Source of the DNA: Akkermansia muciniphila
Lineage (GTDB): Bacteria; Verrucomicrobiota; Verrucomicrobiia; Limisphaerales; BJHT01
DNA length: 55,725 nucleotides
Direction: 5' to 3'
NCBI GenBank assembly: GCA_945861535.1
Contig: CAMAUZ010000051.1
Span: 1 to 55,725 of the forward strand
Every line of letters starts with the position of its first letter. Within the stretch, counting starts at the first letter, position 1. Below are positions 1-55,725 of this stretch, piece by piece. Under the pieces are notes generated by a model. The model was not told where the DNA came from, did not search any database, and was given only the letters and a program-made list of their open reading frames with translations. A program made the translations under genes and the position numbers.

Positions 1-551
1 GGAGCGAAGCACGGTGACTTGGCCGTTCTCATTGGCACCCGGCTTTGCAGACTGTGTGAAACCGGAGCCGCCGACGTGAGGAGAACCGCAGCGCCAAAAG
101 AAGGCGCACCATGGGGCCATCGTACCGGCGTGGGGCGCGGCACGCGGGCGGCCCGAGGTCGCGGTACCGCAGGCGGCCTCGCCTGCGAGTTCGGGCGGCG
201 TCTCGCCGCCCGTTCCGACTCGGGGCGAGACGCCCCGCGAACTCGCAGGCGGGACGCCTGCGGCACCCTGGCGCAACCGTTCGTTGGCAGGCGGAGGCGT
301 CCCCCAGCGCGCCGCTCCGCCGCCGCACTTCGGCGGCTGCGCGGCCCATGAACCCAGCGCTTTCGAAAAACGACGGTCGCAGCTCGCCTGAAACCTTGCT
401 GCGTCGAACTGGGCGATTGACGGTCAGAACCTGCAATCCAACACTCCCGCCGTGAACGCAGTCACCATTAGCAACGCGCCCTGCAGGCCCGATTCGACGC
501 CACCGACCGCCGCACGGCAGCCATTACCGACACCATGATCCATCCATCCCT
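1..551. other. Gene-free window start with repeats
   Basis: I see no convincing gene here; the open frames on both strands are Arg/Ala-rich and look like products of high GC. The stretch holds a fragment of the GACGTGAGGAG repeat near 70-85 and a large inverted repeat at 163-266. The region between that repeat and the first gene has no recognisable feature. Confidence 0.6.
163..266. repeat. Inverted repeat, CTGCGAGTTCGGGCGGCGTC family
   Basis: The outer arms 163-192 and 237-266 are near-perfect reverse complements (GGTACCGCAGGCGG... against ...GCCTGCGGCACC). Inside, two shorter hairpins carry the words GGGCGGCGTC and GGGGCGAGACGCCCC. A half copy recurs at about 37520-37582, so this is a dispersed palindromic family and not a local accident. 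Confidence 0.8.
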
Positions 552-1202
552 ATGAAACCCCGCCCCCTCTTCCTCCTCGCCCTGCTGGCCCTCGACCTCG
601 GCACCGGCTGCCAGACGGTTTACAACACCACGCTGGAAAAAGTTTTCGGCTACGAGAAACGCGAACTGCTCAAGAAGTCGGTGGTCGCGCTGCAGGACGA
701 ACAGCAGGACGCGCAGAAGGAATTCAAGGACGCGATGACGCGCCTGAAAGAACTCTACGGCTTTCAGGGCGGCCAGTTGGAGTCCGCTTACAACAAACTC
801 AAAGGCTCCTACGAGAAATGCGACGCGGAGACCAAGGCCGTGCAGTCTCGCATCGAGAACATGGAGGGCATCGCCGCGTCGATGTTTGCCGAGTGGGAAA
901 AGGAGCTGGCGCAGTACTCCAATCCGGCTCTTGCCGCAAACAGCCGGCAGCAACTGCGCGACACCAAGGACCGCTACGCCCAGCTTTCCCGCACCGTCCG
1001 TGCCTCTGCCGACGCAATGAAACCCGTGCTCGCCCAACTCAAGGACAACGTGCTCTTCCTGAAACACAACCTGAACGCCGCGGCCATCGGCTCGCTCAAA
1101 GGCGAGGCCGCCAACATTCAGCGACAGATCGAGGACCTCCTCAGCCGCATGAGCGCCAGCATCGCGGAGTCCGACGCCTTCATTAAGTCGCTGGCGAAAT
1201 AG
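552..1202 (+). CDS. DUF2959 family lipoprotein
   Basis: A 216-residue protein. The N-terminus has a short charged start, a hydrophobic stretch (residues 5-18) and a cysteine at residue 20 preceded by GTG, so it is probably a lipoprotein or secreted. The rest is almost wholly alpha-helical and matches my memory of DUF2959: the GCQTVYNTTLEKVFGYEKR start, a GGQLESAYNKL segment, a WEKELAQYSNPAL segment and a C-terminal VLFLKHNLNAAAIGSLKGE block. The family is found in Gram-negative bacteria and its function is unknown. The helices suggest a coiled-coil envelope protein. The gene stands alone; a long repeat-filled gap follows it. Confidence 0.85.
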   Translation: MKPRPLFLLALLALDLGTGCQTVYNTTLEKVFGYEKRELLKKSVVALQDEQQDAQKEFKDAMTRLKELYGFQGGQLESAYNKLKGSYEKCDAETKAVQSRIENMEGIAASMFAEWEKELAQYSNPALAANSRQQLRDTKDRYAQLSRTVRASADAMKPVLAQLKDNVLFLKHNLNAAAIGSLKGEAANIQRQIEDLLSRMSASIAESDAFIKSLAK

Positions 1203-1226
1203 GCGCGAGCGCGGGGCCGCGCGGAT

Positions 1227-1360
1227 GGAGCGCGGCTGTGTCCCGCGCCGAGCGGGATCAGCCGCAGCGGCTGCGCACAGGAGGGACGCGTGGGGGAAAG
1301 TCATGTCCCGCGTAGTGTTTGAACGTGCTGCGGCTGGTCGCTGCGACACAGCCGCGTTCC
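1227..1360 (+). repeat. MITE-like element with GGAGCGCGGCTGT ends, copy 1
   Basis: The element begins GGAGCGCGGCTGTGTC and ends GACACAGCCGCGTTCC, so its ends are inverted repeats. The left part carries GAGCGGGATCAGCCGCAGCG; the right part carries GTGCTGCGGCTGGTCG. Related copies lie at 3776-3909 (same order), 5965-6000 (right half only) and 8932-9064 (reverse orientation). Size, termini and absence of coding capacity fit a non-autonomous or REP/BIME-type element. Confidence 0.8.
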
Positions 1361-1389
1361 GAGGGCGCGCGGATTGTCCGGAGTTGATC

Positions 1390-1438
1390 TTGGTCCTTGG
1401 CCATTCCCTTGAGCTTTGAGCTTTGTCCTTGGAGCTTT
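1390..1438 (-). repeat. AGCTCAAAG word array, copy 1 (single arm)
   Basis: A degenerate array built from the word GAGCTTTGAGCTTTG, with CCTTGGCCATTCCCTTGAG on its left. On the opposite strand it reads AAAGCTCAAAGCTCAAGGGA. The same array recurs at 5755-5898, 8191-8230, 12622-12830, 34049-34107 and 51192-51390. Confidence 0.8.
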
Positions 1439-1761
1439 GCGCGCCCGGCGCGCGCCGGGGAGCATTTGACACCCTGCGGCGGCTGTGGGAAGCATTCGCC
1501 CGCAGCCTAATTCCGGCTTTGATTCCAAAAGCCGGAAGCGGGGGACCCAAAAGCCTGGGACAGCCTGGGCCGGGGCGAACGGGGGTGTCACAACCGCCGG
1601 GGTTACTTTCAAGACCCAGCCCGACAGCTAACCTCGCCGGCCAATTGGAAGGGCAATCCTCTGACCCGCCATTCGCGGGCGCCACGATTCCCTGGTTGAC
1701 CGACAGACGCGCAGGCTCGCCATTGGCGGGCGTGGCGCGTGGAAACTTGGCAGCATTGTTT

Positions 1762-3645
1762 ATGGACAGGAAAACTACCGGGCGCGCCCCGATTGCGGCG
1801 CTGATGGTCAGTGCCCTCGGGGTCGTGTTTGGGGACATTGGCACCAGTCCGCTCTATGCCTTGAAGGAGTGCTTCGAGGGCAAGCATGGCGTCGTCCCGA
1901 CCGAGGGCAACGTGCTGGGCGTGCTGGCGCTGATCTTCTGGTCGCTGATCCTCATCGTCTCGATCAAATACCTCGGCGCGGTGATGCGCGCGGACAACCG
2001 GGGCGAAGGCGGCATCCTCGCGCTGCTGGCGCTGGCCGTGCCGGACCGCGCCGACAAACTGCCGCGGCGGCGGGCCTTGTTGGTGGCGCTGGCCGTCTTT
2101 GGCGCCACGCTGCTCTACGGCGATGGCATCATCACGCCCGCCATCTCCGTGCTCAGCGCGGTGGAGGGGTTGGGCGTGGCGACGCCGCATTTGAAGGACT
2201 TCGTCCTGCCCATCACGATCGCCGTGCTGATCGCGCTGTTCTCGGTGCAGCACCACGGCACGGGCAAAATGGGGCGAGTCTTCGGGCCGATCATGCTGGT
2301 CTGGTTTGTCTGCCTGGCCGCCCTGGGCATCAAAGGTATTCTTACCGCCCCGCGGGTGTTGGGCGCGCTGAACCCGTGGGCGGCGGTGCAGTTCTTCGCG
2401 GAGAACGGCTGGAAGGGCTTCGTCGTCATCGGCGCGGTGTTTCTGGCCGTGACCGGCGGCGAGGCGCTGTACGCGGACATGGGACACTTCGGGGTGCGAC
2501 CAATCCGGCGCGGATGGTTCCGCATCGTGCTGCCGGCGCTGTTTTTGAATTACCTCGGGCAGGGGGCGTTGCTGCTCAACAATCCGGGTGCGAAGGAGAA
2601 TCCCTTCTACCTGCTCGCGCCCGGCTGGGCGCTCTATCCGCTGGTCGTGCTGGCCACCGCCGCCACCGTCATTGCGTCGCAGGCGGTCATCTCCGGTGCG
2701 TTTTCGCTGACCATGCAGGCCATTCAACTGGGCTATCTGCCGCGCATGAAGATCATCCACACCTCCTCCGAGGAGCGCGGGCAGATTTACATGCCGCACA
2801 TCAACTGGATGCTCATGGTCGCGTGCATCGGGCTGGTGCTGGGCTTCGGCTCCTCGACCAATCTCGCCGCCGCCTACGGCATCGCCGTGACCCTCACGAT
2901 GCTCATCGACACCATCTTGTTCTTCGTCGCCGCCCAACGGTTATGGAACTGGAGTCCCGTCCGGGCGGGCGCGCTGTGCGCCCTGTTCTTCGTGGTGGAA
3001 CTCGCCTTCCTGAGCGCCAACGCCTTGAAAATCGTACACGGCGGCTGGTTCCCGCTGGTCGTCGGCGCGGGCATTTTCGCCATCATGGCCACCTGGAAAA
3101 CCGGCCGTCGCCTAGTGTGGGAAACCCTGCAAAACAGCTCCCTGCCGCGCGACCTGTTTTTCGAGAGCATCGAGCACCACGCGCCGCAGCGCATTCCCGG
3201 CACGGCCGTGTTTCTCGCCGGAAACCCCAACGGCACGCCGCTGGCCCTGCTGCACAATCTCAAACACAACAAGGTGCTGCATGAGCGCAACATCCTCCTC
3301 ACGCTCGTCACCGAGGACATCCCCTATGTGCCCGCCGGCCAGCGCGCCGAGGTCGAGGCGCTGCCCGCCGGTTTCCAACGCGTGCTGGCCCGTTACGGCT
3401 TCATGGAGGAACCGAACGTGCGCGAACTGCTCGCGACCGCGCCGCTCATCGGCGGCCCCGTGGAAGTGCAGAAAACCACCTTCTTCCTCAGCCGCGAAAC
3501 CATCCTACCGTCGGGCAAAAAAGGAATGCGGCTCTGGCGCAAATGGCTTTTCGCCGTGCTCTCGCGCAACGCCCAGCCGGCGACGGACTTCTTCAAACTG
3601 CCGCCCAACCGCGTGGTCGAGCTGGGGATGCAGGTGGAGCTGTGA
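1762..3645 (+). CDS. kup: Kup-type low-affinity potassium transporter
   Basis: Kup moves potassium into the cell, probably with protons, across the inner membrane. The protein opens with the family signature GVVFGDIGTSPLYALKE, followed by about twelve hydrophobic membrane segments (to about residue 440) and a soluble C-terminal domain with the typical FFLSRETILP segment. I chose ATG 1762, which gives 627 residues, the usual Kup length. The upstream extension of the frame by 113 residues is repeat sequence and was discarded. The gene is solitary, with repeat-rich gaps on both sides. Confidence 0.95.
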   Translation: MDRKTTGRAPIAALMVSALGVVFGDIGTSPLYALKECFEGKHGVVPTEGNVLGVLALIFWSLILIVSIKYLGAVMRADNRGEGGILALLALAVPDRADKLPRRRALLVALAVFGATLLYGDGIITPAISVLSAVEGLGVATPHLKDFVLPITIAVLIALFSVQHHGTGKMGRVFGPIMLVWFVCLAALGIKGILTAPRVLGALNPWAAVQFFAENGWKGFVVIGAVFLAVTGGEALYADMGHFGVRPIRRGWFRIVLPALFLNYLGQGALLLNNPGAKENPFYLLAPGWALYPLVVLATAATVIASQAVISGAFSLTMQAIQLGYLPRMKIIHTSSEERGQIYMPHINWMLMVACIGLVLGFGSSTNLAAAYGIAVTLTMLIDTILFFVAAQRLWNWSPVRAGALCALFFVVELAFLSANALKIVHGGWFPLVVGAGIFAIMATWKTGRRLVWETLQNSSLPRDLFFESIEHHAPQRIPGTAVFLAGNPNGTPLALLHNLKHNKVLHERNILLTLVTEDIPYVPAGQRAEVEALPAGFQRVLARYGFMEEPNVRELLATAPLIGGPVEVQKTTFFLSRETILPSGKKGMRLWRKWLFAVLSRNAQPATDFFKLPPNRVVELGMQVEL

Positions 3646-3653
3646 GGGGGGAA

Positions 3654-3676
3654 GTGATTAGTAATTAGTGATTAGT
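3654..3676. repeat. TTAGTGATTAGT word array, copy 1
   Basis: Short tandem-like AT-rich array (GTGATTAGTAATTAGTGATT) in a very GC-rich setting, directly after the kup stop codon. Copies occur at 27048-27069 and 47145-47169. Confidence 0.8.
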
Positions 3677-3775
3677 GAGGGGAGGGGCGGGAGGGGGAAT
3701 GGGGGAAACGAAACCGGGAAGACGGAACGCGGGACGCGCCGCGCTGATTGTGCGCGGGGGGAGCGCGGTGTTGGC

Positions 3776-3909
3776 GGAGCGCGGCTGTATCCCGCGCCGG
3801 GCGGGATCAGCCGCAGCGGCTGCCTCGGGAGTAACGGCTCAGCAAATCCCCGCAGCCCTCGTGCGGGAGGTGCGTGCTGCGGCTGGTCGCGGCGACACAG
3901 CCGCGCTCC
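3776..3909 (+). repeat. MITE-like element with GGAGCGCGGCTGT ends, copy 2
   Basis: Same length, order and orientation as the copy at 1227-1360: GGAGCGCGGCTGTATCCCG at the left, AGCGGCTGC in the middle, GCGACACAGCCGCGCTCC at the right. The central segment differs from copy 1, as expected for a palindromic element under weak constraint. Confidence 0.8.
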
Positions 3910-3956
3910 GGGCGGGAGGGGCGGGGAGCCGCGAGGCGACAAGCTGTCGCCTCCTC

Positions 3957-4113
3957 GTAGCGCAGGTTTCCAAACCTGCTGTATCGCCGATTTCCAAATC
4001 GGCAGGAGCCGCGACGTTTGGGGCGCGTGCGACAAGCTGAGGCGTTGCGGGTGGCCGAACGGTCTGCGGGTTTGGAAACCCGCGGTACAGCAGACTTGGA
4101 AGTCTGCGGTACA
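3957..4113. repeat. Paired GTAGCGCAGGTTTCCAAACC hairpin units
   Basis: Left unit (3957-4006): GCAGGTTTCCAAACCTGC hairpin followed by GCCGATTTCCAAATCGGC. Right unit (4062-4113): GCGGGTTTGGAAACCCGC followed by GCAGACTTGGAAGTCTGC. Each unit holds two small perfect palindromes of the same design, and the two units are inverted relative to each other. Confidence 0.85.
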
Positions 4114-4238
4114 AGGGGGCGGTGCGCGGATGCGCCCGCGCGCCGGGAAAAATGAGCAAATGGTTTGACCCGTCGCGCCGTTGTCCGCTCCAATGCGCGC
4201 TTTCCGAAAGCCCGCAAGCAGCCTGTTTTTTTAATTTT

Positions 4239-5747
4239 ATGAGCCAAGCCCCCGACAATTCCCGTGCGCGTTACATGACTTTGGCGGCGGCGTTTCTGGG
4301 GTGGCTGTTTGATGGGTTTGAGATGGGGTTGTTCCCGCTGATCGGGCAGTCGGCGCTGGTGGATTTGCTGGGGCCGAATTCGCCGAAGGCGGATGCGGCG
4401 AAATGGTTTGGGGCGATCATTGCGGTGTTCCTGGTCGGGGCGGCGAGCGGCGGCGTGCTCTTCGGGTGGCTCGGCGACAAGATTGGGCGGGTGCGGGCGA
4501 TGACGTTCAGCATCTTTATGTACGCCGTCTTTACCGGGTTGTGCGGGTTCGCGACGGAGGCGTGGCACATCGCGGCGCTGCGGTTTCTGGCGGCGCTGGG
4601 GATGGGTGGCGAGTGGTCGCTGGGGGTGGCGCTGGTGAATGAAATCTGGCCGGGGAAATCGCGCGCGCTCATCGCGGGTTTGATCGGCGCGGCGGCGAAT
4701 GTGGGGTATCTGCTGGTGGCGGTGCTGAGCATGGTGTTGCTGAGTTTCATCGCAACGGCGAAGGGGCTGCTGCTCGGGGCGGGGATGTCGGAGGAATTGA
4801 CGACGCGGCTGTTGTCCAACTCGGCGTGGCGGCTGTTGATGATCAGCGGGGCGTTGCCGGCGCTGTTGATTTTCTTCATCCGGCTGTTCGTGCCGGAATC
4901 GGAGAAATGGAAGGCCGAGTCGGAGCGCGGCGCGACGTCGCACTGGGCGAACGTGGATTTGATCGGAGTCGTCGTGGGGACCTTGGCGGCGCTGGCGATT
5001 ATTTGGGCGTGGTCGCCGGCGGGCGTCGGCGCGCTGCCAGCGACGCTGATCACGGTGGTGGGATTGGTCGTGGCGCTGTTCAGCTTTTTGTATCCGGTGC
5101 AGCGGTATCTGGCGCGGGCGGGGGTGGTGGGTGCCGCGGGGTCGTTCAAGGAAGGGAAGCTGGGCACGGTGAAAATGATGCTCTTCGGCGCGGGGCTGGC
5201 GGCGGTCGCGCTGCTGGGGACGTGGGGATCGACGCAATGGGCGTCGCGCTGGGTGCTGCAACTGGAACCCAATGTCGCGCTGCACGCAAAGGAGTGGACG
5301 CTGTTCTGGCTGTCGGTCGGGGCGATCGTCGGGACAATCGTGGCGGCGCTGGCGGCGGGGCGGTTCGGCCGGCGGATCACGTACACGGTGTTGTGTTTCG
5401 CGTCGATTGGCGGGGCGTTGCTGCTGTATCAGGGGAACACGAGTTACGGGAATTTCTTCCTGTTCTCGGCGTTCGTCGCGGGCGCGGCGACGGCGTCGTT
5501 CTATGGGTTCTTCCCGTTGTATTTGCCGGAGCTATTCCCGACGGCGGTGCGGGCTACGGGACAGGGTTTCGCCTTTAATTTCGGGCGGATCGTCGCGGCG
5601 GTGGGAGTGTTGCAGACGGCAAATCTGATGGCGTTTTTTGACGGGAGTTTTCCGAAGGCGGGGTCGGTGATGACGGTGATTTATCTGATCGGCGTGGGGA
5701 TCATCTGGCTGGGGCCGGAGACAAAGGGGCAGGCGTTGCCGGAGTAG
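4239..5747 (+). CDS. MFS transporter, sugar/organic-acid type
   Basis: A 502-residue major facilitator with about twelve membrane segments. The loop after TM2 reads GWLGDKIGRVRAMTFSI, the MFS signature, and a RFLAALGMGGEWSLGVAL segment follows in the TM4-TM5 area, as in proton symporters for aromatic or sugar acids. A second GRFGRRITY signature lies near residue 370 between TM8 and TM9. I chose ATG 4239; the frame extends 39 codons upstream, but that stretch is not membrane-like and reaches into repeat sequence. The substrate cannot be read from sequence or from neighbours. Confidence 0.88.
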   Translation: MSQAPDNSRARYMTLAAAFLGWLFDGFEMGLFPLIGQSALVDLLGPNSPKADAAKWFGAIIAVFLVGAASGGVLFGWLGDKIGRVRAMTFSIFMYAVFTGLCGFATEAWHIAALRFLAALGMGGEWSLGVALVNEIWPGKSRALIAGLIGAAANVGYLLVAVLSMVLLSFIATAKGLLLGAGMSEELTTRLLSNSAWRLLMISGALPALLIFFIRLFVPESEKWKAESERGATSHWANVDLIGVVVGTLAALAIIWAWSPAGVGALPATLITVVGLVVALFSFLYPVQRYLARAGVVGAAGSFKEGKLGTVKMMLFGAGLAAVALLGTWGSTQWASRWVLQLEPNVALHAKEWTLFWLSVGAIVGTIVAALAAGRFGRRITYTVLCFASIGGALLLYQGNTSYGNFFLFSAFVAGAATASFYGFFPLYLPELFPTAVRATGQGFAFNFGRIVAAVGVLQTANLMAFFDGSFPKAGSVMTVIYLIGVGIIWLGPETKGQALPE

Positions 5748-5754
5748 GGGGCGA

Positions 5755-5898
5755 AAAGCTCAAAGCTCAAAGGATAAAGCTCAAGGGAAGGACCAAGGTG
5801 GAAAAGGTCCAAACGGGGGAGAGCGTGCGGAGGGGAGTGTTGGCGCTTGGCGCTTGAACCTTCCCTTGAGCTTTGGGCTTTGAGCTTTGAGCTTTGAG
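5755..5898. repeat. AGCTCAAAG array, two inverted arms
   Basis: Arm 1 (5755-5799) reads AAGCTCAAAGCTCAAAGG and then TCAAGGGAAGGACCAAGG. Arm 2 (5852-5898) is its near reverse complement (CTTCCCTTGAGCTTTGGGCT). About 50 bases separate the arms, so a transcript could fold into one long imperfect hairpin. Confidence 0.85.
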
Positions 5899-5964
5899 AT
5901 TCAGTTCCGCGCGTCGGGGAATTTCGGACGCAGTCAGGGTTTCGTTTGTCAGCAGAACAGTTGA

Positions 5965-6000
5965 GTGCTGCGGTTGGCCGCTGTGACACAGCCGCGTTCC
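5965..6000 (+). repeat. Right-half copy of the GGAGCGCGGCTGT element
   Basis: GTGCTGCGGTTGGCCGCTGT followed by GACACAGCCGCGTTCC, matching the right end of the elements at 1227-1360 and 3776-3909. The left half is missing. Confidence 0.7.
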
Positions 6001-6083
6001 GGGGAGCGTGGCCCCGCGATCTCGCCGGCGCAGCGGGCTGCCAGTGCTTGCCGCGGGGAAGTGAGAAACTAGTCTCGGCAGCC

Positions 6084-6551
6084 ATGCCTGAATTCATGCT
6101 GCTCAGCCGCGCTTTCCGCATTGGGAAACACATCTCCGGAAGTTACTCGGCGCAGGTGGTGGCTTCGCCTGCGGCGCTGTATTTGGTCGTGGGCCAGAAC
6201 GCGATGAAGATGGGCCTGGCCGCAGTCGGCGGTGCGGTGGGGGGATTGATCGCGGGAGTCATGGAGCGCAATCGGAGCGGCCAGGCGCTGGCCGGTGCGG
6301 CTCCGCGCGTGATCGAGACCGATCTGCGGGAATTGCCGGCGGAGGTGACGGCGCATCCCGACTGGCCGGTGAAGGCGACGGAAGGCCGGGTGCTGGTGGT
6401 CCGGCGGGAGGAGATCGAGTCGATCCGATACTCGTTTTGGGAATGGGGGATTTTCGTCGTGGTGGACGGACTGGAGTTCCGCATCGAGCCACCGATGTTC
6501 GGCCGGAAGAAAAAGCTCGCGTGGCTGCGGGAGGCGGGCTGGGCGGTGTGA
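6084..6551 (+). CDS. Hypothetical protein with a glycine-rich hydrophobic segment
   Basis: A 155-residue protein that I do not recognise. Residues 36-58 form a Gly/Ala-rich hydrophobic stretch (GLAAVGGAVGGLIAGVMER), which may cross or dip into the membrane. The C-terminal half has the look of a small beta domain: VLVVRREEIESIRYSFWEW, then a short FRIEPPMFGRKKK segment. This arrangement resembles PH-like or membrane-anchored regulatory domains, but the match is too weak for a name. ATG 6084 was chosen because the upstream extension runs into repeat sequence. It converges with the binding-protein gene that follows. Confidence 0.6.
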   Translation: MPEFMLLSRAFRIGKHISGSYSAQVVASPAALYLVVGQNAMKMGLAAVGGAVGGLIAGVMERNRSGQALAGAAPRVIETDLRELPAEVTAHPDWPVKATEGRVLVVRREEIESIRYSFWEWGIFVVVDGLEFRIEPPMFGRKKKLAWLREAGWAV

Positions 6552-6595
6552 GGAAATCAGGGCGATGCCGGTGGCGGGAACAGCCCGTTTTCTCC

Positions 6596-7789
6596 CTACG
6601 GATTCACCGTCTCCTTATACACAAATTTCCCGTCCTTCACCTCGATGATGACCGCCGGCTTGGTGGCGTTGCGTTTCGCATCGAGCGTCGTCTTGCCGGT
6701 CACGCCGACGAATTCTTTCGTCGCGGCGAGGGCGTCGCGGAGCTTCGGGCCGTCGGTGCCGCCGGCGCGCTTGATGGCGTCGGCGAGCACGAGCGCCGAA
6801 TCGTAGCCGAGCGCGGCCATGGCGTCGGGGACTTCGTTCTTCCAGCGGGCTTTGAACTTTTTCACGAACGTCTGGACCATCTCGGCCTTGTCCTCGGGCG
6901 AGTAGTGCGTCGAGTAAAACGTCCCGTCCATCGCCTTGCCGCCGATGGTGAGCAGCTCCGGCGCTTCCCAGCCGTCGCCGCCAAAGATCGGGAGGTTGAT
7001 GCCCAACTGCCGGGCCTGCTGGGTGATGAGGCCCGCCTCGGTGTAGTAGCACGGCGCGAAGATCGCGTCGGGGTTCGCCGCCTTGATCGCCGTGAGCTGG
7101 GCTTTGAAGTCCTTGTCGCCGCTGCTGAACTTCTGCTCGACGGAGATCTTTCCGCCGTCGGCGAGGAACTTCTCCTTGAAGAACGTGGCCAGTCCGACGC
7201 TGTAAGGAGCGGCGGCGTCGGTGAGCACGGCGACGTTCTGCGCCTTGAGCGTGTTCTTGGCGAAGAGCGCCATCACTGTGCCTTGGAAGGGATCAATGAA
7301 GCACACGCGGAAAATGAAGTCGCCGGCCTCGGTGACTTTCGGATTGGTCGAGCTGGGTGAAATCATCGGCACCTTGGCGTTCTGGCAAATCGGCGCGGCC
7401 TCGAGCGACCGCCCGGACGCGACCTCGCCGAGGATCGCGATGACCTTGTCGCGCGAAACGAGCTTGCGCACCACGCTGGCCGACTCGCCCTGCTTGGATT
7501 GCGTGTCCTCGGTGATCAGCTCGAACTTCCGGCCCAGCACGCCGCCCGCGGCGTTCAGTTCCTCGATGGCGAGCAGCGTGCCCTTGTGCGACGACTGCCC
7601 GAACGTCGCCTCCTTGCCCGTCAGCGAGGCGAACTCGCCGACCTTGATCACGGCCGGCGCGGCGCCTTTGCCATCGGAGCCGCCGGTGTTTTTCGACGCG
7701 TCCGTTTTGTTGTCGCAACCCGTGGCCAGCAGGACTACGCCCGCGACCGCCAGGAGCGCCGGAAAATTACCGAGGAAATTCAGCTTCAT
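6596..7789 (-). CDS. Branched-chain amino acid-type ABC substrate-binding lipoprotein
   Basis: A 397-residue periplasmic binding protein of the LivJ/LivK (peripla_BP_6) type. A signal peptide ends in a lipobox (LLATGC) with Cys25, so it should be lipid-anchored. The two-lobed fold is indicated by the start IKVGEFASLTGKEATFGQSS, the central VAVLTDAAAPYSVGLATFF and the C-terminal MAALGYDSALVLADAIKRAG. Such proteins feed ABC permeases with amino acids, amides or urea-like compounds. No permease or ATPase gene is next to it, so the transporter must be elsewhere or the protein works as a sensor. Confidence 0.88.
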   Translation of the reverse strand: MKLNFLGNFPALLAVAGVVLLATGCDNKTDASKNTGGSDGKGAAPAVIKVGEFASLTGKEATFGQSSHKGTLLAIEELNAAGGVLGRKFELITEDTQSKQGESASVVRKLVSRDKVIAILGEVASGRSLEAAPICQNAKVPMISPSSTNPKVTEAGDFIFRVCFIDPFQGTVMALFAKNTLKAQNVAVLTDAAAPYSVGLATFFKEKFLADGGKISVEQKFSSGDKDFKAQLTAIKAANPDAIFAPCYYTEAGLITQQARQLGINLPIFGGDGWEAPELLTIGGKAMDGTFYSTHYSPEDKAEMVQTFVKKFKARWKNEVPDAMAALGYDSALVLADAIKRAGGTDGPKLRDALAATKEFVGVTGKTTLDAKRNATKPAVIIEVKDGKFVYKETVNP

Positions 7790-7974
7790 AATGTGCTCGT
7801 TCGATCTGCCATTTTAACCAATGCCCGCCGGGGTTTTCTTCGGCGACGCGGCGCAGACTAGGGAAGGGGCAACTGCGTTTCAACAGGCAATCAGGATGGG
7901 GATCGCGGCATCGCGGCACGGTGGGACGGGAAGTGGTGGGTGGCGTAGAGGCGTGCCGTTGCCCTTCCCCGGAG

Positions 7975-8090
7975 CGGGGGCGGTCCCCGCCCGCAGCGGC
8001 TCCGCGCTGGCGCTGGCGCAAGAAACTCCAAGCGTCCCGCCTCCGATGTTGCCGCTGCGACCGGGGACTGGTCGCGCGCCGCTTTGGTTG
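7975..8090. repeat. GGCGGTCCCCGCCCGCAGCG element, copy 1
   Basis: Left part: a GGCGGTCCCCGCC-type hairpin and CGCAGCGGCTCCGC. Right part: GCCGCTGCGACCGGGGACTG, then GTCGCGCGCCG. The same two parts in the same order form the element at 52741-52855; a left-part copy lies at 24226-24283. Confidence 0.75.
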
Positions 8091-8190
8091 TGGCCCCGCC
8101 GGGCTGCGCTCTTCCGCTCGCTGCGGTGTTCTGTTCGGTCTCGCGGCCCCCCTTGCCGCAATGCGCGCCGCGCCCTTCTTGCGGTGTGGA

Positions 8191-8230
8191 GCTTGGATTT
8201 TCCCTTGAGCTTTGAACTTTGAGCTTTTTT
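8191..8230 (-). repeat. AGCTCAAAG word array, single arm
   Basis: Reads TTTTCCCTTGAGCTTTGAAC followed by TTTGAGCTTTTTT. Member of the family at 1390-1438 and elsewhere. Confidence 0.75.
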
Positions 8231-8304
8231 CAAGCTCCCCCGCACGCCCGGCGCTTCACCGATTCACGCCGCGATGCGCCATTCCGAAATCCCTGTTCGC
8301 AATT

Positions 8305-8832
8305 TCACTTCGCTTTTTCGCGCTCCGAACCCTGCCGGCGCGCGATGATGAGGTCCCGGATCTGCTGCGGATCCGGCACGCCCGCGATGAAGTTCGTCGC
8401 GTCGGCGGAGGCTGCGGTCGAGATGGTCAGGTCGCCGATGTTGAAGATGCGGTTCATGAAACTCTGGTCGATGTCCACCGAGCGGATGTCACGGATAAAC
8501 AGCTCGCGCTCGCACTTGGACAGGATCCCCTGTTCCAGCGTGATGCGGTCGCGATAGATGCGCAGCACCACCGCGCTGCGTTTCACCCACGCGATGAGGA
8601 ACGGGACCACCAGCCACGCGAACAGCAGATACCAGAAGTAGCGCCACCAGGACGTGCGCACCTCGGCCAGCAGTTCGATTGTGGGGGCCTCCGTCGGCAC
8701 TGTCGGGGAGGCGCTCGCAGGGGATGCCGCCGCCGAGGCGGCTTGTTCCGCCACGGGGAACCCGCAGTTGGGACACGCTTTTGCCGCCGTGGAGACCTCG
8801 CGGCCGCATTCCGGGCATTTGATGAGTGGCAT
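8305..8832 (-). CDS. Zinc-ribbon membrane protein with bacterial PH domain
   Basis: A 175-residue protein. The N-terminus is a zinc ribbon (Cys6, Cys9, Cys20, Cys23), then an Ala/Pro/Ser linker, a membrane segment at about residues 67-82 (YFWYLLFAWLVVPFLIAWV) and a C-terminal bPH_2 (YdbS-like) domain. The PH part shows the usual order: VVLRIYRDRITLEQGIL, a short ERELFIRDIRSVDIDQSF segment and a final GDLTISTAAS strand. Proteins of this type sit in the inner membrane; the PH-like domain probably binds a partner or lipid. The exact role is unknown. Confidence 0.82.
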   Translation of the reverse strand: MPLIKCPECGREVSTAAKACPNCGFPVAEQAASAAASPASASPTVPTEAPTIELLAEVRTSWWRYFWYLLFAWLVVPFLIAWVKRSAVVLRIYRDRITLEQGILSKCERELFIRDIRSVDIDQSFMNRIFNIGDLTISTAASADATNFIAGVPDPQQIRDLIIARRQGSEREKAK

Positions 8833-9163
8833 AGGTTTTGGTCGGGGAGCGATAGCAGTTCGGATAAGATTGGGCCAATGCTAATCCGCGAGTCGTTCCA
8901 GCGCCCATGCGCCTACAGGCATCGTCTCCTTGGAGCGCGGCAGCGTCGCCGCGACCAGCCCCAGCGCGTGAAAACACTGCGCGGGATTTGTTGTGCCCCA
9001 GCGCGGGACTCCCGGTGCAGCCGCTGCGGCTGATCCCGCTCGGCGCGGGACACAGCCGCGCCCCACCCGCGTGCCAGTGCATCGCGCACGGAGAAAAAGC
9101 TAGCATCGGCAATCCCCGTTCCCCACCATCCGCGGCAATTCGCGGCGTCACGTCGCAACCCCG
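8833..9163. other. Divergent gap before purS with a reversed MITE-like element
   Basis: This gap separates the minus-strand PH protein from plus-strand purS and must hold both promoters. Most of it (8932-9064) is a reversed GGAGCGCGGCTGT element. I could not pick out a convincing promoter. Confidence 0.5.
8932..9064 (-). repeat. MITE-like element with GGAGCGCGGCTGT ends, reversed copy
   Basis: On the plus strand it begins GGAGCGCGGCAGCGTCGCCG and ends GGGACACAGCCGCGCCCC, with CCGCTGCGGCTGATCCCGCT inside, the reverse complement of the diagnostic block in copies 1 and 2. Confidence 0.75.
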
Positions 9164-9409
9164 ATGAAAGCAAAGATCGTCATTACCCCGAAAAAGGCCG
9201 TGCTCGACCCGCAGGGCAAGACCGTCCAGAGCGCCCTCGAACACATGGGCTACACCGGCGTCGCCGGCGTGCATGTGGGCAAGTACATCGAGATCGACCT
9301 CGCGCCTGGCACGGACCGTGAGGCCGCCCGCCAGGCCCTCGACACGGCCTGCCACCGCTTCCTCAGCAATCCCGTGATCGAGGATTACAAACTGGAAATC
9401 GCCGATTGA
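9164..9409 (+). CDS. purS: Phosphoribosylformylglycinamidine synthase subunit PurS
   Basis: PurS is the small subunit that holds PurL and PurQ together in the fourth step of purine synthesis (FGAR to FGAM). The 81-residue length and the segments [27 protein letters not shown] and [11 protein letters not shown] are typical. The gene is followed by purQ after 14 bases, so the two form an operon. purL is not in the window. Confidence 0.95.
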
Positions 9410-9423
9410 CCGGGGTTCACGCC

Positions 9424-10164
9424 ATGCACTTTGCCGTCCTCCAATTTCCCGCCTCGAACTGCGACCAGGATTGCGTCCACGGCATCCGCGTCCTCGGCCA
9501 CACCGCCGGCCTCGTCTGGCACAAGGACACCACGCTGGGCGCGCCTGACGCCGTGATCGTCCCCGGCGGCTTCAGCTACGGCGACTATCTGCGCTGCGGC
9601 GCCATCGCGCGGTTCAGTCCGGTGATGCAGGCCGTGAAACAGTTTGCCGACAACGGCGGTCTCGTGCTCGGCATCTGCAACGGCTTTCAGATTCTCTGTG
9701 AAGCCGGCCTGCTCCCCGGTGCGCTCGTGCGCAATCGCGACCTGCAATTCCACTGCGAGCAAGTCTTCCTGAAAACTGCGTCGCGCACCTCGCCGTTCAC
9801 CAGCCAGATTCCCGCGGGCAAAATCCTCCGCATCCCCATCGCTCACGGGGAAGGCTGCTACTTCGCCGATGCCGAGACGCTTGCGCAACTTCAGGCTGGC
9901 GATCAAATCCTCTGGCAGTACTGCGACCAGGCCGGAGAACTCTCGGAACCTGCCAATCCCAACGGCTCGCTCCTTAACATCGCCGGCATCTGCAACGCCG
10001 CCCGCAACGTCGCCGGCCTCATGCCCCACCCCGACCGCGCCAGTGAACCGCTCCTCGGCTCGACCGACGGCCGCCTCATTTTCGCGAGCATGTTGCACGC
10101 GCTCGCGCAACGCACCGCGCCTGCTGCGGTGGCGGCAGCGGCGCCTGTGGCGCAGGCGGCATAG
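9424..10164 (+). CDS. purQ: Phosphoribosylformylglycinamidine synthase subunit PurQ
   Basis: PurQ is the glutaminase that releases ammonia for PurL. This 246-residue protein has the class I amidotransferase features: [17 protein letters not shown], the nucleophile Cys85 in GICNGFQIL, and His202 in the motif MPHPDRA. The catalytic Glu that normally follows (HPE) is Asp204 here, a conservative change. I chose ATG 9424 because the family begins in this way ([14 protein letters not shown]); a TTG at 9406 overlapping the purS stop is the alternative. The last 15 residues are a low-complexity Ala/Pro/Val tail. Confidence 0.93.
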
Positions 10165-10188
10165 GAACACGGGCGACCTGCAAAGCCT

Positions 10189-10719
10189 GTGAAGCCTTGG
10201 GAGTCCTTCCGCTTCTGCCCCCGCTGCGGCGCGGCGGCGGCGACTGCGGAGCGACTGGTTCCCTTTCGGTGCGTGGCCTGCGAGTTCACGCTCTTCTTCA
10301 ATCCGGTGGTCGGCGTCGCTGGAATCATCCGTCGTCCCGACGGTGCCATCCTCCTGCTGCGCCGCGCCAAAGACCCCGCGAAAGGCAAACTCGGCGTGCC
10401 CGGCGGCTTCGTCGATTTCGGCGAAAGTGCTGAGGACGGCCTGCGCCGCGAAGCCCGCGAGGAGGTAGGGCTGCAGCTTGATGCGGTGGAGTTTTTCCTG
10501 AGCCATCCCAACCAATACACCTATCGCGACGTCACCTACGGCGTCTTGGATTTCTATTTCACCGCCCGGGTTGAGCTTACCCAATCTGCCCAAGCGCTGG
10601 ATGAAGTCGAAAGCTTCGTGTGGTTGCAGCCCGCGGCGATTTCTTCCGACGAACTCGCCTTCCCCTCCCTGCGCCACGCCATTCAGCGCTACTGCGAGCG
10701 GTTCGCTCCATCCGTGTAG
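10189..10719 (+). CDS. Nudix hydrolase with N-terminal zinc ribbon
   Basis: A 176-residue protein. The zinc ribbon (FCPRCG near residues 9-13 and FRCVAC near 29-34) is followed by a Nudix domain with the box GGFVDFGESAEDGLRREA and then REEVGL. This layout is that of NudC-like NADH/ADP-ribose pyrophosphatases, although the full NudC is longer. The probable job is to cleave a nucleoside diphosphate linked to another group. The start is GTG 10189, 24 bases after purQ, so it may be the third gene of that operon. The TAG stop lies inside the first bases of a GTAGGAGACGACG repeat. Confidence 0.88.
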   Translation: MKPWESFRFCPRCGAAAATAERLVPFRCVACEFTLFFNPVVGVAGIIRRPDGAILLLRRAKDPAKGKLGVPGGFVDFGESAEDGLRREAREEVGLQLDAVEFFLSHPNQYTYRDVTYGVLDFYFTARVELTQSAQALDEVESFVWLQPAAISSDELAFPSLRHAIQRYCERFAPSV

Positions 10720-10807
10720 GAGACGACGTGAGGAGACCCTAACCTTTTCTGCGCGAGCAGCGTGGTTGGACAAAAGGAGGTTAGAGTCTCCTTACGTCGT
10801 CTCCTAC
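10716..10807. repeat. Inverted repeat GTAGGAGACGACGTGAGGAG, copy 1
   Basis: Left arm from 10716 (GTAGGAGACGACGTGAGGAG, then ACCCTAACC); right arm to 10807 (GGTTAGAGTCTCC, then TTACGTCGTCTCCTAC). The Nudix stop codon TAG at 10717-10719 is part of the left arm. Confidence 0.85.
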
Positions 10808-10819
10808 AAAGACCCGTGC

Positions 10820-10889
10820 GTAGCCGGCGACGTGAGGAGGCGGATCGGGCGCTCGACGGACGCCTCCGCCTCCTCATGTCGGCGGCTAC
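10820..10889. repeat. Inverted repeat GTAGCCGGCGACGTGAGGAG, copy 2
   Basis: Left arm GTAGCCGGCGACGTGAGGAG plus GCGG; right arm CCGCCTCCTCATGTCGGCGG plus CTAC. Another copy at 42209-42278 lies inside an open reading frame. Placed directly after copy 1 and before the 3' end of the next gene. Confidence 0.85.
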
Positions 10890-10942
10890 GAGGTTGACAC
10901 CACACACTCCGGTCCAAACTTCGCAACTGGGACTTCCCAAAC

Positions 10943-12490
10943 CTATCCTATCGCCCGCCGCAGCAAGTTCTCCGTGATCCGCCGCACCCGCTCGTCCGGC
11001 CCGTGCGGGCGGCTCCAGTGCGACCACGGCAGGATGTGGCCGGGCGGTGAGGAGAGTCCCTGCGCCCAGAAAATGGTCGCGGCGTTGAAGACGATATTTT
11101 TCTTCGGCCCCGAATAGATCGTCGCGGTCCAGTGCGCGGGCGTGACGCCGCCGCGCCAGACGTTGCCTTCGGCCACCACTTCCAGTCCGAGCAGTTTCGC
11201 GGGCGCACCGTGATGTTCCCAGCCGACGAGGCCGGGAATGGCGTCGCCGCGTTTCATGCCGGTGCCGGCGAAAATCCAATGGTCGGGCCGCGTGCAAATC
11301 CAGTCACCGCCGCCATTGAAAGGCACGATGCTACGCGCGCCGATGAGGAGGCTCTCGTCGGGACCGGCGCGCCGCCAATGCTCGGTGAACACGTTTTTCT
11401 GCTCGTTCACTTCCGCGTCGGTGAGGCCGCCGTAGATGCCGATGCGCGTGAGGATGCGGTGGGCGCGGCCGTCCGCGGAATTCGAGAAGGGCGTGACGCC
11501 GAAGACGGAATTGCCGCAGAGCCACAGGACATTCACGCCGTCGGCGATGGCCTGCTTGACGGCGGCGTATTGGCGGACATCCCAGTATTCGTCGTGGCCG
11601 ACGCTGAGCATCGTCTGGCAGCGCGTGATCTGCGCCGGGTCGAGACAGTCGCTGTTCGAGCAGTAGGTCACGTCGTAGCCGTGCTCTTCGAGCCAGTAGG
11701 CGAGCGGGAATTCCCAGAGCAGAAATTCGCCCGAACCCACGGACAGCGGGTGATCGAAGATCTGCGCATATTTGCCGTAGGGCCGGTCGAAGCTCACGCT
11801 GAGATCGACCGCGTGCGCGCCGCGGGGATCGGTGTAGAGCGAGTATTTGTCCGGCCACGGATTGTAGGCCTGCCAGGTGTTGTCGCTGCACTGGAAAAGC
11901 ACGTCCGCGCGCCGGGTGTCGCGCACGATGAACACGACGTAGCTCTGCCAATAGGGCTTGTCCGCGCTGGCGGGCACGGTCGTGAGCCGTCCGAGATAAA
12001 CGCCGCTGCGCCAGTCGGCAGGAATCTTGAGCGTCACGCTCGGCTCCCAACGGCATTCGCGCAGACGTTTGTCGCCGACCGGCGGGTCGGGCTGCGTTTT
12101 TCCCTGAAATGGTCCGAGCGCGGTCATCAGGCGCGCGCCGCGTCCGCCGTAGTAGCCCATGCGGAATATCTCGAGCGTGAACTTTTCCTCCGGCTTGGTG
12201 CTGACCATCACGTCGAGGGATTCTCCCGCGAGCAGGGATTGCTTCGAGCAATAGCCTTCGATCCATGCCGATCGAAAGCCTTTCGCGCCGTCGAGCCGCA
12301 CCCGCGTGAGCTGCCAGTCGCGCGCGCCCTCGCGTTCGTTCTCGCGGCGGAGAGCCCCTGCGGACGCCGTGGTCGGTCCGGGGTTTGGCGCGCCGGTGGA
12401 TGCGGTCTGGCAGCCGGCGACCGCGCTCGCGAGCGCGCCGGCGGCCCCGGTTTGAAGGAATTTGCGGCGGTTGAATGAGGATTTGCTCAT
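10943..12490 (-). CDS. Tat-exported lipoprotein with N,N-dimethylformamidase-like (DMFA2_C) domain
   Basis: A 515-residue protein. The N-terminus has a twin-arginine motif (SSFNRRKFLQTG) and then a lipobox ending in Cys28 (SAVAGC), which suggests folded export followed by lipid anchoring. An Ig-like part (about residues 70-175) precedes a large domain like the C-terminus of the dimethylformamidase large subunit: LFQCSDNTWQAYNPW, HAVDLSVSFDRPYGK, EEHGYDVTYCSNSDCLD and LSVGHDEYWD. In known relatives this domain has a glutamine-amidotransferase-like fold. The substrate is unknown, and no small dimethylformamidase subunit gene is adjacent. Confidence 0.78.
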   Translation of the reverse strand: MSKSSFNRRKFLQTGAAGALASAVAGCQTASTGAPNPGPTTASAGALRRENEREGARDWQLTRVRLDGAKGFRSAWIEGYCSKQSLLAGESLDVMVSTKPEEKFTLEIFRMGYYGGRGARLMTALGPFQGKTQPDPPVGDKRLRECRWEPSVTLKIPADWRSGVYLGRLTTVPASADKPYWQSYVVFIVRDTRRADVLFQCSDNTWQAYNPWPDKYSLYTDPRGAHAVDLSVSFDRPYGKYAQIFDHPLSVGSGEFLLWEFPLAYWLEEHGYDVTYCSNSDCLDPAQITRCQTMLSVGHDEYWDVRQYAAVKQAIADGVNVLWLCGNSVFGVTPFSNSADGRAHRILTRIGIYGGLTDAEVNEQKNVFTEHWRRAGPDESLLIGARSIVPFNGGGDWICTRPDHWIFAGTGMKRGDAIPGLVGWEHHGAPAKLLGLEVVAEGNVWRGGVTPAHWTATIYSGPKKNIVFNAATIFWAQGLSSPPGHILPWSHWSRPHGPDERVRRITENLLRRAIG

Positions 12491-12829
12491 GGCAGAAGTG
12501 TGCTCAGGTGGTGCGGGTGGACCGCGAAGTTTCTATGGCCCGCCGTGCGCGTTGTCAGCAGAAAGCGGCGGTGGGGGAGTGCGTCGTGAAGCCGGGTTTC
12601 CTCGCGTTGAACGCCAACGGGCAAAAGCTCAAAGTTCAAAGTTCAAGGGAAGGGCCAAGGATAAAGGTTCAAAGGCGGGGAGGCAGGCGTGAGGGATGGG
12701 GAAGTTGAGATTTGAAATTTCAGATTTCAGATCGGAGCGGGAGTGGGCAGATGCGGCAGGATTTGGCAGGGGAGTTTTTTGAACCTTGATCCTTGGATTT
12801 TCCCTTGAGCTTTAGGCTTTGAGCTTTTT
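12491..12829. other. Gap between two minus-strand genes, mostly repeats
   Basis: A two-armed AGCTCAAAG array (12622-12830) flanks a small TTGAAATTTCAGATTTCAGA array near 12709-12735. I found no gene in it. Confidence 0.6.
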
Positions 12830-12830
12830 T
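12622..12830. repeat. AGCTCAAAG array, two inverted arms
   Basis: Arm 1 (12622-12675) reads AAAGCTCAAAGTTCAAAGTT and then CAAGGGAAGGGCCAAGG; arm 2 (12781-12830) reads CCTTGATCCTTGGATTTTCC and then CTTGAGCTTTAGGC. The last base of arm 2 is the first base of the radical SAM stop codon (TCA on the plus strand at 12830-12832). Confidence 0.85.
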
Positions 12831-14392
12831 CAGTTCTGCTCGCGCGCGGCGGGGGTTTCGGGCGCGGGTGCCCAGTGGCGGGATTGGCGTTTGAGGCCTT
12901 GGCTGCGGTCTTTGCGGGAGAGGGGTTTGGTTCCGGCGGGGAGGTGGGGGTGGAGGAAAGTTGGCGGGTCGAAGCGTCCGGCGCGTTGCCAGTCGGTCCA
13001 GAGGGCGGCGGCGACGGTGTGTGGGTCGCGGGCGGATTCGCGGGTGAGGAATTGGAAGAGGAGTTCGGCGAGGCGGTCGAGGGCGATGCCGTGGCGCTGA
13101 CCGGTTTGGGTGTAGAGCCAGTCGCTCCAGCGGAGGAAGGCGCGGAAGGGTGAGGTGCCGTCGGACCAGAGGAGGGGCGTGGTGGCGAGGAAGTTGCCGC
13201 TGTTGGCGACGAGGTCCCAGTAGCGGGCGAAGCGGCGCAGGCGCTGCATGGTGGCGAAATCGAGGGATTTGTTTTCGAGGAGTTCGTAGGGTGGCGCGGG
13301 GTGGTAGCGCATCTGCCATTCGGCATCGTGGCGGATGATGGGGGTGCCGCGGAGGCGTTTGAGGATGCCGACCTGGATTTCCTGCGGGCCGAGTTTGACG
13401 AGTTGATCGAAGCCGGCGGCGAAGGTGTCGAGGGTTTCGCCGGGAAGGCCGACGATGAGGTCGGCGTGGATGTGGACGCCGGTGTGTTCGCGGAGGAAAT
13501 GGAAATTGTCGGCGAGCTTCGCGTAGTCCTGGCGGCGGCTGATGTTGTGCGCGGTGGCGTCATCGAAGGTCTGGATGCCGACTTCGAATTGCAGCGCGCC
13601 GGGCGGGAAGCGGGCGATCAAATCGCGCAGGGCGGCGGGGAGGCGGTCGGGGATCATTTCAAAATGGAGGAACATTCCGTCGCGCCAGTGTTGCAGGAAA
13701 AACTCGAGGATCGCGCGGCTGGTCTGGAGGTTGAGATTGAAGGTGCGGTCCACGAATTTGAACTGGCGCAGGCCGCGTTCGAGGAGGCGTTCGAGCGCGT
13801 CGAAGAAGGGTCGGAGCGGGACGGCGCGGACGGGGATGTCGAGCGAGGAGAGGCAGAATTCGCAGGTGAACGGGCAGCCGCGCGAGGCTTCGAGATAGAT
13901 GACGCGGTGGGCGAGGTCGTCGTCGGTGTAGAGATCGTAGGGGAGCGCGAGGCGGGCGAGGTCGGGGAGTTCGGCGGGGATGATTTTGGTCGCGGGGGAC
14001 TGGCCGGCGAGCAGGTGGCGGCAGAGTTCTGCGAACTTCAAATCGGCTTCGCCGGTGATGACGTAGTCGGCGAGTTCCACGATGGGCTGGCCGACGGTCT
14101 CGTAGCTGACCTCGGGGCCGCCGAGGATGACGATGATTTCGGGATGCAGGCGTTTGAGGATGGCGACGACTTCGGTGGTCTGGGTGACGTTCCAGATGTA
14201 GATGCCGAGGCCGAGGATTTTGGGCGGGCTGGCGAGCAGCGATTCGGCGATGTCGATGGGGCGCTGGTTGATGTCGAACTCGGCGAGGGCGGCGCGCGGG
14301 CGCAGGTCGCCGAGGTTGGCGAGGAGGTAGCGCAGGCCGAACGCGGCGTGAATGTATTTCGCGTTGAGCGTGCTGAGCAGGATGTCCGGCAT
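12830..14392 (-). CDS. B12-binding radical SAM protein with DUF4080-like C-terminus
   Basis: A 520-residue protein. Residues 1-130 form a cobalamin-binding-type Rossmann domain ([32 protein letters not shown]). The radical SAM core follows, with the cluster cysteines Cys173, Cys177 and Cys180 in [10 protein letters not shown] and a VGIQTFDD segment. The C-terminal 150 residues resemble DUF4080. Members are widespread and their substrates are not known. I chose ATG 14392, where the family begins ([13 protein letters not shown]); the 33 codons upstream are low complexity. No pathway partner is adjacent. Confidence 0.87.
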
Positions 14393-14822
14393 GGGCGGGA
14401 GTGTGGCGGAGGAGGGCGGTGGCGGCAAAGGGGAAGGCGGTTTTTGTTTTTGGGCGGCGGAAAGAGGTGTGGGGGCAACGCGAAGTAGCACGAAGAGGTT
14501 GTGGGAAGATTACGAGCGCCCCGTGGAAGAATGGCCCGGTTCCGCGCGGCACTGGCAGGCACGTCTGGCGCTCGGTCTTCCCGTGTCGTCGTCGTTTGCT
14601 CGTTCGAATCGGGTTCGCGCCAGCCCGGTGCGCGTCATTCGGAAGCGGGGTGAATGCCACGCCCCAATCGCGGGTGCGGCGTCCAGCGGCGAATCGGCCG
14701 TCCCCACTCACTTTGGAGGTGGCGGAAATGTGCTTCCGGAAACCAACTTAATTGACTTTGAGGTGGGCGGATTGTACTTTCGCGCCATTAGCAAAACACA
14801 CCCAGAGTAGCGAAAAATAGCT
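14393..14822. other. Divergent region upstream of the pilus motor operon
   Basis: Holds the start regions of the radical SAM gene (minus) and of the first pilB (plus). A candidate plus-strand promoter lies at 14752-14780. The rest carries no recognisable repeat, which is unusual for this window. Confidence 0.5.
14752..14780 (+). promoter_or_regulatory. Candidate sigma-70-type promoter for the pilB-pilT-pilB-pilC operon
   Basis: TTGACT at 14752-14757 and TACTTT at 14775-14780 are 17 bases apart, in the most AT-rich part of the gap, and about 45 bases before the GTG start of the first pilB. The -35 box is good and the -10 box is weak, so this is a suggestion only. Confidence 0.35.
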
Positions 14823-16538
14823 GTGGCTCCTAAAGACGATTACCTAGTCGATACGTTGGCGGACATGGGCTTGATCACCACGTCCCAACTTGAGGAGGTC
14901 CGCGCGGAAGCCGAATCGGCGGGACAGGGGGTGGTCGATCTGATGCTGGTCAAGAAATGGGTCAGCCCGGCCGACGTAACCCAAGCCCGCGCGGTGCAAT
15001 TTGGCGCCGAAGTGGTGGATCTGGCGGGAATGCGCTTTGAAAAATCGGTGCTGGACTCCATCCCCCGCCATGTGGCCAAGCGGTATCGCGTGGTGCCTTT
15101 GTCGGTGACGGACACGGGCATCGTGGTCGCGCTCACCGACCCTTCCGACCTCGACACCATCGACAGCCTGCAGCATCTGCTCAAAAAGGAGACGTTCGAG
15201 TATCGGGTCGCCTCGGATGAGCAGGTGGATGCGGTGTTGAACAAGTACTACGGGACGGCGGATGAAACGGTGGACAAGATGTTGCAGGACATCACGTCGG
15301 GCACCGTGAACATGGACGAGTTCCAGCAGCAGCAGGCGATGGGTTCGGATGCGGACATGGATGTCGATTCGGACGCGCCGTTGGTGAAGCTGGTCAACAC
15401 GATCATTTCGGAGGCGTTCAAGTTTCGCGCGTCGGACATTCACATCGAGCCGTTGGAGCAGCGGTTGCGCGTCCGGTATCGCGTGGACGGCGTGTTGCAG
15501 GAGGTCAACAACCCGCCCAAGCGGCTGCAGGGGGCCATCGTCAGCCGCATCAAAATCCAAGCGGGCATGTCGATCGCGGAAAAGCGGATTCCGCAGGACG
15601 GACGCATCCAGTTGATGATCACCAACAAGCAGGTGGACTTCCGCGTGAATTGCCTGCCGACGGTCCATGGCGAGAGCATGGTTTTGCGTATTTTGGACAA
15701 GAGCGGCATCAAGCTCGGTCTGGCGCAGCTCGGCTTCCTCACAGACGACCAGCAGACCTTCGAGCGGCTGGTCGGCATGGCCGACGGAATCTTGCTGGTT
15801 ACCGGCCCGACTGGCTCGGGCAAAACCACGACGCTTTACTCCTGCCTCAACTACATCAATCGCCCGGACAAGAAGATCATCACGGTCGAGGACCCGGTCG
15901 AATATCAGTTGGCGGGCATCAACCAGGTGCAGGTCAGCGAGGCCTCCGGTCTGACCTTTGCCGTAGCGCTGCGCGCGATGCTGCGGCAGGCGCCGAACGT
16001 GGTCATGCTGGGGGAAATTCGTGACTTGGAGACGGCGACGATTGCGATCAACGCGTCGCTGACCGGGCATCTCGTGTTTTCCACCTTGCATACGAACGAC
16101 GCACCCAGCGCCGTGCAGCGGCTCATCGACATCGGCATCAAGCCCTTCCTCGTCGCCACCGCGTGTCGGGGGCTGATCGCGCAGCGGCTGGTGCGGAAAA
16201 TCTGCAAGGGCTGCGCTGCCCCGCACATGCCCACCGAGGAGCAGTTGAAGGCCATCGAAGTCGATCCGGAAAAGGTGACCGGGGCCAATTTCTCGAAGGG
16301 TGTGGGTTGCGCCGATTGCAACAAAAAGGGCTATCGCGGCCGGTTTGGTATCTTCGAGATTTTCGTGGTCGATGATTCGGCCAAGAAGCTGGTTTTTGAC
16401 AAGGCGTCGGCTGTTGAAATCCGCGCCCATGCGCTTAAGTCGGGGATGAGGTCGCTGCGTGAGGACGGTGCGCGCAAGGTGGTCGCCGGGCTGACGACCG
16501 CCGATGAAGTTATTTCCGCCACCACCAGCGATCACTGA
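14823..16538 (+). CDS. PilB/GspE-type assembly ATPase 1
   Basis: The hexameric ATPase that drives pilin polymerisation or type II secretion at the cytoplasmic face of the inner membrane. Of its 571 residues, the first 160 are an MshEN-type domain (LADMGLITTSQLEEV; VVPLSVTDTGIVVALTDPSD). The motor domain has Walker A GPTGSGKTTTLYS near 328-335, Walker B VVMLGEIRD, a LVFSTLHTND His box and a zinc tetracysteine (CKGC near 461, CADC near 497). The start is GTG 14823, with no strong ribosome site; ATG codons inside the MshEN domain would truncate it. It shares the operon with pilT, a second pilB and pilC. Confidence 0.92.
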   Translation: MAPKDDYLVDTLADMGLITTSQLEEVRAEAESAGQGVVDLMLVKKWVSPADVTQARAVQFGAEVVDLAGMRFEKSVLDSIPRHVAKRYRVVPLSVTDTGIVVALTDPSDLDTIDSLQHLLKKETFEYRVASDEQVDAVLNKYYGTADETVDKMLQDITSGTVNMDEFQQQQAMGSDADMDVDSDAPLVKLVNTIISEAFKFRASDIHIEPLEQRLRVRYRVDGVLQEVNNPPKRLQGAIVSRIKIQAGMSIAEKRIPQDGRIQLMITNKQVDFRVNCLPTVHGESMVLRILDKSGIKLGLAQLGFLTDDQQTFERLVGMADGILLVTGPTGSGKTTTLYSCLNYINRPDKKIITVEDPVEYQLAGINQVQVSEASGLTFAVALRAMLRQAPNVVMLGEIRDLETATIAINASLTGHLVFSTLHTNDAPSAVQRLIDIGIKPFLVATACRGLIAQRLVRKICKGCAAPHMPTEEQLKAIEVDPEKVTGANFSKGVGCADCNKKGYRGRFGIFEIFVVDDSAKKLVFDKASAVEIRAHALKSGMRSLREDGARKVVAGLTTADEVISATTSDH

Positions 16539-16629
16539 TGAGTGGCAGTGCAGTGGTAGATTATGACGGGCATGCCGCGGGCTGCAACTGAGTTGCGGAC
16601 GAGAAAATTGGCCAAGTTTACTTGATTCT

Positions 16630-17730
16630 ATGTCGTATTCGATGTCCGACCTCCTGCAGTTGATGGTGTCTGAGGGTGCCGCCGACCTTCATCTCCGGGT
16701 GGGCATTCCACCGGCGTTCCGTGCGCACGGCACGATTGAGCGCGTCCAAGGGCCGGACCTCACCCCGGAGGACACCGAAGAACTGGCGAATTCCATCTGC
16801 TCGGAAGACCACATGCACCAGGTCAAGACCAAGGGTGGCGCAGACTTTGGTTTCGCATTCGGCGAACTGGCGCGGTTCCGCGTCAGTTGCTTCAAGGAAC
16901 GTGGCAACTACGCAATGGTGCTGCGGCAGATTCCCAACAAGCTGCTGACGATCGACCAGATCGGGTTGAACCGCGATCTGGTGATGACGCTGTTGAACAA
17001 GGCGCGCGGCATGGTGCTCGTCACCGGCCCCACCGGCTCCGGCAAGTCCACCACGCTCGCCTCGATGATCAACATCCTGAACGAGAACAATGATGAGGCC
17101 CACATCATCACCATCGAGGACCCGATCGAGTTTTATCACAAGCACAAGAAGGCGGTGGTCACGCAGCGCGAGGTCAATATTGATGTGCCCAGTTTTGCCG
17201 AGGCGCTGCGGCGGGCGTTGCGCCAGGACCCGGACGTGATCCTCGTCGGCGAGTTGCGCGACTTGGAAACCATCGAGGCGGCCGTCGGCGCGGCTGAAAC
17301 CGGTCACTTGGTGTTCGGCACGCTGCACACCAACTCGGCAGCCAAGACCATTGATCGTATTGTCAATGCCTTCCCGACCAACGCGCAGGAAACCATCCGC
17401 ATCCAGCTCTCGACGGTCTTGCAGGCGGTCATTTCCCAGATGCTCGTGCCGCGCCACGACAAGCCCGGCCGCGTCGCCGTTCACGACATCATGGTGAACA
17501 CTCCGTCCATCTCGGCTCTGATCCGCGACAACAAAACCTTCCGCATTCCCTCCGATCAGCAGACCGGGGCCAAGTATGGCATGCAGACCCTGGACATGAG
17601 TTTGTTGGACAAATATGCCAAGGGCATGGTTTCCAAAGAGCAGTGCATCAATCGCGCGCTGGATGCGCCATCCATGGTGGCCAAACTTCAGGAAGTGGAC
17701 GCGGAAAAAGCCAGCGCGGAGAAGGAGTAA
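16630..17730 (+). CDS. pilT: Type IV pilus retraction ATPase PilT
   Basis: PilT disassembles the pilus and so powers retraction and twitching. The 366-residue length is normal. Features: the start MSDLLQLMVSEGAADLHLRV, Walker A GPTGSGKSTTLAS (about 133-140), Asp box HIITIEDPIEF, Walker B VILVGELRDLETIEAA and His box HLVFGTLHTNSAAKTIDRI. There is no zinc tetracysteine, as expected for PilT. The gene lies 91 bases after the first pilB and 5 bases before the second. The presence of PilT argues that the operon serves true type IV pili and not only secretion. Confidence 0.95.
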   Translation: MSYSMSDLLQLMVSEGAADLHLRVGIPPAFRAHGTIERVQGPDLTPEDTEELANSICSEDHMHQVKTKGGADFGFAFGELARFRVSCFKERGNYAMVLRQIPNKLLTIDQIGLNRDLVMTLLNKARGMVLVTGPTGSGKSTTLASMINILNENNDEAHIITIEDPIEFYHKHKKAVVTQREVNIDVPSFAEALRRALRQDPDVILVGELRDLETIEAAVGAAETGHLVFGTLHTNSAAKTIDRIVNAFPTNAQETIRIQLSTVLQAVISQMLVPRHDKPGRVAVHDIMVNTPSISALIRDNKTFRIPSDQQTGAKYGMQTLDMSLLDKYAKGMVSKEQCINRALDAPSMVAKLQEVDAEKASAEKE

Positions 17731-17735
17731 CCAAG

Positions 17736-19427
17736 ATGGCCGACATACTTTCCATCCCCCTGCTGGTGCTTGTGCGCGACCGCGGCTACGCGGACGACGC
17801 CCAGTTGCAGGCGATCGAGGACGAACACAAGAAGTCCGGCAAGCCGGTCACCCAGTTGCTGCGCGACAATCAGATCCTCGACATTGACACCCAACTGCAG
17901 CTCATGGCCGAGCACCTTGGGACCGAGGTGATCCCGAATTTTCAAGACACGGTGATTCCGCCGGAAGTCATCTCGATCATCAACCCCTCCACGGCCAAGA
18001 TGTATCAGTGCCTCCCCGTCGAGGCGCATGGCAACACCGTGCGGTTCGTTTTTGCGGACCCGCTGAACCCGTCGATGATCGACGAGTTGAGCTACATCGT
18101 CCGTCGCGAAATCCATGTCGTGATCGCCGATCCGACCACGGTGGCCAAGCAAATCGAGAAGTACTACACCGAGACGGAGAATTTTGATGACATCCTCCGC
18201 GACCTCGGGGCGGACGAAGTCAAGGAGGTCGAGCAAAGCGAGGATGATGCGGCGGGCGATGAACTCGCCAACGACAACACCATCATCAAGTTCGTCAATC
18301 TGGTGTTGTTCCAGGCGATCAAGGACCGCGCCAGTGACATTCACTTCGAGCCGTTCGAGGACGAATTTAAAATTCGCTATCGCGTGGACGGAGCGCTCTA
18401 CGAGATGGCTCCACCGCCCAAATATTTGTCCGTGCCCGTGTCCTCCCGTTTGAAGGTCATGGCCAACCTCAACATTTCCGAAAAACGTCTGCCGCAGGAC
18501 GGACGCATCTCGACCAACGTTGGCGGGCGGCCCATCGACTTCCGCGTTTCCACGCTGCCCACTCGCTTCGGCGAGTCGGTCGTGTTGCGCGTGCTGGACC
18601 GCGGCGCGATCAAACTGGACCTCGAGGCGCTGGGCATCCCGAAGGATGTGTACGACGCGATGGGTTCGATCATCGAGCAGCCCAACGGCATCTTCGTCGT
18701 CACCGGGCCGACTGGTTCGGGCAAAACCACAACGCTCTACGCCTGTCTGCGCCGCATTAATTCCATCGAAGTGAAACTCCTCACCGCCGAGGATCCGGTG
18801 GAATATGACATCGAGGGCATCATGCAGGTGCCGGTCAACGAAGCCCTCGGCATGACCTTCAGCAAGGCCCTGCGCGCCTTTTTGCGGCAGGACCCCGACA
18901 TCATCATGATCGGGGAAATGCGCGACCTGGAGACGGCGCAGATTTCCATTCAGGCCTCGCTCACGGGTCACTTCGTCTTGACCACGCTGCACACCAACGA
19001 CGCCTGCGGGGCCGTTACCCGCCTCGTGGACATGGGGGTGGAGCCGTTCCTCATTTCCTCCAGCTTGATGGGCGTGGTTGCCCAGCGCCTGGTGCGGACG
19101 ATCTGCAAGCAGTGCCGTTCGCCCTACGAGCCGACCGAGGCCCAGTTGTCGATGCTCAACCTCTCGCTCCACGACATCGGCGACAAATCCTTCTTCTACG
19201 GCCGGGGCTGCGAAAATTGCAACGACACCGGCTACCGCGGACGCAAAGGCATCTACGAACTTCTCCGTATCAACGACGACGTCCGTATCTTGATTAATGA
19301 GCGCGCGCCGGGCATGGTCATCAAACAGAAGGCCATGGAAAAAGGCATGCGGTCGATCCGGCAGGACGGCCTCCAGTCCATTTACGACGGCCAGACGACC
19401 ATCGAAGAAGTCATCAAATACACCTAA
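17736..19427 (+). CDS. PilB/GspE-type assembly ATPase 2
   Basis: A second assembly ATPase of 563 residues, clearly different in sequence from the first. It has an MshEN-type N-terminus (LVLVRDRGYADDAQLQAIED), an acidic linker (about residues 150-180), Walker A GPTGSGKTTTLYA (about 326-333), Walker B IIMIGEMRD, and cysteines CKQC and CENC around the zinc site. I chose ATG 17736, preceded by GAAGGAGTAACC, a good ribosome site just after the pilT stop; an upstream ATG at 17643 would overlap pilT. Two PilB-type motors flanking one PilT suggest two pseudopilus systems or a specialised division of labour. Confidence 0.92.
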   Translation: MADILSIPLLVLVRDRGYADDAQLQAIEDEHKKSGKPVTQLLRDNQILDIDTQLQLMAEHLGTEVIPNFQDTVIPPEVISIINPSTAKMYQCLPVEAHGNTVRFVFADPLNPSMIDELSYIVRREIHVVIADPTTVAKQIEKYYTETENFDDILRDLGADEVKEVEQSEDDAAGDELANDNTIIKFVNLVLFQAIKDRASDIHFEPFEDEFKIRYRVDGALYEMAPPPKYLSVPVSSRLKVMANLNISEKRLPQDGRISTNVGGRPIDFRVSTLPTRFGESVVLRVLDRGAIKLDLEALGIPKDVYDAMGSIIEQPNGIFVVTGPTGSGKTTTLYACLRRINSIEVKLLTAEDPVEYDIEGIMQVPVNEALGMTFSKALRAFLRQDPDIIMIGEMRDLETAQISIQASLTGHFVLTTLHTNDACGAVTRLVDMGVEPFLISSSLMGVVAQRLVRTICKQCRSPYEPTEAQLSMLNLSLHDIGDKSFFYGRGCENCNDTGYRGRKGIYELLRINDDVRILINERAPGMVIKQKAMEKGMRSIRQDGLQSIYDGQTTIEEVIKYT

Positions 19428-19441
19428 TTGCGAGGCCCGTT

Positions 19442-20761
19442 ATGCCAAAGTTTCAATACGTCGCGATGGATGCCAAGGGCAAGGAGACCAAGGGCACCAT
19501 CGATGTCGCCAATCAGAACGAGGCCATCGGGCGCATCAAGGAAATGGGACTCTTCCCCACCAAGGTGGTGGAGGCCGAGAAGCCCAAGGCCGGCAAAGGC
19601 GGCAAAGAGGGCGAGAAAGCTGTCGCCACCAAGGAAAAGGGCGCCGCCAAACCCAAGGGCAAGGGACTCAACGTCTCGCTCAACATCAAAATTCCCGGCC
19701 TTGGCGGAAAGGTAAAAGCCAAGACCCTCTCCACTTTTACCCGGCAGTTGGCCACGCTGGTGGACGCCGGTTTGCCGCTGCTCCGCGGGTTGCGCGTGCT
19801 CCAGAAGCAGGAGAAAGATCCGACCCTCAAGGAAATCCTCGGCAAGCTGGCCGGTTCGATCGAGGGCGGCAGCACATTCTCCGAAGCGCTCGGCGGCCAT
19901 CCCAAGACCTTTGACCGCCTCTTCGTCAACATGGTGAAGGCCGGCGAGCTTGGTGGCGTGCTGGAAGTCGTTCTCAACCGTCTCGCCGAGTTCCAGGAAA
20001 AGGCCGAGAAAATCAAAGGCAAGGTCAAGGCGGCGTTGTTCTACCCCATGGCCGTGCTCGTGGTGGCCGTGGTCATCGTCGGTGTCCTCATGACCTTCGT
20101 CGTTCCGAAATTCGAGGAAATCTTCAAGGACATGTTGAACGGCGAGCCCATGCCCGGCTTCACACAGTTGGTCCTGGGCATCTCCAACTTCATCAAGAAC
20201 AACATTCTCACCACCTTGGGGATCGCTGTTGCCATTTTCGTCTCGATTAAACTCATCCTCAAAACCAAGAAGGGCAGTTACTTCAAGGACAAGATGCTGC
20301 TCACCATGCCCGGCCTCGGTCCGGTGGTCAGCAAGGTCGCCATCGCCCGCTTCTCGCGTACCCTCGGCACGCTGGTCAGCAGCGGTGTCCCGATTCTCCA
20401 GTCGCTAAACATCGTCAAGGAAACCGCCGGCAACATCATCGTCACCAACGCCGTCACCGCCATTCAGGACGCCGTCAAGGAAGGCGAACCCATCGTCTCG
20501 CCCATGGAATCCTCCCGCGTCTTCCCGCCCATGGTCATCAGCATGGTGGACGTCGGTGAACAAACCGGCGCCCTGCCCGAAATGTTGATGAAGGTCGCCG
20601 ACAACTACGAAGAAGAAGTCGATAACGCCGTCGGCGCGATGACTTCCCTCCTCGAACCCGTCATGATCGTCTTCCTCGCCGTCGTCGTCGGCAGCATCGT
20701 CATCGCGATGTTCCTGCCCCTCATCGTGATGATGGAAAAGATGGGCGACACCGAAAAATAA
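19442..20761 (+). CDS. pilC: PilC/GspF-type inner-membrane platform protein
   Basis: PilC is the inner-membrane platform on which the pilB and pilT motors act. The 439 residues contain two T2SF domains (about 105-230 and 305-430), with membrane segments near 205-225, 255-277 and 410-432. The family features FTRQLATLVDAGLPLLRGL and FSRTLGTLVSSGVPILQSL are present. An unusual Lys/Gly/Ala-rich linker (about residues 45-95) separates the N-terminal FQYVAMDAKGKETKGTI segment from the first T2SF domain and makes the protein slightly long. It is the last gene of the operon, 14 bases after the second pilB. Confidence 0.93.
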   Translation: MPKFQYVAMDAKGKETKGTIDVANQNEAIGRIKEMGLFPTKVVEAEKPKAGKGGKEGEKAVATKEKGAAKPKGKGLNVSLNIKIPGLGGKVKAKTLSTFTRQLATLVDAGLPLLRGLRVLQKQEKDPTLKEILGKLAGSIEGGSTFSEALGGHPKTFDRLFVNMVKAGELGGVLEVVLNRLAEFQEKAEKIKGKVKAALFYPMAVLVVAVVIVGVLMTFVVPKFEEIFKDMLNGEPMPGFTQLVLGISNFIKNNILTTLGIAVAIFVSIKLILKTKKGSYFKDKMLLTMPGLGPVVSKVAIARFSRTLGTLVSSGVPILQSLNIVKETAGNIIVTNAVTAIQDAVKEGEPIVSPMESSRVFPPMVISMVDVGEQTGALPEMLMKVADNYEEEVDNAVGAMTSLLEPVMIVFLAVVVGSIVIAMFLPLIVMMEKMGDTEK

Positions 20762-20900
20762 GCCGCCCCGGCGGGCAACCGCAGCGACGAGGCGTCGGAC
20801 GGGCAGACCGTCCGGCGCCTCCGCAGTTTCCAAGGCGGTCGCCCTCGCCCGCGAGTCCCAGCCGCTCTGGCGCAAGCTCGCCTCGAAATGGCAGAAGCGG

Positions 20901-21052
20901 TGAACACGAAAGACACAAAACCCACCGAAGGCTCGAAAACAAAGGGCCGAAGCGAGGTTGGCCGACACCCAGTCACCTCCGCAGCCCGAGCAAGACTCGC
21001 GCTTTCGCACCATCCTCCCTTTCGTGCTTTTCGTGTATTTCGTGGTTCCACC
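20901..21052. repeat. ACGAAAGACACGAAA paired repeat, copy 1
   Basis: Arm 1 (20901-20928) GTGAACACGAAAGACACAAA; arm 2 (21019-21052) CTTTCGTGCTTTTCGTGTAT then TTCGTGGTTCCACC. The arms are inverted. Copies at 24371-24533 and 29510-29684. Confidence 0.8.
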
Positions 21053-21073
21053 TGCTTGCTTCAGAATGAAAAA

Positions 21074-21100
21074 TTTCCCTGCCCCAAATTCCCTTGCCAA
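21074..21100 (+). repeat. CCCTGCCCCAAATTCCCTTG word, copy 1
   Basis: TTCCCTGCCCCAAATTCCCT then TGCCAA. The same word occurs at 25174-25210 and, in two opposing arms, at 34126-34252. Confidence 0.7.
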
Positions 21101-21131
21101 TCCGTTTCCTCATTCCCTGCGCGGCGTTCTG

Positions 21132-22553
21132 GTGTCAGAAATTTGCGTCCGTGAAAAACAGCTGCGGCGACCCTCAACACCGCTCAGACCCGCCCGTCGC
21201 CAGCACTCCCTCACCGCGTTCTGCCTGCTGCTCACGTTCGCTCTCACCCACGCCGCCGCGGCTCAGGTGATTGAAGCACCCTTGCCCCCCGCCTGGTCCA
21301 CCAGCCCCGATGCGCGCCTCGAAATCCGCGACGGCCAGTTCCTCCTCATCGCCCTCGGCGGCGATCCCTTTCTCCACACCCGCCTCCTCTCTCCGGGCCG
21401 CCCACCCTACGTCGCCGAACTCCGCCTCCGCTCCACCAGTGCCGGCCACGGCCAGTTCTTTTGGAGCACTGCCCCGCGTGACAGCTTTGCTCCCCAAGCC
21501 AGCGTCACCTTCCCCGTCGAGCACGACAATCTCTGGCACGACTACACGGTGAAAATCCCCGCCACCAACGCCATCACCGCCCTGCGCTGGGATCCCGCCA
21601 CCGCGCCCGGCGAAATCCGCCTCGCCCGCCTCGCCCTGCGCGATGCCGACGGCAAGCTCACCGCCGAATGGCGCTACGCCCCCGGCCCCGCGCCGACGCC
21701 CCTTTTCGGTCACTCCGTCACCCGCGCCCCGGCCGGCGTGTCGGAAATCGTCCTCACCACCACCGCGCGACTCGCCGGCGCCATCCATTCCCTTACTTGG
21801 AACGGAATGGAATTCATCGACAGCGTCGATCACGGCCGCCAACTCCAGTCCGCCGCTTCCTTCGACAATTCCCCCACCGCCAACGCCGAGACCTTCAATC
21901 CCACCGAAGCCGGCTCCCGCCGCGACGGTGCCGGTCCGCGTTCCACCAGCAAACTTCTCGAACTCCGCAGCGCCGGCCACGAACTCGTCACCCGCACCCA
22001 GATGGCCTACTGGCTCGCCCCCGGCGAACGCTCCGCCGGCCAGCTCGCCCGCAACACCAACACCCTCTCCGCGCATCTTCTCACCAAGCGCGTGCGCCTC
22101 GGCCACGATCGGTTTTCGCAGATGCTCGACTACCAGGCCACCTTCACCGTGCCCGTCGGCGAGACCCATCGCACCGCGCAATTCGAGGCCCTCACCGGCT
22201 ACCTGCCCGCGGCCTTCGAACGCTTCTGGCAGTTCAATGTCACAACCAAAAAGCTCGAACCCCTCACCGACGGCCCCGGCGAAATCCCGCGCCCGGTCGT
22301 TCTCGCCACTGCCAGCGGCAGCCACGCCATGGGCATCTACGCCCCGCTGCAGCCGCGCGCCGGCCAGACCGGACCGACCTACGGCCGCTGGCGGTTCGGC
22401 CCGGAAAAAGTGGTGAAATGGAACTGCGTCTTCCGCCTCCGCGCCTCCGACTCCCTCCCCGCCGGCGACTACACATATCAACTCCTCGTCCCCCTCGGCA
22501 CCCTCGCAGAAGTCGAGGCCATGCTCGTCGCGGTTTCCGCTGGGGAAAAGTAG
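21132..22553 (+). CDS. Secreted protein of unknown function
   Basis: I do not recognise this protein. From GTG 21132 it has 473 residues. A basic N-region (RREKs/Args in the first 25 residues), a hydrophobic core (LTAFCLLLTFALTHAAAA) and an Ala-rich cleavage site suggest export. The mature part is rich in beta strands: a jelly-roll-like first domain (FLLIALGGDPFLHTRLLSP; FFWSTAPRDSF) is followed by a second domain with SLTWNGMEFIDSVDHGRQL and FQALTGY-like segments, as in carbohydrate-active or lectin-like proteins. The frame is open up to ATG 21066 and beyond, but that part is repeat sequence. The two genes that follow are also envelope proteins. Confidence 0.65.
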   Translation: MSEICVREKQLRRPSTPLRPARRQHSLTAFCLLLTFALTHAAAAQVIEAPLPPAWSTSPDARLEIRDGQFLLIALGGDPFLHTRLLSPGRPPYVAELRLRSTSAGHGQFFWSTAPRDSFAPQASVTFPVEHDNLWHDYTVKIPATNAITALRWDPATAPGEIRLARLALRDADGKLTAEWRYAPGPAPTPLFGHSVTRAPAGVSEIVLTTTARLAGAIHSLTWNGMEFIDSVDHGRQLQSAASFDNSPTANAETFNPTEAGSRRDGAGPRSTSKLLELRSAGHELVTRTQMAYWLAPGERSAGQLARNTNTLSAHLLTKRVRLGHDRFSQMLDYQATFTVPVGETHRTAQFEALTGYLPAAFERFWQFNVTTKKLEPLTDGPGEIPRPVVLATASGSHAMGIYAPLQPRAGQTGPTYGRWRFGPEKVVKWNCVFRLRASDSLPAGDYTYQLLVPLGTLAEVEAMLVAVSAGEK

Positions 22554-22827
22554 CTCGCCACACCTCAGGCGCCGCCGGCGGGAGCGGCCGCGGAGTGTGG
22601 TCGTCCTCGGCCACAGCAACGTCCCCGCAGGCGAACGGGTGGAAAATTGCCAGAGCCTCACCACGCTCCAACTTTCTGTGCGCCGGGGCCGGGCGCACTC
22701 CGGCGGTGGTCCGCGGCGCGCGCCATTTCAAGCGGGAATCGGATTCGATTCCTCCGGCCACATCGGAATCCTTCGTCGTCCACCGACCGAGCTTGCTCCC
22801 ACCCGCGATAACCCAGACTATCAGACC

Positions 22828-23754
22828 GTGACTCGACGACTCTTCACCTGCTGGGCCCTCGCCCTCCTCGCCCTTGGCCAGACCGGCTGCCTCGACTGGG
22901 TGCTGCAAACCGCCACCTATCGGCACGACCCGGAGACCGACACCGTGCGCATCTTCCAGACCTACCACGGCCTCTTTGGCAGCGACGAACCCGGCGAGAT
23001 CACCCGCAACGAAATCGATCAGCTCGCATCCGTGCTCACCGGCCAGCGCACCTTTTTCTTCGCCAACTGGATCGCTGAATACTCCCGCACCCAAATTGCG
23101 GAAGCTCTCACCAATTCCCTCGCCGCCACCCCCGACGCCACCGGGGCCGAACTCGTCCGCCAGACCGAGAAAAAACAGCATCTCGAGGCGCTGCTGAAAC
23201 TCCTGCTCGCCAACGTCCGCGTCGAAAACGGCACCTTCTACCTCGACGCCGAGAAGCGTCTCTGCGGCGTTCAGCGCGTAACCCTCAACCATTTCTCGCA
23301 GTTGGTGCCGGCCGCCAACCGCGTGCTCCGCGACCTGCTCATCGAAGAGGCCGCCAACCCCGACGCTTCGGACGCACGCAAGACGCGGCTCAATCGCTGG
23401 CTCGACCGCAAACAGGACGTCCTCACCGTCACCGGCAACCGGCTCCTGCTCCGCGGCCCCGTGTCCCGCGCGGAATACGACAAGGCCATCGCCAACGAAC
23501 CGAAATACCAGAAGCTCCTCACCGAATTCCGCGCCGGCGGCGGCGAATTCCGCCACGAGAACGATGAACTCATCGTCCGCCTCGGCACCGAGACCGCCCC
23601 GCATGTGAGCGTGCGCCTGCCCGTCGCCGAGAAGCCGTACCGGACCAACCTCCTGCACCATCTCCAAGGCCGGCAGCCCGTTCGCGCCACCTTCGCCCCC
23701 GCCGCCGCCGCGGCGGAATTCCTCAACGCCGCGCCGCCCGGCGCCGGTCGCTGA
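22828..23754 (+). CDS. Exported protein of unknown function
   Basis: A 308-residue protein from GTG 22828. The N-terminus MTRRLFTCWALALLALGQTG ends just before Cys21, so it may be a lipoprotein, although the residue at -3 (Gln) is unusual. The mature part is helical and charged: TYRHDPETDTVRIFQTYHGLF, FFANWIAEYSRTQIAEAL and LDRKQDVLTVTGNRLLL. I cannot name a family. A 274-base gap without recognisable features separates it from the preceding gene; it lies 80 bases before a small membrane-protein gene. Confidence 0.6.
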   Translation: MTRRLFTCWALALLALGQTGCLDWVLQTATYRHDPETDTVRIFQTYHGLFGSDEPGEITRNEIDQLASVLTGQRTFFFANWIAEYSRTQIAEALTNSLAATPDATGAELVRQTEKKQHLEALLKLLLANVRVENGTFYLDAEKRLCGVQRVTLNHFSQLVPAANRVLRDLLIEEAANPDASDARKTRLNRWLDRKQDVLTVTGNRLLLRGPVSRAEYDKAIANEPKYQKLLTEFRAGGGEFRHENDELIVRLGTETAPHVSVRLPVAEKPYRTNLLHHLQGRQPVRATFAPAAAAAEFLNAAPPGAGR

Positions 23755-23834
23755 CCGTGGCGCGTCCTTTCCCGCCGACCAACCAATCCTCCACGCCGGA
23801 CCGCGTCCCGACTCCCGCTCCAATTCTTGTGCCG

Positions 23835-24200
23835 ATGTGGAAAAGTAAATTCCGTGGCAGCGTGATCGCCCTGATCGGCTTCCTGCTCTCACCGCTTTCC
23901 TGGTGGAACGATCTCTTTGTAAACATCCCGCTGGCGTGGGCCTTCGCCTGGCTCGTGAGCTATTTTCACCGGCCGGCCTTCACCGCGAGTTTCGTCCTCG
24001 GCTACTGGCTGACCAACGTCCTTGGCTTCGTGCTTCTCCACAAAGGCGGCGCGCAAGCCCTCACCGGCGAAGTCCAGCCCTACACCCGCAAGGCCATCCT
24101 CCGTGACCTCGCCATCTCCCTCGCCTACACCGGCCTGATTGTGCTCCTCATCAATTTCGGCTGGCTCAAGCCCCTTCCCGAATATCTCCCCTCCCGCTGA
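23835..24200 (+). CDS. Small membrane protein of unknown function
   Basis: A 121-residue protein with three or four hydrophobic segments (about residues 8-25, 32-45, 49-68 and 91-112) and few charged residues between them. SWWNDLFVNIPLAWAFAWL suggests an inner-membrane protein. No family recognised. ATG 23835 is the best start; an in-frame GTG at 23757, just after the preceding stop, would add a Pro-rich 26-residue leader. Probably co-transcribed with the preceding gene. Confidence 0.6.
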   Translation: MWKSKFRGSVIALIGFLLSPLSWWNDLFVNIPLAWAFAWLVSYFHRPAFTASFVLGYWLTNVLGFVLLHKGGAQALTGEVQPYTRKAILRDLAISLAYTGLIVLLINFGWLKPLPEYLPSR

Positions 24201-24225
24201 CCGCCGCCGCTGTCAGCGCCCCCGG

Positions 24226-24283
24226 CCCGCGGGCGGTCCCCGCCCGCAGCGGCTCCGAATCCGCAGGGGTGCCGGAAATTTCC
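24226..24283. repeat. GGCGGTCCCCGCCCGCAGCG element, left part
   Basis: GCGGGCGGTCCCCGCCCGCA followed by GCGGCTCCG, then GGGGTGCCGGAAATTTCC. The second segment matches the element at 52741-52855 (GGGTGCCCGGACATTTCC). Confidence 0.7.
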
Positions 24284-24370
24284 AAACGCCGCCCGCTCGA
24301 ACTCCCTCCCCGTCACATTTTTCTGCCCCCTATTTTTTTGCCATCTCCCCGTTCCCCCGTTCCCCCTGGG

Positions 24371-24533
24371 AAAGGCAGTTGGAACCACGAAAGACACGAA
24401 AAACACGAAAGGAGAAAGGCATGAGAAATCGGGCAGTTTCATCGGGCAGGTGAGGTAAATCGGCTCCGGCCAATCACGGTTCCGCCCCTTGTTTTCGCGC
24501 TGTTCGTGTCTTTCGTGGTTCGCCTTAACTGCC
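24371..24533. repeat. ACGAAAGACACGAAA paired repeat, copy 2
   Basis: Arm 1 GGAACCACGAAAGACACGAA then AAACACGAAAGG; arm 2 TGTTCGTGTCTTTCGTGGTT. The flanking words GGCAGT and ACTGCC also pair, so the inverted structure spans about 160 bases. Confidence 0.85.
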
Positions 24534-24535
24534 GT

Positions 24536-25057
24536 TCACTCGTAAACAATCCCCGCGATCTCCACTCCCTGTTCCCCACCCGGGAATTTCAACCGCACCC
24601 GCTGCCCCATCCGCGCGTTCAGCAACGCCCGCGCAATCGGTGAAACCCAGCTCACCCAGTCCCGGTCCACGTCCGTTTCGTCCACGCCCACAATGCGATA
24701 ACGCGTCTCCGCCCCGCCATCCGCGCGTACCGTCACCGTCGCCCCGAACCGCACCTGCTCCCACGGTCTTGGTGGCGGCGCGACCACCACCGCCATCGCG
24801 AGACCCTGTTGAATCTGCAACCTCCGTTGCCGATCCGCCGCCCCCAGCCGCTGCGCGCCGTCCGACCGGTCAGCACCCGCCGCATCCGCGACCTCCGACG
24901 ACTCCATCCGCGTCAGCCGCTCCAGCTCCGCCCGCAGCCGCCGCTCGCCATCCGGCGTGAGAAAATTCTTCGCCCCCGGCGGCAGCGCCGGCGCCGACCG
25001 CGGCAGCACCGGCCGCTCTGGAATATCATCATCCTCACGGGTGAAAGCCTTGCTCAT
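24536..25057 (-). CDS. greB: GreB-type transcript cleavage factor
   Basis: GreB rescues backtracked RNA polymerase by stimulating cleavage of the 3' end of the transcript. The 173-residue protein starts MSKAFTREDDDIPERPVLPR, typical of GreB in these phyla, has the N-terminal coiled coil (about residues 38-85, FLTPDGERRLRAELERLTRM) and the C-terminal FKBP-like domain (VTVRADGGAETRYRIVGVDE; WVSPIARALLNARMGQRVRL). The tip acidic residues lie in the RMESSEVADAAGADRSDGA segment. I chose ATG 25057; the longer upstream frame is intergenic sequence. Confidence 0.9.
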   Translation of the reverse strand: MSKAFTREDDDIPERPVLPRSAPALPPGAKNFLTPDGERRLRAELERLTRMESSEVADAAGADRSDGAQRLGAADRQRRLQIQQGLAMAVVVAPPPRPWEQVRFGATVTVRADGGAETRYRIVGVDETDVDRDWVSWVSPIARALLNARMGQRVRLKFPGGEQGVEIAGIVYE

Positions 25058-25440
25058 GGCGAAAATGTTTAGCAGCGCCATGAATGAGGAACAAGCGTTG
25101 TGCCGGAGCGCCGCGCCCGCGCCGAGGACTACATCGTGCAGTGGAAGCTCCGTCCGGCTCGCGGTCCTCCGTCTTCCCATTCCCTTGCCCCAAATTCCCC
25201 TGCCAAATCCGACCATGCTCGCAGGCGGGTCCGGTCCGCGCCCCAACCCCCTCACGCTTGGTAGCCCACTCATCGCCTTCCACCGGATCGATACGCCTAT
25301 AGTGCTGGGCCATTTTCGTTCGCCCGTTGTGCCAGCACGGGAAACCAGCCCATGCGCAAAAACTTTGCTGCGCCGCCGCCGCCGCTCGCGGGGCGTTCGC
25401 TTTTTGACTTTTGTCTGACCGCTCCCTAGCGTCCGCCGCC
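25058..25440. other. Divergent gap between greB and the HIT gene
   Basis: Holds a CCCTTGCCCCAAATTCCCCT word (25174-25210). I could not pick promoters with confidence. No gene. Confidence 0.5.
25174..25210 (+). repeat. CCCTGCCCCAAATTCCCTTG word, copy 2
   Basis: TTCCCATTCCCTTGCCCCAA followed by ATTCCCCTGCC. See 21074-21100 and 34126-34252. Confidence 0.7.
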
Positions 25441-25929
25441 ATGGAATCTCTCGTCGCCCCGTGGCGTATCAATTACATCCTCCGTCCCAAAGAAGCGGGC
25501 GCGAAAGAATCTGTTTTCACCCGCATCGCGCAGTCGAGCGACGACCTCGCGAACTACGTCATCTACCGCGGCAAGACGTGTTACTCGGTCCTCAACTCCT
25601 TTCCCTACAACGGCGGCCATATCCTCATCTGCCCCTATCGCGAGGTGCCCGATTTCGCGGCGCTCACCGACGAGGAAATGCTCGAGCTCATGCACCAGAC
25701 CCGCCGCTGCATCGACGCCCTCAAGCAGACCATGAAACCGCAGGGCTTCAATGTCGGCGTAAACCTCGGGCAGGTCGCCGGCGCGGGCATTGTCGAGCAT
25801 CTCCACCTCCACATCGTGCCGCGCTGGAACGGCGACACCAACTTCATGCCCGTCGTGGCCGGCACCAACGTGCTGCCCGAGGCGCTGCTGGATGTCGCGG
25901 CAAGGCTGCGCGCGGTGCTGAATTTATGA
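25441..25929 (+). CDS. HIT family hydrolase, Ap4A-type
   Basis: HIT proteins hydrolyse or transfer the alpha-phosphate of nucleotides such as Ap4A or adenylated amines. The 162-residue protein has the triad motif His120-x-His122-x-His124 (EHLHLHIVPRW), the upstream LNSFPYNGGHILICPYREV and FNVGVNLGQVAGAGI, all typical of the branch found with Ap4A phosphorylase-like activity. I chose ATG 25441. The gene opens a plus-strand run of housekeeping genes. Confidence 0.93.
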   Translation: MESLVAPWRINYILRPKEAGAKESVFTRIAQSSDDLANYVIYRGKTCYSVLNSFPYNGGHILICPYREVPDFAALTDEEMLELMHQTRRCIDALKQTMKPQGFNVGVNLGQVAGAGIVEHLHLHIVPRWNGDTNFMPVVAGTNVLPEALLDVAARLRAVLNL

Positions 25930-25948
25930 ACGGGCGTACCCCTTCGAT

Positions 25949-26026
25949 GGTAGGGCGCGTCTGTCCTCAGCGCGCCGCGGGCGTGTGGCCATCCAACCGG
26001 CGCGCTGAGGACAGACGCGCCCGACC
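25949..26026. repeat. Inverted repeat GTAGGGCGCGTCTGTCCTCA, copy 1
   Basis: Left arm GTAGGGCGCGTCTGTCCTCA then GCGCGCCG; right arm CGGCGCGCTGAGGACAGACG then CGCCC. The arms are near-perfect reverse complements around a 20-base centre. Second copy at 47201-47280. Confidence 0.9.
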
Positions 26027-26072
26027 CACCGCCGTTTGGTCCGCTTAAAACAGCGACGCTTCCCACCTACCT

Positions 26073-27062
26073 ATGCCCACCGAAACCCTCCATTTCGACA
26101 ACGCCCGCCTGGCCCAGCAGCTCTTCAACAACGACGCGCGCAACCTCAAGCGTCTCGAAGAACAGCTCGGCGTCACCGCGACCGCGCGCGAAGGCTGGAT
26201 CAAACTCGAAGGCACCGCGCCGGACGTCGAGCTGGCCAAGCAGTTGTTTGCGCTGCTTGAGGAATCCATCAAGGCCGGCACGCCCGTCCACAACCGCGAG
26301 TTCCTCCAGGCGCTGGCCATCATCAAGAACGAGGGCGTCGCGGCGCTGAAAAACCTCCACTCCGACCGCATCCACACCTCGAGCAAAAAACCGCACGTCG
26401 TCCCGAAGACCACCGGCCAGAAAAAATATCTCGAAGCCGTCCGCACCCACGATGTCACCTTCGGCATCGGCCCGGCGGGCACGGGGAAAACCTATCTCGC
26501 CATGGCGATGGCTGTCGCGACGCTGCGCGAGGAAAAGGTCGGACGCATCGTTTTGACCCGGCCCGCGGTCGAGGCCGGCGAGGCGCTCGGGTTTCTGCCC
26601 GGCGACCTGCACGAAAAGCTCGCGCCGTATCTGCGCCCGCTCCACGACGCGCTGCTGGACATGCTGCCCGCCGAAGAAATCCAGCGGCACATGGAGCGCG
26701 GCAGCATCGAGATCGCCCCGCTCGCCTACATGCGCGGGCGTACGCTCAACAACGCCTTCATCATTCTCGACGAGGCGCAGAACACGACCACCGAGCAGAT
26801 GTTCATGTTCCTCACCCGCATGGGCTTCAACTCGAAGGTCGTGATCACCGGCGACCCGACCCAGATCGATCTGCCGCCGCACCGGCGCTCGGGCCTCATC
26901 GAAGCCCAGCAGGCTTTGAAGAAACAGGAAGGCATCGCCCTGATCGAATTTCAGAAACGCGATGTCATCCGGCATCCGCTCGTGCAGCGGATCATCGGCG
27001 CGTACGAGGAGCACCGGGCGGGGCGGAAGGCGGCGGGGCAGGGAAAAGTAATTAGTGATTAG
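26073..27062 (+). CDS. phoH: PhoH-like ATPase
   Basis: A P-loop ATPase of 329 residues, often linked with RNA metabolism and commonly encoded next to ybeY, as here. Residues 1-110 form a KH-like N-terminal part; Walker A is GPAGTGKT at 133-140 and Walker B is AFIILDEAQNTT near 228-239, followed by VVITGDPTQIDLP and SGLIEAQQAL. ATG 26073 fits the family start. The last four codons and the stop (GTA ATT AGT GAT TAG) are supplied by a TTAGTGATTAGT repeat, so the C-terminus was probably altered by repeat insertion. Confidence 0.94.
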   Translation: MPTETLHFDNARLAQQLFNNDARNLKRLEEQLGVTATAREGWIKLEGTAPDVELAKQLFALLEESIKAGTPVHNREFLQALAIIKNEGVAALKNLHSDRIHTSSKKPHVVPKTTGQKKYLEAVRTHDVTFGIGPAGTGKTYLAMAMAVATLREEKVGRIVLTRPAVEAGEALGFLPGDLHEKLAPYLRPLHDALLDMLPAEEIQRHMERGSIEIAPLAYMRGRTLNNAFIILDEAQNTTTEQMFMFLTRMGFNSKVVITGDPTQIDLPPHRRSGLIEAQQALKKQEGIALIEFQKRDVIRHPLVQRIIGAYEEHRAGRKAAGQGKVISD

Positions 27063-27069
27063 TGATTAC
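27048..27069. repeat. TTAGTGATTAGT word array overlapping the phoH end
   Basis: GTAATTAGTGATTAGTGATT, starting inside the phoH frame and providing its stop codon at 27060-27062. Same family as 3654-3676 and 47145-47169. Confidence 0.85.
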
Positions 27070-27105
27070 TGTGCCTCGTGCAATCGAGCGACAAGCGGTG
27101 GACTA

Positions 27106-27181
27106 GTAGCTCGACATTCCAATGTCGAGACCGGCACGTTCTGCCAGCGCCGCCGCACTCGACATTGGAATGTCGAGCTAC
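27106..27181. repeat. Inverted repeat GTAGCTCGACATTCCAATGT
   Basis: Left arm 27106-27129 GTAGCTCGACATTCCAATGT then CGAG; right arm 27158-27181 CTCGACATTGGAATGTCGAG then CTAC. Each arm is itself palindromic (CTCGACATTCCAATGTCGAG), so alternative folds exist. It lies in the 228-base gap between phoH and ybeY. Confidence 0.9.
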
Positions 27182-27290
27182 CTCGGCGATGTCACTCTGA
27201 TGCACGAGTCCCAATAGTCGGAGCTGGCCAGCGGACACGTCTCCCGCCGCACGCATCACACCTCGCGCATCACGCAGCACGTCCCTCCCA

Positions 27291-27764
27291 ATGAAAACCC
27301 TGCTCCTCGCCAATCGCCAGCGGGACCGGCGCGTGGACACGCGGTGGCTGCGGACGTGCGCCGTGACGTTGCTCGAGGAACTGCTCGCGCTGGAGGAGTA
27401 CGAACTCGGCGTGCAACTCGTGGGCGTCCGCGAAATGGCGCGCGTGAATCAGCAGTTCCTCAATCACGCCGGCTCGACGGACGTGATCACGTTTTCGTAT
27501 GCGGAGCCGGGCGAAGCGCGATTGCACGGCGAGCTTTTCATCTGCGTGAGCGACGCGGTGGCGCAGGCCGCGGAATGGGGGACAACCTGGCAGTCGGAGG
27601 TTGTGCGTTACCTCGTGCATGGCGTGTTGCATCTGCGCGGCTTCGACGACCTTGAGCCGGCGAAACGGCGCGTGATGAAACGCCACGAGAACCGCCTTGT
27701 CGCGCGGTTGGCGCGGCACTTTGCCTTGAGGGAGCTGGAGCGCAAACCTACGCTCGCCGCATGA
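27291..27764 (+). CDS. ybeY: Endoribonuclease YbeY
   Basis: YbeY is a metal-dependent RNase needed for rRNA maturation and ribosome quality control. The 157-residue protein contains NHAGSTDVITFSY, GELFICVSDA and the zinc-site block HGVLHLRGFDD. In the standard motif (HGxLHLxGyDH) three histidines bind zinc; here His110 and His114 are present and the third is Asp120. The downstream helix MKRHENRLVARL is normal. The last four bases (ATGA) overlap the start of the DUF502 gene. Confidence 0.9.
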   Translation: MKTLLLANRQRDRRVDTRWLRTCAVTLLEELLALEEYELGVQLVGVREMARVNQQFLNHAGSTDVITFSYAEPGEARLHGELFICVSDAVAQAAEWGTTWQSEVVRYLVHGVLHLRGFDDLEPAKRRVMKRHENRLVARLARHFALRELERKPTLAA

Positions 27765-28471
27765 ATCGGACTTTCTGGAGTCAGTGGCGGGGAAACTTCC
27801 TGACGGGGCTGGCGGTGGTGCTGCCGTCGGTGGTTTCCATTGCCGTGTTGATCTGGCTGTTCCGCAACGTCGCGTCCGTCACCGACCTGCTGCTCGTGTT
27901 TCTCCCGTGGAATCTCACGCATGAAAAAAACGGGGCGGGGCCGATGCACTGGTATTGGAGCCTCATTGCCTTCGTCTGGGCCATCGTTTTGATCGGCATG
28001 ATTGGCCGGGCGGCGCGGCATTACGTCGGGCGCAAACTGATCGAGTGGCTCGACCATGTGCTCCTGCGGATTCCGCTGCTGAACAAAATCTACAGCACGG
28101 TGAAGCAGGTGAACGAGGCCTTCTCGCCCAACAACCGCTCCTCGTTCAAGCACGTCGTGCTGATTGATTTCCCACGTCCCGGCAACAAGGCGATGGGCTT
28201 CCAAACGGGCGAACCCCAGCTCCCGGGTGCGGACAAACTCGGCCCGCGGATGGTTGGCGTATTCGTGCCGACGACGCCCAATCCCACCAGCGGCTTCCTG
28301 ATTTTCGTGCCCGAACCCGAGGTGACGCGGCTCCACATGTCCGTCGCAGACGGCATCAAATTCATCGTGAGCCTCGGCGTGATCGCGCCCGAAGCGGGAC
28401 CGTCCGCACCAGTGCCGCCGGCCCCCGCCACGCCCGCGCCGGTCGTGGTGAAACGGGGTGAATTGCTGTGA
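27761..28471 (+). CDS. DUF502 family membrane protein
   Basis: A 236-residue inner-membrane protein of unknown function. Two membrane segments lie at about residues 13-35 (FLTGLAVVLPSVVSIAVLI) and 65-85 (WSLIAFVWAIVLIGMIGRA). The soluble part has the DUF502 signatures IPLLNKIYSTVKQVNEAF, FKHVVLIDFPRPG, VGVFVPTTPNPTSGFLIFVP and MSVADGIKFIVSLGV. The start overlaps the ybeY stop by four bases, implying translational coupling. A Pro/Ala-rich tail ends the protein. Confidence 0.93.
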   Translation: MNRTFWSQWRGNFLTGLAVVLPSVVSIAVLIWLFRNVASVTDLLLVFLPWNLTHEKNGAGPMHWYWSLIAFVWAIVLIGMIGRAARHYVGRKLIEWLDHVLLRIPLLNKIYSTVKQVNEAFSPNNRSSFKHVVLIDFPRPGNKAMGFQTGEPQLPGADKLGPRMVGVFVPTTPNPTSGFLIFVPEPEVTRLHMSVADGIKFIVSLGVIAPEAGPSAPVPPAPATPAPVVVKRGELL

Positions 28472-28505
28472 ACCCGAGGTCCGAGTCTGGCTCCGTGCGC
28501 GTTCG

Positions 28506-28527
28506 CGGAGCGCGGCCTTCAGGCCGC
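28506..28527. repeat. Palindrome GCGGCCTTCAGGCCGC
   Basis: GGAGCGCGGCCTTCAGGCCG, in the 178-base gap between the DUF502 gene and recO. A perfect relative, GCGGCCTTAAGGCCGC, lies at 54401-54416. Confidence 0.7.
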
Positions 28528-28649
28528 ATCACCGTCCGCAACCAACGCGGTGCTCGAACACCCCACGTCCTCCCCACCCTGAAGCGGCGTACATGCCGCG
28601 CGCCCGCCGCGCCGGAAGCCCTCGGCCCCCACTCGCCGCGGAGGTCCGC

Positions 28650-29312
28650 GTGAACGAGGAACGCTGCCCCGGCGTGATTCTGCGGACCCGCCCGCTCACG
28701 GAGACGAGCCTGATCGTCCACTGGCTGACGCCCACGTTGGGCCGCGTGGCCACGGTGGCGAAGGGCGCGCGCCGCGCGAAGTCCCCGTTCCGCGGCAAGC
28801 TGGATTTGTTTTATCTCGCGGACTTCAGCTTCAGCCGCAGCCGACGCTCGGACCTCCACACCTTGCGCGAAGTGAGCGTGCGCGAGCTGCACGTCGCCCT
28901 GCGTCGCGACCTGGCGCTCGTCGAGCAGGCCTCCTACGCCGCGATGCTGATCGAACAGGCGACCGAGGTGGAGACCCCCCTGGAGGAAATCTTCGAGTTG
29001 TTCTCCGGCTTCCTGCGCGCGTTGTGCGAGTGCCCGTCCGGCGCGCTGGGGATGCTGACGTTTGAAGTGAAACTCTTGGAAATCCTGGGCTTTGCACCCG
29101 ACCTGACTCGCGCGCGACTCAGCCCCGGTGCGGTGCAATTCCTCGAACACCTCGGGGCCGCCGACTGGCCCGCGCTCCCGACCCTCAAGCCCACCCGCTC
29201 GCAGCTTGGCGAACTGGAACGCTTCGCCTACGACTGCCTGCTGGCCAGTCTCGAACGCGTCCCCGCCGCCCGCGCCCACGCCTGGCATCCGCCGGGAACG
29301 CTGCCGCGTTGA
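28650..29312 (+). CDS. recO: DNA repair protein RecO
   Basis: RecO helps load RecA onto SSB-covered single-stranded DNA in the RecFOR pathway. From GTG 28650 it has 220 residues. The N-terminal OB fold is clear (GVILRTRPLTETSLIVHWLT; LGRVATVAKGARRAKSPFRG), as is the helical remainder (LRALCECPSGALGMLTFEVK, LLEILGFAPDL). The protein is a little short and lacks the CxxC zinc site that many RecO proteins carry. An in-frame ATG at 28593 would add 19 low-complexity residues. Confidence 0.87.
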   Translation: MNEERCPGVILRTRPLTETSLIVHWLTPTLGRVATVAKGARRAKSPFRGKLDLFYLADFSFSRSRRSDLHTLREVSVRELHVALRRDLALVEQASYAAMLIEQATEVETPLEEIFELFSGFLRALCECPSGALGMLTFEVKLLEILGFAPDLTRARLSPGAVQFLEHLGAADWPALPTLKPTRSQLGELERFAYDCLLASLERVPAARAHAWHPPGTLPR

Positions 29313-29410
29313 GCTGTGTCTTCAGCACCGACAACGGCCGGAAACTCCGGCCCGGAACGCATGCAGACCTTCGGGTCGGATTCCTTTTCCAGCTCTTCCT
29401 GGCAAAGGCC

Positions 29411-29460
29411 GATGAAACCGAGAAACCAAGGATAAACTCCGACAAACACGGATGGAAACC
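29411..29460. repeat. CGGATAAACACGGATGG word, left arm
   Basis: AACCAAGGATAAACTCCGAC then AAACACGGATGGAAACC. The opposing arm is at 29698-29738; a third copy at 36289-36326 reaches the start of a gene. Confidence 0.75.
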
Positions 29461-29509
29461 CATTGTCGCCGCCTCGCTCGCCGGGTGAGCGCAGGACTTT
29501 TGAACGCGG

Positions 29510-29684
29510 AAAAGGCAGTCGAAACCACGAAAGACACGAAAGGCACGAAAGGAGAAGGGCTTGCGGAATCGAGGGTTGTCATCTGACTCGTGAGTTATTC
29601 GGAGGTTGAGCCACCCCGCTTCCGCCCTTTGTTTCCAAGCTTTTCGTGTTTTTCGTGTCTTTCGTTGTTCAACCCGACTGCCGC
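29510..29684. repeat. ACGAAAGACACGAAA paired repeat, copy 3
   Basis: Arm 1 (29510-29557) GGCAGTCGAAACCACGAAAG then ACACGAAAGGCACGAAAGG; arm 2 (29621-29684) TTTTCGTGTTTTTCGTGTCT then TTCGTTGTTCAACC and GACTGCC. Shares the GGCAGT/ACTGCC outer words with copy 2. Confidence 0.85.
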
Positions 29685-29697
29685 CTCCAGATTGAAA

Positions 29698-29738
29698 TTC
29701 CCATCCCGATCCGTGTCCGTCCTTATCCATCCGCGGTC
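29698..29738. repeat. CGGATAAACACGGATGG word, right arm
   Basis: TTCCCATCCCGATCCGTGTC then CGTCCTTATCCATCCGCGG, roughly the reverse complement of 29411-29460. Confidence 0.7.
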
Positions 29739-29806
29739 GGACTGCGTCTTCGGAATCAAGCATGCGGCCAGATGGCGCTCGCCGACTTCCGGGAAAAGGA
29801 ATGAGA

Positions 29807-29840
29807 GAAAGAAAAACAGCGACCGGTGAGGGTCGCTGTT
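29807..29840 (-). terminator. Rho-independent terminator of the FKBP gene
   Basis: Read on the minus strand, a perfect 10-bp stem (AACAGCGACC with GGTCGCTGTT; plus-strand positions 29815-29824 and 29831-29840) with a 6-base loop is followed by TTTTTCTTTCTCTC. It starts 31 bases after the FKBP stop codon. This is the clearest terminator in the window. Confidence 0.88.
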
Positions 29841-29870
29841 GGTGAAGCGGAAGGATGGACTGGCGGGCGC

Positions 29871-30578
29871 TTACTTGCCTTCGCCGGGTTCGATGCTCAG
29901 GAGTTCGATGTCGAAGATGAGCGTGGCGTTGGGCCCGATGGCCTGGCCGGCGCCGCGTTCGCCGTAGGCGATGTCGGCGGGGATGAAGAGCTGCCACTTG
30001 GAGCCGACGGGCATGAGCTGGAGGGCTTCGGTCCAGCCTTTGATGACGCCGCCGACGGGGAAGGTGGCGGGTTCGCCGCGCTTGATCGAGCTGTCGAATT
30101 CGGTGCCGTCGATGAGCGTGCCGGCGTAGTGCGTTTTCACGGTGTCGGAAGCCTTGGGGATTTTGCCGGTGCCCGCCTTGATGACCTTGTATTGCAGGCC
30201 GCTGGCGGTGGTCTTGACGCCGTCCTTGGCTTTGTTGGCGGCGAGGAAGGCGGCGCCTTCCTTTTTGTTTTTGTCGCCGGACTCGGACGCTTTGGCCATT
30301 TGCTTGGCGCGCATCTCCTTTTGGAAAGTGCCGAGGACCGCCATCGCTTCCTCTTCGGTGAGCAGGGGTTTGTTGCCTTTGAGCACGTCCCGAATGGCCG
30401 CGCCGACGAGGTCGGGGTTGGCATCGATGCCCTGAGATTTGAAGTTGCGACCGATGTTCAGGCCGATGCTGTAGCTGATCTTGTCCTGCTCGGTCTTGAG
30501 GGCCGGGGCGGAATCAGCGGCCGACAAGCTGCCGGCGAGCAATCCGAGACTGGCGAGGTGGAGGGCGGTTTTTTTCAT
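29871..30578 (-). CDS. FKBP-type peptidyl-prolyl isomerase, Mip/FkpA-like
   Basis: A periplasmic folding helper that isomerises proline bonds. The 235-residue protein has a signal peptide (MKKTALHLASLGLLAGSLSA, cut after about residue 21), an N-terminal dimerisation domain (KISYSIGLNIGRNFKSQG; LLTEEEAMAVLGTFQKEM), and a C-terminal FKBP domain (about 125-230) with TVKTHYAGTLIDGTEFDSS, GVIKGWTEALQLMPVGSKW and IPADIAYGERGAG. The long helical spacer and domain order match Mip/FkpA. It has its own terminator. Confidence 0.94.
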   Translation of the reverse strand: MKKTALHLASLGLLAGSLSAADSAPALKTEQDKISYSIGLNIGRNFKSQGIDANPDLVGAAIRDVLKGNKPLLTEEEAMAVLGTFQKEMRAKQMAKASESGDKNKKEGAAFLAANKAKDGVKTTASGLQYKVIKAGTGKIPKASDTVKTHYAGTLIDGTEFDSSIKRGEPATFPVGGVIKGWTEALQLMPVGSKWQLFIPADIAYGERGAGQAIGPNATLIFDIELLSIEPGEGK

Positions 30579-30974
30579 TTCGTTGCGTGTCGTTACGTTT
30601 CGTTTGTTGGTTGTCCCCGCACCGTAAGAGTAGGTCCGGATAGGGATAAAACTCGGCGGAAACTACGGGTTGACGGGGACGCGTCAAGCCAAGCGTCGGG
30701 GGCCTGTGGCGGCGGGTGAAGCTGGCAGGTCGCGGTGCGTGGCGGCTTGGCCATGGCCCGGATATTTCACAGGCGTCCGGACCGCCATGGGTGCCACCGG
30801 CTGGCAGTCTGTGCCGTCCGGCGACTGTCCGAATGCTCCCTCGCGTCTCGTGTCGGGCCGCGCACTCCGGTCGCAGAAACTCCGCTCGGTCTCAGTTGCC
30901 GACGGGTTCTCCGCGCGGGCGCGGAAAACGGTGCCCGGACGGGTGCGGTCCCCCGGCGGCTTCGGGGTGCGGGG
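30579..30974. other. Gap between two minus-strand genes
   Basis: No gene and no repeat that I recognise. It must hold the FKBP promoter near its left end (30580-30680), where the sequence is less GC-rich (CTTACGGTGCGGGG and TTTTATCCC on the minus strand), but I could not choose boxes with confidence. Confidence 0.45.
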
Positions 30975-33950
30975 TCAGTGTTTGAAGCGGAATTCGACGG
31001 AGGTGAGCAGGCCCCAGGCGAGTTCTTGCACGACGGCGGTGGTTTCTTTGGGACGGGTTTCGAGGAATTTTTTCACGGCGGCCAGTTCGTCGTCCGCGGG
31101 CAGGCGCGTGAGGGTGCTGAGGTAGAGTTCCTCGGCGAGAGCTTTCGGGTCGGGGAGTTTGGCGCAACGCTCGACGAGGCTGCCGGTGCTCGGGGCGAGC
31201 CAGCCGCGGAGGGGAGCGGCGTTGTTGAAGAAGAGGGCTTGGTCGGCGGAGGCGTAGAAGATGTCCTGCGGTTCGCCGGCGGAGTTGCCGAACAGGGTGG
31301 CGAACTGGCCGACGTTGCCTTTGAGCTTGTCGAACACGAACTGCTCGACGTGCTGGGCGCGCGCGAGGAGGCGGGCGGGATCGTTTTTGGTGGCGTCGGT
31401 GGGCGGGGTTTTTTTGTCGAAGTCGGCCGCGGCGGCGAGCTGCTGCGGCGCGGTGAGGCCGGCGGATTTCATCAGGCTCCAGGCGAGTTGTTCGGGAGTG
31501 AGCGCGACGAATGCGCCGACGGCGAACGCGGTGGTGAAGGCGGTGCTGAGTTTGGCCTGGCTTTCGTCGAGGCGGGCTTTCGTGGCGGTGGCGTGGGCTT
31601 CGGCGGTTTTCAGTTGGGCTTGGAGGTTGGTGAAATCCTGGCGGGCGGAGGCGGCGAGATCGGCGGCGACTTTGGCGAAGGCGGCCCGGGCGTCGGCGAG
31701 GCGGGTTTCGGCGGGGGCGGGAGGCGCAACGGGTGGAACGGTGGCTTTGTTTGCAGGGGCGGTTGCGGGAGCGGTGGGCGCGACGGCGGCGACGGTGTTG
31801 GTTTTAAGAGCCGCAGAATTTGGCGTCGCGACGACGGGCGGCACGGCAACAGCGGCATTCGTTTTGATGGTGGGAGAATTGGTCGTCGGGACGGTGGGCG
31901 GGGGTGTGACGACGGGTGCCGCCGCCGCGGGTGGGACGCTTGCGGTTCTGGGTGTTTGTCCTGCGTTGATGGCGAGCTGGGCGGCGGTGAGTTCGTCGTG
32001 GCGGGTGAGGACGGACTGCACGGTGGCGAGCTTGGCCTGGGTCTGCGCGATGTTCGCGCGGGCGGCGGTCAGGGCGGCGGATTGCGATTCGTACTCGGCG
32101 AAGAGTCGGGCGAGGCCGAGGCGTTTTTCGTCGTGATTCTGCGCGGTGCGGTCGGCCTGGCGCCTGGCGGTGGCGGTGGCGAGGTCGTCCTCAAATTTGC
32201 GCAGTTGTTTGTCGGCGTCCGCAAGGCGGGCGAGCACGGGTTTGGCGGTGAGTTCGATGACGGCGAGTTTTTCCAACGCGGTTTTGAGGGCGGCGGCTTT
32301 GACGGGCAGGTCTTTCGTCGCAAGCTCGACTTCGTTGGTGAGCTTGGCGATGCGCGCTTTGAACTGGTCCACGGCGGCGACGAGGTTGGTTTCCGGCGCG
32401 AGTTTGATGATGGCGTCTTGCGCGTTCGTGACGGCGGCGAGGAGGGATTTGAGGGCGTCGCGTTTGGCGGCGAGGGATATTTCGAGATTGGCCTGAGCCT
32501 GCGCGGCGGCGGTGGAAACTTTTTTTACCTCAGCGATGGCGGCGTTGGTTTTGGTGAGTTCGGCGACGATGGCGTCGCGGGCTTTTTGCACGGGGGCGAG
32601 GGCGGCGAGGGATTTCTTGTGGAGATCGTCGGACTGCGCGGCGGCGTCGGTGAGGCGTTTCACTTCATCCTCGAGGTCGGGGACGCGGCTGGCGGCGGGT
32701 TTGTCGGGCGAGGTGAGGACGGGCGGGAGTTCAATGCTGCGCTGGTAGGTCTGGGTGAGGGCGAGCTGGCGGAGGAAGGCGCGGGTGTCGTATTTGAGCG
32801 CGACGAGTTCGTCGGCGAGGACATCAAGCAGGGCGGGGCTGGCGGCGGGATTGGCGGAGTGGAGTTCATCGACGGGATCGACGAGGCCGCGGCCCATGAG
32901 GTGTTTCCAGAGGCGGTTGGCGATGTTGCGATTGAAGGCGCGGTTGGTGCCGTCGGTGGCGGCGGCAGCGAGTTGCGCGCGGCGGCTGAACTTGGGGACG
33001 GGGCGGATGTTTTTGTCCTTCGGATCAGGCTTCACGAGATAGTCGTCGCCCTTCGCGAGGATGGGTTCGGTGAGCGAGACGCTGCCGGGCAGGCGTGGGC
33101 CGGTCGCGCCGGTTTCCTTGGTGAAGACCGAGGCAAAGCTCACGTCGCCTTCGGCTTTTTCGCCGACGAAGGATTTCTTGGCCTTGTCATCGGTGAAGAG
33201 ATAGGTGCGGTTGAGAAAGGCGTAGAGGCCCTGGTAATCACGCTGGAGATAATCGTCGATGCGCGGGTGGTCGTGGCATTGGGCGCACGAGAGGTCCATG
33301 CCGAAAAAGATGCGGCCGACATCGCGCGTGAGGAGATTCGGCTCAGCCTCGCGGTCGAGCAGGAAACGCGCGGCGGGGCGTTGTTTTTCATCCGCGCTGT
33401 CGGCGGAGAGGATTTCGCGGACGAGCAGGTCGTAGGGCTTGTTGGTCGCGAAGGAGTTGAAAAGGAACTGCTGCCACTCGGCGGTTTTCACATGCTTCTC
33501 GCCGCGGCGTTCCATCAGCCAGATGTCGAAAACGCTGGTGAAGTGGCGGACGAATTCGCGCGAGCCGAGGAGGCGGTCGATGAGTTTGGTGCGTTTGTCT
33601 GGTGCCGTGTCGGCGAAGAAAGCGCGGGCCTCGGCAGCGGTCGGAATGCTGCCGGTGAAGTCGAGATACGCACGCCGGAGGAAATCGGCGTCGCTTGCCG
33701 GCGGCACGGCGGGACCGGGGAAGGTGGCGGCGAGGAGCTTGTCGATGCGGGCGGGCAGGGGTTCGGGGGCGGCGGGTGCAACTGCGGGAGCGGCAGCGGG
33801 GGCAGGGGCGGGGGCCGGCGGAGGCGCGGCGGAGCGCGCGGGGAAGAGCGCGGCGGCGGTGAAGAGCAGGAGGAGGGCGAGGGGCGCGCGGGGCACGGGA
33901 CGTAGGGAGAAACGGGCGGCGGGCCAGCGGGTGATTCGGCGGTGGGCCAT
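30975..33950 (-). CDS. DUF1549/DUF1553 secreted protein with coiled-coil insertion
   Basis: A 991-residue exported protein of the planctomycete-type PSD1 group. After a signal peptide (about residues 1-41) and a Pro/Ala linker, a DUF1549 domain spans about 65-280 with DFLRRAYLDFTGSIPTAAEA and the c-type haem-like motif CAQCHDHP (Cys222, Cys225, His226). DUF1553 starts near 325 (FNRNIANRLWKHLMGRGLVD; TQTYQRS). A long insertion of two coiled coils (about 425-690 and 745-810) and an Ala/Pro/Thr linker then splits it, and the domain ends with VEQFVFDKL-type and LYLSTLTRLPADDELAA segments. Members usually sit beside a DUF1501 gene, which is absent here. Possible role: outer-surface polymer processing or redox; unproven. 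Confidence 0.85.
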   Translation of the reverse strand: MAHRRITRWPAARFSLRPVPRAPLALLLLFTAAALFPARSAAPPPAPAPAPAAAPAVAPAAPEPLPARIDKLLAATFPGPAVPPASDADFLRRAYLDFTGSIPTAAEARAFFADTAPDKRTKLIDRLLGSREFVRHFTSVFDIWLMERRGEKHVKTAEWQQFLFNSFATNKPYDLLVREILSADSADEKQRPAARFLLDREAEPNLLTRDVGRIFFGMDLSCAQCHDHPRIDDYLQRDYQGLYAFLNRTYLFTDDKAKKSFVGEKAEGDVSFASVFTKETGATGPRLPGSVSLTEPILAKGDDYLVKPDPKDKNIRPVPKFSRRAQLAAAATDGTNRAFNRNIANRLWKHLMGRGLVDPVDELHSANPAASPALLDVLADELVALKYDTRAFLRQLALTQTYQRSIELPPVLTSPDKPAASRVPDLEDEVKRLTDAAAQSDDLHKKSLAALAPVQKARDAIVAELTKTNAAIAEVKKVSTAAAQAQANLEISLAAKRDALKSLLAAVTNAQDAIIKLAPETNLVAAVDQFKARIAKLTNEVELATKDLPVKAAALKTALEKLAVIELTAKPVLARLADADKQLRKFEDDLATATARRQADRTAQNHDEKRLGLARLFAEYESQSAALTAARANIAQTQAKLATVQSVLTRHDELTAAQLAINAGQTPRTASVPPAAAAPVVTPPPTVPTTNSPTIKTNAAVAVPPVVATPNSAALKTNTVAAVAPTAPATAPANKATVPPVAPPAPAETRLADARAAFAKVAADLAASARQDFTNLQAQLKTAEAHATATKARLDESQAKLSTAFTTAFAVGAFVALTPEQLAWSLMKSAGLTAPQQLAAAADFDKKTPPTDATKNDPARLLARAQHVEQFVFDKLKGNVGQFATLFGNSAGEPQDIFYASADQALFFNNAAPLRGWLAPSTGSLVERCAKLPDPKALAEELYLSTLTRLPADDELAAVKKFLETRPKETTAVVQELAWGLLTSVEFRFKH

Positions 33951-34048
33951 GGGTGTTGGTTGCGTTCGATTGCTCCGCGGGTGGCGGGCGATTGGGATGC
34001 CGGTTTTTGAAGAGGGTCCCGCGGGGGCTATTCACGGCGGGCGGGAGG

Positions 34049-34107
34049 AAAGCTCAAAGGATAAAGCTCAAAGCTCAAGGGAATGAACAAGTGTCCAAGG
34101 GCCAAGG
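34049..34107 (+). repeat. AGCTCAAAG word array, single arm
   Basis: AAAGCTCAAAGGATAAAGCT then CAAAGCTCAAGGGAATGAAC; ends in CCAAGGGCCAAGG. Confidence 0.8.
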
Positions 34108-34125
34108 GGCTTTGCGGCCGAAGGG

Positions 34126-34252
34126 TTGGCAGGGGATTTTAGGGCAAGGGAATGGAGGCAAGGGAACGGGGACTGGAAGCTCCCTTTCCTTGTCCCCATT
34201 GCTTTGCCTCCATTCCTTTGCCTCCATTCCTTTGCCCCAAATTCCCCTGCCT
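34126..34252. repeat. Inverted CAAGGGAATGGAGGCAAGGG arms
   Basis: Left arm (34126-34170) GGCAGGGGATTTTAGGGCAA then GGGAATGGAGGCAAGGG; right arm (34185-34252) CCTTTGCCTCCATTCCTTTG repeated, ending CCCCAAATTCCCCTGCC. The right arm is a tandem of the word TTTGCCTCCATTCC. Related to the single words at 21074-21100 and 25174-25210. Confidence 0.85.
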
Positions 34253-34312
34253 TGTCTGCCCTGCCGTCCTTTCGGCTTTGATTCCGTCGTGGAGTTCCCT
34301 AGCTTCGCGGCC

Positions 34313-34798
34313 ATGCCTTCATTCGACATTGTTTCGCAGGTCAGTTCGATGGAACTGGAGAACGCGGTGAACCAGGCCAACAAGGAATTGTTCACGCGCT
34401 TTGATTTCAAAAACAGCAAGGCCGAGATCGTGCTCGAGAAGAACGAGATCAAGCTCGCCGCGCTGGACGCGTACAAAATGCGGACGCTCGTGGAGATCGT
34501 GGTCGGCAAGCTGGCCAAGCGGAATGTGAGCCTGAAGAACGTGGACCAGGGCGAACCGGAGTTATCGCCGCTCGGTCACGCGCGGCAGGTGATCAAGATC
34601 AAGCAGGGCCTGGAGCCGGTGGTGGCGAAGCAGATCGCGGGTTTTATCCGCGATGGAAAGTTCAAGGCGACGACGCAGATCATGGGCGAGGAAGTGCGCG
34701 TGACGAGCAAGTCGCGGGACGAGCTGCAGACGGTGATGGCGGCGGTGCGGGCGAAAGACTGGCCGGTGTCGGTGAGCTTTGGGAATTTTCGGGAGTAG
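34313..34798 (+). CDS. yajQ: YajQ family nucleotide-binding protein
   Basis: YajQ proteins bind nucleotides; some bind cyclic di-GMP and work with transcription factors. The 161-residue length and segments MPSFDIVSQVSSMELENAVN, ELFTRFDFKNSKAEI, QVIKIKQGLEPVVAKQIAGF and VRVTSKSRDELQTVMAAVRA are typical. ATG 34313 gives the family start exactly. No functional partner is adjacent. Confidence 0.95.
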   Translation: MPSFDIVSQVSSMELENAVNQANKELFTRFDFKNSKAEIVLEKNEIKLAALDAYKMRTLVEIVVGKLAKRNVSLKNVDQGEPELSPLGHARQVIKIKQGLEPVVAKQIAGFIRDGKFKATTQIMGEEVRVTSKSRDELQTVMAAVRAKDWPVSVSFGNFRE

Positions 34799-34882
34799 GC
34801 GGACGGACGCGGGGCCAGTCTCAAACTCCGACGTTGGCCGCAACGAACGCAAAGAGACGCAAAAATGGGACCAGGCCGCTGC

Positions 34883-36325
34883 TCAGCGCGCGGCTTCGGT
34901 GGCGTGGAAAGGGCCGTAGATATGCACCGCGTAGGGTGCGAAATCATCCGCCGCCCAATCCGATTCCACCGGCAAGTAACGTCCCTCACCGAGCACGGGC
35001 AGTCCCTCCAACTTCTTGGCAGGAATGCCGAATCCCATGAATTGCGGCATCGGCGTGGTGTTCACGCACAACAGATAATCCCCGACCGGCACGGTGCGGC
35101 TCGGGATGGTCACACGCAGCAAAACCGGCGCGATGCTGGCATCCAGGGTCGCGTTGCGCCGCTCGGGGCCCGATCCCAGATTGAACGCGCGCGGCACCCA
35201 CAGTCGCTCTCCTTTAAACAAGCCCCGCCGGTCGTTCACCTCGCCGATCACTTCCTGCAACGCCTGCCACGTCGCGGGGTGTTCCCGCAGTTTCCACGAC
35301 CCGGATTCGAACGCGTAAAAGAACAGGCCGTCGGCACCTTGCGCCAGCGCCTGATACACCATGCACCGCAGTTCCTCGCGATTGGGCGGCCGCAGATTCC
35401 CCTCGCCCGGCAGCAGGTCCTTGTGCGCGCTCCAGTCAAACGCCTGCAATACCGCGATGAACGGTTTGGCCGGACCGGCGGTCAGGCGTCCCAGGCGCCA
35501 TTGCGCGCCCGCAACCGCCAGCGGCTCCCACGGCACGGGGTAGCGGTCCACCATCACGATGTCGCTCTCCGCCGCGTAGTGATGGGCGTCGCTGGCGTGA
35601 TAAAAAACCACGGCCGTCGGCTTGTTCGCGCCCGCCGCGCGCAAGGCCGCCCGTCGCTCGCGCAGCACTACGGGCGACACCTGGTTCAGTTCCGGCTCAT
35701 CGGCCAGATACCACGCCCACAAGCCCGGATGGCGGTCCGCGGTCCGCGCCATGACCGCGTTGGCCGCGCTCGCGGCGTCGCCTTTGCCCAGCGCGGGCGG
35801 CGACGCCACGACGCGCAATCCCTGCCGGGTCGCCGTCTCCAGCACGTCCAGCGAGGGCGCGCCGAACACGAGGTTGAACCCCGCCGCGCGCACCGCGCCG
35901 AAGTCGTTGCTCTTCACTCCGTAAATTCCCAACGGATAAAAATCCGGGCTGGAAGAATTCTTCGGCACCTGGCGGCAGCCGGCTGCGGCGAACGTGATGG
36001 CGAACAGCACCACGGCGGTGATGCCGATTTTCTGCAGGGGATTTTTTTTCGGGGCCGGAATGATGGCTCCACCGGGGCCCGCGCGTCGCGCCCGCTCAGG
36101 ACGTGTGGCGGTTGGAAGCGAGGGGAGCGGCAGTGGCGTTCGGAGCTCGAAGGCGGGACTCGTTTGCTCGTTACGTCCAGCGCACCCGGACGGAATGCGG
36201 ACGCCGTGAGCGGGCGCGCAGTCCGCGCTCCAACGGCCCTCTTTCGCGGCGGTTACCGGGGACATCACGTCGTCGTCGGGTGGCCGTTGCCATCCGTGTT
36301 TATCCGGGTTCATCTGCGGTTTCAT
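34883..36325 (-). CDS. Lipoprotein with TIM-barrel (glycoside-hydrolase-like) domain; N-terminus uncertain
   Basis: The mature part starts at a clear lipobox (ITAVVLFAITFAAAGC) near position 36000. It then has a TIM-barrel look: FYPLGIYGVKSNDFGAVRAA, LWAWYLADEPELNQ (a GH-like acid region), IVMVDRYPVPWEP and DGLFFYAFESGSW. I do not know its substrate. The frame is open to ATG 36325, but the first 16 codons are a CGGATAAACACGGATGG repeat and the next 70 are low complexity with no likely start codon near the lipobox. Possible explanations: a rare start codon, a frameshift (there is an A8 run near 36044-36051), or repeat insertion over the true start. Confidence 0.6.
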   Translation of the reverse strand: MKPQMNPDKHGWQRPPDDDVMSPVTAAKEGRWSADCAPAHGVRIPSGCAGRNEQTSPAFELRTPLPLPSLPTATRPERARRAGPGGAIIPAPKKNPLQKIGITAVVLFAITFAAAGCRQVPKNSSSPDFYPLGIYGVKSNDFGAVRAAGFNLVFGAPSLDVLETATRQGLRVVASPPALGKGDAASAANAVMARTADRHPGLWAWYLADEPELNQVSPVVLRERRAALRAAGANKPTAVVFYHASDAHHYAAESDIVMVDRYPVPWEPLAVAGAQWRLGRLTAGPAKPFIAVLQAFDWSAHKDLLPGEGNLRPPNREELRCMVYQALAQGADGLFFYAFESGSWKLREHPATWQALQEVIGEVNDRRGLFKGERLWVPRAFNLGSGPERRNATLDASIAPVLLRVTIPSRTVPVGDYLLCVNTTPMPQFMGFGIPAKKLEGLPVLGEGRYLPVESDWAADDFAPYAVHIYGPFHATEAAR

Positions 36326-36326
36326 A
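36289..36326. repeat. CGGATAAACACGGATGG word at a gene start
   Basis: Plus strand GCCATCCGTGTTTATCCGGG then TTCATCTGCGGTTTCAT. On the minus strand this is the apparent start of the lipoprotein gene (ATGAAACCGCAGATGAAC). Confidence 0.75.
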
Positions 36327-36347
36327 ATTTCTCTTTTTTCGGGTGCC

Positions 36348-37256
36348 TCACGGTTTCCTCAGCAGCAGCGCCTGCGCCAGCGCGGCGTCGAGATGCGGAC
36401 GCGTGAACTGAAACGCCGTCTCGAGCAGTCGCGCCGGCTTGACCCGCGTGCTCGACAGCAACACTTCTTCGCCCATCTGTCCGAACAACAGTTTCACGGC
36501 CAACGCCGGCAGCGGGAACACCGTCGGGCGTCGCAGCGCCGTCCCGAGCGCCGCGGTGAACTCGCGGTTGGTCGCGGGTTCGAGCGACACCACGTTTACG
36601 GGCCCGGCCAGCGTTTCGGTTTCGAGCGCATGAAAAATCGCGTTCACGGCATCCTCAATTGCGATCCAGCTCCAATACTGTTCGCCGCTCCCGACCACGC
36701 CGCCCAGCCCGAGGCGGAAGGGGGGCAGCATCTTCGCCAGCGCGCCGCCCGCGGCGCTGAGGACGATTCCGAACCTGGTAAACACGGTGCGAATCCCGCG
36801 CTCTTTCGCGGCGCTTGCCGCATGCTCCCAGTCGCAACAGACCTGCGGTTCGAACCCGGTTCCCGGCCCGCTTCGCTCGGTCATTTCCTCGTCGCCGCGG
36901 TTGCCGTAATAGCCGATGGCCGAGGCGGAAACGAAGACGCGTGGTGGCTCGCGCAATGCCGCCAGCGTGGCGGCCAGCAGGCTCGTCGCCTGGACGCGGC
37001 TCTCGAGAATGCGGTCTTTTTTTGCGCGGGTCCAACGCCCCGCGATGTTCTCCCCGGCCAGATTCACGACGGCGTCGCAGCCCTGCACCGCCGCCGGATC
37101 CAAGTTGCCGCGCGCCGGATCCCACACGCGGGCCGTGCGGTCCGTCGCCGTCGGCGGCGTGCGCACGAGGCGCACGACGTCGTGTCCAAGCGCGGTCGCT
37201 TTCGCGACCAGCGCCGAGCCGATCAACCCGCTGGCACCGGAAATCAGGATTCGCAT
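36348..37256 (-). CDS. TIGR01777 family NAD(P)-dependent epimerase/dehydratase-like protein
   Basis: A 302-residue extended-SDR protein. The nucleotide-binding start MRILISGASGLIGSALVAKA, the AVVNLAGENIAGRWTRAKKD segment, SASAIGYYG with the catalytic Tyr, and the C-terminal FPLPALAVKLLFGQMGEEVL (DUF1731) are those of the YfcH/SulA-type family TIGR01777. Its substrate is unknown. ATG 37256 is the natural start. The 3' end lies 23 bases before the lipoprotein frame, so the two could share a transcript. Confidence 0.93.
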   Translation of the reverse strand: MRILISGASGLIGSALVAKATALGHDVVRLVRTPPTATDRTARVWDPARGNLDPAAVQGCDAVVNLAGENIAGRWTRAKKDRILESRVQATSLLAATLAALREPPRVFVSASAIGYYGNRGDEEMTERSGPGTGFEPQVCCDWEHAASAAKERGIRTVFTRFGIVLSAAGGALAKMLPPFRLGLGGVVGSGEQYWSWIAIEDAVNAIFHALETETLAGPVNVVSLEPATNREFTAALGTALRRPTVFPLPALAVKLLFGQMGEEVLLSSTRVKPARLLETAFQFTRPHLDAALAQALLLRKP

Positions 37257-37645
37257 GACACAGAAGAAAAACCCGGGCGCCGCTCGTTGTGCGGCGCGCG
37301 ACCGCGAGCTTATTTGGCGACGGTGGGGTAAAGCAATCTTCGCCCGGGCGTAGCCGCTTGGGCGCAGTGACTCATTGAAAAGGACGCCGAGGGCAAAGCG
37401 TCCGGGGAGTTTGAAACTAGTCGGTGCCGCAGAAGGGAAGACACCGAGGGGTGTGGAAACACGGCTGATAATAACGAGCCTTCCCGATTACACCCTCGTG
37501 GTGCTCGGCGAACGGGCGGACCGCGGGCGGGATGGCGCCCGCGTCGTCACCTGCGAGTTCGGGCGGCGTCCCGTCGCCCGTACATCGCACCGGGTGTCCG
37601 TGAAGGTGATGACCCACGCCACGGTACCTGGGCGCGGGCGCTGGG
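37257..37645. other. Gap downstream of the fibre gene
   Basis: Between two minus-strand genes. It contains a half copy of the CTGCGAGTTCGGGCGGCGTC family (37520-37582). I saw no standard terminator and no gene. Confidence 0.5.
37520..37582. repeat. CTGCGAGTTCGGGCGGCGTC family, half copy
   Basis: GGGCGGGATGGCGCCCGCGT then CACCTGCGAGTTCGGGCGGC and GTCCCGTCGCCCGT. Matches the centre-left of the inverted repeat at 163-266. Confidence 0.7.
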
Positions 37646-39949
37646 TCATTTCGCGATTTTTTCCAGCCGGGCTTCGAGGTCGGCGAGGCGGCGTTCGAGG
37701 ACGGAGATTTTTTGGTTCTTCTCCTTCACGATGCTGTAGAGGCCCTGGATGGCGGCCAGTTCGACACCATCGAATTCCAAGGTGCTGATGCTCTTGTCGT
37801 CGCGACCGGGGAAGAACGCAGCCTTGAAGTCCTGCGCGACTGGACCGATGTGCGGCACATCGCTGTCGGCTTCGGACTTGTAGTTCCAGCGCTGGACGGG
37901 GACGTGAGCCAGTTTTTCGAGGATCGCCGCGCCATCCAACGGGGCGAAATTTTTCTTCGCATTGCGGTCTGAGGTAACGCTCCAAGCACCGGAACCGGGA
38001 GCGAGCGTGGCTATCGTGCTGCCAGCGACCATCCGAACACCGCCGCTGGCGCGGACGCTGAACTGGTTGGCGGCGGTCGAGGAGAAGATGTTGGTGCTCG
38101 AAAAATCGGACCAGACAAACGCGCCGTTGTGGGCGGCGTTGGCGAAGTATCCGGCGGCGAAGGAAACGATGCCGGTGGCGGCGTTGGCGTAGCCGCCAGG
38201 GATGGTCGCGCCGAGGCCGGTTGCGCCGTTGTAGTAGCCGCCGCCCACGCTGGCGACGCTGCCGCTGGCGACGTTGGCCTCGCCGCCGGACACGACGGCA
38301 TTGGTCCCGGAGGCAAGGTTGGCGTAGCCGCCGCCCACGAAGGCCCCGTAGCGGGAGGCGGCGTTGTAGTAGCCGCCGCCCACGAAGGAAACGGCCCCGG
38401 TCGCATCGTTCAATTCGCCACCGACCACAGCGGACTCGAAGCCGGTGGCGGTGTTGGTCACGCCCCCGGCGACGACACCCGCCGAGCCGCTGGCGATGTT
38501 GCCCTGGCCGCCGCCGACAAAGGTAACGGCGCCGCTGGCGAGGTTGGCTTCACCGCCCGCGACGGTGGATTCAAAGCCGCTGGCGAGGTTGAAGTAACCG
38601 CCGGCGACGGTGGCGGAATTGGTGCCTGCGCCATTGGCGTAGCCGCCGCCGACGGTCGCGTAGGCCGCGTTGTTGGAGACGACGTTGAGGTAGCCGCCCG
38701 CGATGGTCGCGCCGGGCGAGCTGGTCTTGATGCCGTTCGCGCCGCCGCCGCCGATGGTGCCGAAGCTCGATTGCACCAGGTTCGTGATCGCCGTGCCGCC
38801 GAAGCTGCCCGCGCCACCGCCCGCGATGGTGGCACCGACCGCGCCGCCGGAGACCGCGTTCACGGCCGCGCCGGCGATGACGTTCGGAGCGGCGGCGGAG
38901 TTGGGTTCGAGGCGCAGGGCGCGGGTGCTGTTGACTCGGACTTCGAGCGACTGGTTGTCCGTGGTGCCGAGGAAGTGCGCGGCGGGCACGGTGCCGGCGT
39001 TGCCGCCGACTTTCCACAGGGTGGTCGCGAGGCCGGTGAGATCGAGTTGCGCGGAGGAAACGGCCGCGTTGCCGAGCTGGCCGGCGCCGACGGCGTTGGC
39101 GGCGAGCTTGGCGGTGGTCACGGAGCCGTCGGCGAGCGCGGAGTTGCCGACGGCGGAGGTGGCGAGCTTGGCTGCGGTTATGTTGGCGTCGGCAATCTTC
39201 GGGGTGGTGACGGCGTTGTCGGCGAGCGTCGTGGTGCCGACGGCGGCGTTGGCGAGGTTTGCGGAAGCGACCGAGCCGGCCGCGAGTTTGGCGGACGTCA
39301 CGGAGCCGTCCGCGAGTGCGACGTTGTCGACGGCGGCGACTGCGAGTTTTGCCGCGGTGACATTGGCGTTGGCGAGTTTCGCCGTGGTGACGGCGTTGTC
39401 GGCGAGGGCATCGGTGGCGACTGCTCCGCTGGCGAGGTTGGCGGCCGCGACTGCCCCGGCGGCCAGCTTGGCGGCGGTGACGGAAGCGTCGGCGATTTTT
39501 GCAGTGGTGATCGCGGCGTCGGAGACGGTCGCGGCGACCAGGGCGTAGGCGGCGGCGGCGAGGCGTTGGTCAGGCGCGAGTTGCTGAAACGCGGCGACGC
39601 CGTCGCTGAACCAGATGCGCAGGCGGACATCGGAGTTGGCGAAGATGCTCGGGGCGATGGCGCTGGTCATGCCCGCGATCGTGGTGTCACCGAGGAGCAC
39701 GCTGACGAGGCCGTCGGCAACGGTGAGGGCGAGTGCGGTGGCAGGTTCGCCCGCGGCGGTGCCGTCGTGAGACCAGTGGGTCGCGGTGCCGGCGGCGTTG
39801 ACGAGGGCGAACTTAAATTGCCCGGTGCCGGCGAAGTTTGTGCCGCTGGCGCTGACGCGGCCCTGGTAGCTGATGATCTGCGGCACTTGTGCGGACGCAC
39901 CGAGGACCACGCTGACAGTGAGGGAGAGGGCGAGGAGGAGCTTTTTCAT
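37646..39949 (-). CDS. Exported repeat-rich fibre protein with C-terminal peptidase S74 autochaperone
   Basis: A 767-residue protein with a signal peptide (about 1-20). Residues 21-140 form a domain starting QIISYQGRVSASGTNFAGTG, often seen at the head of such proteins. Residues 141-305 are about 16 repeats of exactly 10 residues (for example DNAVTTAKLA, NANVTAAKLA). Residues 398-610 are repeats of the type VGGGYYNAASG, like Hep/Hag or trimeric adhesin stalks. Residues 655-767 are an S74 chaperone (WSVTSDRNAKKNF with Ser660 and Lys665; VPHIGPVAQDF) with a terminal coiled coil. S74 domains of phage fibres help trimerise and then cut themselves off. No other phage gene is near. A putative operator lies 65 bases upstream. 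Confidence 0.88.
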   Translation of the reverse strand: MKKLLLALSLTVSVVLGASAQVPQIISYQGRVSASGTNFAGTGQFKFALVNAAGTATHWSHDGTAAGEPATALALTVADGLVSVLLGDTTIAGMTSAIAPSIFANSDVRLRIWFSDGVAAFQQLAPDQRLAAAAYALVAATVSDAAITTAKIADASVTAAKLAAGAVAAANLASGAVATDALADNAVTTAKLANANVTAAKLAVAAVDNVALADGSVTSAKLAAGSVASANLANAAVGTTTLADNAVTTPKIADANITAAKLATSAVGNSALADGSVTTAKLAANAVGAGQLGNAAVSSAQLDLTGLATTLWKVGGNAGTVPAAHFLGTTDNQSLEVRVNSTRALRLEPNSAAAPNVIAGAAVNAVSGGAVGATIAGGGAGSFGGTAITNLVQSSFGTIGGGGANGIKTSSPGATIAGGYLNVVSNNAAYATVGGGYANGAGTNSATVAGGYFNLASGFESTVAGGEANLASGAVTFVGGGQGNIASGSAGVVAGGVTNTATGFESAVVGGELNDATGAVSFVGGGYYNAASRYGAFVGGGYANLASGTNAVVSGGEANVASGSVASVGGGYYNGATGLGATIPGGYANAATGIVSFAAGYFANAAHNGAFVWSDFSSTNIFSSTAANQFSVRASGGVRMVAGSTIATLAPGSGAWSVTSDRNAKKNFAPLDGAAILEKLAHVPVQRWNYKSEADSDVPHIGPVAQDFKAAFFPGRDDKSISTLEFDGVELAAIQGLYSIVKEKNQKISVLERRLADLEARLEKIAK

Positions 39950-40013
39950 GGGATCAAGTGGTTGCGCTATCGCTGCAATTGAATCTGGTAACGGCGGAGA
40001 TGCTGGTCGGGAT

Positions 40014-40031
40014 TTGTTAAGAACGTATTAA
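40014..40031. promoter_or_regulatory. Putative OmpR-family operator upstream of the fibre gene
   Basis: TTGTTAAGAACGTATTAA contains the half-sites TGTTAA and TATTAA spaced by 11 bases start to start. It differs at 3 of 18 positions from the sequence at 48615-48632 in the promoter region of the two-component system. The 11-base direct repeat is the pattern used by OmpR/PhoB-type regulators. It lies 65 bases upstream of the fibre start codon, in an otherwise featureless 137-base gap. Confidence 0.55.
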
Positions 40032-40086
40032 GAAGACAACGATTCCCAGCCGGCGAACGGTCAGGGAAAACCCGTAGCCGCGCGGT

Positions 40087-40713
40087 TCACGGCTTCGAGA
40101 GCTGTGCCTTGGCGACGACGTTTTCGGGATCGAGGGTGAGGATGTCGTTGAAGACGCGCTTGGCATCGACGCTCTGGTTGCGGGCGGTTTTGATGAGGGC
40201 GTATTCGGTGAGGAGGCTGATGTCGGTGGGGTAGAGGATTAACATGCGGTTGAGGAGATCTTCAGCGGCATCGAGTTTTTTCAACATGCGGAAGGCGAAG
40301 GCGAGGCGGAGGTTCGCGAGGTAGTTGCTGGGGTCGATGCGGAGGACTTGTTTGGCGGCGATCTCGGCCTCGTCGTAGCGCTCCTGCGCCATGAGCGGCA
40401 GGGTGTGACCGAGCTTGGCCTCGAGGGAATCGGGCGCGGTTTTGATCGCCGCCACGTAATGAGTGCGGGCGGTGGCATAGGAGCCGATGAGGTAGTTGAG
40501 CCAGCCGAGGCGGAGATTGACGGTGTAGCCCTGGGGAAAGGCGGTGACGACCGGCGAGAGGGCCTTGATCGCGTCGGAGTAGCTCTGCGAACGCTCGTAG
40601 CGGTAGGACTTGTGGTAAGCGTCGCGGATTTCCATTTCGGTGAGCGCGGCGGCGCGGGTGGTGGTCGTGGTCGCGCCAAGGACGAGCAGGAGCAGGAGGA
40701 GCAGGTTTTTCAT
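40087..40713 (-). CDS. Periplasmic TPR protein
   Basis: A 208-residue protein with a signal peptide (MKNLLLLLLLVLGATTTTTR, cleavage near AAA at residue 23) and about four TPR units: YAIRD-type start at 30-60, LRLGWLNYLIGSYATARTHY, LPLMAQERYDEAEIAAKQVL, LAFAFRMLKKLDAAEDLLNR and YALIKTARNQSVDAKRVFND. TPR folds bind partner proteins. It lies 20 bases after the larger TPR/barrel gene and its repeats resemble that gene's N-terminal half, so one may have arisen from the other by duplication. Confidence 0.82.
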   Translation of the reverse strand: MKNLLLLLLLVLGATTTTTRAAALTEMEIRDAYHKSYRYERSQSYSDAIKALSPVVTAFPQGYTVNLRLGWLNYLIGSYATARTHYVAAIKTAPDSLEAKLGHTLPLMAQERYDEAEIAAKQVLRIDPSNYLANLRLAFAFRMLKKLDAAEDLLNRMLILYPTDISLLTEYALIKTARNQSVDAKRVFNDILTLDPENVVAKAQLSKP

Positions 40714-40733
40714 GTCAGGTTTGCGGCTGGGTT

Positions 40734-42338
40734 TTAGAAGTTCACGGCGATGGTGCCAAGGAAACTGTTGGCGGCGGCGGTGTTGGATGCGCCGAGTTCG
40801 CGGAATTCCTCGCGCGCGTACCGGAGCGCTAGGGCGGCCCGTGGAGTGAACGCGATGCGCAGATCGCCGCCGAAGCCTGCGAGGTGGCGTTCGGCGAGAT
40901 TGAAGAGCGTGTAGCCGTCGTTGCGGAGGGCGAAGGCTTGGTTTCCGGCCCAGCCGAACAGCCCGAGTGTGCAGCGTTCCCAGGTGAGCGTGAGGCGCGG
41001 CTCGACGGAGAAAAAATCGGTGCGGCCCGCGGTGACCTTTTCGCCGAGATGAATCCAGTGGGCGCGCAGATCGGCACTGAGGCTGCGGTCGAGATCGCGC
41101 CAGAGGGTCGCGCTCAGACGGGGAGTGAACTGCACGATTTCCATGCGCGGCGAGAAGTCAGGGAAGCTCGTGTAGGCCAACTGCGCGCCGGCGACGAAGC
41201 GCTGGGGAAACAAATACTCGGCGCTGCCGAAAAGCGACCAGCCGCCGTCGGTGAGGTCGTCGTCGGTCGCGACGTAGTGCCCGCCGAGGCGGAGTTTCAG
41301 GCCGTGGATGAAGTAGTTGGCGTAGGCAAAGGTGGCGTCGGTCTGGCGCAGGTGCGGGAGGAAGCGGCGCGCGATGTCGATGTGATCGATCCCGCCCTCG
41401 AAGACGTGCGCCGGATCGTGGGCGAGCATGCCGGACGCGCCGAGAAGCGTGGCGTGGCGCTTCAGCGCGGTGCGTTGGTAGGCGAGGTAGCCGCCGTAGG
41501 GGGAGAAGTTGAGGCGGAGAGTCGAGGGTGGGCGCGGCGGCGGCGCGGGGCGGGCGAAGGGGCCGGTGGATTCGACGAGGTCGCGGAAGAGTTGCGGGTT
41601 GGTGAGTTGGGCGAAGGCGGGTTCGTTGTCGGGATCGAGGGAGAAGGCTTGGGTGTAGAAGTCGCGGGCGGCGGGGAGATTTTTTTGTGCGGCGTGGACG
41701 TGGCCGAGTTCGTTGAGCAGCGCGGGATCGCTCGGGTGCGCGGGCAGGGCGCGGAGGAGGACGCGGCGGGCCTCGGCGAGTTTGCCCTGCTGGCGGAGGG
41801 CGATGGCAAGGCGAAGGGTGGCGGGGTGATTGTGCGGGTGATCGCGGAGAATGGCGCGGGCGGCGGTTTCGGCCTCGGCGAAGCGCGAGTGAGCGAGCAA
41901 CGGGAGTAGAATGGCGAGGCGGGCCTCGAGCGACTGCGGGGCGACGGTGAGCGCGGCGCGGTAGTGGGTGATGGCAGTGGCGTGATTGGTCGCGAGGTAG
42001 TGGAGCCAGCCGAGGCGGAAATCGACGGCGTAGGTGCGGGGCAGGGGAGTGAGGAGGGCGGCGGCTTGGGCGAATTCGCCGGTGTTTTCGAGCCGGAAGG
42101 ATTCGCGAAAGGCCGTGCCGGTGGGCGCGTCGGTGGGGAGTGACGGTGCGGCGACGGCCGAAAGCATGGAGAGCAGGACGAAGCCCACGGCTTGGAGCCA
42201 GAGTCCCTGTAGCCGCCGACGTGAGGAGGCGGAAACCGCGGAGCATCGCCCGATCCGCCTCCTCACGTCGGCGGCTACGCAACGTCCGCGCGGCAGCGCG
42301 TCCCTACCAGGCTGCAGCGGTCGTTCAGTTCGCCTCAT
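40734..42338 (-). CDS. TPR protein with outer-membrane beta-barrel-like C-terminus
   Basis: From ATG 42338 it has 534 residues. Residues 45-65 are a hydrophobic export signal (LQAVGFVLLSMLSAVAA). About five TPR units follow (to about residue 245; LRLAIALRQQGKLAEARRVL; LLNELGHVHAAQKNLPAARD). The rest (270-534) has alternating beta pattern and aromatic belts (SPYGGYLAYQRTALKRHATL; SLFGSAEYLFPQRFVAGAQL) and ends in Phe (TIAVNF), typical of outer-membrane barrels, so it may form a pore like YaiO or BcsC-type exporters. The first 44 codons include a complete GTAGCCGCCGACG inverted repeat; starts at GTG 42266 or GTG 42188 are alternatives. The ATG overlaps the preceding gene's end by 14 bases. Confidence 0.75.
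   Translation of the reverse strand: MRRTERPLQPGRDALPRGRCVAADVRRRIGRCSAVSASSRRRLQGLWLQAVGFVLLSMLSAVAAPSLPTDAPTGTAFRESFRLENTGEFAQAAALLTPLPRTYAVDFRLGWLHYLATNHATAITHYRAALTVAPQSLEARLAILLPLLAHSRFAEAETAARAILRDHPHNHPATLRLAIALRQQGKLAEARRVLLRALPAHPSDPALLNELGHVHAAQKNLPAARDFYTQAFSLDPDNEPAFAQLTNPQLFRDLVESTGPFARPAPPPRPPSTLRLNFSPYGGYLAYQRTALKRHATLLGASGMLAHDPAHVFEGGIDHIDIARRFLPHLRQTDATFAYANYFIHGLKLRLGGHYVATDDDLTDGGWSLFGSAEYLFPQRFVAGAQLAYTSFPDFSPRMEIVQFTPRLSATLWRDLDRSLSADLRAHWIHLGEKVTAGRTDFFSVEPRLTLTWERCTLGLFGWAGNQAFALRNDGYTLFNLAERHLAGFGGDLRIAFTPRAALALRYAREEFRELGASNTAAANSFLGTIAVNF
42209..42278. repeat. Inverted repeat GTAGCCGCCGACGTGAGGAG inside an open frame
   Basis: Left arm GTAGCCGCCGACGTGAGGAG then GCGG; right arm CCGCCTCCTCACGTCGGCGG then CTAC. 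Same family as 10820-10889. It is in frame and stop-free within the apparent 5' end of the TPR/barrel gene and would supply the basic residues just before the signal's hydrophobic core. Confidence 0.9.
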
Positions 42339-44391
42339 CTTTTCTCCTCAGTTCCCAGCCGTCGAAGGTAAGGGCGGCGATGCCTTTGTTGCGGTCGAAG
42401 ACAACGCTGCCGGTCTTGCGCAACCGCAGGGCGGTGGACTCAATCACTGTGTCGAGGCGGTTTTCCCCGGTGCAGGTCTGGGTAACGCGGACTTCGGCGA
42501 GCTTCGGCCAGAAGCTGCTGGCGACGCCGACGAGCGCGCCGCGCAGTCCGCGGGCCACCGCGCCGACGGGGACGTGGTCGTGCCATTGGATGCCATCGCG
42601 CAGCCCCAGCGGCAGCCGGGGCAAGGCGAGGAACATCGCGAGCAGGCGCGGGTCGCGGCCTTCGTAGCGATAGGAATAGTAGGTTCCCTCGTGGCGGCCG
42701 AAGGCGAGCGTGGCGCGGCCGGAATCGAAGTAGAAGGTGCCGTCGAGTCCCATGCGGACCTTGAGTTTCAGTTCGTCGTAATCGCGGCCGGCGCGGCGGA
42801 CGGAGTAGCGATACTCTTCGTCGAGGACAAAGTTGGTGGCGGCGTCGAGGCGCTTGTTGGCGTAGAGCGGTTCGATGATTTGCTTTTCCTGCGGGAGGTC
42901 GTTGGCGTGGAAGACTCCATCCGCGAGATAGCTCACGAAGCTGAAAGGTACCGTGGCGACGCCGGGAGTCTCCAGGACTTGCGCCTGCACATGGATGTGC
43001 GGCTGCGGAGAATAGCCCGAGTTACCGCAGAGACCGAGCACGGTGCCCCGTTCAACCCAGTCGCCCACTTTCACGCGCAGTGACTTGCAGGCGAAATGAG
43101 ATAGCTCCACGCAAAAACCCCGCGGATCGGCGATGACGACTAAGTTGCCCCAGTTGTTGAGCTTGTCGGGTTGATTGATGGGACTGTCGGGGAGGTCATC
43201 GACCAGGTGGGCGATGCGACCGCGGACGGGAGCGAGGACGGGCTTGTTGAAACAGAGATAGTCTTCGACCTTGGTGCCATCGTTGGTGTGAGTCTTGCCG
43301 TCGTCGCCGGTCAGGACGAAGTCATAGGCATAGCGCCAGGCACCCTTGTGGGTCCAGCCGCCGTCGAAGCCCTGCCAGACAGTCCATTTGCCGGCGAAAG
43401 GGGGGAGCAAGGTGCGTTCGGTGCCGGGATAGCGGAGGCGGTTGGCGAGATGAGTCTCGAGGGTTTCCTCGGGGGTCTTGCCGATGCGCTGGGCGACGAG
43501 GGGATTGCCAACTAATCCGAGCACATAGACCACGCCGAGCGTGACCACGGCGAACGGCAGTGTAAACGCTGGGATGCCGTAGTAGCTCCAAAATCCGGCG
43601 ATTGCATCCATGACAATGGTGGAGAGCGCGACGGCGATGGCGGCGATGCCATAGCTGCGAATGGAAGGAATGAGGAACACGCCGCCGAGGGCCATGGCGA
43701 TAAGAAGAAAGTTGAAGTTCAACGGATCGGAGAAGGCCTTCGCGGGCGAGCCTAACATGCCGTAGCGGACGGTGGTACCGACCGCATAGCCAAGGGCGGC
43801 GAGGAGGAATAGGATGCGCGAGCGGATGAGGATCAGTGCGGCCAGCGCTCCGCCCACCACGACGCTCGGAGTGAAAAGGAGCGAGCCGAAGGATTTGAAG
43901 AAGCCCGCGAGCCAGGCGGGCAGGCCGAAGTCATCATTGAGGTAGGCTGGCGAGTGCGAGCCGGCGGTGAGGAGATTGCCGTAACGCAGCGAGGCCATGT
44001 AGGCGAGGGAACTGACGACGACAAAGGGCAGACTCAGGAGCGGCAGGCGGAAATAGACGGAGAAGACATTGGCGAGGGTGACGGTGACGAGCAGTGTCAG
44101 CACTCCGGCGGCGATGCAGAAGAAGACAGCGAGCGGGGTAAGCTGAAACAGGTGGCCGATGGAGAGTCCGACCAGCAGCGGGTTGCAGGTGTAGAAGCCG
44201 GACTCGAGGAAGACTTTGCCCAGACCTATGAATCGGGCGAAGGCATAGGCGCTAAGTACGGCGATAATGCCGGCAATGCCGAGTCGGGGATTCAGCAGGG
44301 TGATACCGAAGAGAGCCGCGCCGACGAGGCCGCCTTGGAGGAAGAAGACCTCGGCGTAGGAGCGGAAGACCGCGTGGGAGAGATCCTTCAT
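42325..44391 (-). CDS. Urea-transporter-like membrane protein fused to M23 (LytM) peptidase domain
   Basis: A 688-residue fusion. Residues 10-300 are a urea-transporter-type membrane domain of about ten segments in two pseudo-repeats, with family-like signatures FYTCNPLLVGLSIG (66-79) and LNFNFLLIAMALGG (224-237). Residues 325-480 are an M23 peptidase domain with zinc ligands His348 (after GGWT), Asp357 (AYDF), and His465/His467 (PQPHIHVQ), plus the typical KVGDWVERGTVLGLCGNSGY. Residues 490-688 are a beta-rich C-terminal part. The fold predicts an inner-membrane channel with a periplasmic cell-wall or peptide hydrolase. No urease gene is near, so plain urea uptake is doubtful. Confidence 0.85.
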   Translation of the reverse strand: MKDLSHAVFRSYAEVFFLQGGLVGAALFGITLLNPRLGIAGIIAVLSAYAFARFIGLGKVFLESGFYTCNPLLVGLSIGHLFQLTPLAVFFCIAAGVLTLLVTVTLANVFSVYFRLPLLSLPFVVVSSLAYMASLRYGNLLTAGSHSPAYLNDDFGLPAWLAGFFKSFGSLLFTPSVVVGGALAALILIRSRILFLLAALGYAVGTTVRYGMLGSPAKAFSDPLNFNFLLIAMALGGVFLIPSIRSYGIAAIAVALSTIVMDAIAGFWSYYGIPAFTLPFAVVTLGVVYVLGLVGNPLVAQRIGKTPEETLETHLANRLRYPGTERTLLPPFAGKWTVWQGFDGGWTHKGAWRYAYDFVLTGDDGKTHTNDGTKVEDYLCFNKPVLAPVRGRIAHLVDDLPDSPINQPDKLNNWGNLVVIADPRGFCVELSHFACKSLRVKVGDWVERGTVLGLCGNSGYSPQPHIHVQAQVLETPGVATVPFSFVSYLADGVFHANDLPQEKQIIEPLYANKRLDAATNFVLDEEYRYSVRRAGRDYDELKLKVRMGLDGTFYFDSGRATLAFGRHEGTYYSYRYEGRDPRLLAMFLALPRLPLGLRDGIQWHDHVPVGAVARGLRGALVGVASSFWPKLAEVRVTQTCTGENRLDTVIESTALRLRKTGSVVFDRNKGIAALTFDGWELRRKDEAN

Positions 44392-44631
44392 GCGCGAGGC
44401 GCGGATGGGGAGAACGAGGGGGATGGGGAAGAAGGGGAACGTTCAACGTTCAACGTCCAACGCTCAACGTTCAGAGTAGGAACCCCGGAAGGAGCGGGGA
44501 CAACCTGAAAATGGACGTTGGGTGACTGGTGACAATACCGAGCACTTGAACGTTGAGCGTTGGGCGTTGGACGTTGAACGTTTCCCCTCATTGTTGCCTC
44601 TACTTTGCTCAACTCGCAGTTCGCCCTGCTA
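44392..44631. other. Gap inside the cassette, paired AACGTTCAACG arrays
   Basis: This 240-base gap between two minus-strand cassette genes is mostly an inverted pair of AACGTTCAACGTCCAACG arrays (44438-44583). The cassette may thus be read as more than one transcript. Confidence 0.6.
44438..44583. repeat. AACGTTCAACGTCCAACG array, two inverted arms
   Basis: Arm 1 (44438-44474) AACGTTCAACGTTCAACGTC then CAACGCTCAACGTTC; arm 2 (44547-44583) GAACGTTGAGCGTTGGGCGT then TGGACGTTGAACGTT. The arms are near reverse complements with a 72-base spacer. Confidence 0.9.
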
Positions 44632-45993
44632 TCACGCTTTTTTCAGCAGTTCGAGGTGCTTGGGGAGGCGTTCGCGGCGCTGGATGTCGGAGAGGTCTTC
44701 GGCTTCGCGGATGACTTCGACCTCACCGTTGGTGGTTACGAGGACGACGTTGGGACGATACTCGATGAACTGGAGCCACTGGGTGTTGTTATAGGCGCCG
44801 ACGGGCGAGAAGATAAGGCGCGCGCCGCGTTTGAGGGGCGGAAGTTGGATGCCTTCGTCGATGGCGTCGATGTTCATGCAGAGGGGCCCGTAGATGACGC
44901 TGGTTTCGTTGACGCCGCCGGCTTCGCGGTCGAGTTCGACGTTAAACTTATACCAGAAAGCGGTGAAGAGAAGGTTCACGCCGGCATCGGCCACATAGGC
45001 GCGGGTGCCATCGACCAGGCGTTTGGTGGCGACGACGGTGGTGACGAGATAGCCCGCCTCATCGATGAGAGCGCGGCCTGATTCTATGATGAGTTTCGGG
45101 AAGTCGCCGGGTTTGAGGGCGTGGGAGAGCGCGGTGGTGATGGTCTCGGCGTACTCGTCAATATTCGGGATCGCTACTTCGGGCGGGAGATAGACGCCCT
45201 TGAGGCGGCTCTGGGAAGGGAAGCCGCCGCCGATGTCGAGGTATTCCATGCCGAAGCCGAAGGCGTCTTCAATCTCATAGCCGAACTTCACCATCTTCTC
45301 GACTTCGCGGGCGTAGGCCTGCGGGTCCATGATGAAGGTGCCGATGTGACAGTGAAGTCCGTTGAGCTTGAGTTTGCCGCCGCTGGCCATGCGCTTGACG
45401 GCATCGAGGGCCTGGCCGGATTCGAGGTTGAACCCGAAGCGCGACCATTGGGGATAGATGCCGGCGTCGAGGTTGAGTCTCATGCCGACGTGGACGGTGC
45501 GGCCGAGTTTCTTGGCGATGGTTTCGAGGTCCACGATTTCGTCGAGGTGATCGATGTTGATGACCGCGCCTTCGGAGACGGCTTTCTCGAGGGCCGCGTA
45601 GGGTTTGTGCGGACCGTTGAAAATAATCTGGTCGCCGGGCATGCCGAGGGCGCGGGCTTTGTCGTATTCCATCGCAGAGACAACCTCGGCGATGGCGCCT
45701 TCCTGGTGCATGAGGGCGCAGACCGCCTGGAGATAGTTGGTTTTGTAGCTCCAACCAAACTGAACATTCGGGTAGCGCGTGGAGAAGGCGTTGTACATCT
45801 GCCGGTAGCGCTGGCGGGCGGTGCGCTCGGAATAGACGAAGAGTGGTGAGCCGTAGCGCTCGACGAGATCGTCGATGGAGACGCCGTCGATGTTGGTGCG
45901 GACTTTGCGGGCGTAGGCGGGGCTCCAGCCGAATTTGTTCATCAGGCCGGAGCGGAGTTTGTTAATTACGGGTTTTTCGTAGGCGAGTTTCAT
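44632..45993 (-). CDS. Fold-type III PLP-dependent decarboxylase (LysA/ornithine-decarboxylase-like)
   Basis: A 453-residue cytoplasmic enzyme of the alanine-racemase-fold group. PLP lysine: Lys84 in WSYKTNYLQAV. Other sites: HCHIGTF (214-220), phosphate loop GGGFPS (255-260), ESGRAL (304-309), the active-site cysteine Cys372 in GPLCMNIDAIDEG, and Tyr401 in VGAYNNTQW. These are the hallmarks of diaminopimelate, arginine, ornithine and carboxynorspermidine decarboxylases; the order of residues around Cys372 differs from standard LysA (GPxCESxD), so I do not call it lysA. It probably decarboxylates an amino acid or a conjugate made with the neighbouring ATP-grasp enzyme. Confidence 0.88.
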   Translation of the reverse strand: MKLAYEKPVINKLRSGLMNKFGWSPAYARKVRTNIDGVSIDDLVERYGSPLFVYSERTARQRYRQMYNAFSTRYPNVQFGWSYKTNYLQAVCALMHQEGAIAEVVSAMEYDKARALGMPGDQIIFNGPHKPYAALEKAVSEGAVINIDHLDEIVDLETIAKKLGRTVHVGMRLNLDAGIYPQWSRFGFNLESGQALDAVKRMASGGKLKLNGLHCHIGTFIMDPQAYAREVEKMVKFGYEIEDAFGFGMEYLDIGGGFPSQSRLKGVYLPPEVAIPNIDEYAETITTALSHALKPGDFPKLIIESGRALIDEAGYLVTTVVATKRLVDGTRAYVADAGVNLLFTAFWYKFNVELDREAGGVNETSVIYGPLCMNIDAIDEGIQLPPLKRGARLIFSPVGAYNNTQWLQFIEYRPNVVLVTTNGEVEVIREAEDLSDIQRRERLPKHLELLKKA

Positions 45994-45996
45994 GGG

Positions 45997-46031
45997 GAAT
46001 TACGAGTTGCGAATTTCGAATGGCGAATTGA
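45997..46031. repeat. AATTACGAGTTGCGAATTTCG array
   Basis: GAATTACGAGTTGCGAATTT then CGAATGGCGAATTGAG, an AT-rich word array in the 51-base gap between decarboxylase and ATP-grasp genes. Confidence 0.65.
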
Positions 46032-46044
46032 GAGGTGAAGGTAA

Positions 46045-47088
46045 TTACGGTGCTTCGCCGCGGGTGATGGCTTTTTGGAAGGTGCTCATGTCGGTGACTA
46101 ACTCGTAGGTGTAGCGGACGAAGAGTTTGCCGGCTTCGTAGTCGGGGGTGGGCGGGACGGGGAGGCCGAGGCAGTGGCGGACCATGCGGGCGGGGAGGTT
46201 GACGCCGACGCCGGTGGCGAAATAGACCCAGGCGGGGAAGCGGGGATTGATCTCGATGAGGAAGACATCTTCGTCGCGGACGATGCACTCGAGCTCGAAG
46301 GGGCCGCGCCAGCGGTATTCGCGGATGAAGCGCTGGGTGGCTTCGAGCATGGCGGCGTGTTTGATGGTGACGCCGGTCCAGATTTTGCCGAGGGCGGTGA
46401 CGCTCATTTTCTTGATTCCGACCAGGCCGAGCGAGCCGCCCGCGCCGTCGCCGACGCCGATGACGTTGAGTTCTTCGCCGGTCACGATTTCCTGTACGAT
46501 GATCGGATAGCCCCATTCGGCGACGAGGGCGTGGTAGTGGCCGATGGCTTCGGCATAGGTATAGGCGCGGTAGGCTTTGTAGAAGCTACCTTTGACCATG
46601 ACAGGTAGTTTGATTTCCTCGATGGCGGCGGCGAATTGGTCGAGGGAGCTGACGACGCGGGTCTTGGGCAGTCCTATATCGATGCGTTCGGCGACTTCGA
46701 TGAGCTTGTCTTTGCCGCGCAGTTTGAACTGTTCCATTGTGGGCAGGAAGGTCTTGAAGCCGGCCTCGGCGAGCTTGCTGGCGCGTTTGATGTAGAGGGG
46801 TAGCTCGGCATCGAAGTTAGGGATAAGGAAGTCGATGCCTTGCTGGTCGCGGATGAAGGCGAGGCGGTCGAAGTAGGCGTCACCGTCGCCGGAGGGGTAG
46901 GGCATGATATAGGATTTGTCCACGACCCAGTCCATGTAGATGCCGGGTTCCATGGCGTCGTAGGCGAGGCCGAGGATGCGGGCGTGGAGGTCGGGGTCTT
47001 CCTTGAGGCTGCGGGCGACGCCAACGCCGGGGCCGGGGTTGTCAATGGCGTTGATGCCTGAGAGGGCGATGGTGAGGGAGGGGGGCAT
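46045..47088 (-). CDS. ATP-grasp ligase
   Basis: A 347-residue ATP-grasp enzyme of the CarB/PylC-like (CPSase L chain) type. The N-terminal pre-ATP-grasp part contains LSGINAIDNPGPGVGVARSL; the ATP-binding part has LPVMVKGSFYKAYRAY (161-176), IIVQEIVTGEELNVIGVGDG and the metal site FLIEINPRFPAW with Glu279, Asn281 and Arg283. Such enzymes activate a carboxylate with ATP and join it to an amine or thiol. The pairing with a PqqD-like protein (216 bases upstream) and a PLP decarboxylase (51 bases downstream) suggests that it ligates an amino acid to a carrier or peptide. The substrate is unknown. Confidence 0.88.
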   Translation of the reverse strand: MPPSLTIALSGINAIDNPGPGVGVARSLKEDPDLHARILGLAYDAMEPGIYMDWVVDKSYIMPYPSGDGDAYFDRLAFIRDQQGIDFLIPNFDAELPLYIKRASKLAEAGFKTFLPTMEQFKLRGKDKLIEVAERIDIGLPKTRVVSSLDQFAAAIEEIKLPVMVKGSFYKAYRAYTYAEAIGHYHALVAEWGYPIIVQEIVTGEELNVIGVGDGAGGSLGLVGIKKMSVTALGKIWTGVTIKHAAMLEATQRFIREYRWRGPFELECIVRDEDVFLIEINPRFPAWVYFATGVGVNLPARMVRHCLGLPVPPTPDYEAGKLFVRYTYELVTDMSTFQKAITRGEAP

Positions 47089-47144
47089 GGGGGAGTGATG
47101 CGTGATGCGTGACTGGTAATTGCTGATTAGTCGGGGGAGAGGGG

Positions 47145-47169
47145 AAGTAATTAGTGATTAGTAATTAGC
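47145..47169. repeat. TTAGTGATTAGT word array, copy 3
   Basis: AAGTAATTAGTGATTAGTAA then TTAGC; just upstream, GTGATGCGTGACTGGTAATT is a weaker related word. Confidence 0.75.
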
Positions 47170-47200
47170 AGGGGTGGGCGGGAGGTGCGGTGCGGTGATG

Positions 47201-47280
47201 GGTAGGGCGCGGCTGTCCTCAGCGCGCCGCGAGGGTGGGATTACGCTCCAGCGGCGCGCTGGGGACAGGCGCGCCCTACC
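47201..47280. repeat. Inverted repeat GTAGGGCGCGTCTGTCCTCA, copy 2
   Basis: Left arm GGTAGGGCGCGGCTGTCCTC then AGCGCGCCGC; right arm GCGGCGCGCTGGGGACAGGC then GCGCCCTACC. Same design as 25949-26026. Confidence 0.9.
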
Positions 47281-47303
47281 ATTGGGGTTGGGCATGAGGT
47301 CGA

Positions 47304-47540
47304 TCAGGCCAGATTGAGGTTGCGGAGGCGGCTGCGGAAGTCGGCGCAGTCGCGGCGGGCTTCTTCGAGGGTGACTTCGTATTTCTCGGTGAGGAGTTGG
47401 GCGGCTTCGTCGTCGCCGCGGCCGTCTTTGAGGGCTTGGAGGAGGAAGAGGCCGGTGGCGCTGACTTGGAAGCTGTCACCGGTGTTGGGGTCGAAGACGA
47501 AGCCTTCGTCGCTGAGGGCAAGTTGGGAGAGGGTGCGCAT
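47304..47540 (-). CDS. PqqD-like (RRE-type) small protein
   Basis: A 78-residue protein with the PqqD pattern: a first strand LSDEGFVFDPNTGDSFQVSA, a helix TGLFLLQALKDGRGDDEAAQ, then a winged-helix part LLTEKYEVTLEEARRDCADF ending RSRLRNLNLA. PqqD-like domains bind leader peptides of ribosomal peptides and present them to a modifying enzyme. There is no radical SAM partner here; the neighbour is an ATP-grasp enzyme. The start ATG 47540 is firm; the frame upstream of it overlaps the secreted-protein gene in another frame and is not real. Confidence 0.82.
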   Translation of the reverse strand: MRTLSQLALSDEGFVFDPNTGDSFQVSATGLFLLQALKDGRGDDEAAQLLTEKYEVTLEEARRDCADFRSRLRNLNLA

Positions 47541-47577
47541 AGGTTTATTTTTTTGGGGGAGAGTGGCCGTGGGCCGA

Positions 47578-48426
47578 TCAGGGGCGGCGGTCGTCGTTGT
47601 CGCGGCGGTTCTTGCCATCTTTTCGACCATCCTTCTGGCCATGCTTCTTCTCAGCCTTGCGGTCTTTGTTTTGGTCGTTCTTTTGCTCGCGTTTCTTGTC
47701 GGCCTTGCGGTCGCGGTCGTCGCGGGGGGGAGGGGGCGGCTGGCGATCGGAGTGGAAGTCACGGCGGTCGTCGCGGAGACGGTCGTCGTTGCGCTCGGGA
47801 GGGCGGTTGGGGGCATCCGGGCCGCGGCGTTGGGGGCCGAAGTTGCCGCGCGGGGGCGTGGGGCGATCGCGGTCGGGACCGAAGGCCGGGCCACGGCGTT
47901 CGGGACTGAAGGCGGGGCCGCGGTTCTCGGGGGAGAAACGCCGCGGGTCGGGGCCACGGAAGTCGGGGCGTTGCGGTGTCAGCGCATGACCGCAGTGCGG
48001 GCAGACTTGAGGGGTGGTGAAGGGCGGGCGAAAGGCTCCGGGTGGCGGACCGAAATTGCGGTCTCGGCTGCTCATGTCGGGGCGACCTAGCTCGCGGCGA
48101 TCAACGGGCGATGGGGGACCGGGGGGGCGTCCGCTGCGGTCGCCTTCGCGGAAATGAGACGGCGGGCCACCGCCTTGGGGGCCACGGCGGAAGTCGTCGG
48201 GGCGGGTGTGGGCGCGAGGCTCGGAGGCGGGGCCGGGTGGGCGCGGGGCGCGATCACTTTCGCGGACGCGGTCGCCTTCGCGAGTGCGGTCGCTTTCACG
48301 CGCGCGGGAGGGTGGCGGGGCGTCGTCGTTGCGGGGGCGTCGTGGGGCGTCGTTTTGCGCGAAGGCCGCGGTGGCGAGACTGGAGACTCCGAGGAGCAGG
48401 AGCAGACTGAGGGATGTGGTTTTCAT
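47578..48426 (-). CDS. Secreted Arg/Asp/Pro-rich low-complexity protein
   Basis: A 282-residue protein with a clear signal peptide (MKTTSLSLLLLLGVSSLATA, cut after AFA-Q near residue 24). The mature protein is highly charged and probably disordered: repeated RESDR and REGDR words (43-58), PERRGPAFGPDRDRP-like units (150-190) and a Lys/Asp/Arg tail. A lone CPHC motif (Cys142, Cys145) followed by GHAL looks like half a zinc site. No family recognised. It is the first gene of the minus-strand run, 37 bases before the PqqD-like gene, and divergent from the two-component system, a layout like cpxP beside cpxRA, but it has no CpxP/Spy sequence features. Confidence 0.75.
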   Translation of the reverse strand: MKTTSLSLLLLLGVSSLATAAFAQNDAPRRPRNDDAPPPSRARESDRTREGDRVRESDRAPRPPGPASEPRAHTRPDDFRRGPQGGGPPSHFREGDRSGRPPGPPSPVDRRELGRPDMSSRDRNFGPPPGAFRPPFTTPQVCPHCGHALTPQRPDFRGPDPRRFSPENRGPAFSPERRGPAFGPDRDRPTPPRGNFGPQRRGPDAPNRPPERNDDRLRDDRRDFHSDRQPPPPPRDDRDRKADKKREQKNDQNKDRKAEKKHGQKDGRKDGKNRRDNDDRRP

Positions 48427-48590
48427 GGTAGTGGACGGGCTAGCTGCGTGAGGCCGGACTGGCCGCGGCTCCGGGCCGACGCGCCCGCGCCGGATTCCGC
48501 CGATTTGGTCCGGCGGGACACGGAGGCGTGGCGTTTGGCTGGCGGTCATATGCGGGCATCACGATTACATTTCAGCGCGGCTCTGTTAAT

Positions 48591-48610
48591 CCTGTATTTG
48601 GAAATGCAGG
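48591..48610. promoter_or_regulatory. Near-palindrome in the divergent promoter region
   Basis: CCTGTATTTGGAAATGCAGG: nine-base arms with one mismatch around a GG centre. It sits between the degenerate and the strong direct-repeat sites, 4 bases before the latter. It could be a separate operator. Confidence 0.45.
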
Positions 48611-48614
48611 AGAA

Positions 48615-48632
48615 TTGTTAAGGGCGTGTTAA
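48615..48632. promoter_or_regulatory. Putative OmpR-family operator
   Basis: TTGTTAAGGGCGTGTTAA: two identical TGTTAA half-sites with an 11-base period, 97 bases before the response-regulator start. Fifteen of eighteen bases are identical to the site at 40014-40031 upstream of the fibre gene. A weaker third candidate is CTGTTAATCCTGTATTTG at 48583-48600. The spacing suits a response regulator of the OmpR/PhoB type, and the adjacent gene encodes one. Confidence 0.6.
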
Positions 48633-48728
48633 ATCTACAGATTTTCCGAAACGGGCGGTTTAGCGTCTGCGCCAGTCCACGAATTCAATCCGCGAAAAAT
48701 CAGAACGGCCGCCGGGCCGAAACGAAAC

Positions 48729-49496
48729 ATGGCAGGCATGGTACAACAGCGTCCCCCGAGCAACCCGAGCGCTGGCGGCGAGCGGCGCACGCGCGTGCTG
48801 GTGATCGACGACGATCGCGAGTTGTGCTGGCTGATCCGGGATTATCTGGAGCCGCTGGGTTACGAGGTGTTGGCGGTGCATCACGGCGTCGAGGGCGCGG
48901 AACGGGCGGTGGCGGAGGCGTGGGGTGCGGTGATTCTCGACGTGATGTTGCCGGGCCTGGATGGCTTCGAGGTGCTCAAACGCATTCGCAAACAGTCGGA
49001 CGTGCCGGTGCTGATGCTCACGGCGCGCGGCGAGGAGGCGGACCGCATCGTGGGCTTGGAGGTGGGCGCGGATGATTATCTGCCGAAGACATTTTCCACG
49101 CGGGAACTGCTGGCGCGGCTGCGGGCGGTGATCCGGCGCAGTTCGCGGGCGGCGGTGAAGACGGCGGACGCGCCCGAGGCGGAGATTGTGGTCGGGCAGT
49201 TGCGCATCAAGCCCGATGCGCGCACGGCGGCGCTGGGGGACAAGCCGCTGGAGCTGACGACGCTGGAGTTTGATCTGCTGGCGTGCCTGGCGCGGGCGCG
49301 GGGGCGGGTGAAATCGCGCGAGCAACTGATCGACGTGATCGCGGACCGCAACTACGACGTGTTCGACCGCTCGATCGACGTGCATGTGTGGTCGCTGCGG
49401 AAGAAGCTGGGCGATGATCCGAAGAACCCGCGCTTCATCCGCACGATCCGCGCGGTGGGGTACATGCTGATTAATCCGGATGCGGAGGGGAGTTGA
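48729..49496 (+). CDS. OmpR/PhoB-family response regulator (CpxR-like)
   Basis: A 255-residue two-domain regulator. The receiver domain (about residues 20-140) has the acidic pair in VLVIDDDRELCWLI, the phosphoacceptor Asp71 in VILDVMLPGLDGFEVL, and LMLTARGEEADRIVGLEVGA then DDYLPKTFSTRELLARLRAV, closest by eye to CpxR. The Pro that usually follows the conserved Lys is Thr. The winged-helix domain (about 155-250) has LELTTLEFDLLACLARARGR, VKSREQLIDVI and the recognition helix SIDVHVWSLRKKLGDDP. The first 20 residues are an extra disordered leader; ATG 48738 is an alternative start. The kinase gene follows after three bases. Confidence 0.93.
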   Translation: MAGMVQQRPPSNPSAGGERRTRVLVIDDDRELCWLIRDYLEPLGYEVLAVHHGVEGAERAVAEAWGAVILDVMLPGLDGFEVLKRIRKQSDVPVLMLTARGEEADRIVGLEVGADDYLPKTFSTRELLARLRAVIRRSSRAAVKTADAPEAEIVVGQLRIKPDARTAALGDKPLELTTLEFDLLACLARARGRVKSREQLIDVIADRNYDVFDRSIDVHVWSLRKKLGDDPKNPRFIRTIRAVGYMLINPDAEGS

Positions 49497-49499
49497 ACG

Positions 49500-51176
49500 A
49501 TGACCGCGCGCCTGCCGCTCTACGCGAAGATTCTGCTGTGGTTTTTCCTGAACCTCGCGCTCCTGGCGTTCGCGTTTTATCTGCTCGTGCGCGCGGAGTT
49601 TCGCTTCGGCATGGACTGGCTGCTCTCGACGGGCGCGAGCGAGCGCATCCAGGCGGTGAGCGACATAATCACCGCCGAGTTGAATGAAAATCCACGTGCT
49701 GAGTGGAGCACGGCGCTGAAGCGTTTCGATGCGGCGTATCGCGTGAAGTTCCAGGTGTTCCGCGAGGACGGCGCGCAACTGGCCGGCGAGGCCATCGAAT
49801 TGCCCGCCGAGGTGCGCGAACGGCTGGCCATGCCCAATCGCCCGCCGCAGCGGCCGGGGCCGCCGCCGTGGGGTTCGCGGATGCAGCCGCCGAATGAACT
49901 GCCAGGGTTTGAGCGGCCGCCGGGGGAACGGCTGCCGCCACCGCTCAAACCGGTGGAAACGCCGGAGCAGCCGCGCCTCGACGGGTCGCCGGCGGGATTG
50001 CCCGCGGGGCCGACGGAACCTGGTTTGCCGGGCGCGCTGCCACCCGAGGCCCGGCGGCCGCTGCCGCGCCCCGACGATCCGTTTCCGGGACTGCTCCGCG
50101 AGCCGCTGCCCGGGGACGAAGGGCCGGTGGTGCATCCGAAAACGATGCTGCGCACGAGCGATCCCACGCGCTACTGGATGCTCGTGCGCACGCGCGTGAG
50201 CGATGGGGAACGACGACGGCCGCAGCCCGCGACGCTGATCGCGATGTCCACGTCGTTGCAGGGCGGCGGTTTGTTTTTCAATCCGAAGCCGTGGCTCGCG
50301 GTGGGCTTGGGCGCGGTGGTGTTCTCGGCGCTGCTGTGGTTTCCGTTCATCCGCGGAATCACGCGGTCCATCGGCCGGATCAGCGAGGCGAGCCGGCGGA
50401 TTTCCGAGGGGCGTTTCGATGTGCGCGTGACGGACCAGCGGCGCGATGAACTGGGCCAGCTCGGCGAGACGATCAATCACATGGCGGAGCGGCTCGAGGG
50501 CCTGGTGACGGGGCAAAAACGCTTCCTTGGCGACATCGCGCACGAGCTGTGCTCGCCGCTGGCCAAGCTGCGCGTCGCGCTGGGCATCATCGAGCAGCGC
50601 GCGGATGAACAGCAGCAGCGCTACGTTTTGTCCGCGGCGGAAAAAGCGGAGCACATGGCGACGCTCGTCAACGAGTTGCTTTCGTTTTCCAAGGCCTCGC
50701 TCGGGGTCGCGGCGACCAAGCTGGAACGCGTCGCGGTGCGCGACGTGGTGCAGAAGGCGGTGCAACGCGAGACCACCGAGGGCTGCACGATCCGGGTCGA
50801 GGCGGGCGAAGATCTGGCGGTGCTCGCCGAGCCGGAGCTGCTGACGCGGGCACTGGCGAATCTGGTGCGGAACGCGATCCGACACGCAGGCCACGCGGGG
50901 CCGATCACCGTGTCCGCCGTGCGCGAAAAGGACGAGGTGTGCCTGACGGTGGCGGATTCGGGACCGGGCGTGGCGGAGGCGGAACTGCCCCGCATCTTCG
51001 ATCCGTTTTATCGCGTCGATGCCTCGCGCGATCGAGCGACGGGCGGCGTGGGACTCGGGCTGGCCATCGTGAAAACGTGCGTGGAAAGCTGTCGCGGGAC
51101 GGTGAGCTGCCGCAACCGCGTGCCGTCGGGGTTGGAGGTGACGATCCGACTGGGGGTGGCGGGGAAGGGTGTGTAA
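49500..51176 (+). CDS. Sensor histidine kinase (CpxA-like) with proline-rich periplasmic region
   Basis: A 558-residue inner-membrane kinase. TM1 lies at about 9-30 and TM2 at about 262-283. Between them is a periplasmic part with a long Pro-rich stretch (about 115-205). Then come HAMP (284-335), HisKA with His348 in GDIAHELCSPLAKLRVALGI, and the ATPase domain with NLVRNAIRHAG, VADSGPGVAEAELPRIFDPF and GGVGLGLAIVK. The HELCSPL H-box is as in CpxA. It is paired with the regulator upstream. The proline-rich sensor region is longer than in CpxA and might bind a disordered or Pro/Arg-rich ligand such as the divergently encoded secreted protein, which is my speculation. Confidence 0.93.
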   Translation: MTARLPLYAKILLWFFLNLALLAFAFYLLVRAEFRFGMDWLLSTGASERIQAVSDIITAELNENPRAEWSTALKRFDAAYRVKFQVFREDGAQLAGEAIELPAEVRERLAMPNRPPQRPGPPPWGSRMQPPNELPGFERPPGERLPPPLKPVETPEQPRLDGSPAGLPAGPTEPGLPGALPPEARRPLPRPDDPFPGLLREPLPGDEGPVVHPKTMLRTSDPTRYWMLVRTRVSDGERRRPQPATLIAMSTSLQGGGLFFNPKPWLAVGLGAVVFSALLWFPFIRGITRSIGRISEASRRISEGRFDVRVTDQRRDELGQLGETINHMAERLEGLVTGQKRFLGDIAHELCSPLAKLRVALGIIEQRADEQQQRYVLSAAEKAEHMATLVNELLSFSKASLGVAATKLERVAVRDVVQKAVQRETTEGCTIRVEAGEDLAVLAEPELLTRALANLVRNAIRHAGHAGPITVSAVREKDEVCLTVADSGPGVAEAELPRIFDPFYRVDASRDRATGGVGLGLAIVKTCVESCRGTVSCRNRVPSGLEVTIRLGVAGKGV

Positions 51177-51191
51177 CTTTCGCGTTCGGCC

Positions 51192-51390
51192 GAAGCTCAA
51201 GGTTGAAAGCTCAAAGCTCAAAGCTCAAGGGAAGGTCCAAGCACCCAGCTCCAACAGTTCCCGAATTGATCGAGGACATCGTGGAGATTTTGGGGCGTAA
51301 GTGGTCGAGGCGTACCTTTGTTCACCAGCTTGGTTTGGAGCCTGAACCTTGGACCTTCCCTTGAGCTTTGAGCTTTATCCTTGGAGCTTT
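51192..51390. repeat. AGCTCAAAG array, two inverted arms
   Basis: Arm 1 (51192-51240) GAAGCTCAAGGTTGAAAGCT then CAAAGCTCAAAGCTCAAGGG; arm 2 (51342-51390) CCTTGGACCTTCCCTTGAGC then TTTGAGCTTTATCCTTGGAG. Spacer about 100 bases. It fills most of the gap between the kinase gene and tyrS. Confidence 0.9.
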
Positions 51391-51457
51391 CGCGCTTCGC
51401 GCGACAGGGACTTTCCCCTTGTGAACCGCGCGCGGCCCGGCGTTTACTCGCCGCCTG

Positions 51458-52738
51458 ATGAACATCTTTGAAGAACTCGAATGGCGCGGGCTGGTCGCGG
51501 ATTGCACCGATGTCACCGAGTTGAACAAGCGCCTCGCGACCGGGCCGATCACGCTCTACTGCGGGTTCGATCCCACCGCCGACAGCCTGCACGTCGGCAA
51601 CCTTGTGCCGCTGCTGGCGCTGCGCCGTTTCCAGCTCGCGGGGCATTGTCCCATCGCGGTCGCGGGCGGCGCCACGGGGAGCATCGGCGATCCGAGCGGC
51701 AAGAGTCAGGAGCGGCAGTTGCTCACGCAGGAGATTCTCGACCACAACATCGCGACGGTGAAAGAACAGCTCCGCCGCTTGCTGGATTTCGAGGCCACGG
51801 CCAATCCCGCGCGCCTCGTGGACAACGCGAGTTGGACGGCGCCCGTGAGTTTCCTCGGTTTCCTGCGGGACATCGGGAAGCATTTTTCCGTGAACCAGAT
51901 GGTCGCCAAGGAAAGCGTGCGCGCCCGCATGGAGGATCGCGAGGTGGGCATCAGCTACACCGAGTTCAGCTACATGCTGCTGCAGGCGTTTGATTTTTAT
52001 CACCTGCGCAAGGAGCTGCACTGCGAGCTGCAAATCGGCGGCAGCGATCAATGGGGCAACATCACCGCCGGCACCGACCTCATCCGCAAGAAGCTCGGCA
52101 CGCACGCGTTCGGACTCACGTTGCCGCTCATCACGAACGCGGACGGCTCGAAGTTCGGCAAGACGGTCGCCGGTGCGGTCTGGCTCGAGCCGCGGCGCAC
52201 GAGCGTGTACCGCTTCTACCAGTTTTGGATCAACACCGATGACCGCGACGTGCTGCGTTACCTGAAATATTTCACGTTCCTCACGCACGACGAAATCGGC
52301 GCGCTCGCCGAGCAGCACGCCGCCAATCCCGGCGCGCGGGTCGCACACAAGGCGCTGGCCAAATCAGTCACCGATCTCATCCACGGCGCGGCCGCCACGA
52401 GCGAGGCGCAGCGCGCGAGCGAGGTGTTGTTCGGCGGTTCGCTCGAGGCGATTTCAGAAGCGACCTTTGCCGAGATTGCCGGGGAAATTCCCTCGAAAGA
52501 AATCCCGCGCGCCCGGCTCGCCGACGCGCCGCTGTCATTGATCGAACTCCTCGTCGAAGCCGGCCTGTGCCCGAGCAAAGGCCAGGCGCGGAAGGATATC
52601 GAGGGCGGCGGCATCTACGTGAACAACGTCCGCGAAACCAGCCTCCAGCGCGTCATCGGTCCCGCCGACTTGCTCTTCGGAAAAAATCTGCTGCTCCGGA
52701 AGGGGAAGAAGAATTATACGCTCGTGACGGTGAAGTGA
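51458..52738 (+). CDS. tyrS: Tyrosyl-tRNA synthetase
   Basis: Charges tRNA-Tyr with tyrosine. The 426-residue class I enzyme has the HIGH-type motif HVGN (45-48), the tyrosine pocket LYCGFDPTADSLHVGN, QIGGSDQWGNITAGTDLIRK, the KMSKS-type motif KFGKT (about 231-235) and a C-terminal S4 RNA-binding domain (about 355-426; ARKDIEGGGIYVNN). This is the TyrRS form with KFGKT, as in E. coli. ATG 51458 agrees with the family start. Confidence 0.97.
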   Translation: MNIFEELEWRGLVADCTDVTELNKRLATGPITLYCGFDPTADSLHVGNLVPLLALRRFQLAGHCPIAVAGGATGSIGDPSGKSQERQLLTQEILDHNIATVKEQLRRLLDFEATANPARLVDNASWTAPVSFLGFLRDIGKHFSVNQMVAKESVRARMEDREVGISYTEFSYMLLQAFDFYHLRKELHCELQIGGSDQWGNITAGTDLIRKKLGTHAFGLTLPLITNADGSKFGKTVAGAVWLEPRRTSVYRFYQFWINTDDRDVLRYLKYFTFLTHDEIGALAEQHAANPGARVAHKALAKSVTDLIHGAAATSEAQRASEVLFGGSLEAISEATFAEIAGEIPSKEIPRARLADAPLSLIELLVEAGLCPSKGQARKDIEGGGIYVNNVRETSLQRVIGPADLLFGKNLLLRKGKKNYTLVTVK

Positions 52739-52740
52739 GC

Positions 52741-52855
52741 TGCGGGCGGGAGGTCTCCGCCCGCAGCGGCCACGCGGCGGAGAGGGTGCCCGGACATTTC
52801 CACCGCCCCCGCAGGTGTGGAGCCGCTGCGACGGGGGACCGGTCGCGCGCCGAAT
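52741..52855. repeat. GGCGGTCCCCGCCCGCAGCG element, copy 2
   Basis: Left GCGGGCGGGAGGTCTCCGCC then CGCAGCGGC; right GAGCCGCTGCGACGGGGGAC then CGGTCGCGCGCCG. Two-part structure as at 7975-8090. The left hairpin starts 3 bases after the tyrS stop and could weakly terminate transcription, although no U-run follows. Confidence 0.75.
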
Positions 52856-52940
52856 CCGTGCAAGGGGATCACCTGCGCTGAACGGCCCGGCGGAAAACAA
52901 TTGTCGAACCGCCCCGCGCGTGTGCTAGCGTGCGGCCCGC

Positions 52941-54233
52941 ATGAAGGGAACTTTCACGGTCCGGCAGTCCACGGCGCTCCGCACATTGGTCGAGAAAACG
53001 GTCGCCAACACGCCCGTTTACGACATCCACACGCATCTCTACGACCCGGCGTTTGGCGATCTGCTCCTGTACGGCATCGACGATCTGCTGGTCTATCACT
53101 ACCTGGTCGCCGAGGCGTTTCGGTACTTTGACATTCCCTACGAGAAGTTCTGGGCGCTCACCAAGGAGCAGCAGGCCGCGATGATCTGGGACGCGCTGTT
53201 CATCCAGCACTCGCCCATCTCTGAAGCCTGCCGCGGGGTGCTCACCACGCTGAATCTGCTCGGCCTCGACGTGAAGAAGCGCGACCTGCCGAAGCTGCGC
53301 AAATGGTTCGTCGGCTGGAAGCCCACGGACTACGTCACGCGCTGCATGGACCTCGCGAAGGTCGAGCGCATCTGCATGACCAACTCGCCGTTCGACGATC
53401 AGGAGCGCGCCGTGTGGGACAAAGGCTTCCGCCGCGACGAGCGTTTCACCGCCGCGCTGCGGATTGATCCGCTGCTCGTCGCGTGGCTCGAATCTGCGCC
53501 GCGCCTCAAGGCGTGGGGCTACAACGTCACCACCGAATTGACCGAGCGCACGCTTAGCGAGGTGCGCCGCTTCCTCGGCGACTGGGCCAAGCGCATCGAC
53601 GCGCAGTACGTGATGGTCTCGCTCCCGCCGACCTTTGAGTATCCGTCGGAAAATTATTGCTCGCTGCTCATCGAGCGCGTGGTGCTGCCGTTCTGCCGCG
53701 AGGCCGGGCTGCCGTTCGCGATGATGCCCGGGGTGAAACGCGGCGTGAACCCGCAGCTCCGGCTCGCGGGCGATGGCGTCGCGCGCTGCAACGTGGCCGC
53801 GTACGAAAACATCTTCTCCGCGCATCCGGACAACACCTTCCTCGTCACCGCGCTGCCGCGCGAAAACCAATACGAGTTCTGCGTCGCCGCGCGGAAGTTC
53901 CGCAACCTCCATCTCTTCGGCTGCTGGTGGTTCACCAACATCCCGTTCCTGATCGAGGAGATGACGCGGATGCGGTTCGAGCTGCTCGGCCTGACCATCA
54001 CGCCGCAGCACTCCGACGCGCGTGTGCTCGACCAGATCATTTACAAGTGGGACCACTCCCGCCGCATCATCGCCAAGGTGCTCGTGAACAAATACACCGA
54101 TATCGCCGTGACCGGCTGGGTGCCGAGCAAGCAGGAAATCGAGCGCGATGTGAAGACGCTGTTTGGCGGCGGATTTGACGAGTTTCTGTCGGCGGGAAAA
54201 CGCATTGCCAGCAGCGGGGATGTGACCATCTGA
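52941..54233 (+). CDS. Glucuronate-isomerase-like (UxaC-related) protein
   Basis: A 430-residue protein of the amidohydrolase superfamily. The metal motif His30-x-His32 sits in VYDIHTHLYDP, and the following GIDDLLVYHYLVAEAFRYFD resembles the start of uronate isomerase. Other segments that fit are TNSPFDDQERAVWD, RIDPLLVAWL and TALPRENQYEFCVAARKFRN. Uronate isomerase converts glucuronate to fructuronate; length (430 against about 470) and moderate resemblance mean the actual substrate may be another uronate or sugar acid. No other uronate-pathway gene is in the window. It stands alone between tyrS and the glycosyltransferase. Confidence 0.75.
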   Translation: MKGTFTVRQSTALRTLVEKTVANTPVYDIHTHLYDPAFGDLLLYGIDDLLVYHYLVAEAFRYFDIPYEKFWALTKEQQAAMIWDALFIQHSPISEACRGVLTTLNLLGLDVKKRDLPKLRKWFVGWKPTDYVTRCMDLAKVERICMTNSPFDDQERAVWDKGFRRDERFTAALRIDPLLVAWLESAPRLKAWGYNVTTELTERTLSEVRRFLGDWAKRIDAQYVMVSLPPTFEYPSENYCSLLIERVVLPFCREAGLPFAMMPGVKRGVNPQLRLAGDGVARCNVAAYENIFSAHPDNTFLVTALPRENQYEFCVAARKFRNLHLFGCWWFTNIPFLIEEMTRMRFELLGLTITPQHSDARVLDQIIYKWDHSRRIIAKVLVNKYTDIAVTGWVPSKQEIERDVKTLFGGGFDEFLSAGKRIASSGDVTI

Positions 54234-54400
54234 GCCGTGACAATGCAGTGAGGGCGACGGGAACCGGGCCGGTCGGTCGCAGAGACGTGGGACTGGAATA
54301 GGGAGGGCGAATTTCCGAACCTCCCGTTTTGGCCTCACCAGAGGGGAAGTGGAGGGAACTGACCGGCTTGGGTGGACGGGCCGCTGCGGGGGGCGCATTT

Positions 54401-54416
54401 GCGGCCTTAAGGCCGC
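54401..54416. repeat. Perfect palindrome GCGGCCTTAAGGCCGC
   Basis: A 16-bp perfect palindrome in the convergent gap between the UxaC-like gene and the glycosyltransferase gene; a one-base variant occurs at 28512-28527. Confidence 0.7.
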
Positions 54417-54439
54417 GCGCCTTCCGTGCTGAATCGATG

Positions 54440-55705
54440 CTACGGCTGCGGCCGGGACGCCGCGCCCGAGACGGGGGTGGAGATCAACGCGCCGAAGGGA
54501 TTGCCGCAGACGGCGAGAGCGGCCGAGAATTCGTGGACGATGGCACCAAAGCAGGCTTCCTGGCTGAACTTGGTTTCCGCGACGATCCGGTGGTTGCAGG
54601 GGCGCGCGACCTTGCGATCGGCGAGCCAGGCCTCGATGGCCTTGGTGAACGGGAGCGGTTGTTCCATGGGCGCGGACCAGCAGTGGGACAGGCCGAGTTT
54701 GAAGAAGTCGCGGTTGCCCGGTACGTCACTGAGGAGGACGGGAAGATTGCAGGCGAGGGCTTCCAGGACGGCGAACGAGAGACCTTCATAACGCGAGGTG
54801 AGGATCATCGCGTCGATCGTCTGGTAAAAGCAGGCGGGGTTGCTGAGATAGTCCTTGCGAATGATGCGACGGCCGATGCCCAGTTCGGCCGCCAGCGCCC
54901 GGCAGGCGTCGCTCAATTCACCCTGGCCGAGATGATAGAGATGCAATCGCGGATCACGCTGCAGCACCGGCGCCACGGCACGATAGAGCGTGAGCGGATC
55001 TTTTTGAAACGCCAACCGGCCGACGGACCCGAGAATGATGGCGTCGCCCGGCAGGCCGAGTTCCGACTTCAGGCGCGCGCGCGCGGCGGCATCGACGGGG
55101 CGAAAAATGGTGGTATCGACCGGATTGGGAATCAGCACCTGCCGGCTGGCGGGGATGCCGAGTTGCTCGCGGGCGAACGCCACTTCGCCATCGGAGAGAT
55201 TGATACTGGTGCCAAAGCGGCTCAGGAAACGCTCGACTTGATTGAAGAACCAGGTCTTTGCCCCTCCTTTGCCACTCATGCCGAAGTAGGCATGAGGTGT
55301 GTAGAAATAGGCTCCGGGGACCCGTAACAATGCCATGCCACGGGCCAGTCCGCCGGCCTTCGAGCTATGGGCATGAATCACATCGGGTCGCCGACGGCGG
55401 ACGAAGCGGACCAAGTTGATGAACGCCCGCAGGTCGCCCGGCCCCGGGGAATTGCCGACGCGCAGATTGAGCACCTCCCCGCCGTTCGCGACGACCTGAT
55501 CGACCAAGGTGAACAGGCGGTCGGATTTCCGCACGTCCGAGTAGGCCAAGTCCACCCCGAAACCTTTCGCCCATAGATAGTGTCTGGCCGAAAACGCGCG
55601 TTTTTGGAAACGGGGCGCGACGCGGAGGGGGTGCGCAGGCGGTGCGCGACGGATTTTTCCTCCGGCGACGGATAAATCACCCAAATTCTCCGTTTTTAGG
55701 CGCAT
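54440..55705 (-). CDS. GT4-family glycosyltransferase
   Basis: A retaining GT-B glycosyltransferase of the GT4 type, 421 residues, probably for surface polysaccharide. Clear features: PDVIHAHSSKAGGLARGMAL, TPHAYFG, QVLIPNPVDTTIF, ILGSVGRLAFQKDPLTLYRA, LYHLGQGELSDACRALAAEL and the donor-site DAMILTSRYEGLSFAVLEAL. The N-terminal 45 residues do not look like the usual GT4 start (a strand and a GG loop are expected), so the start may be wrong or a frameshift may lie near 55560-55690. It is the last gene in the window; what precedes it is not visible. Confidence 0.85.
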   Translation of the reverse strand: MRLKTENLGDLSVAGGKIRRAPPAHPLRVAPRFQKRAFSARHYLWAKGFGVDLAYSDVRKSDRLFTLVDQVVANGGEVLNLRVGNSPGPGDLRAFINLVRFVRRRRPDVIHAHSSKAGGLARGMALLRVPGAYFYTPHAYFGMSGKGGAKTWFFNQVERFLSRFGTSINLSDGEVAFAREQLGIPASRQVLIPNPVDTTIFRPVDAAARARLKSELGLPGDAIILGSVGRLAFQKDPLTLYRAVAPVLQRDPRLHLYHLGQGELSDACRALAAELGIGRRIIRKDYLSNPACFYQTIDAMILTSRYEGLSFAVLEALACNLPVLLSDVPGNRDFFKLGLSHCWSAPMEQPLPFTKAIEAWLADRKVARPCNHRIVAETKFSQEACFGAIVHEFSAALAVCGNPFGALISTPVSGAASRPQP

Positions 55706-55725
55706 CGCTCCTGGCGGAGTGGCTT

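Follow-up and report, generated by a model that had tools for sequence, protein, structure and literature searches.

The locus described here raises two questions: whether a PqqD-like protein, an ATP-grasp ligase, a fold-III PLP decarboxylase, a urea transporter fused to an M23 peptidase (UT-M23) and a protein with TPR repeats and an outer-membrane beta-barrel belong to one genetic unit and, if they do, what that unit could make. A first-pass annotation of the window, by which we mean the whole stretch of 55,725 nucleotides that was analysed, had named these five genes and grouped them as a possible new cassette. All of them were found in the sequence, with their catalytic residues intact. Judged from comparison with other genomes, it is near certain that with a sixth gene they form one real unit, the grouping being far beyond chance.

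Gene content and boundaries of the cassette

The conserved six-gene cassette spans positions 40087-47540 of the window on the minus strand, and its genes are transcribed in the order PqqD, ATP-grasp, decarboxylase, UT-M23, TPR/barrel and secreted TPR protein (Table 1). The range proposed at first, 42325-48426, does hold the four genes from PqqD to UT-M23, and had to be moved at both ends. It omits the two TPR genes, which fall outside it and for which reason the cassette is drawn as above, and it includes an ORF for a secreted protein rich in Arg, Pro and Asp (47578-48426), which is without counterpart in other loci and lies outside the conserved unit. Homologues of the S74-domain protein were found downstream of the cassette in nine loci, the window counted. 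Pfam and NCBIfam recognise the domains of these proteins, but the cassette proteins are unnamed in curated NCBIfam, since every equivalog score is below its cut-off (June 2026).

Table 1. Positions in the window of the cassette genes, their domains and the gene that follows them.
Feature	Position	Strand	Basis or remark
PqqD-like RRE protein, 78 aa	47304-47540	-	PF05402, E 1.5e-10
ATP-grasp ligase, 347 aa	46045-47088	-	PRK12767-like; PF15632 just above cut-off
Fold-III PLP decarboxylase, 453 aa, N-citrylornithine-decarboxylase-like	44632-45993	-	Nearest solved structure 7kh2
Leader-like N-terminal tail of decarboxylase (MKLAYEKPVINKLRSGLMNKFG)	45928-45993	-	YxxPx[ILVM] motif; upstream of the region alignable with FigC/DAPDC
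UT-M23 fusion, 688 aa, whole gene	42325-44391	-	
Urea-transporter domain of UT-M23, residues 1-316, 10 TM	43444-44391	-	PF03253, E 3.9e-55; Z 36 to dvUT 3k3f
M23 peptidase domain of UT-M23, residues 323-510	42862-43425	-	PF01551; invariant zinc residues; structure matches
C-terminal beta-rich domain of UT-M23, residues 520-688	42328-42834	-	AlphaFold2 model; PDB matches barely reach the domain
TPR protein with C-terminal outer-membrane beta-barrel, 534 aa	40734-42338	-	TPR families; homologues at the same place in loci
Secreted TPR protein, 208 aa	40087-40713	-	Signal peptide in sequence; TPR families; conserved last gene of the unit
Secreted repeat protein with S74 chaperone domain	37646-39949	-	PF13884; lineage-specific seventh gene, Verrucomicrobiota

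Conservation and co-occurrence

The ATP-grasp protein was used in a single scan of GTDB genomes, which gave 60 loci at 50-98% identity (50-80% across phyla), and the window proteins were run against these loci by tblastn. In nearly all loci on a sufficiently long contig the PqqD, ATP-grasp, decarboxylase, UT-M23, barrel and TPR genes keep their order and strand, the position of the PqqD gene upstream of the ATP-grasp being conserved in nearly all loci, and adjacent genes mostly overlap or are separated by a few bases. The grouping had been staked beforehand on a conserved neighbourhood in other genomes, and such a neighbourhood recurs at about 60 loci in at least 14 phyla. These are, by record title, Aquificota, Verrucomicrobiota, Pseudomonadota, Thermodesulfobacteriota, Cyanobacteriota, Planctomycetota, Ignavibacteriota, Bacteroidota (Kapaibacteria), Gemmatimonadota, Campylobacterota (Desulfurellales), Walliibacteriota, Fibrobacterota, Calditrichota and Caldifarciminota. 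Two loci titled as Proteobacteria group with those of Verrucomicrobiota, and their bins may have been given a wrong name. In two loci from Chitinispirillaceae (L065 and L067) the order is rearranged, with UT-M23 and TPR upstream, although the genes are still linked, and the one clear exception is a cyanobacterium (L053) that has the ATP-grasp without the rest of the cassette. Three verrucomicrobial genomes (L079-L081) carry a divergent subtype, which retains PqqD, ATP-grasp, decarboxylase and UT-M23; it adjoins a Ser/Thr kinase in all three and an FHA protein too in L079 and L081.

The proteins also vary together, their pairwise distances correlating with r of 0.91 for ATP-grasp and decarboxylase, 0.90 for ATP-grasp and UT-M23 and 0.81 for PqqD and ATP-grasp. 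Among 289 Verrucomicrobiota genomes, the ATP-grasp, the full-length UT-M23 and the cassette decarboxylase occur in the same seven; by our own arithmetic, which ignores kinship, the probability that two independent sets of this size coincide is about 3e-14. In the same 289 genomes the UT-M23 search matched the M23 part only in eight further genomes, and the decarboxylase search returned one further genome with a distant decarboxylase, the match starting after the tail region. A mobile-element or phage origin was considered and set aside, as the ATP-grasp has no match in plasmids and the decarboxylase none in phages.

Occurrence of the ATP-grasp differs between phyla, with 42 of 136 Aquificota (31%), very small genomes among them, and 3 of 194 cyanobacteria having the gene. 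In the tree the Kapaibacteria are nested inside the Aquificota with good support, which suggests that the cassette may have moved between lineages by transfer.

The PqqD-like protein and the tail of the decarboxylase

The PqqD-like protein had been described as a binder of a carrier or peptide. The family assignment stands, this being an RRE-type protein whose best NCBIfam match, below the cut-off, is lasso_PqqD; what has changed is the likely ligand, which would be part of the neighbouring decarboxylase and not a precursor, of which none was found. In every cassette decarboxylase with a readable start, an extension of about 28 residues precedes the usual decarboxylase core and has the consensus M-K-x-x-Y-E-K-P-x-I-x-K-L-x-x-G-x-M-N-K-F-G. 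The motif YxxPx[ILVM] is present in all 55 readable decarboxylases and in none of the ATP-grasps (0/60) or PqqDs (0/57), and the divergent subtype carries FEPPRL..LSG and relatives at the tail position. An HMM of the tail had no match in Pfam and NCBIfam. YxxPxL is a conserved motif in the leaders of lasso peptides, to which an RRE of the PqqD type binds (PMC6784204, PMC10368454).

An exact DNA probe for YEKPx(I/V)xK was run on eight genomes. In five it had one match each, always in the decarboxylase gene, and in the other three, as an exact probe, it matched nothing, their own decarboxylase included. Inspection of about 60 loci did not reveal any small ORF conserved within the unit or next to it, and on these two grounds a separate precursor peptide was rejected, although a remote precursor of unlike sequence may still exist. 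Because the motif is universal among the decarboxylases, lasso_PqqD is the nearest family, the probe matches the decarboxylase gene only and no small ORF accompanies the unit, the most likely ligand of PqqD would be the leader-like tail of the decarboxylase, without a separate peptide client.

The spacing between the Tyr of the tail and the following Gly counts against docking, being two residues off from what we take to be the lasso leader form. Structure prediction was applied to L065, in which the PqqD, ATP-grasp and decarboxylase genes naturally lie in one reading frame and were read through, with the stops taken as Ser and an alignment containing in-frame bridging rows. The AlphaFold2 model has good folds, a disordered tail (pLDDT about 27-42) and no visible docking on PqqD. 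As the linkers are short, this model weighs little against docking, and a disordered tail agrees with the idea that it may be a flexible docking element.

The same observations bear on the possibility that the cassette makes a RiPP. PqqD would then bind a precursor encoded elsewhere, the ATP-grasp and decarboxylase would modify it, M23 would remove the leader and the peptide would be exported, the tail of the decarboxylase being a leader copy or a coincidence. An RRE closest to lasso_PqqD, together with an ATP-grasp and a peptidase-transporter fusion, does resemble a RiPP set. However, the precursor gene that such a pathway needs was not seen in or beside the unit, the motif probe leads to the decarboxylase gene alone in five genomes, and channels of the UT family pass urea-sized molecules and not peptides; we consider this origin of the product unlikely.

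The UT-M23 fusion and the outer-membrane proteins

UT-M23 was modelled by AlphaFold2 with a pLDDT of 89.6 and a pTM of 0.84. Its UT domain scores 187 bits to PF03253 and matches dvUT (3k3f) with the Z score given in Table 1 over 304 residues, human UTs likewise reaching about 36, and the alignment extends nearly to the end of dvUT. The urea transporter equivalog TIGR03441 gives 104 bits against a cut-off of 275. Two positions of dvUT that we take to be pore residues, Q24 and E187, align with E14 and S/A170 of UT-M23. In the peptidase domain the zinc residues H348, D357, H465 and H467, and also H432, are invariant in 29 sequences, and the fold matches LasA/DipM and other M23 proteins at Z of about 13, LytM being matched as well. 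The C-terminal beta-rich domain, modelled mostly at pLDDT above 90, had no PDB match among the matches listed when searched within the whole model.

The periplasmic cutting proposed at first was not supported. In models of SLC14 proteins there are ten TM helices, and both termini lie inside the cell (PMC4718215). The UT domain here has the form of a standard ten-helix urea channel, the loops predicted inside carry most of the Lys/Arg in 47 family members, and nothing hydrophobic comes after residue 300. Because the family has both ends inside, the loop charges agree and nothing hydrophobic follows, the M23 domain is predicted to be on the cytoplasmic side, and a periplasmic M23 is disfavoured. 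No precursor or carrier was found for it to cut.

It could still be argued that the cassette remodels the envelope, M23 acting in the periplasm on peptidoglycan, the ligase and decarboxylase making an amine that modifies the wall or surface, and UT passing that amine. Where the M23 domain has relatives that stand alone, these are mostly hydrolases that are secreted or anchored in the membrane, which fits a periplasmic site better, the fold matches LasA, DipM and LytM, and two-component systems are found among the neighbours, one of envelope-stress type in the window. Yet the topology and charge bias of UT place M23 inside, and an outer-membrane barrel and a PqqD would be left unexplained, so that envelope remodelling seems to us rather improbable.

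In 31 of 35 barrel proteins the last residue is F/W/Y, and the sequence before it alternates as in an OMP beta-signal. In most other phyla these proteins are barrel-only versions of about 290 aa without the TPR part, and most TPR proteins start with a signal-peptide-like stretch. Taken together, the UT channel, the M23 domain predicted in the cytoplasm, the OMP-type ends of the barrels and the signal-peptide-like starts of the TPR proteins are the reason for predicting that UT-M23, barrel and TPR protein form a path from the cytoplasm to the outside.

Chemistry of the decarboxylase and the ATP-grasp

Among solved structures the decarboxylase is nearest to N-citrylornithine decarboxylase (7kh2, E 2.9e-82), with WSRFGF, FNGPYK, GPxCM and VGAYN in common, and DAP decarboxylases come far behind. 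In the cassette enzymes K84, H216, G255-257, E304, R307 and C372 are invariant, and the C-M loop of the FigC clade is present together with its catalytic residues (K84, H216, E304, R307, C372, M373). The enzyme does not fall into a named family, scoring 233 bits to the FslC family NF041039 (cut-off 500) and 220 to the diaminopimelate decarboxylase family TIGR01048 (cut-off 298), whose CESSD is replaced by CMNID. The authors of the FigC structure place SbnH, AcsE, MccE and BtrK in its clade, SbnH and AcsE decarboxylating citryl conjugates, and describe H357 and R387 of FigC as facing citrate (PMC7857480). These two contacts align with I375 and Q405 here, and the specificity helix, with T344, W347 and Y348, lacks the acidic residues to which free basic amino acids bind. 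Since FigC is nearest, the catalytic residues are invariant, acidic specificity residues are missing and the citrate contacts are changed, the substrate is probably a ligated amino acid or conjugate other than citryl-ornithine.

For the ATP-grasp the nearest solved structures are 2pn1 and the large subunit of carbamoyl-phosphate synthase, and the substrate cannot be deduced from either. Many of its columns are invariant, E265, E267, E279, N281 and R283 among them, and its score to PF15632 (Ter-operon ATP-grasp) is marginal, at 29.7 bits against 29.1.

An ATP-grasp beside a decarboxylase related to BtrK recalls butirosin logic, and an amino acid might be built on a carrier, either the decarboxylase tail or PqqD, in the style of BtrI/BtrJ/BtrK, LysW or a peptide-aminoacyl-ligase, and later be cut off by M23. 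N19 of the tail, which has a counterpart in the divergent subtype too, speaks for this, but there is no conserved acceptor residue: K20 of the tail is lost in L035 and in the divergent subtype, and the C-terminus of PqqD is variable across loci. Cutting of the tail would moreover consume the enzyme, and building on a carrier therefore appears distinctly improbable.

Genes outside the conserved core

The conserved core consists of the six named families only, and the genes outside it vary between loci. Among 90 upstream neighbour genes the count for any Pfam family does not exceed three, no metal family is enriched, and ter genes are absent from the 25 most frequent families. CusA/CzcA efflux genes adjoin four Aquificota cassettes, with a CDF gene at L041 and a Metal_resist/LTXXQ protein at L053; metal resistance was rejected as the general context, as it holds in some Aquificota only and the 90 neighbours show no enrichment. 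The core contains neither a TonB receptor nor an IucA/IucC-type (NIS) synthetase nor a urease gene. A small molecule that binds metal as the product, whether a metallophore or a metal-stress metabolite, would accord with these local neighbours and with a nearest decarboxylase from siderophore synthesis, but it is very doubtful given the neighbour counts, a core without receptor or NIS synthetase, and the alignment of the citrate-binding R387 of FigC with Q405.

A proposed mechanism and its relation to known systems

Starting from the established gene set, its conservation, the intact active sites and the tail motif, we infer a docking step, an order of steps, a role and a side for M23, a product and a direction of transport. 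The reading that we favour, with a confidence that stops a little short of even, is that the six genes work as a single autonomous system for biosynthesis and export, in which PqqD docks the ligase to the decarboxylase and the exported product is a small decarboxylated amide. The RRE of PqqD would bind the decarboxylase tail and so bring the ligase and the decarboxylase together. The ATP-grasp would then form an amide bond between a partner and an amino acid, engaging the latter through a carboxylate or amine of its side chain. From this conjugate the decarboxylase would strip the free alpha-carboxylate, as FigC and BtrK do with theirs. At the mouth of the UT channel, M23 on the cytoplasmic face may hydrolyse, trim or hand over the conjugate; a small neutral or amine product would cross the UT pore to the periplasm, and the TPR protein and the outer-membrane barrel would carry it outside. 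That UT channels are passive counts against this direction of transport. The sequence of ligation, decarboxylation and export suggested at first remains the most natural reading of the gene set. More tentatively still, the novel principle may be that an RRE reads a leader-like tag on an enzyme and thereby couples an ATP-grasp to a decarboxylase, with the product released by a cytoplasmic M23 peptidase and exported through the urea-type channel fused to it.

Several known systems share parts of this scheme. The FigC/FslC enzymes of rhizoferrin synthesis, which have the closest decarboxylase (GPxCM and VGAYN in common), likewise ligate first and decarboxylate the conjugate after. Their ligase, however, is a NIS synthetase and not an ATP-grasp, their citrate-binding H357 and R387 are I and Q in the cassette enzyme, and the cassette adds the leader-like tail, PqqD and export by UT-M23 and barrel. 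Butirosin BtrJ/BtrK also pair an ATP-grasp ligase with a subsequent, related fold-III decarboxylase, but they use an ACP carrier, none of which was found in the cassette, whose decarboxylase is closer to FigC. With the lasso B1 proteins the cassette shares the PqqD-like RRE family and a YxxPxL-type motif, which there is on the precursor and here on the enzyme; the B2 peptidase and the asparagine-synthetase-like C cyclase of lasso systems were not seen in the cassette core.

The channel has the full 10-TM fold of UT/SLC14 proteins such as dvUT, but it is fused to M23 and a further beta domain, and its conserved core has no urease gene. To our knowledge it is the first peptidase-fused channel of the urea type. 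C39-ABC exporters offer an analogy, in that they too have a cytoplasmic peptidase fused to the exit through the inner membrane, although neither of their domains is related to UT-M23, which is without ATP-driven transport. The open-access literature yielded no paper describing this gene set, subscription journals being outside the search, and with no NCBIfam equivalog above cut-off the view that the cassette is undescribed has held; we rate it as a new system assembled from known families.

A unit that has been kept intact in at least 14 phyla, and whose ATP-grasp occurs in almost a third of the Aquificota surveyed, must make something useful, yet it is without a name. If docking of PqqD on the decarboxylase tail is true, the role of RREs would widen from the recognition of peptide leaders to the tagging of enzymes for assembly. 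The cassette also offers a route to a new exported metabolite.

Neighbours of the cassette

Two-component genes lie close to the cassette in about ten loci besides the window, where the kinase carries a proline-rich sensor region. Metal-related genes are found upstream of PqqD elsewhere. In four loci from Hydrogenothermaceae and relatives (L033, L036, L038 and L070), genes for CusA/CzcA-type heavy-metal RND efflux and for DUF2231 membrane proteins occur immediately upstream of the cassette, and in another locus (L041) a CDF transporter gene precedes PqqD, with MerA farther upstream. The secreted ORF immediately upstream of PqqD in the window contains one CPHCGH motif, and no homologue of it was found in the other cassette loci.

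The beta-rich C-terminal domain of UT-M23 is conserved and predicted with confidence, and matched no recognised family. The divergent cassette subtype of three verrucomicrobial genomes (L079-L081) is linked to a Ser/Thr kinase with a zinc-ribbon-like start and TPR, adjoined by FHA proteins in L079 and L081; sigma-factor-like genes also lie near this subtype. Cyanobacterium USR001 (L053) has kept the ATP-grasp gene alone, and neither the cassette decarboxylase nor UT-M23 was found in a search of its genome. Next to this gene stand two-component genes and one that encodes a Metal_resist/LTXXQ (Spy/CpxP-like) protein.

Coordinates of features in and around the cassette loci
Feature	Locus	Coordinates	Remark
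Repeat protein, secreted; C-terminal S74 intramolecular chaperone domain	window	37646-39949	directly after cassette
UT-M23 C-terminal domain	window	42328-42834	residues 520-688
Arg/Pro/Asp-rich secreted ORF	window	47578-48426	immediately upstream of PqqD
OmpR/CpxR-type regulator, CpxA/RstB-like kinase	window	48729-51176	divergent from cassette
Region of lone ATP-grasp and its neighbours	L053	9364-9864, 9950-11029
Region of divergent subtype with Ser/Thr kinase	L079	10215-12687
Region of divergent subtype with Ser/Thr kinase	L080	7143-8846
Region of divergent subtype with Ser/Thr kinase	L081	3237-5466

Homologues of the S74 repeat protein occupy the same position in nine loci including the window, the other eight being mostly from Verrucomicrobiota. 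It is a lineage-specific surface protein adjoining the export genes.
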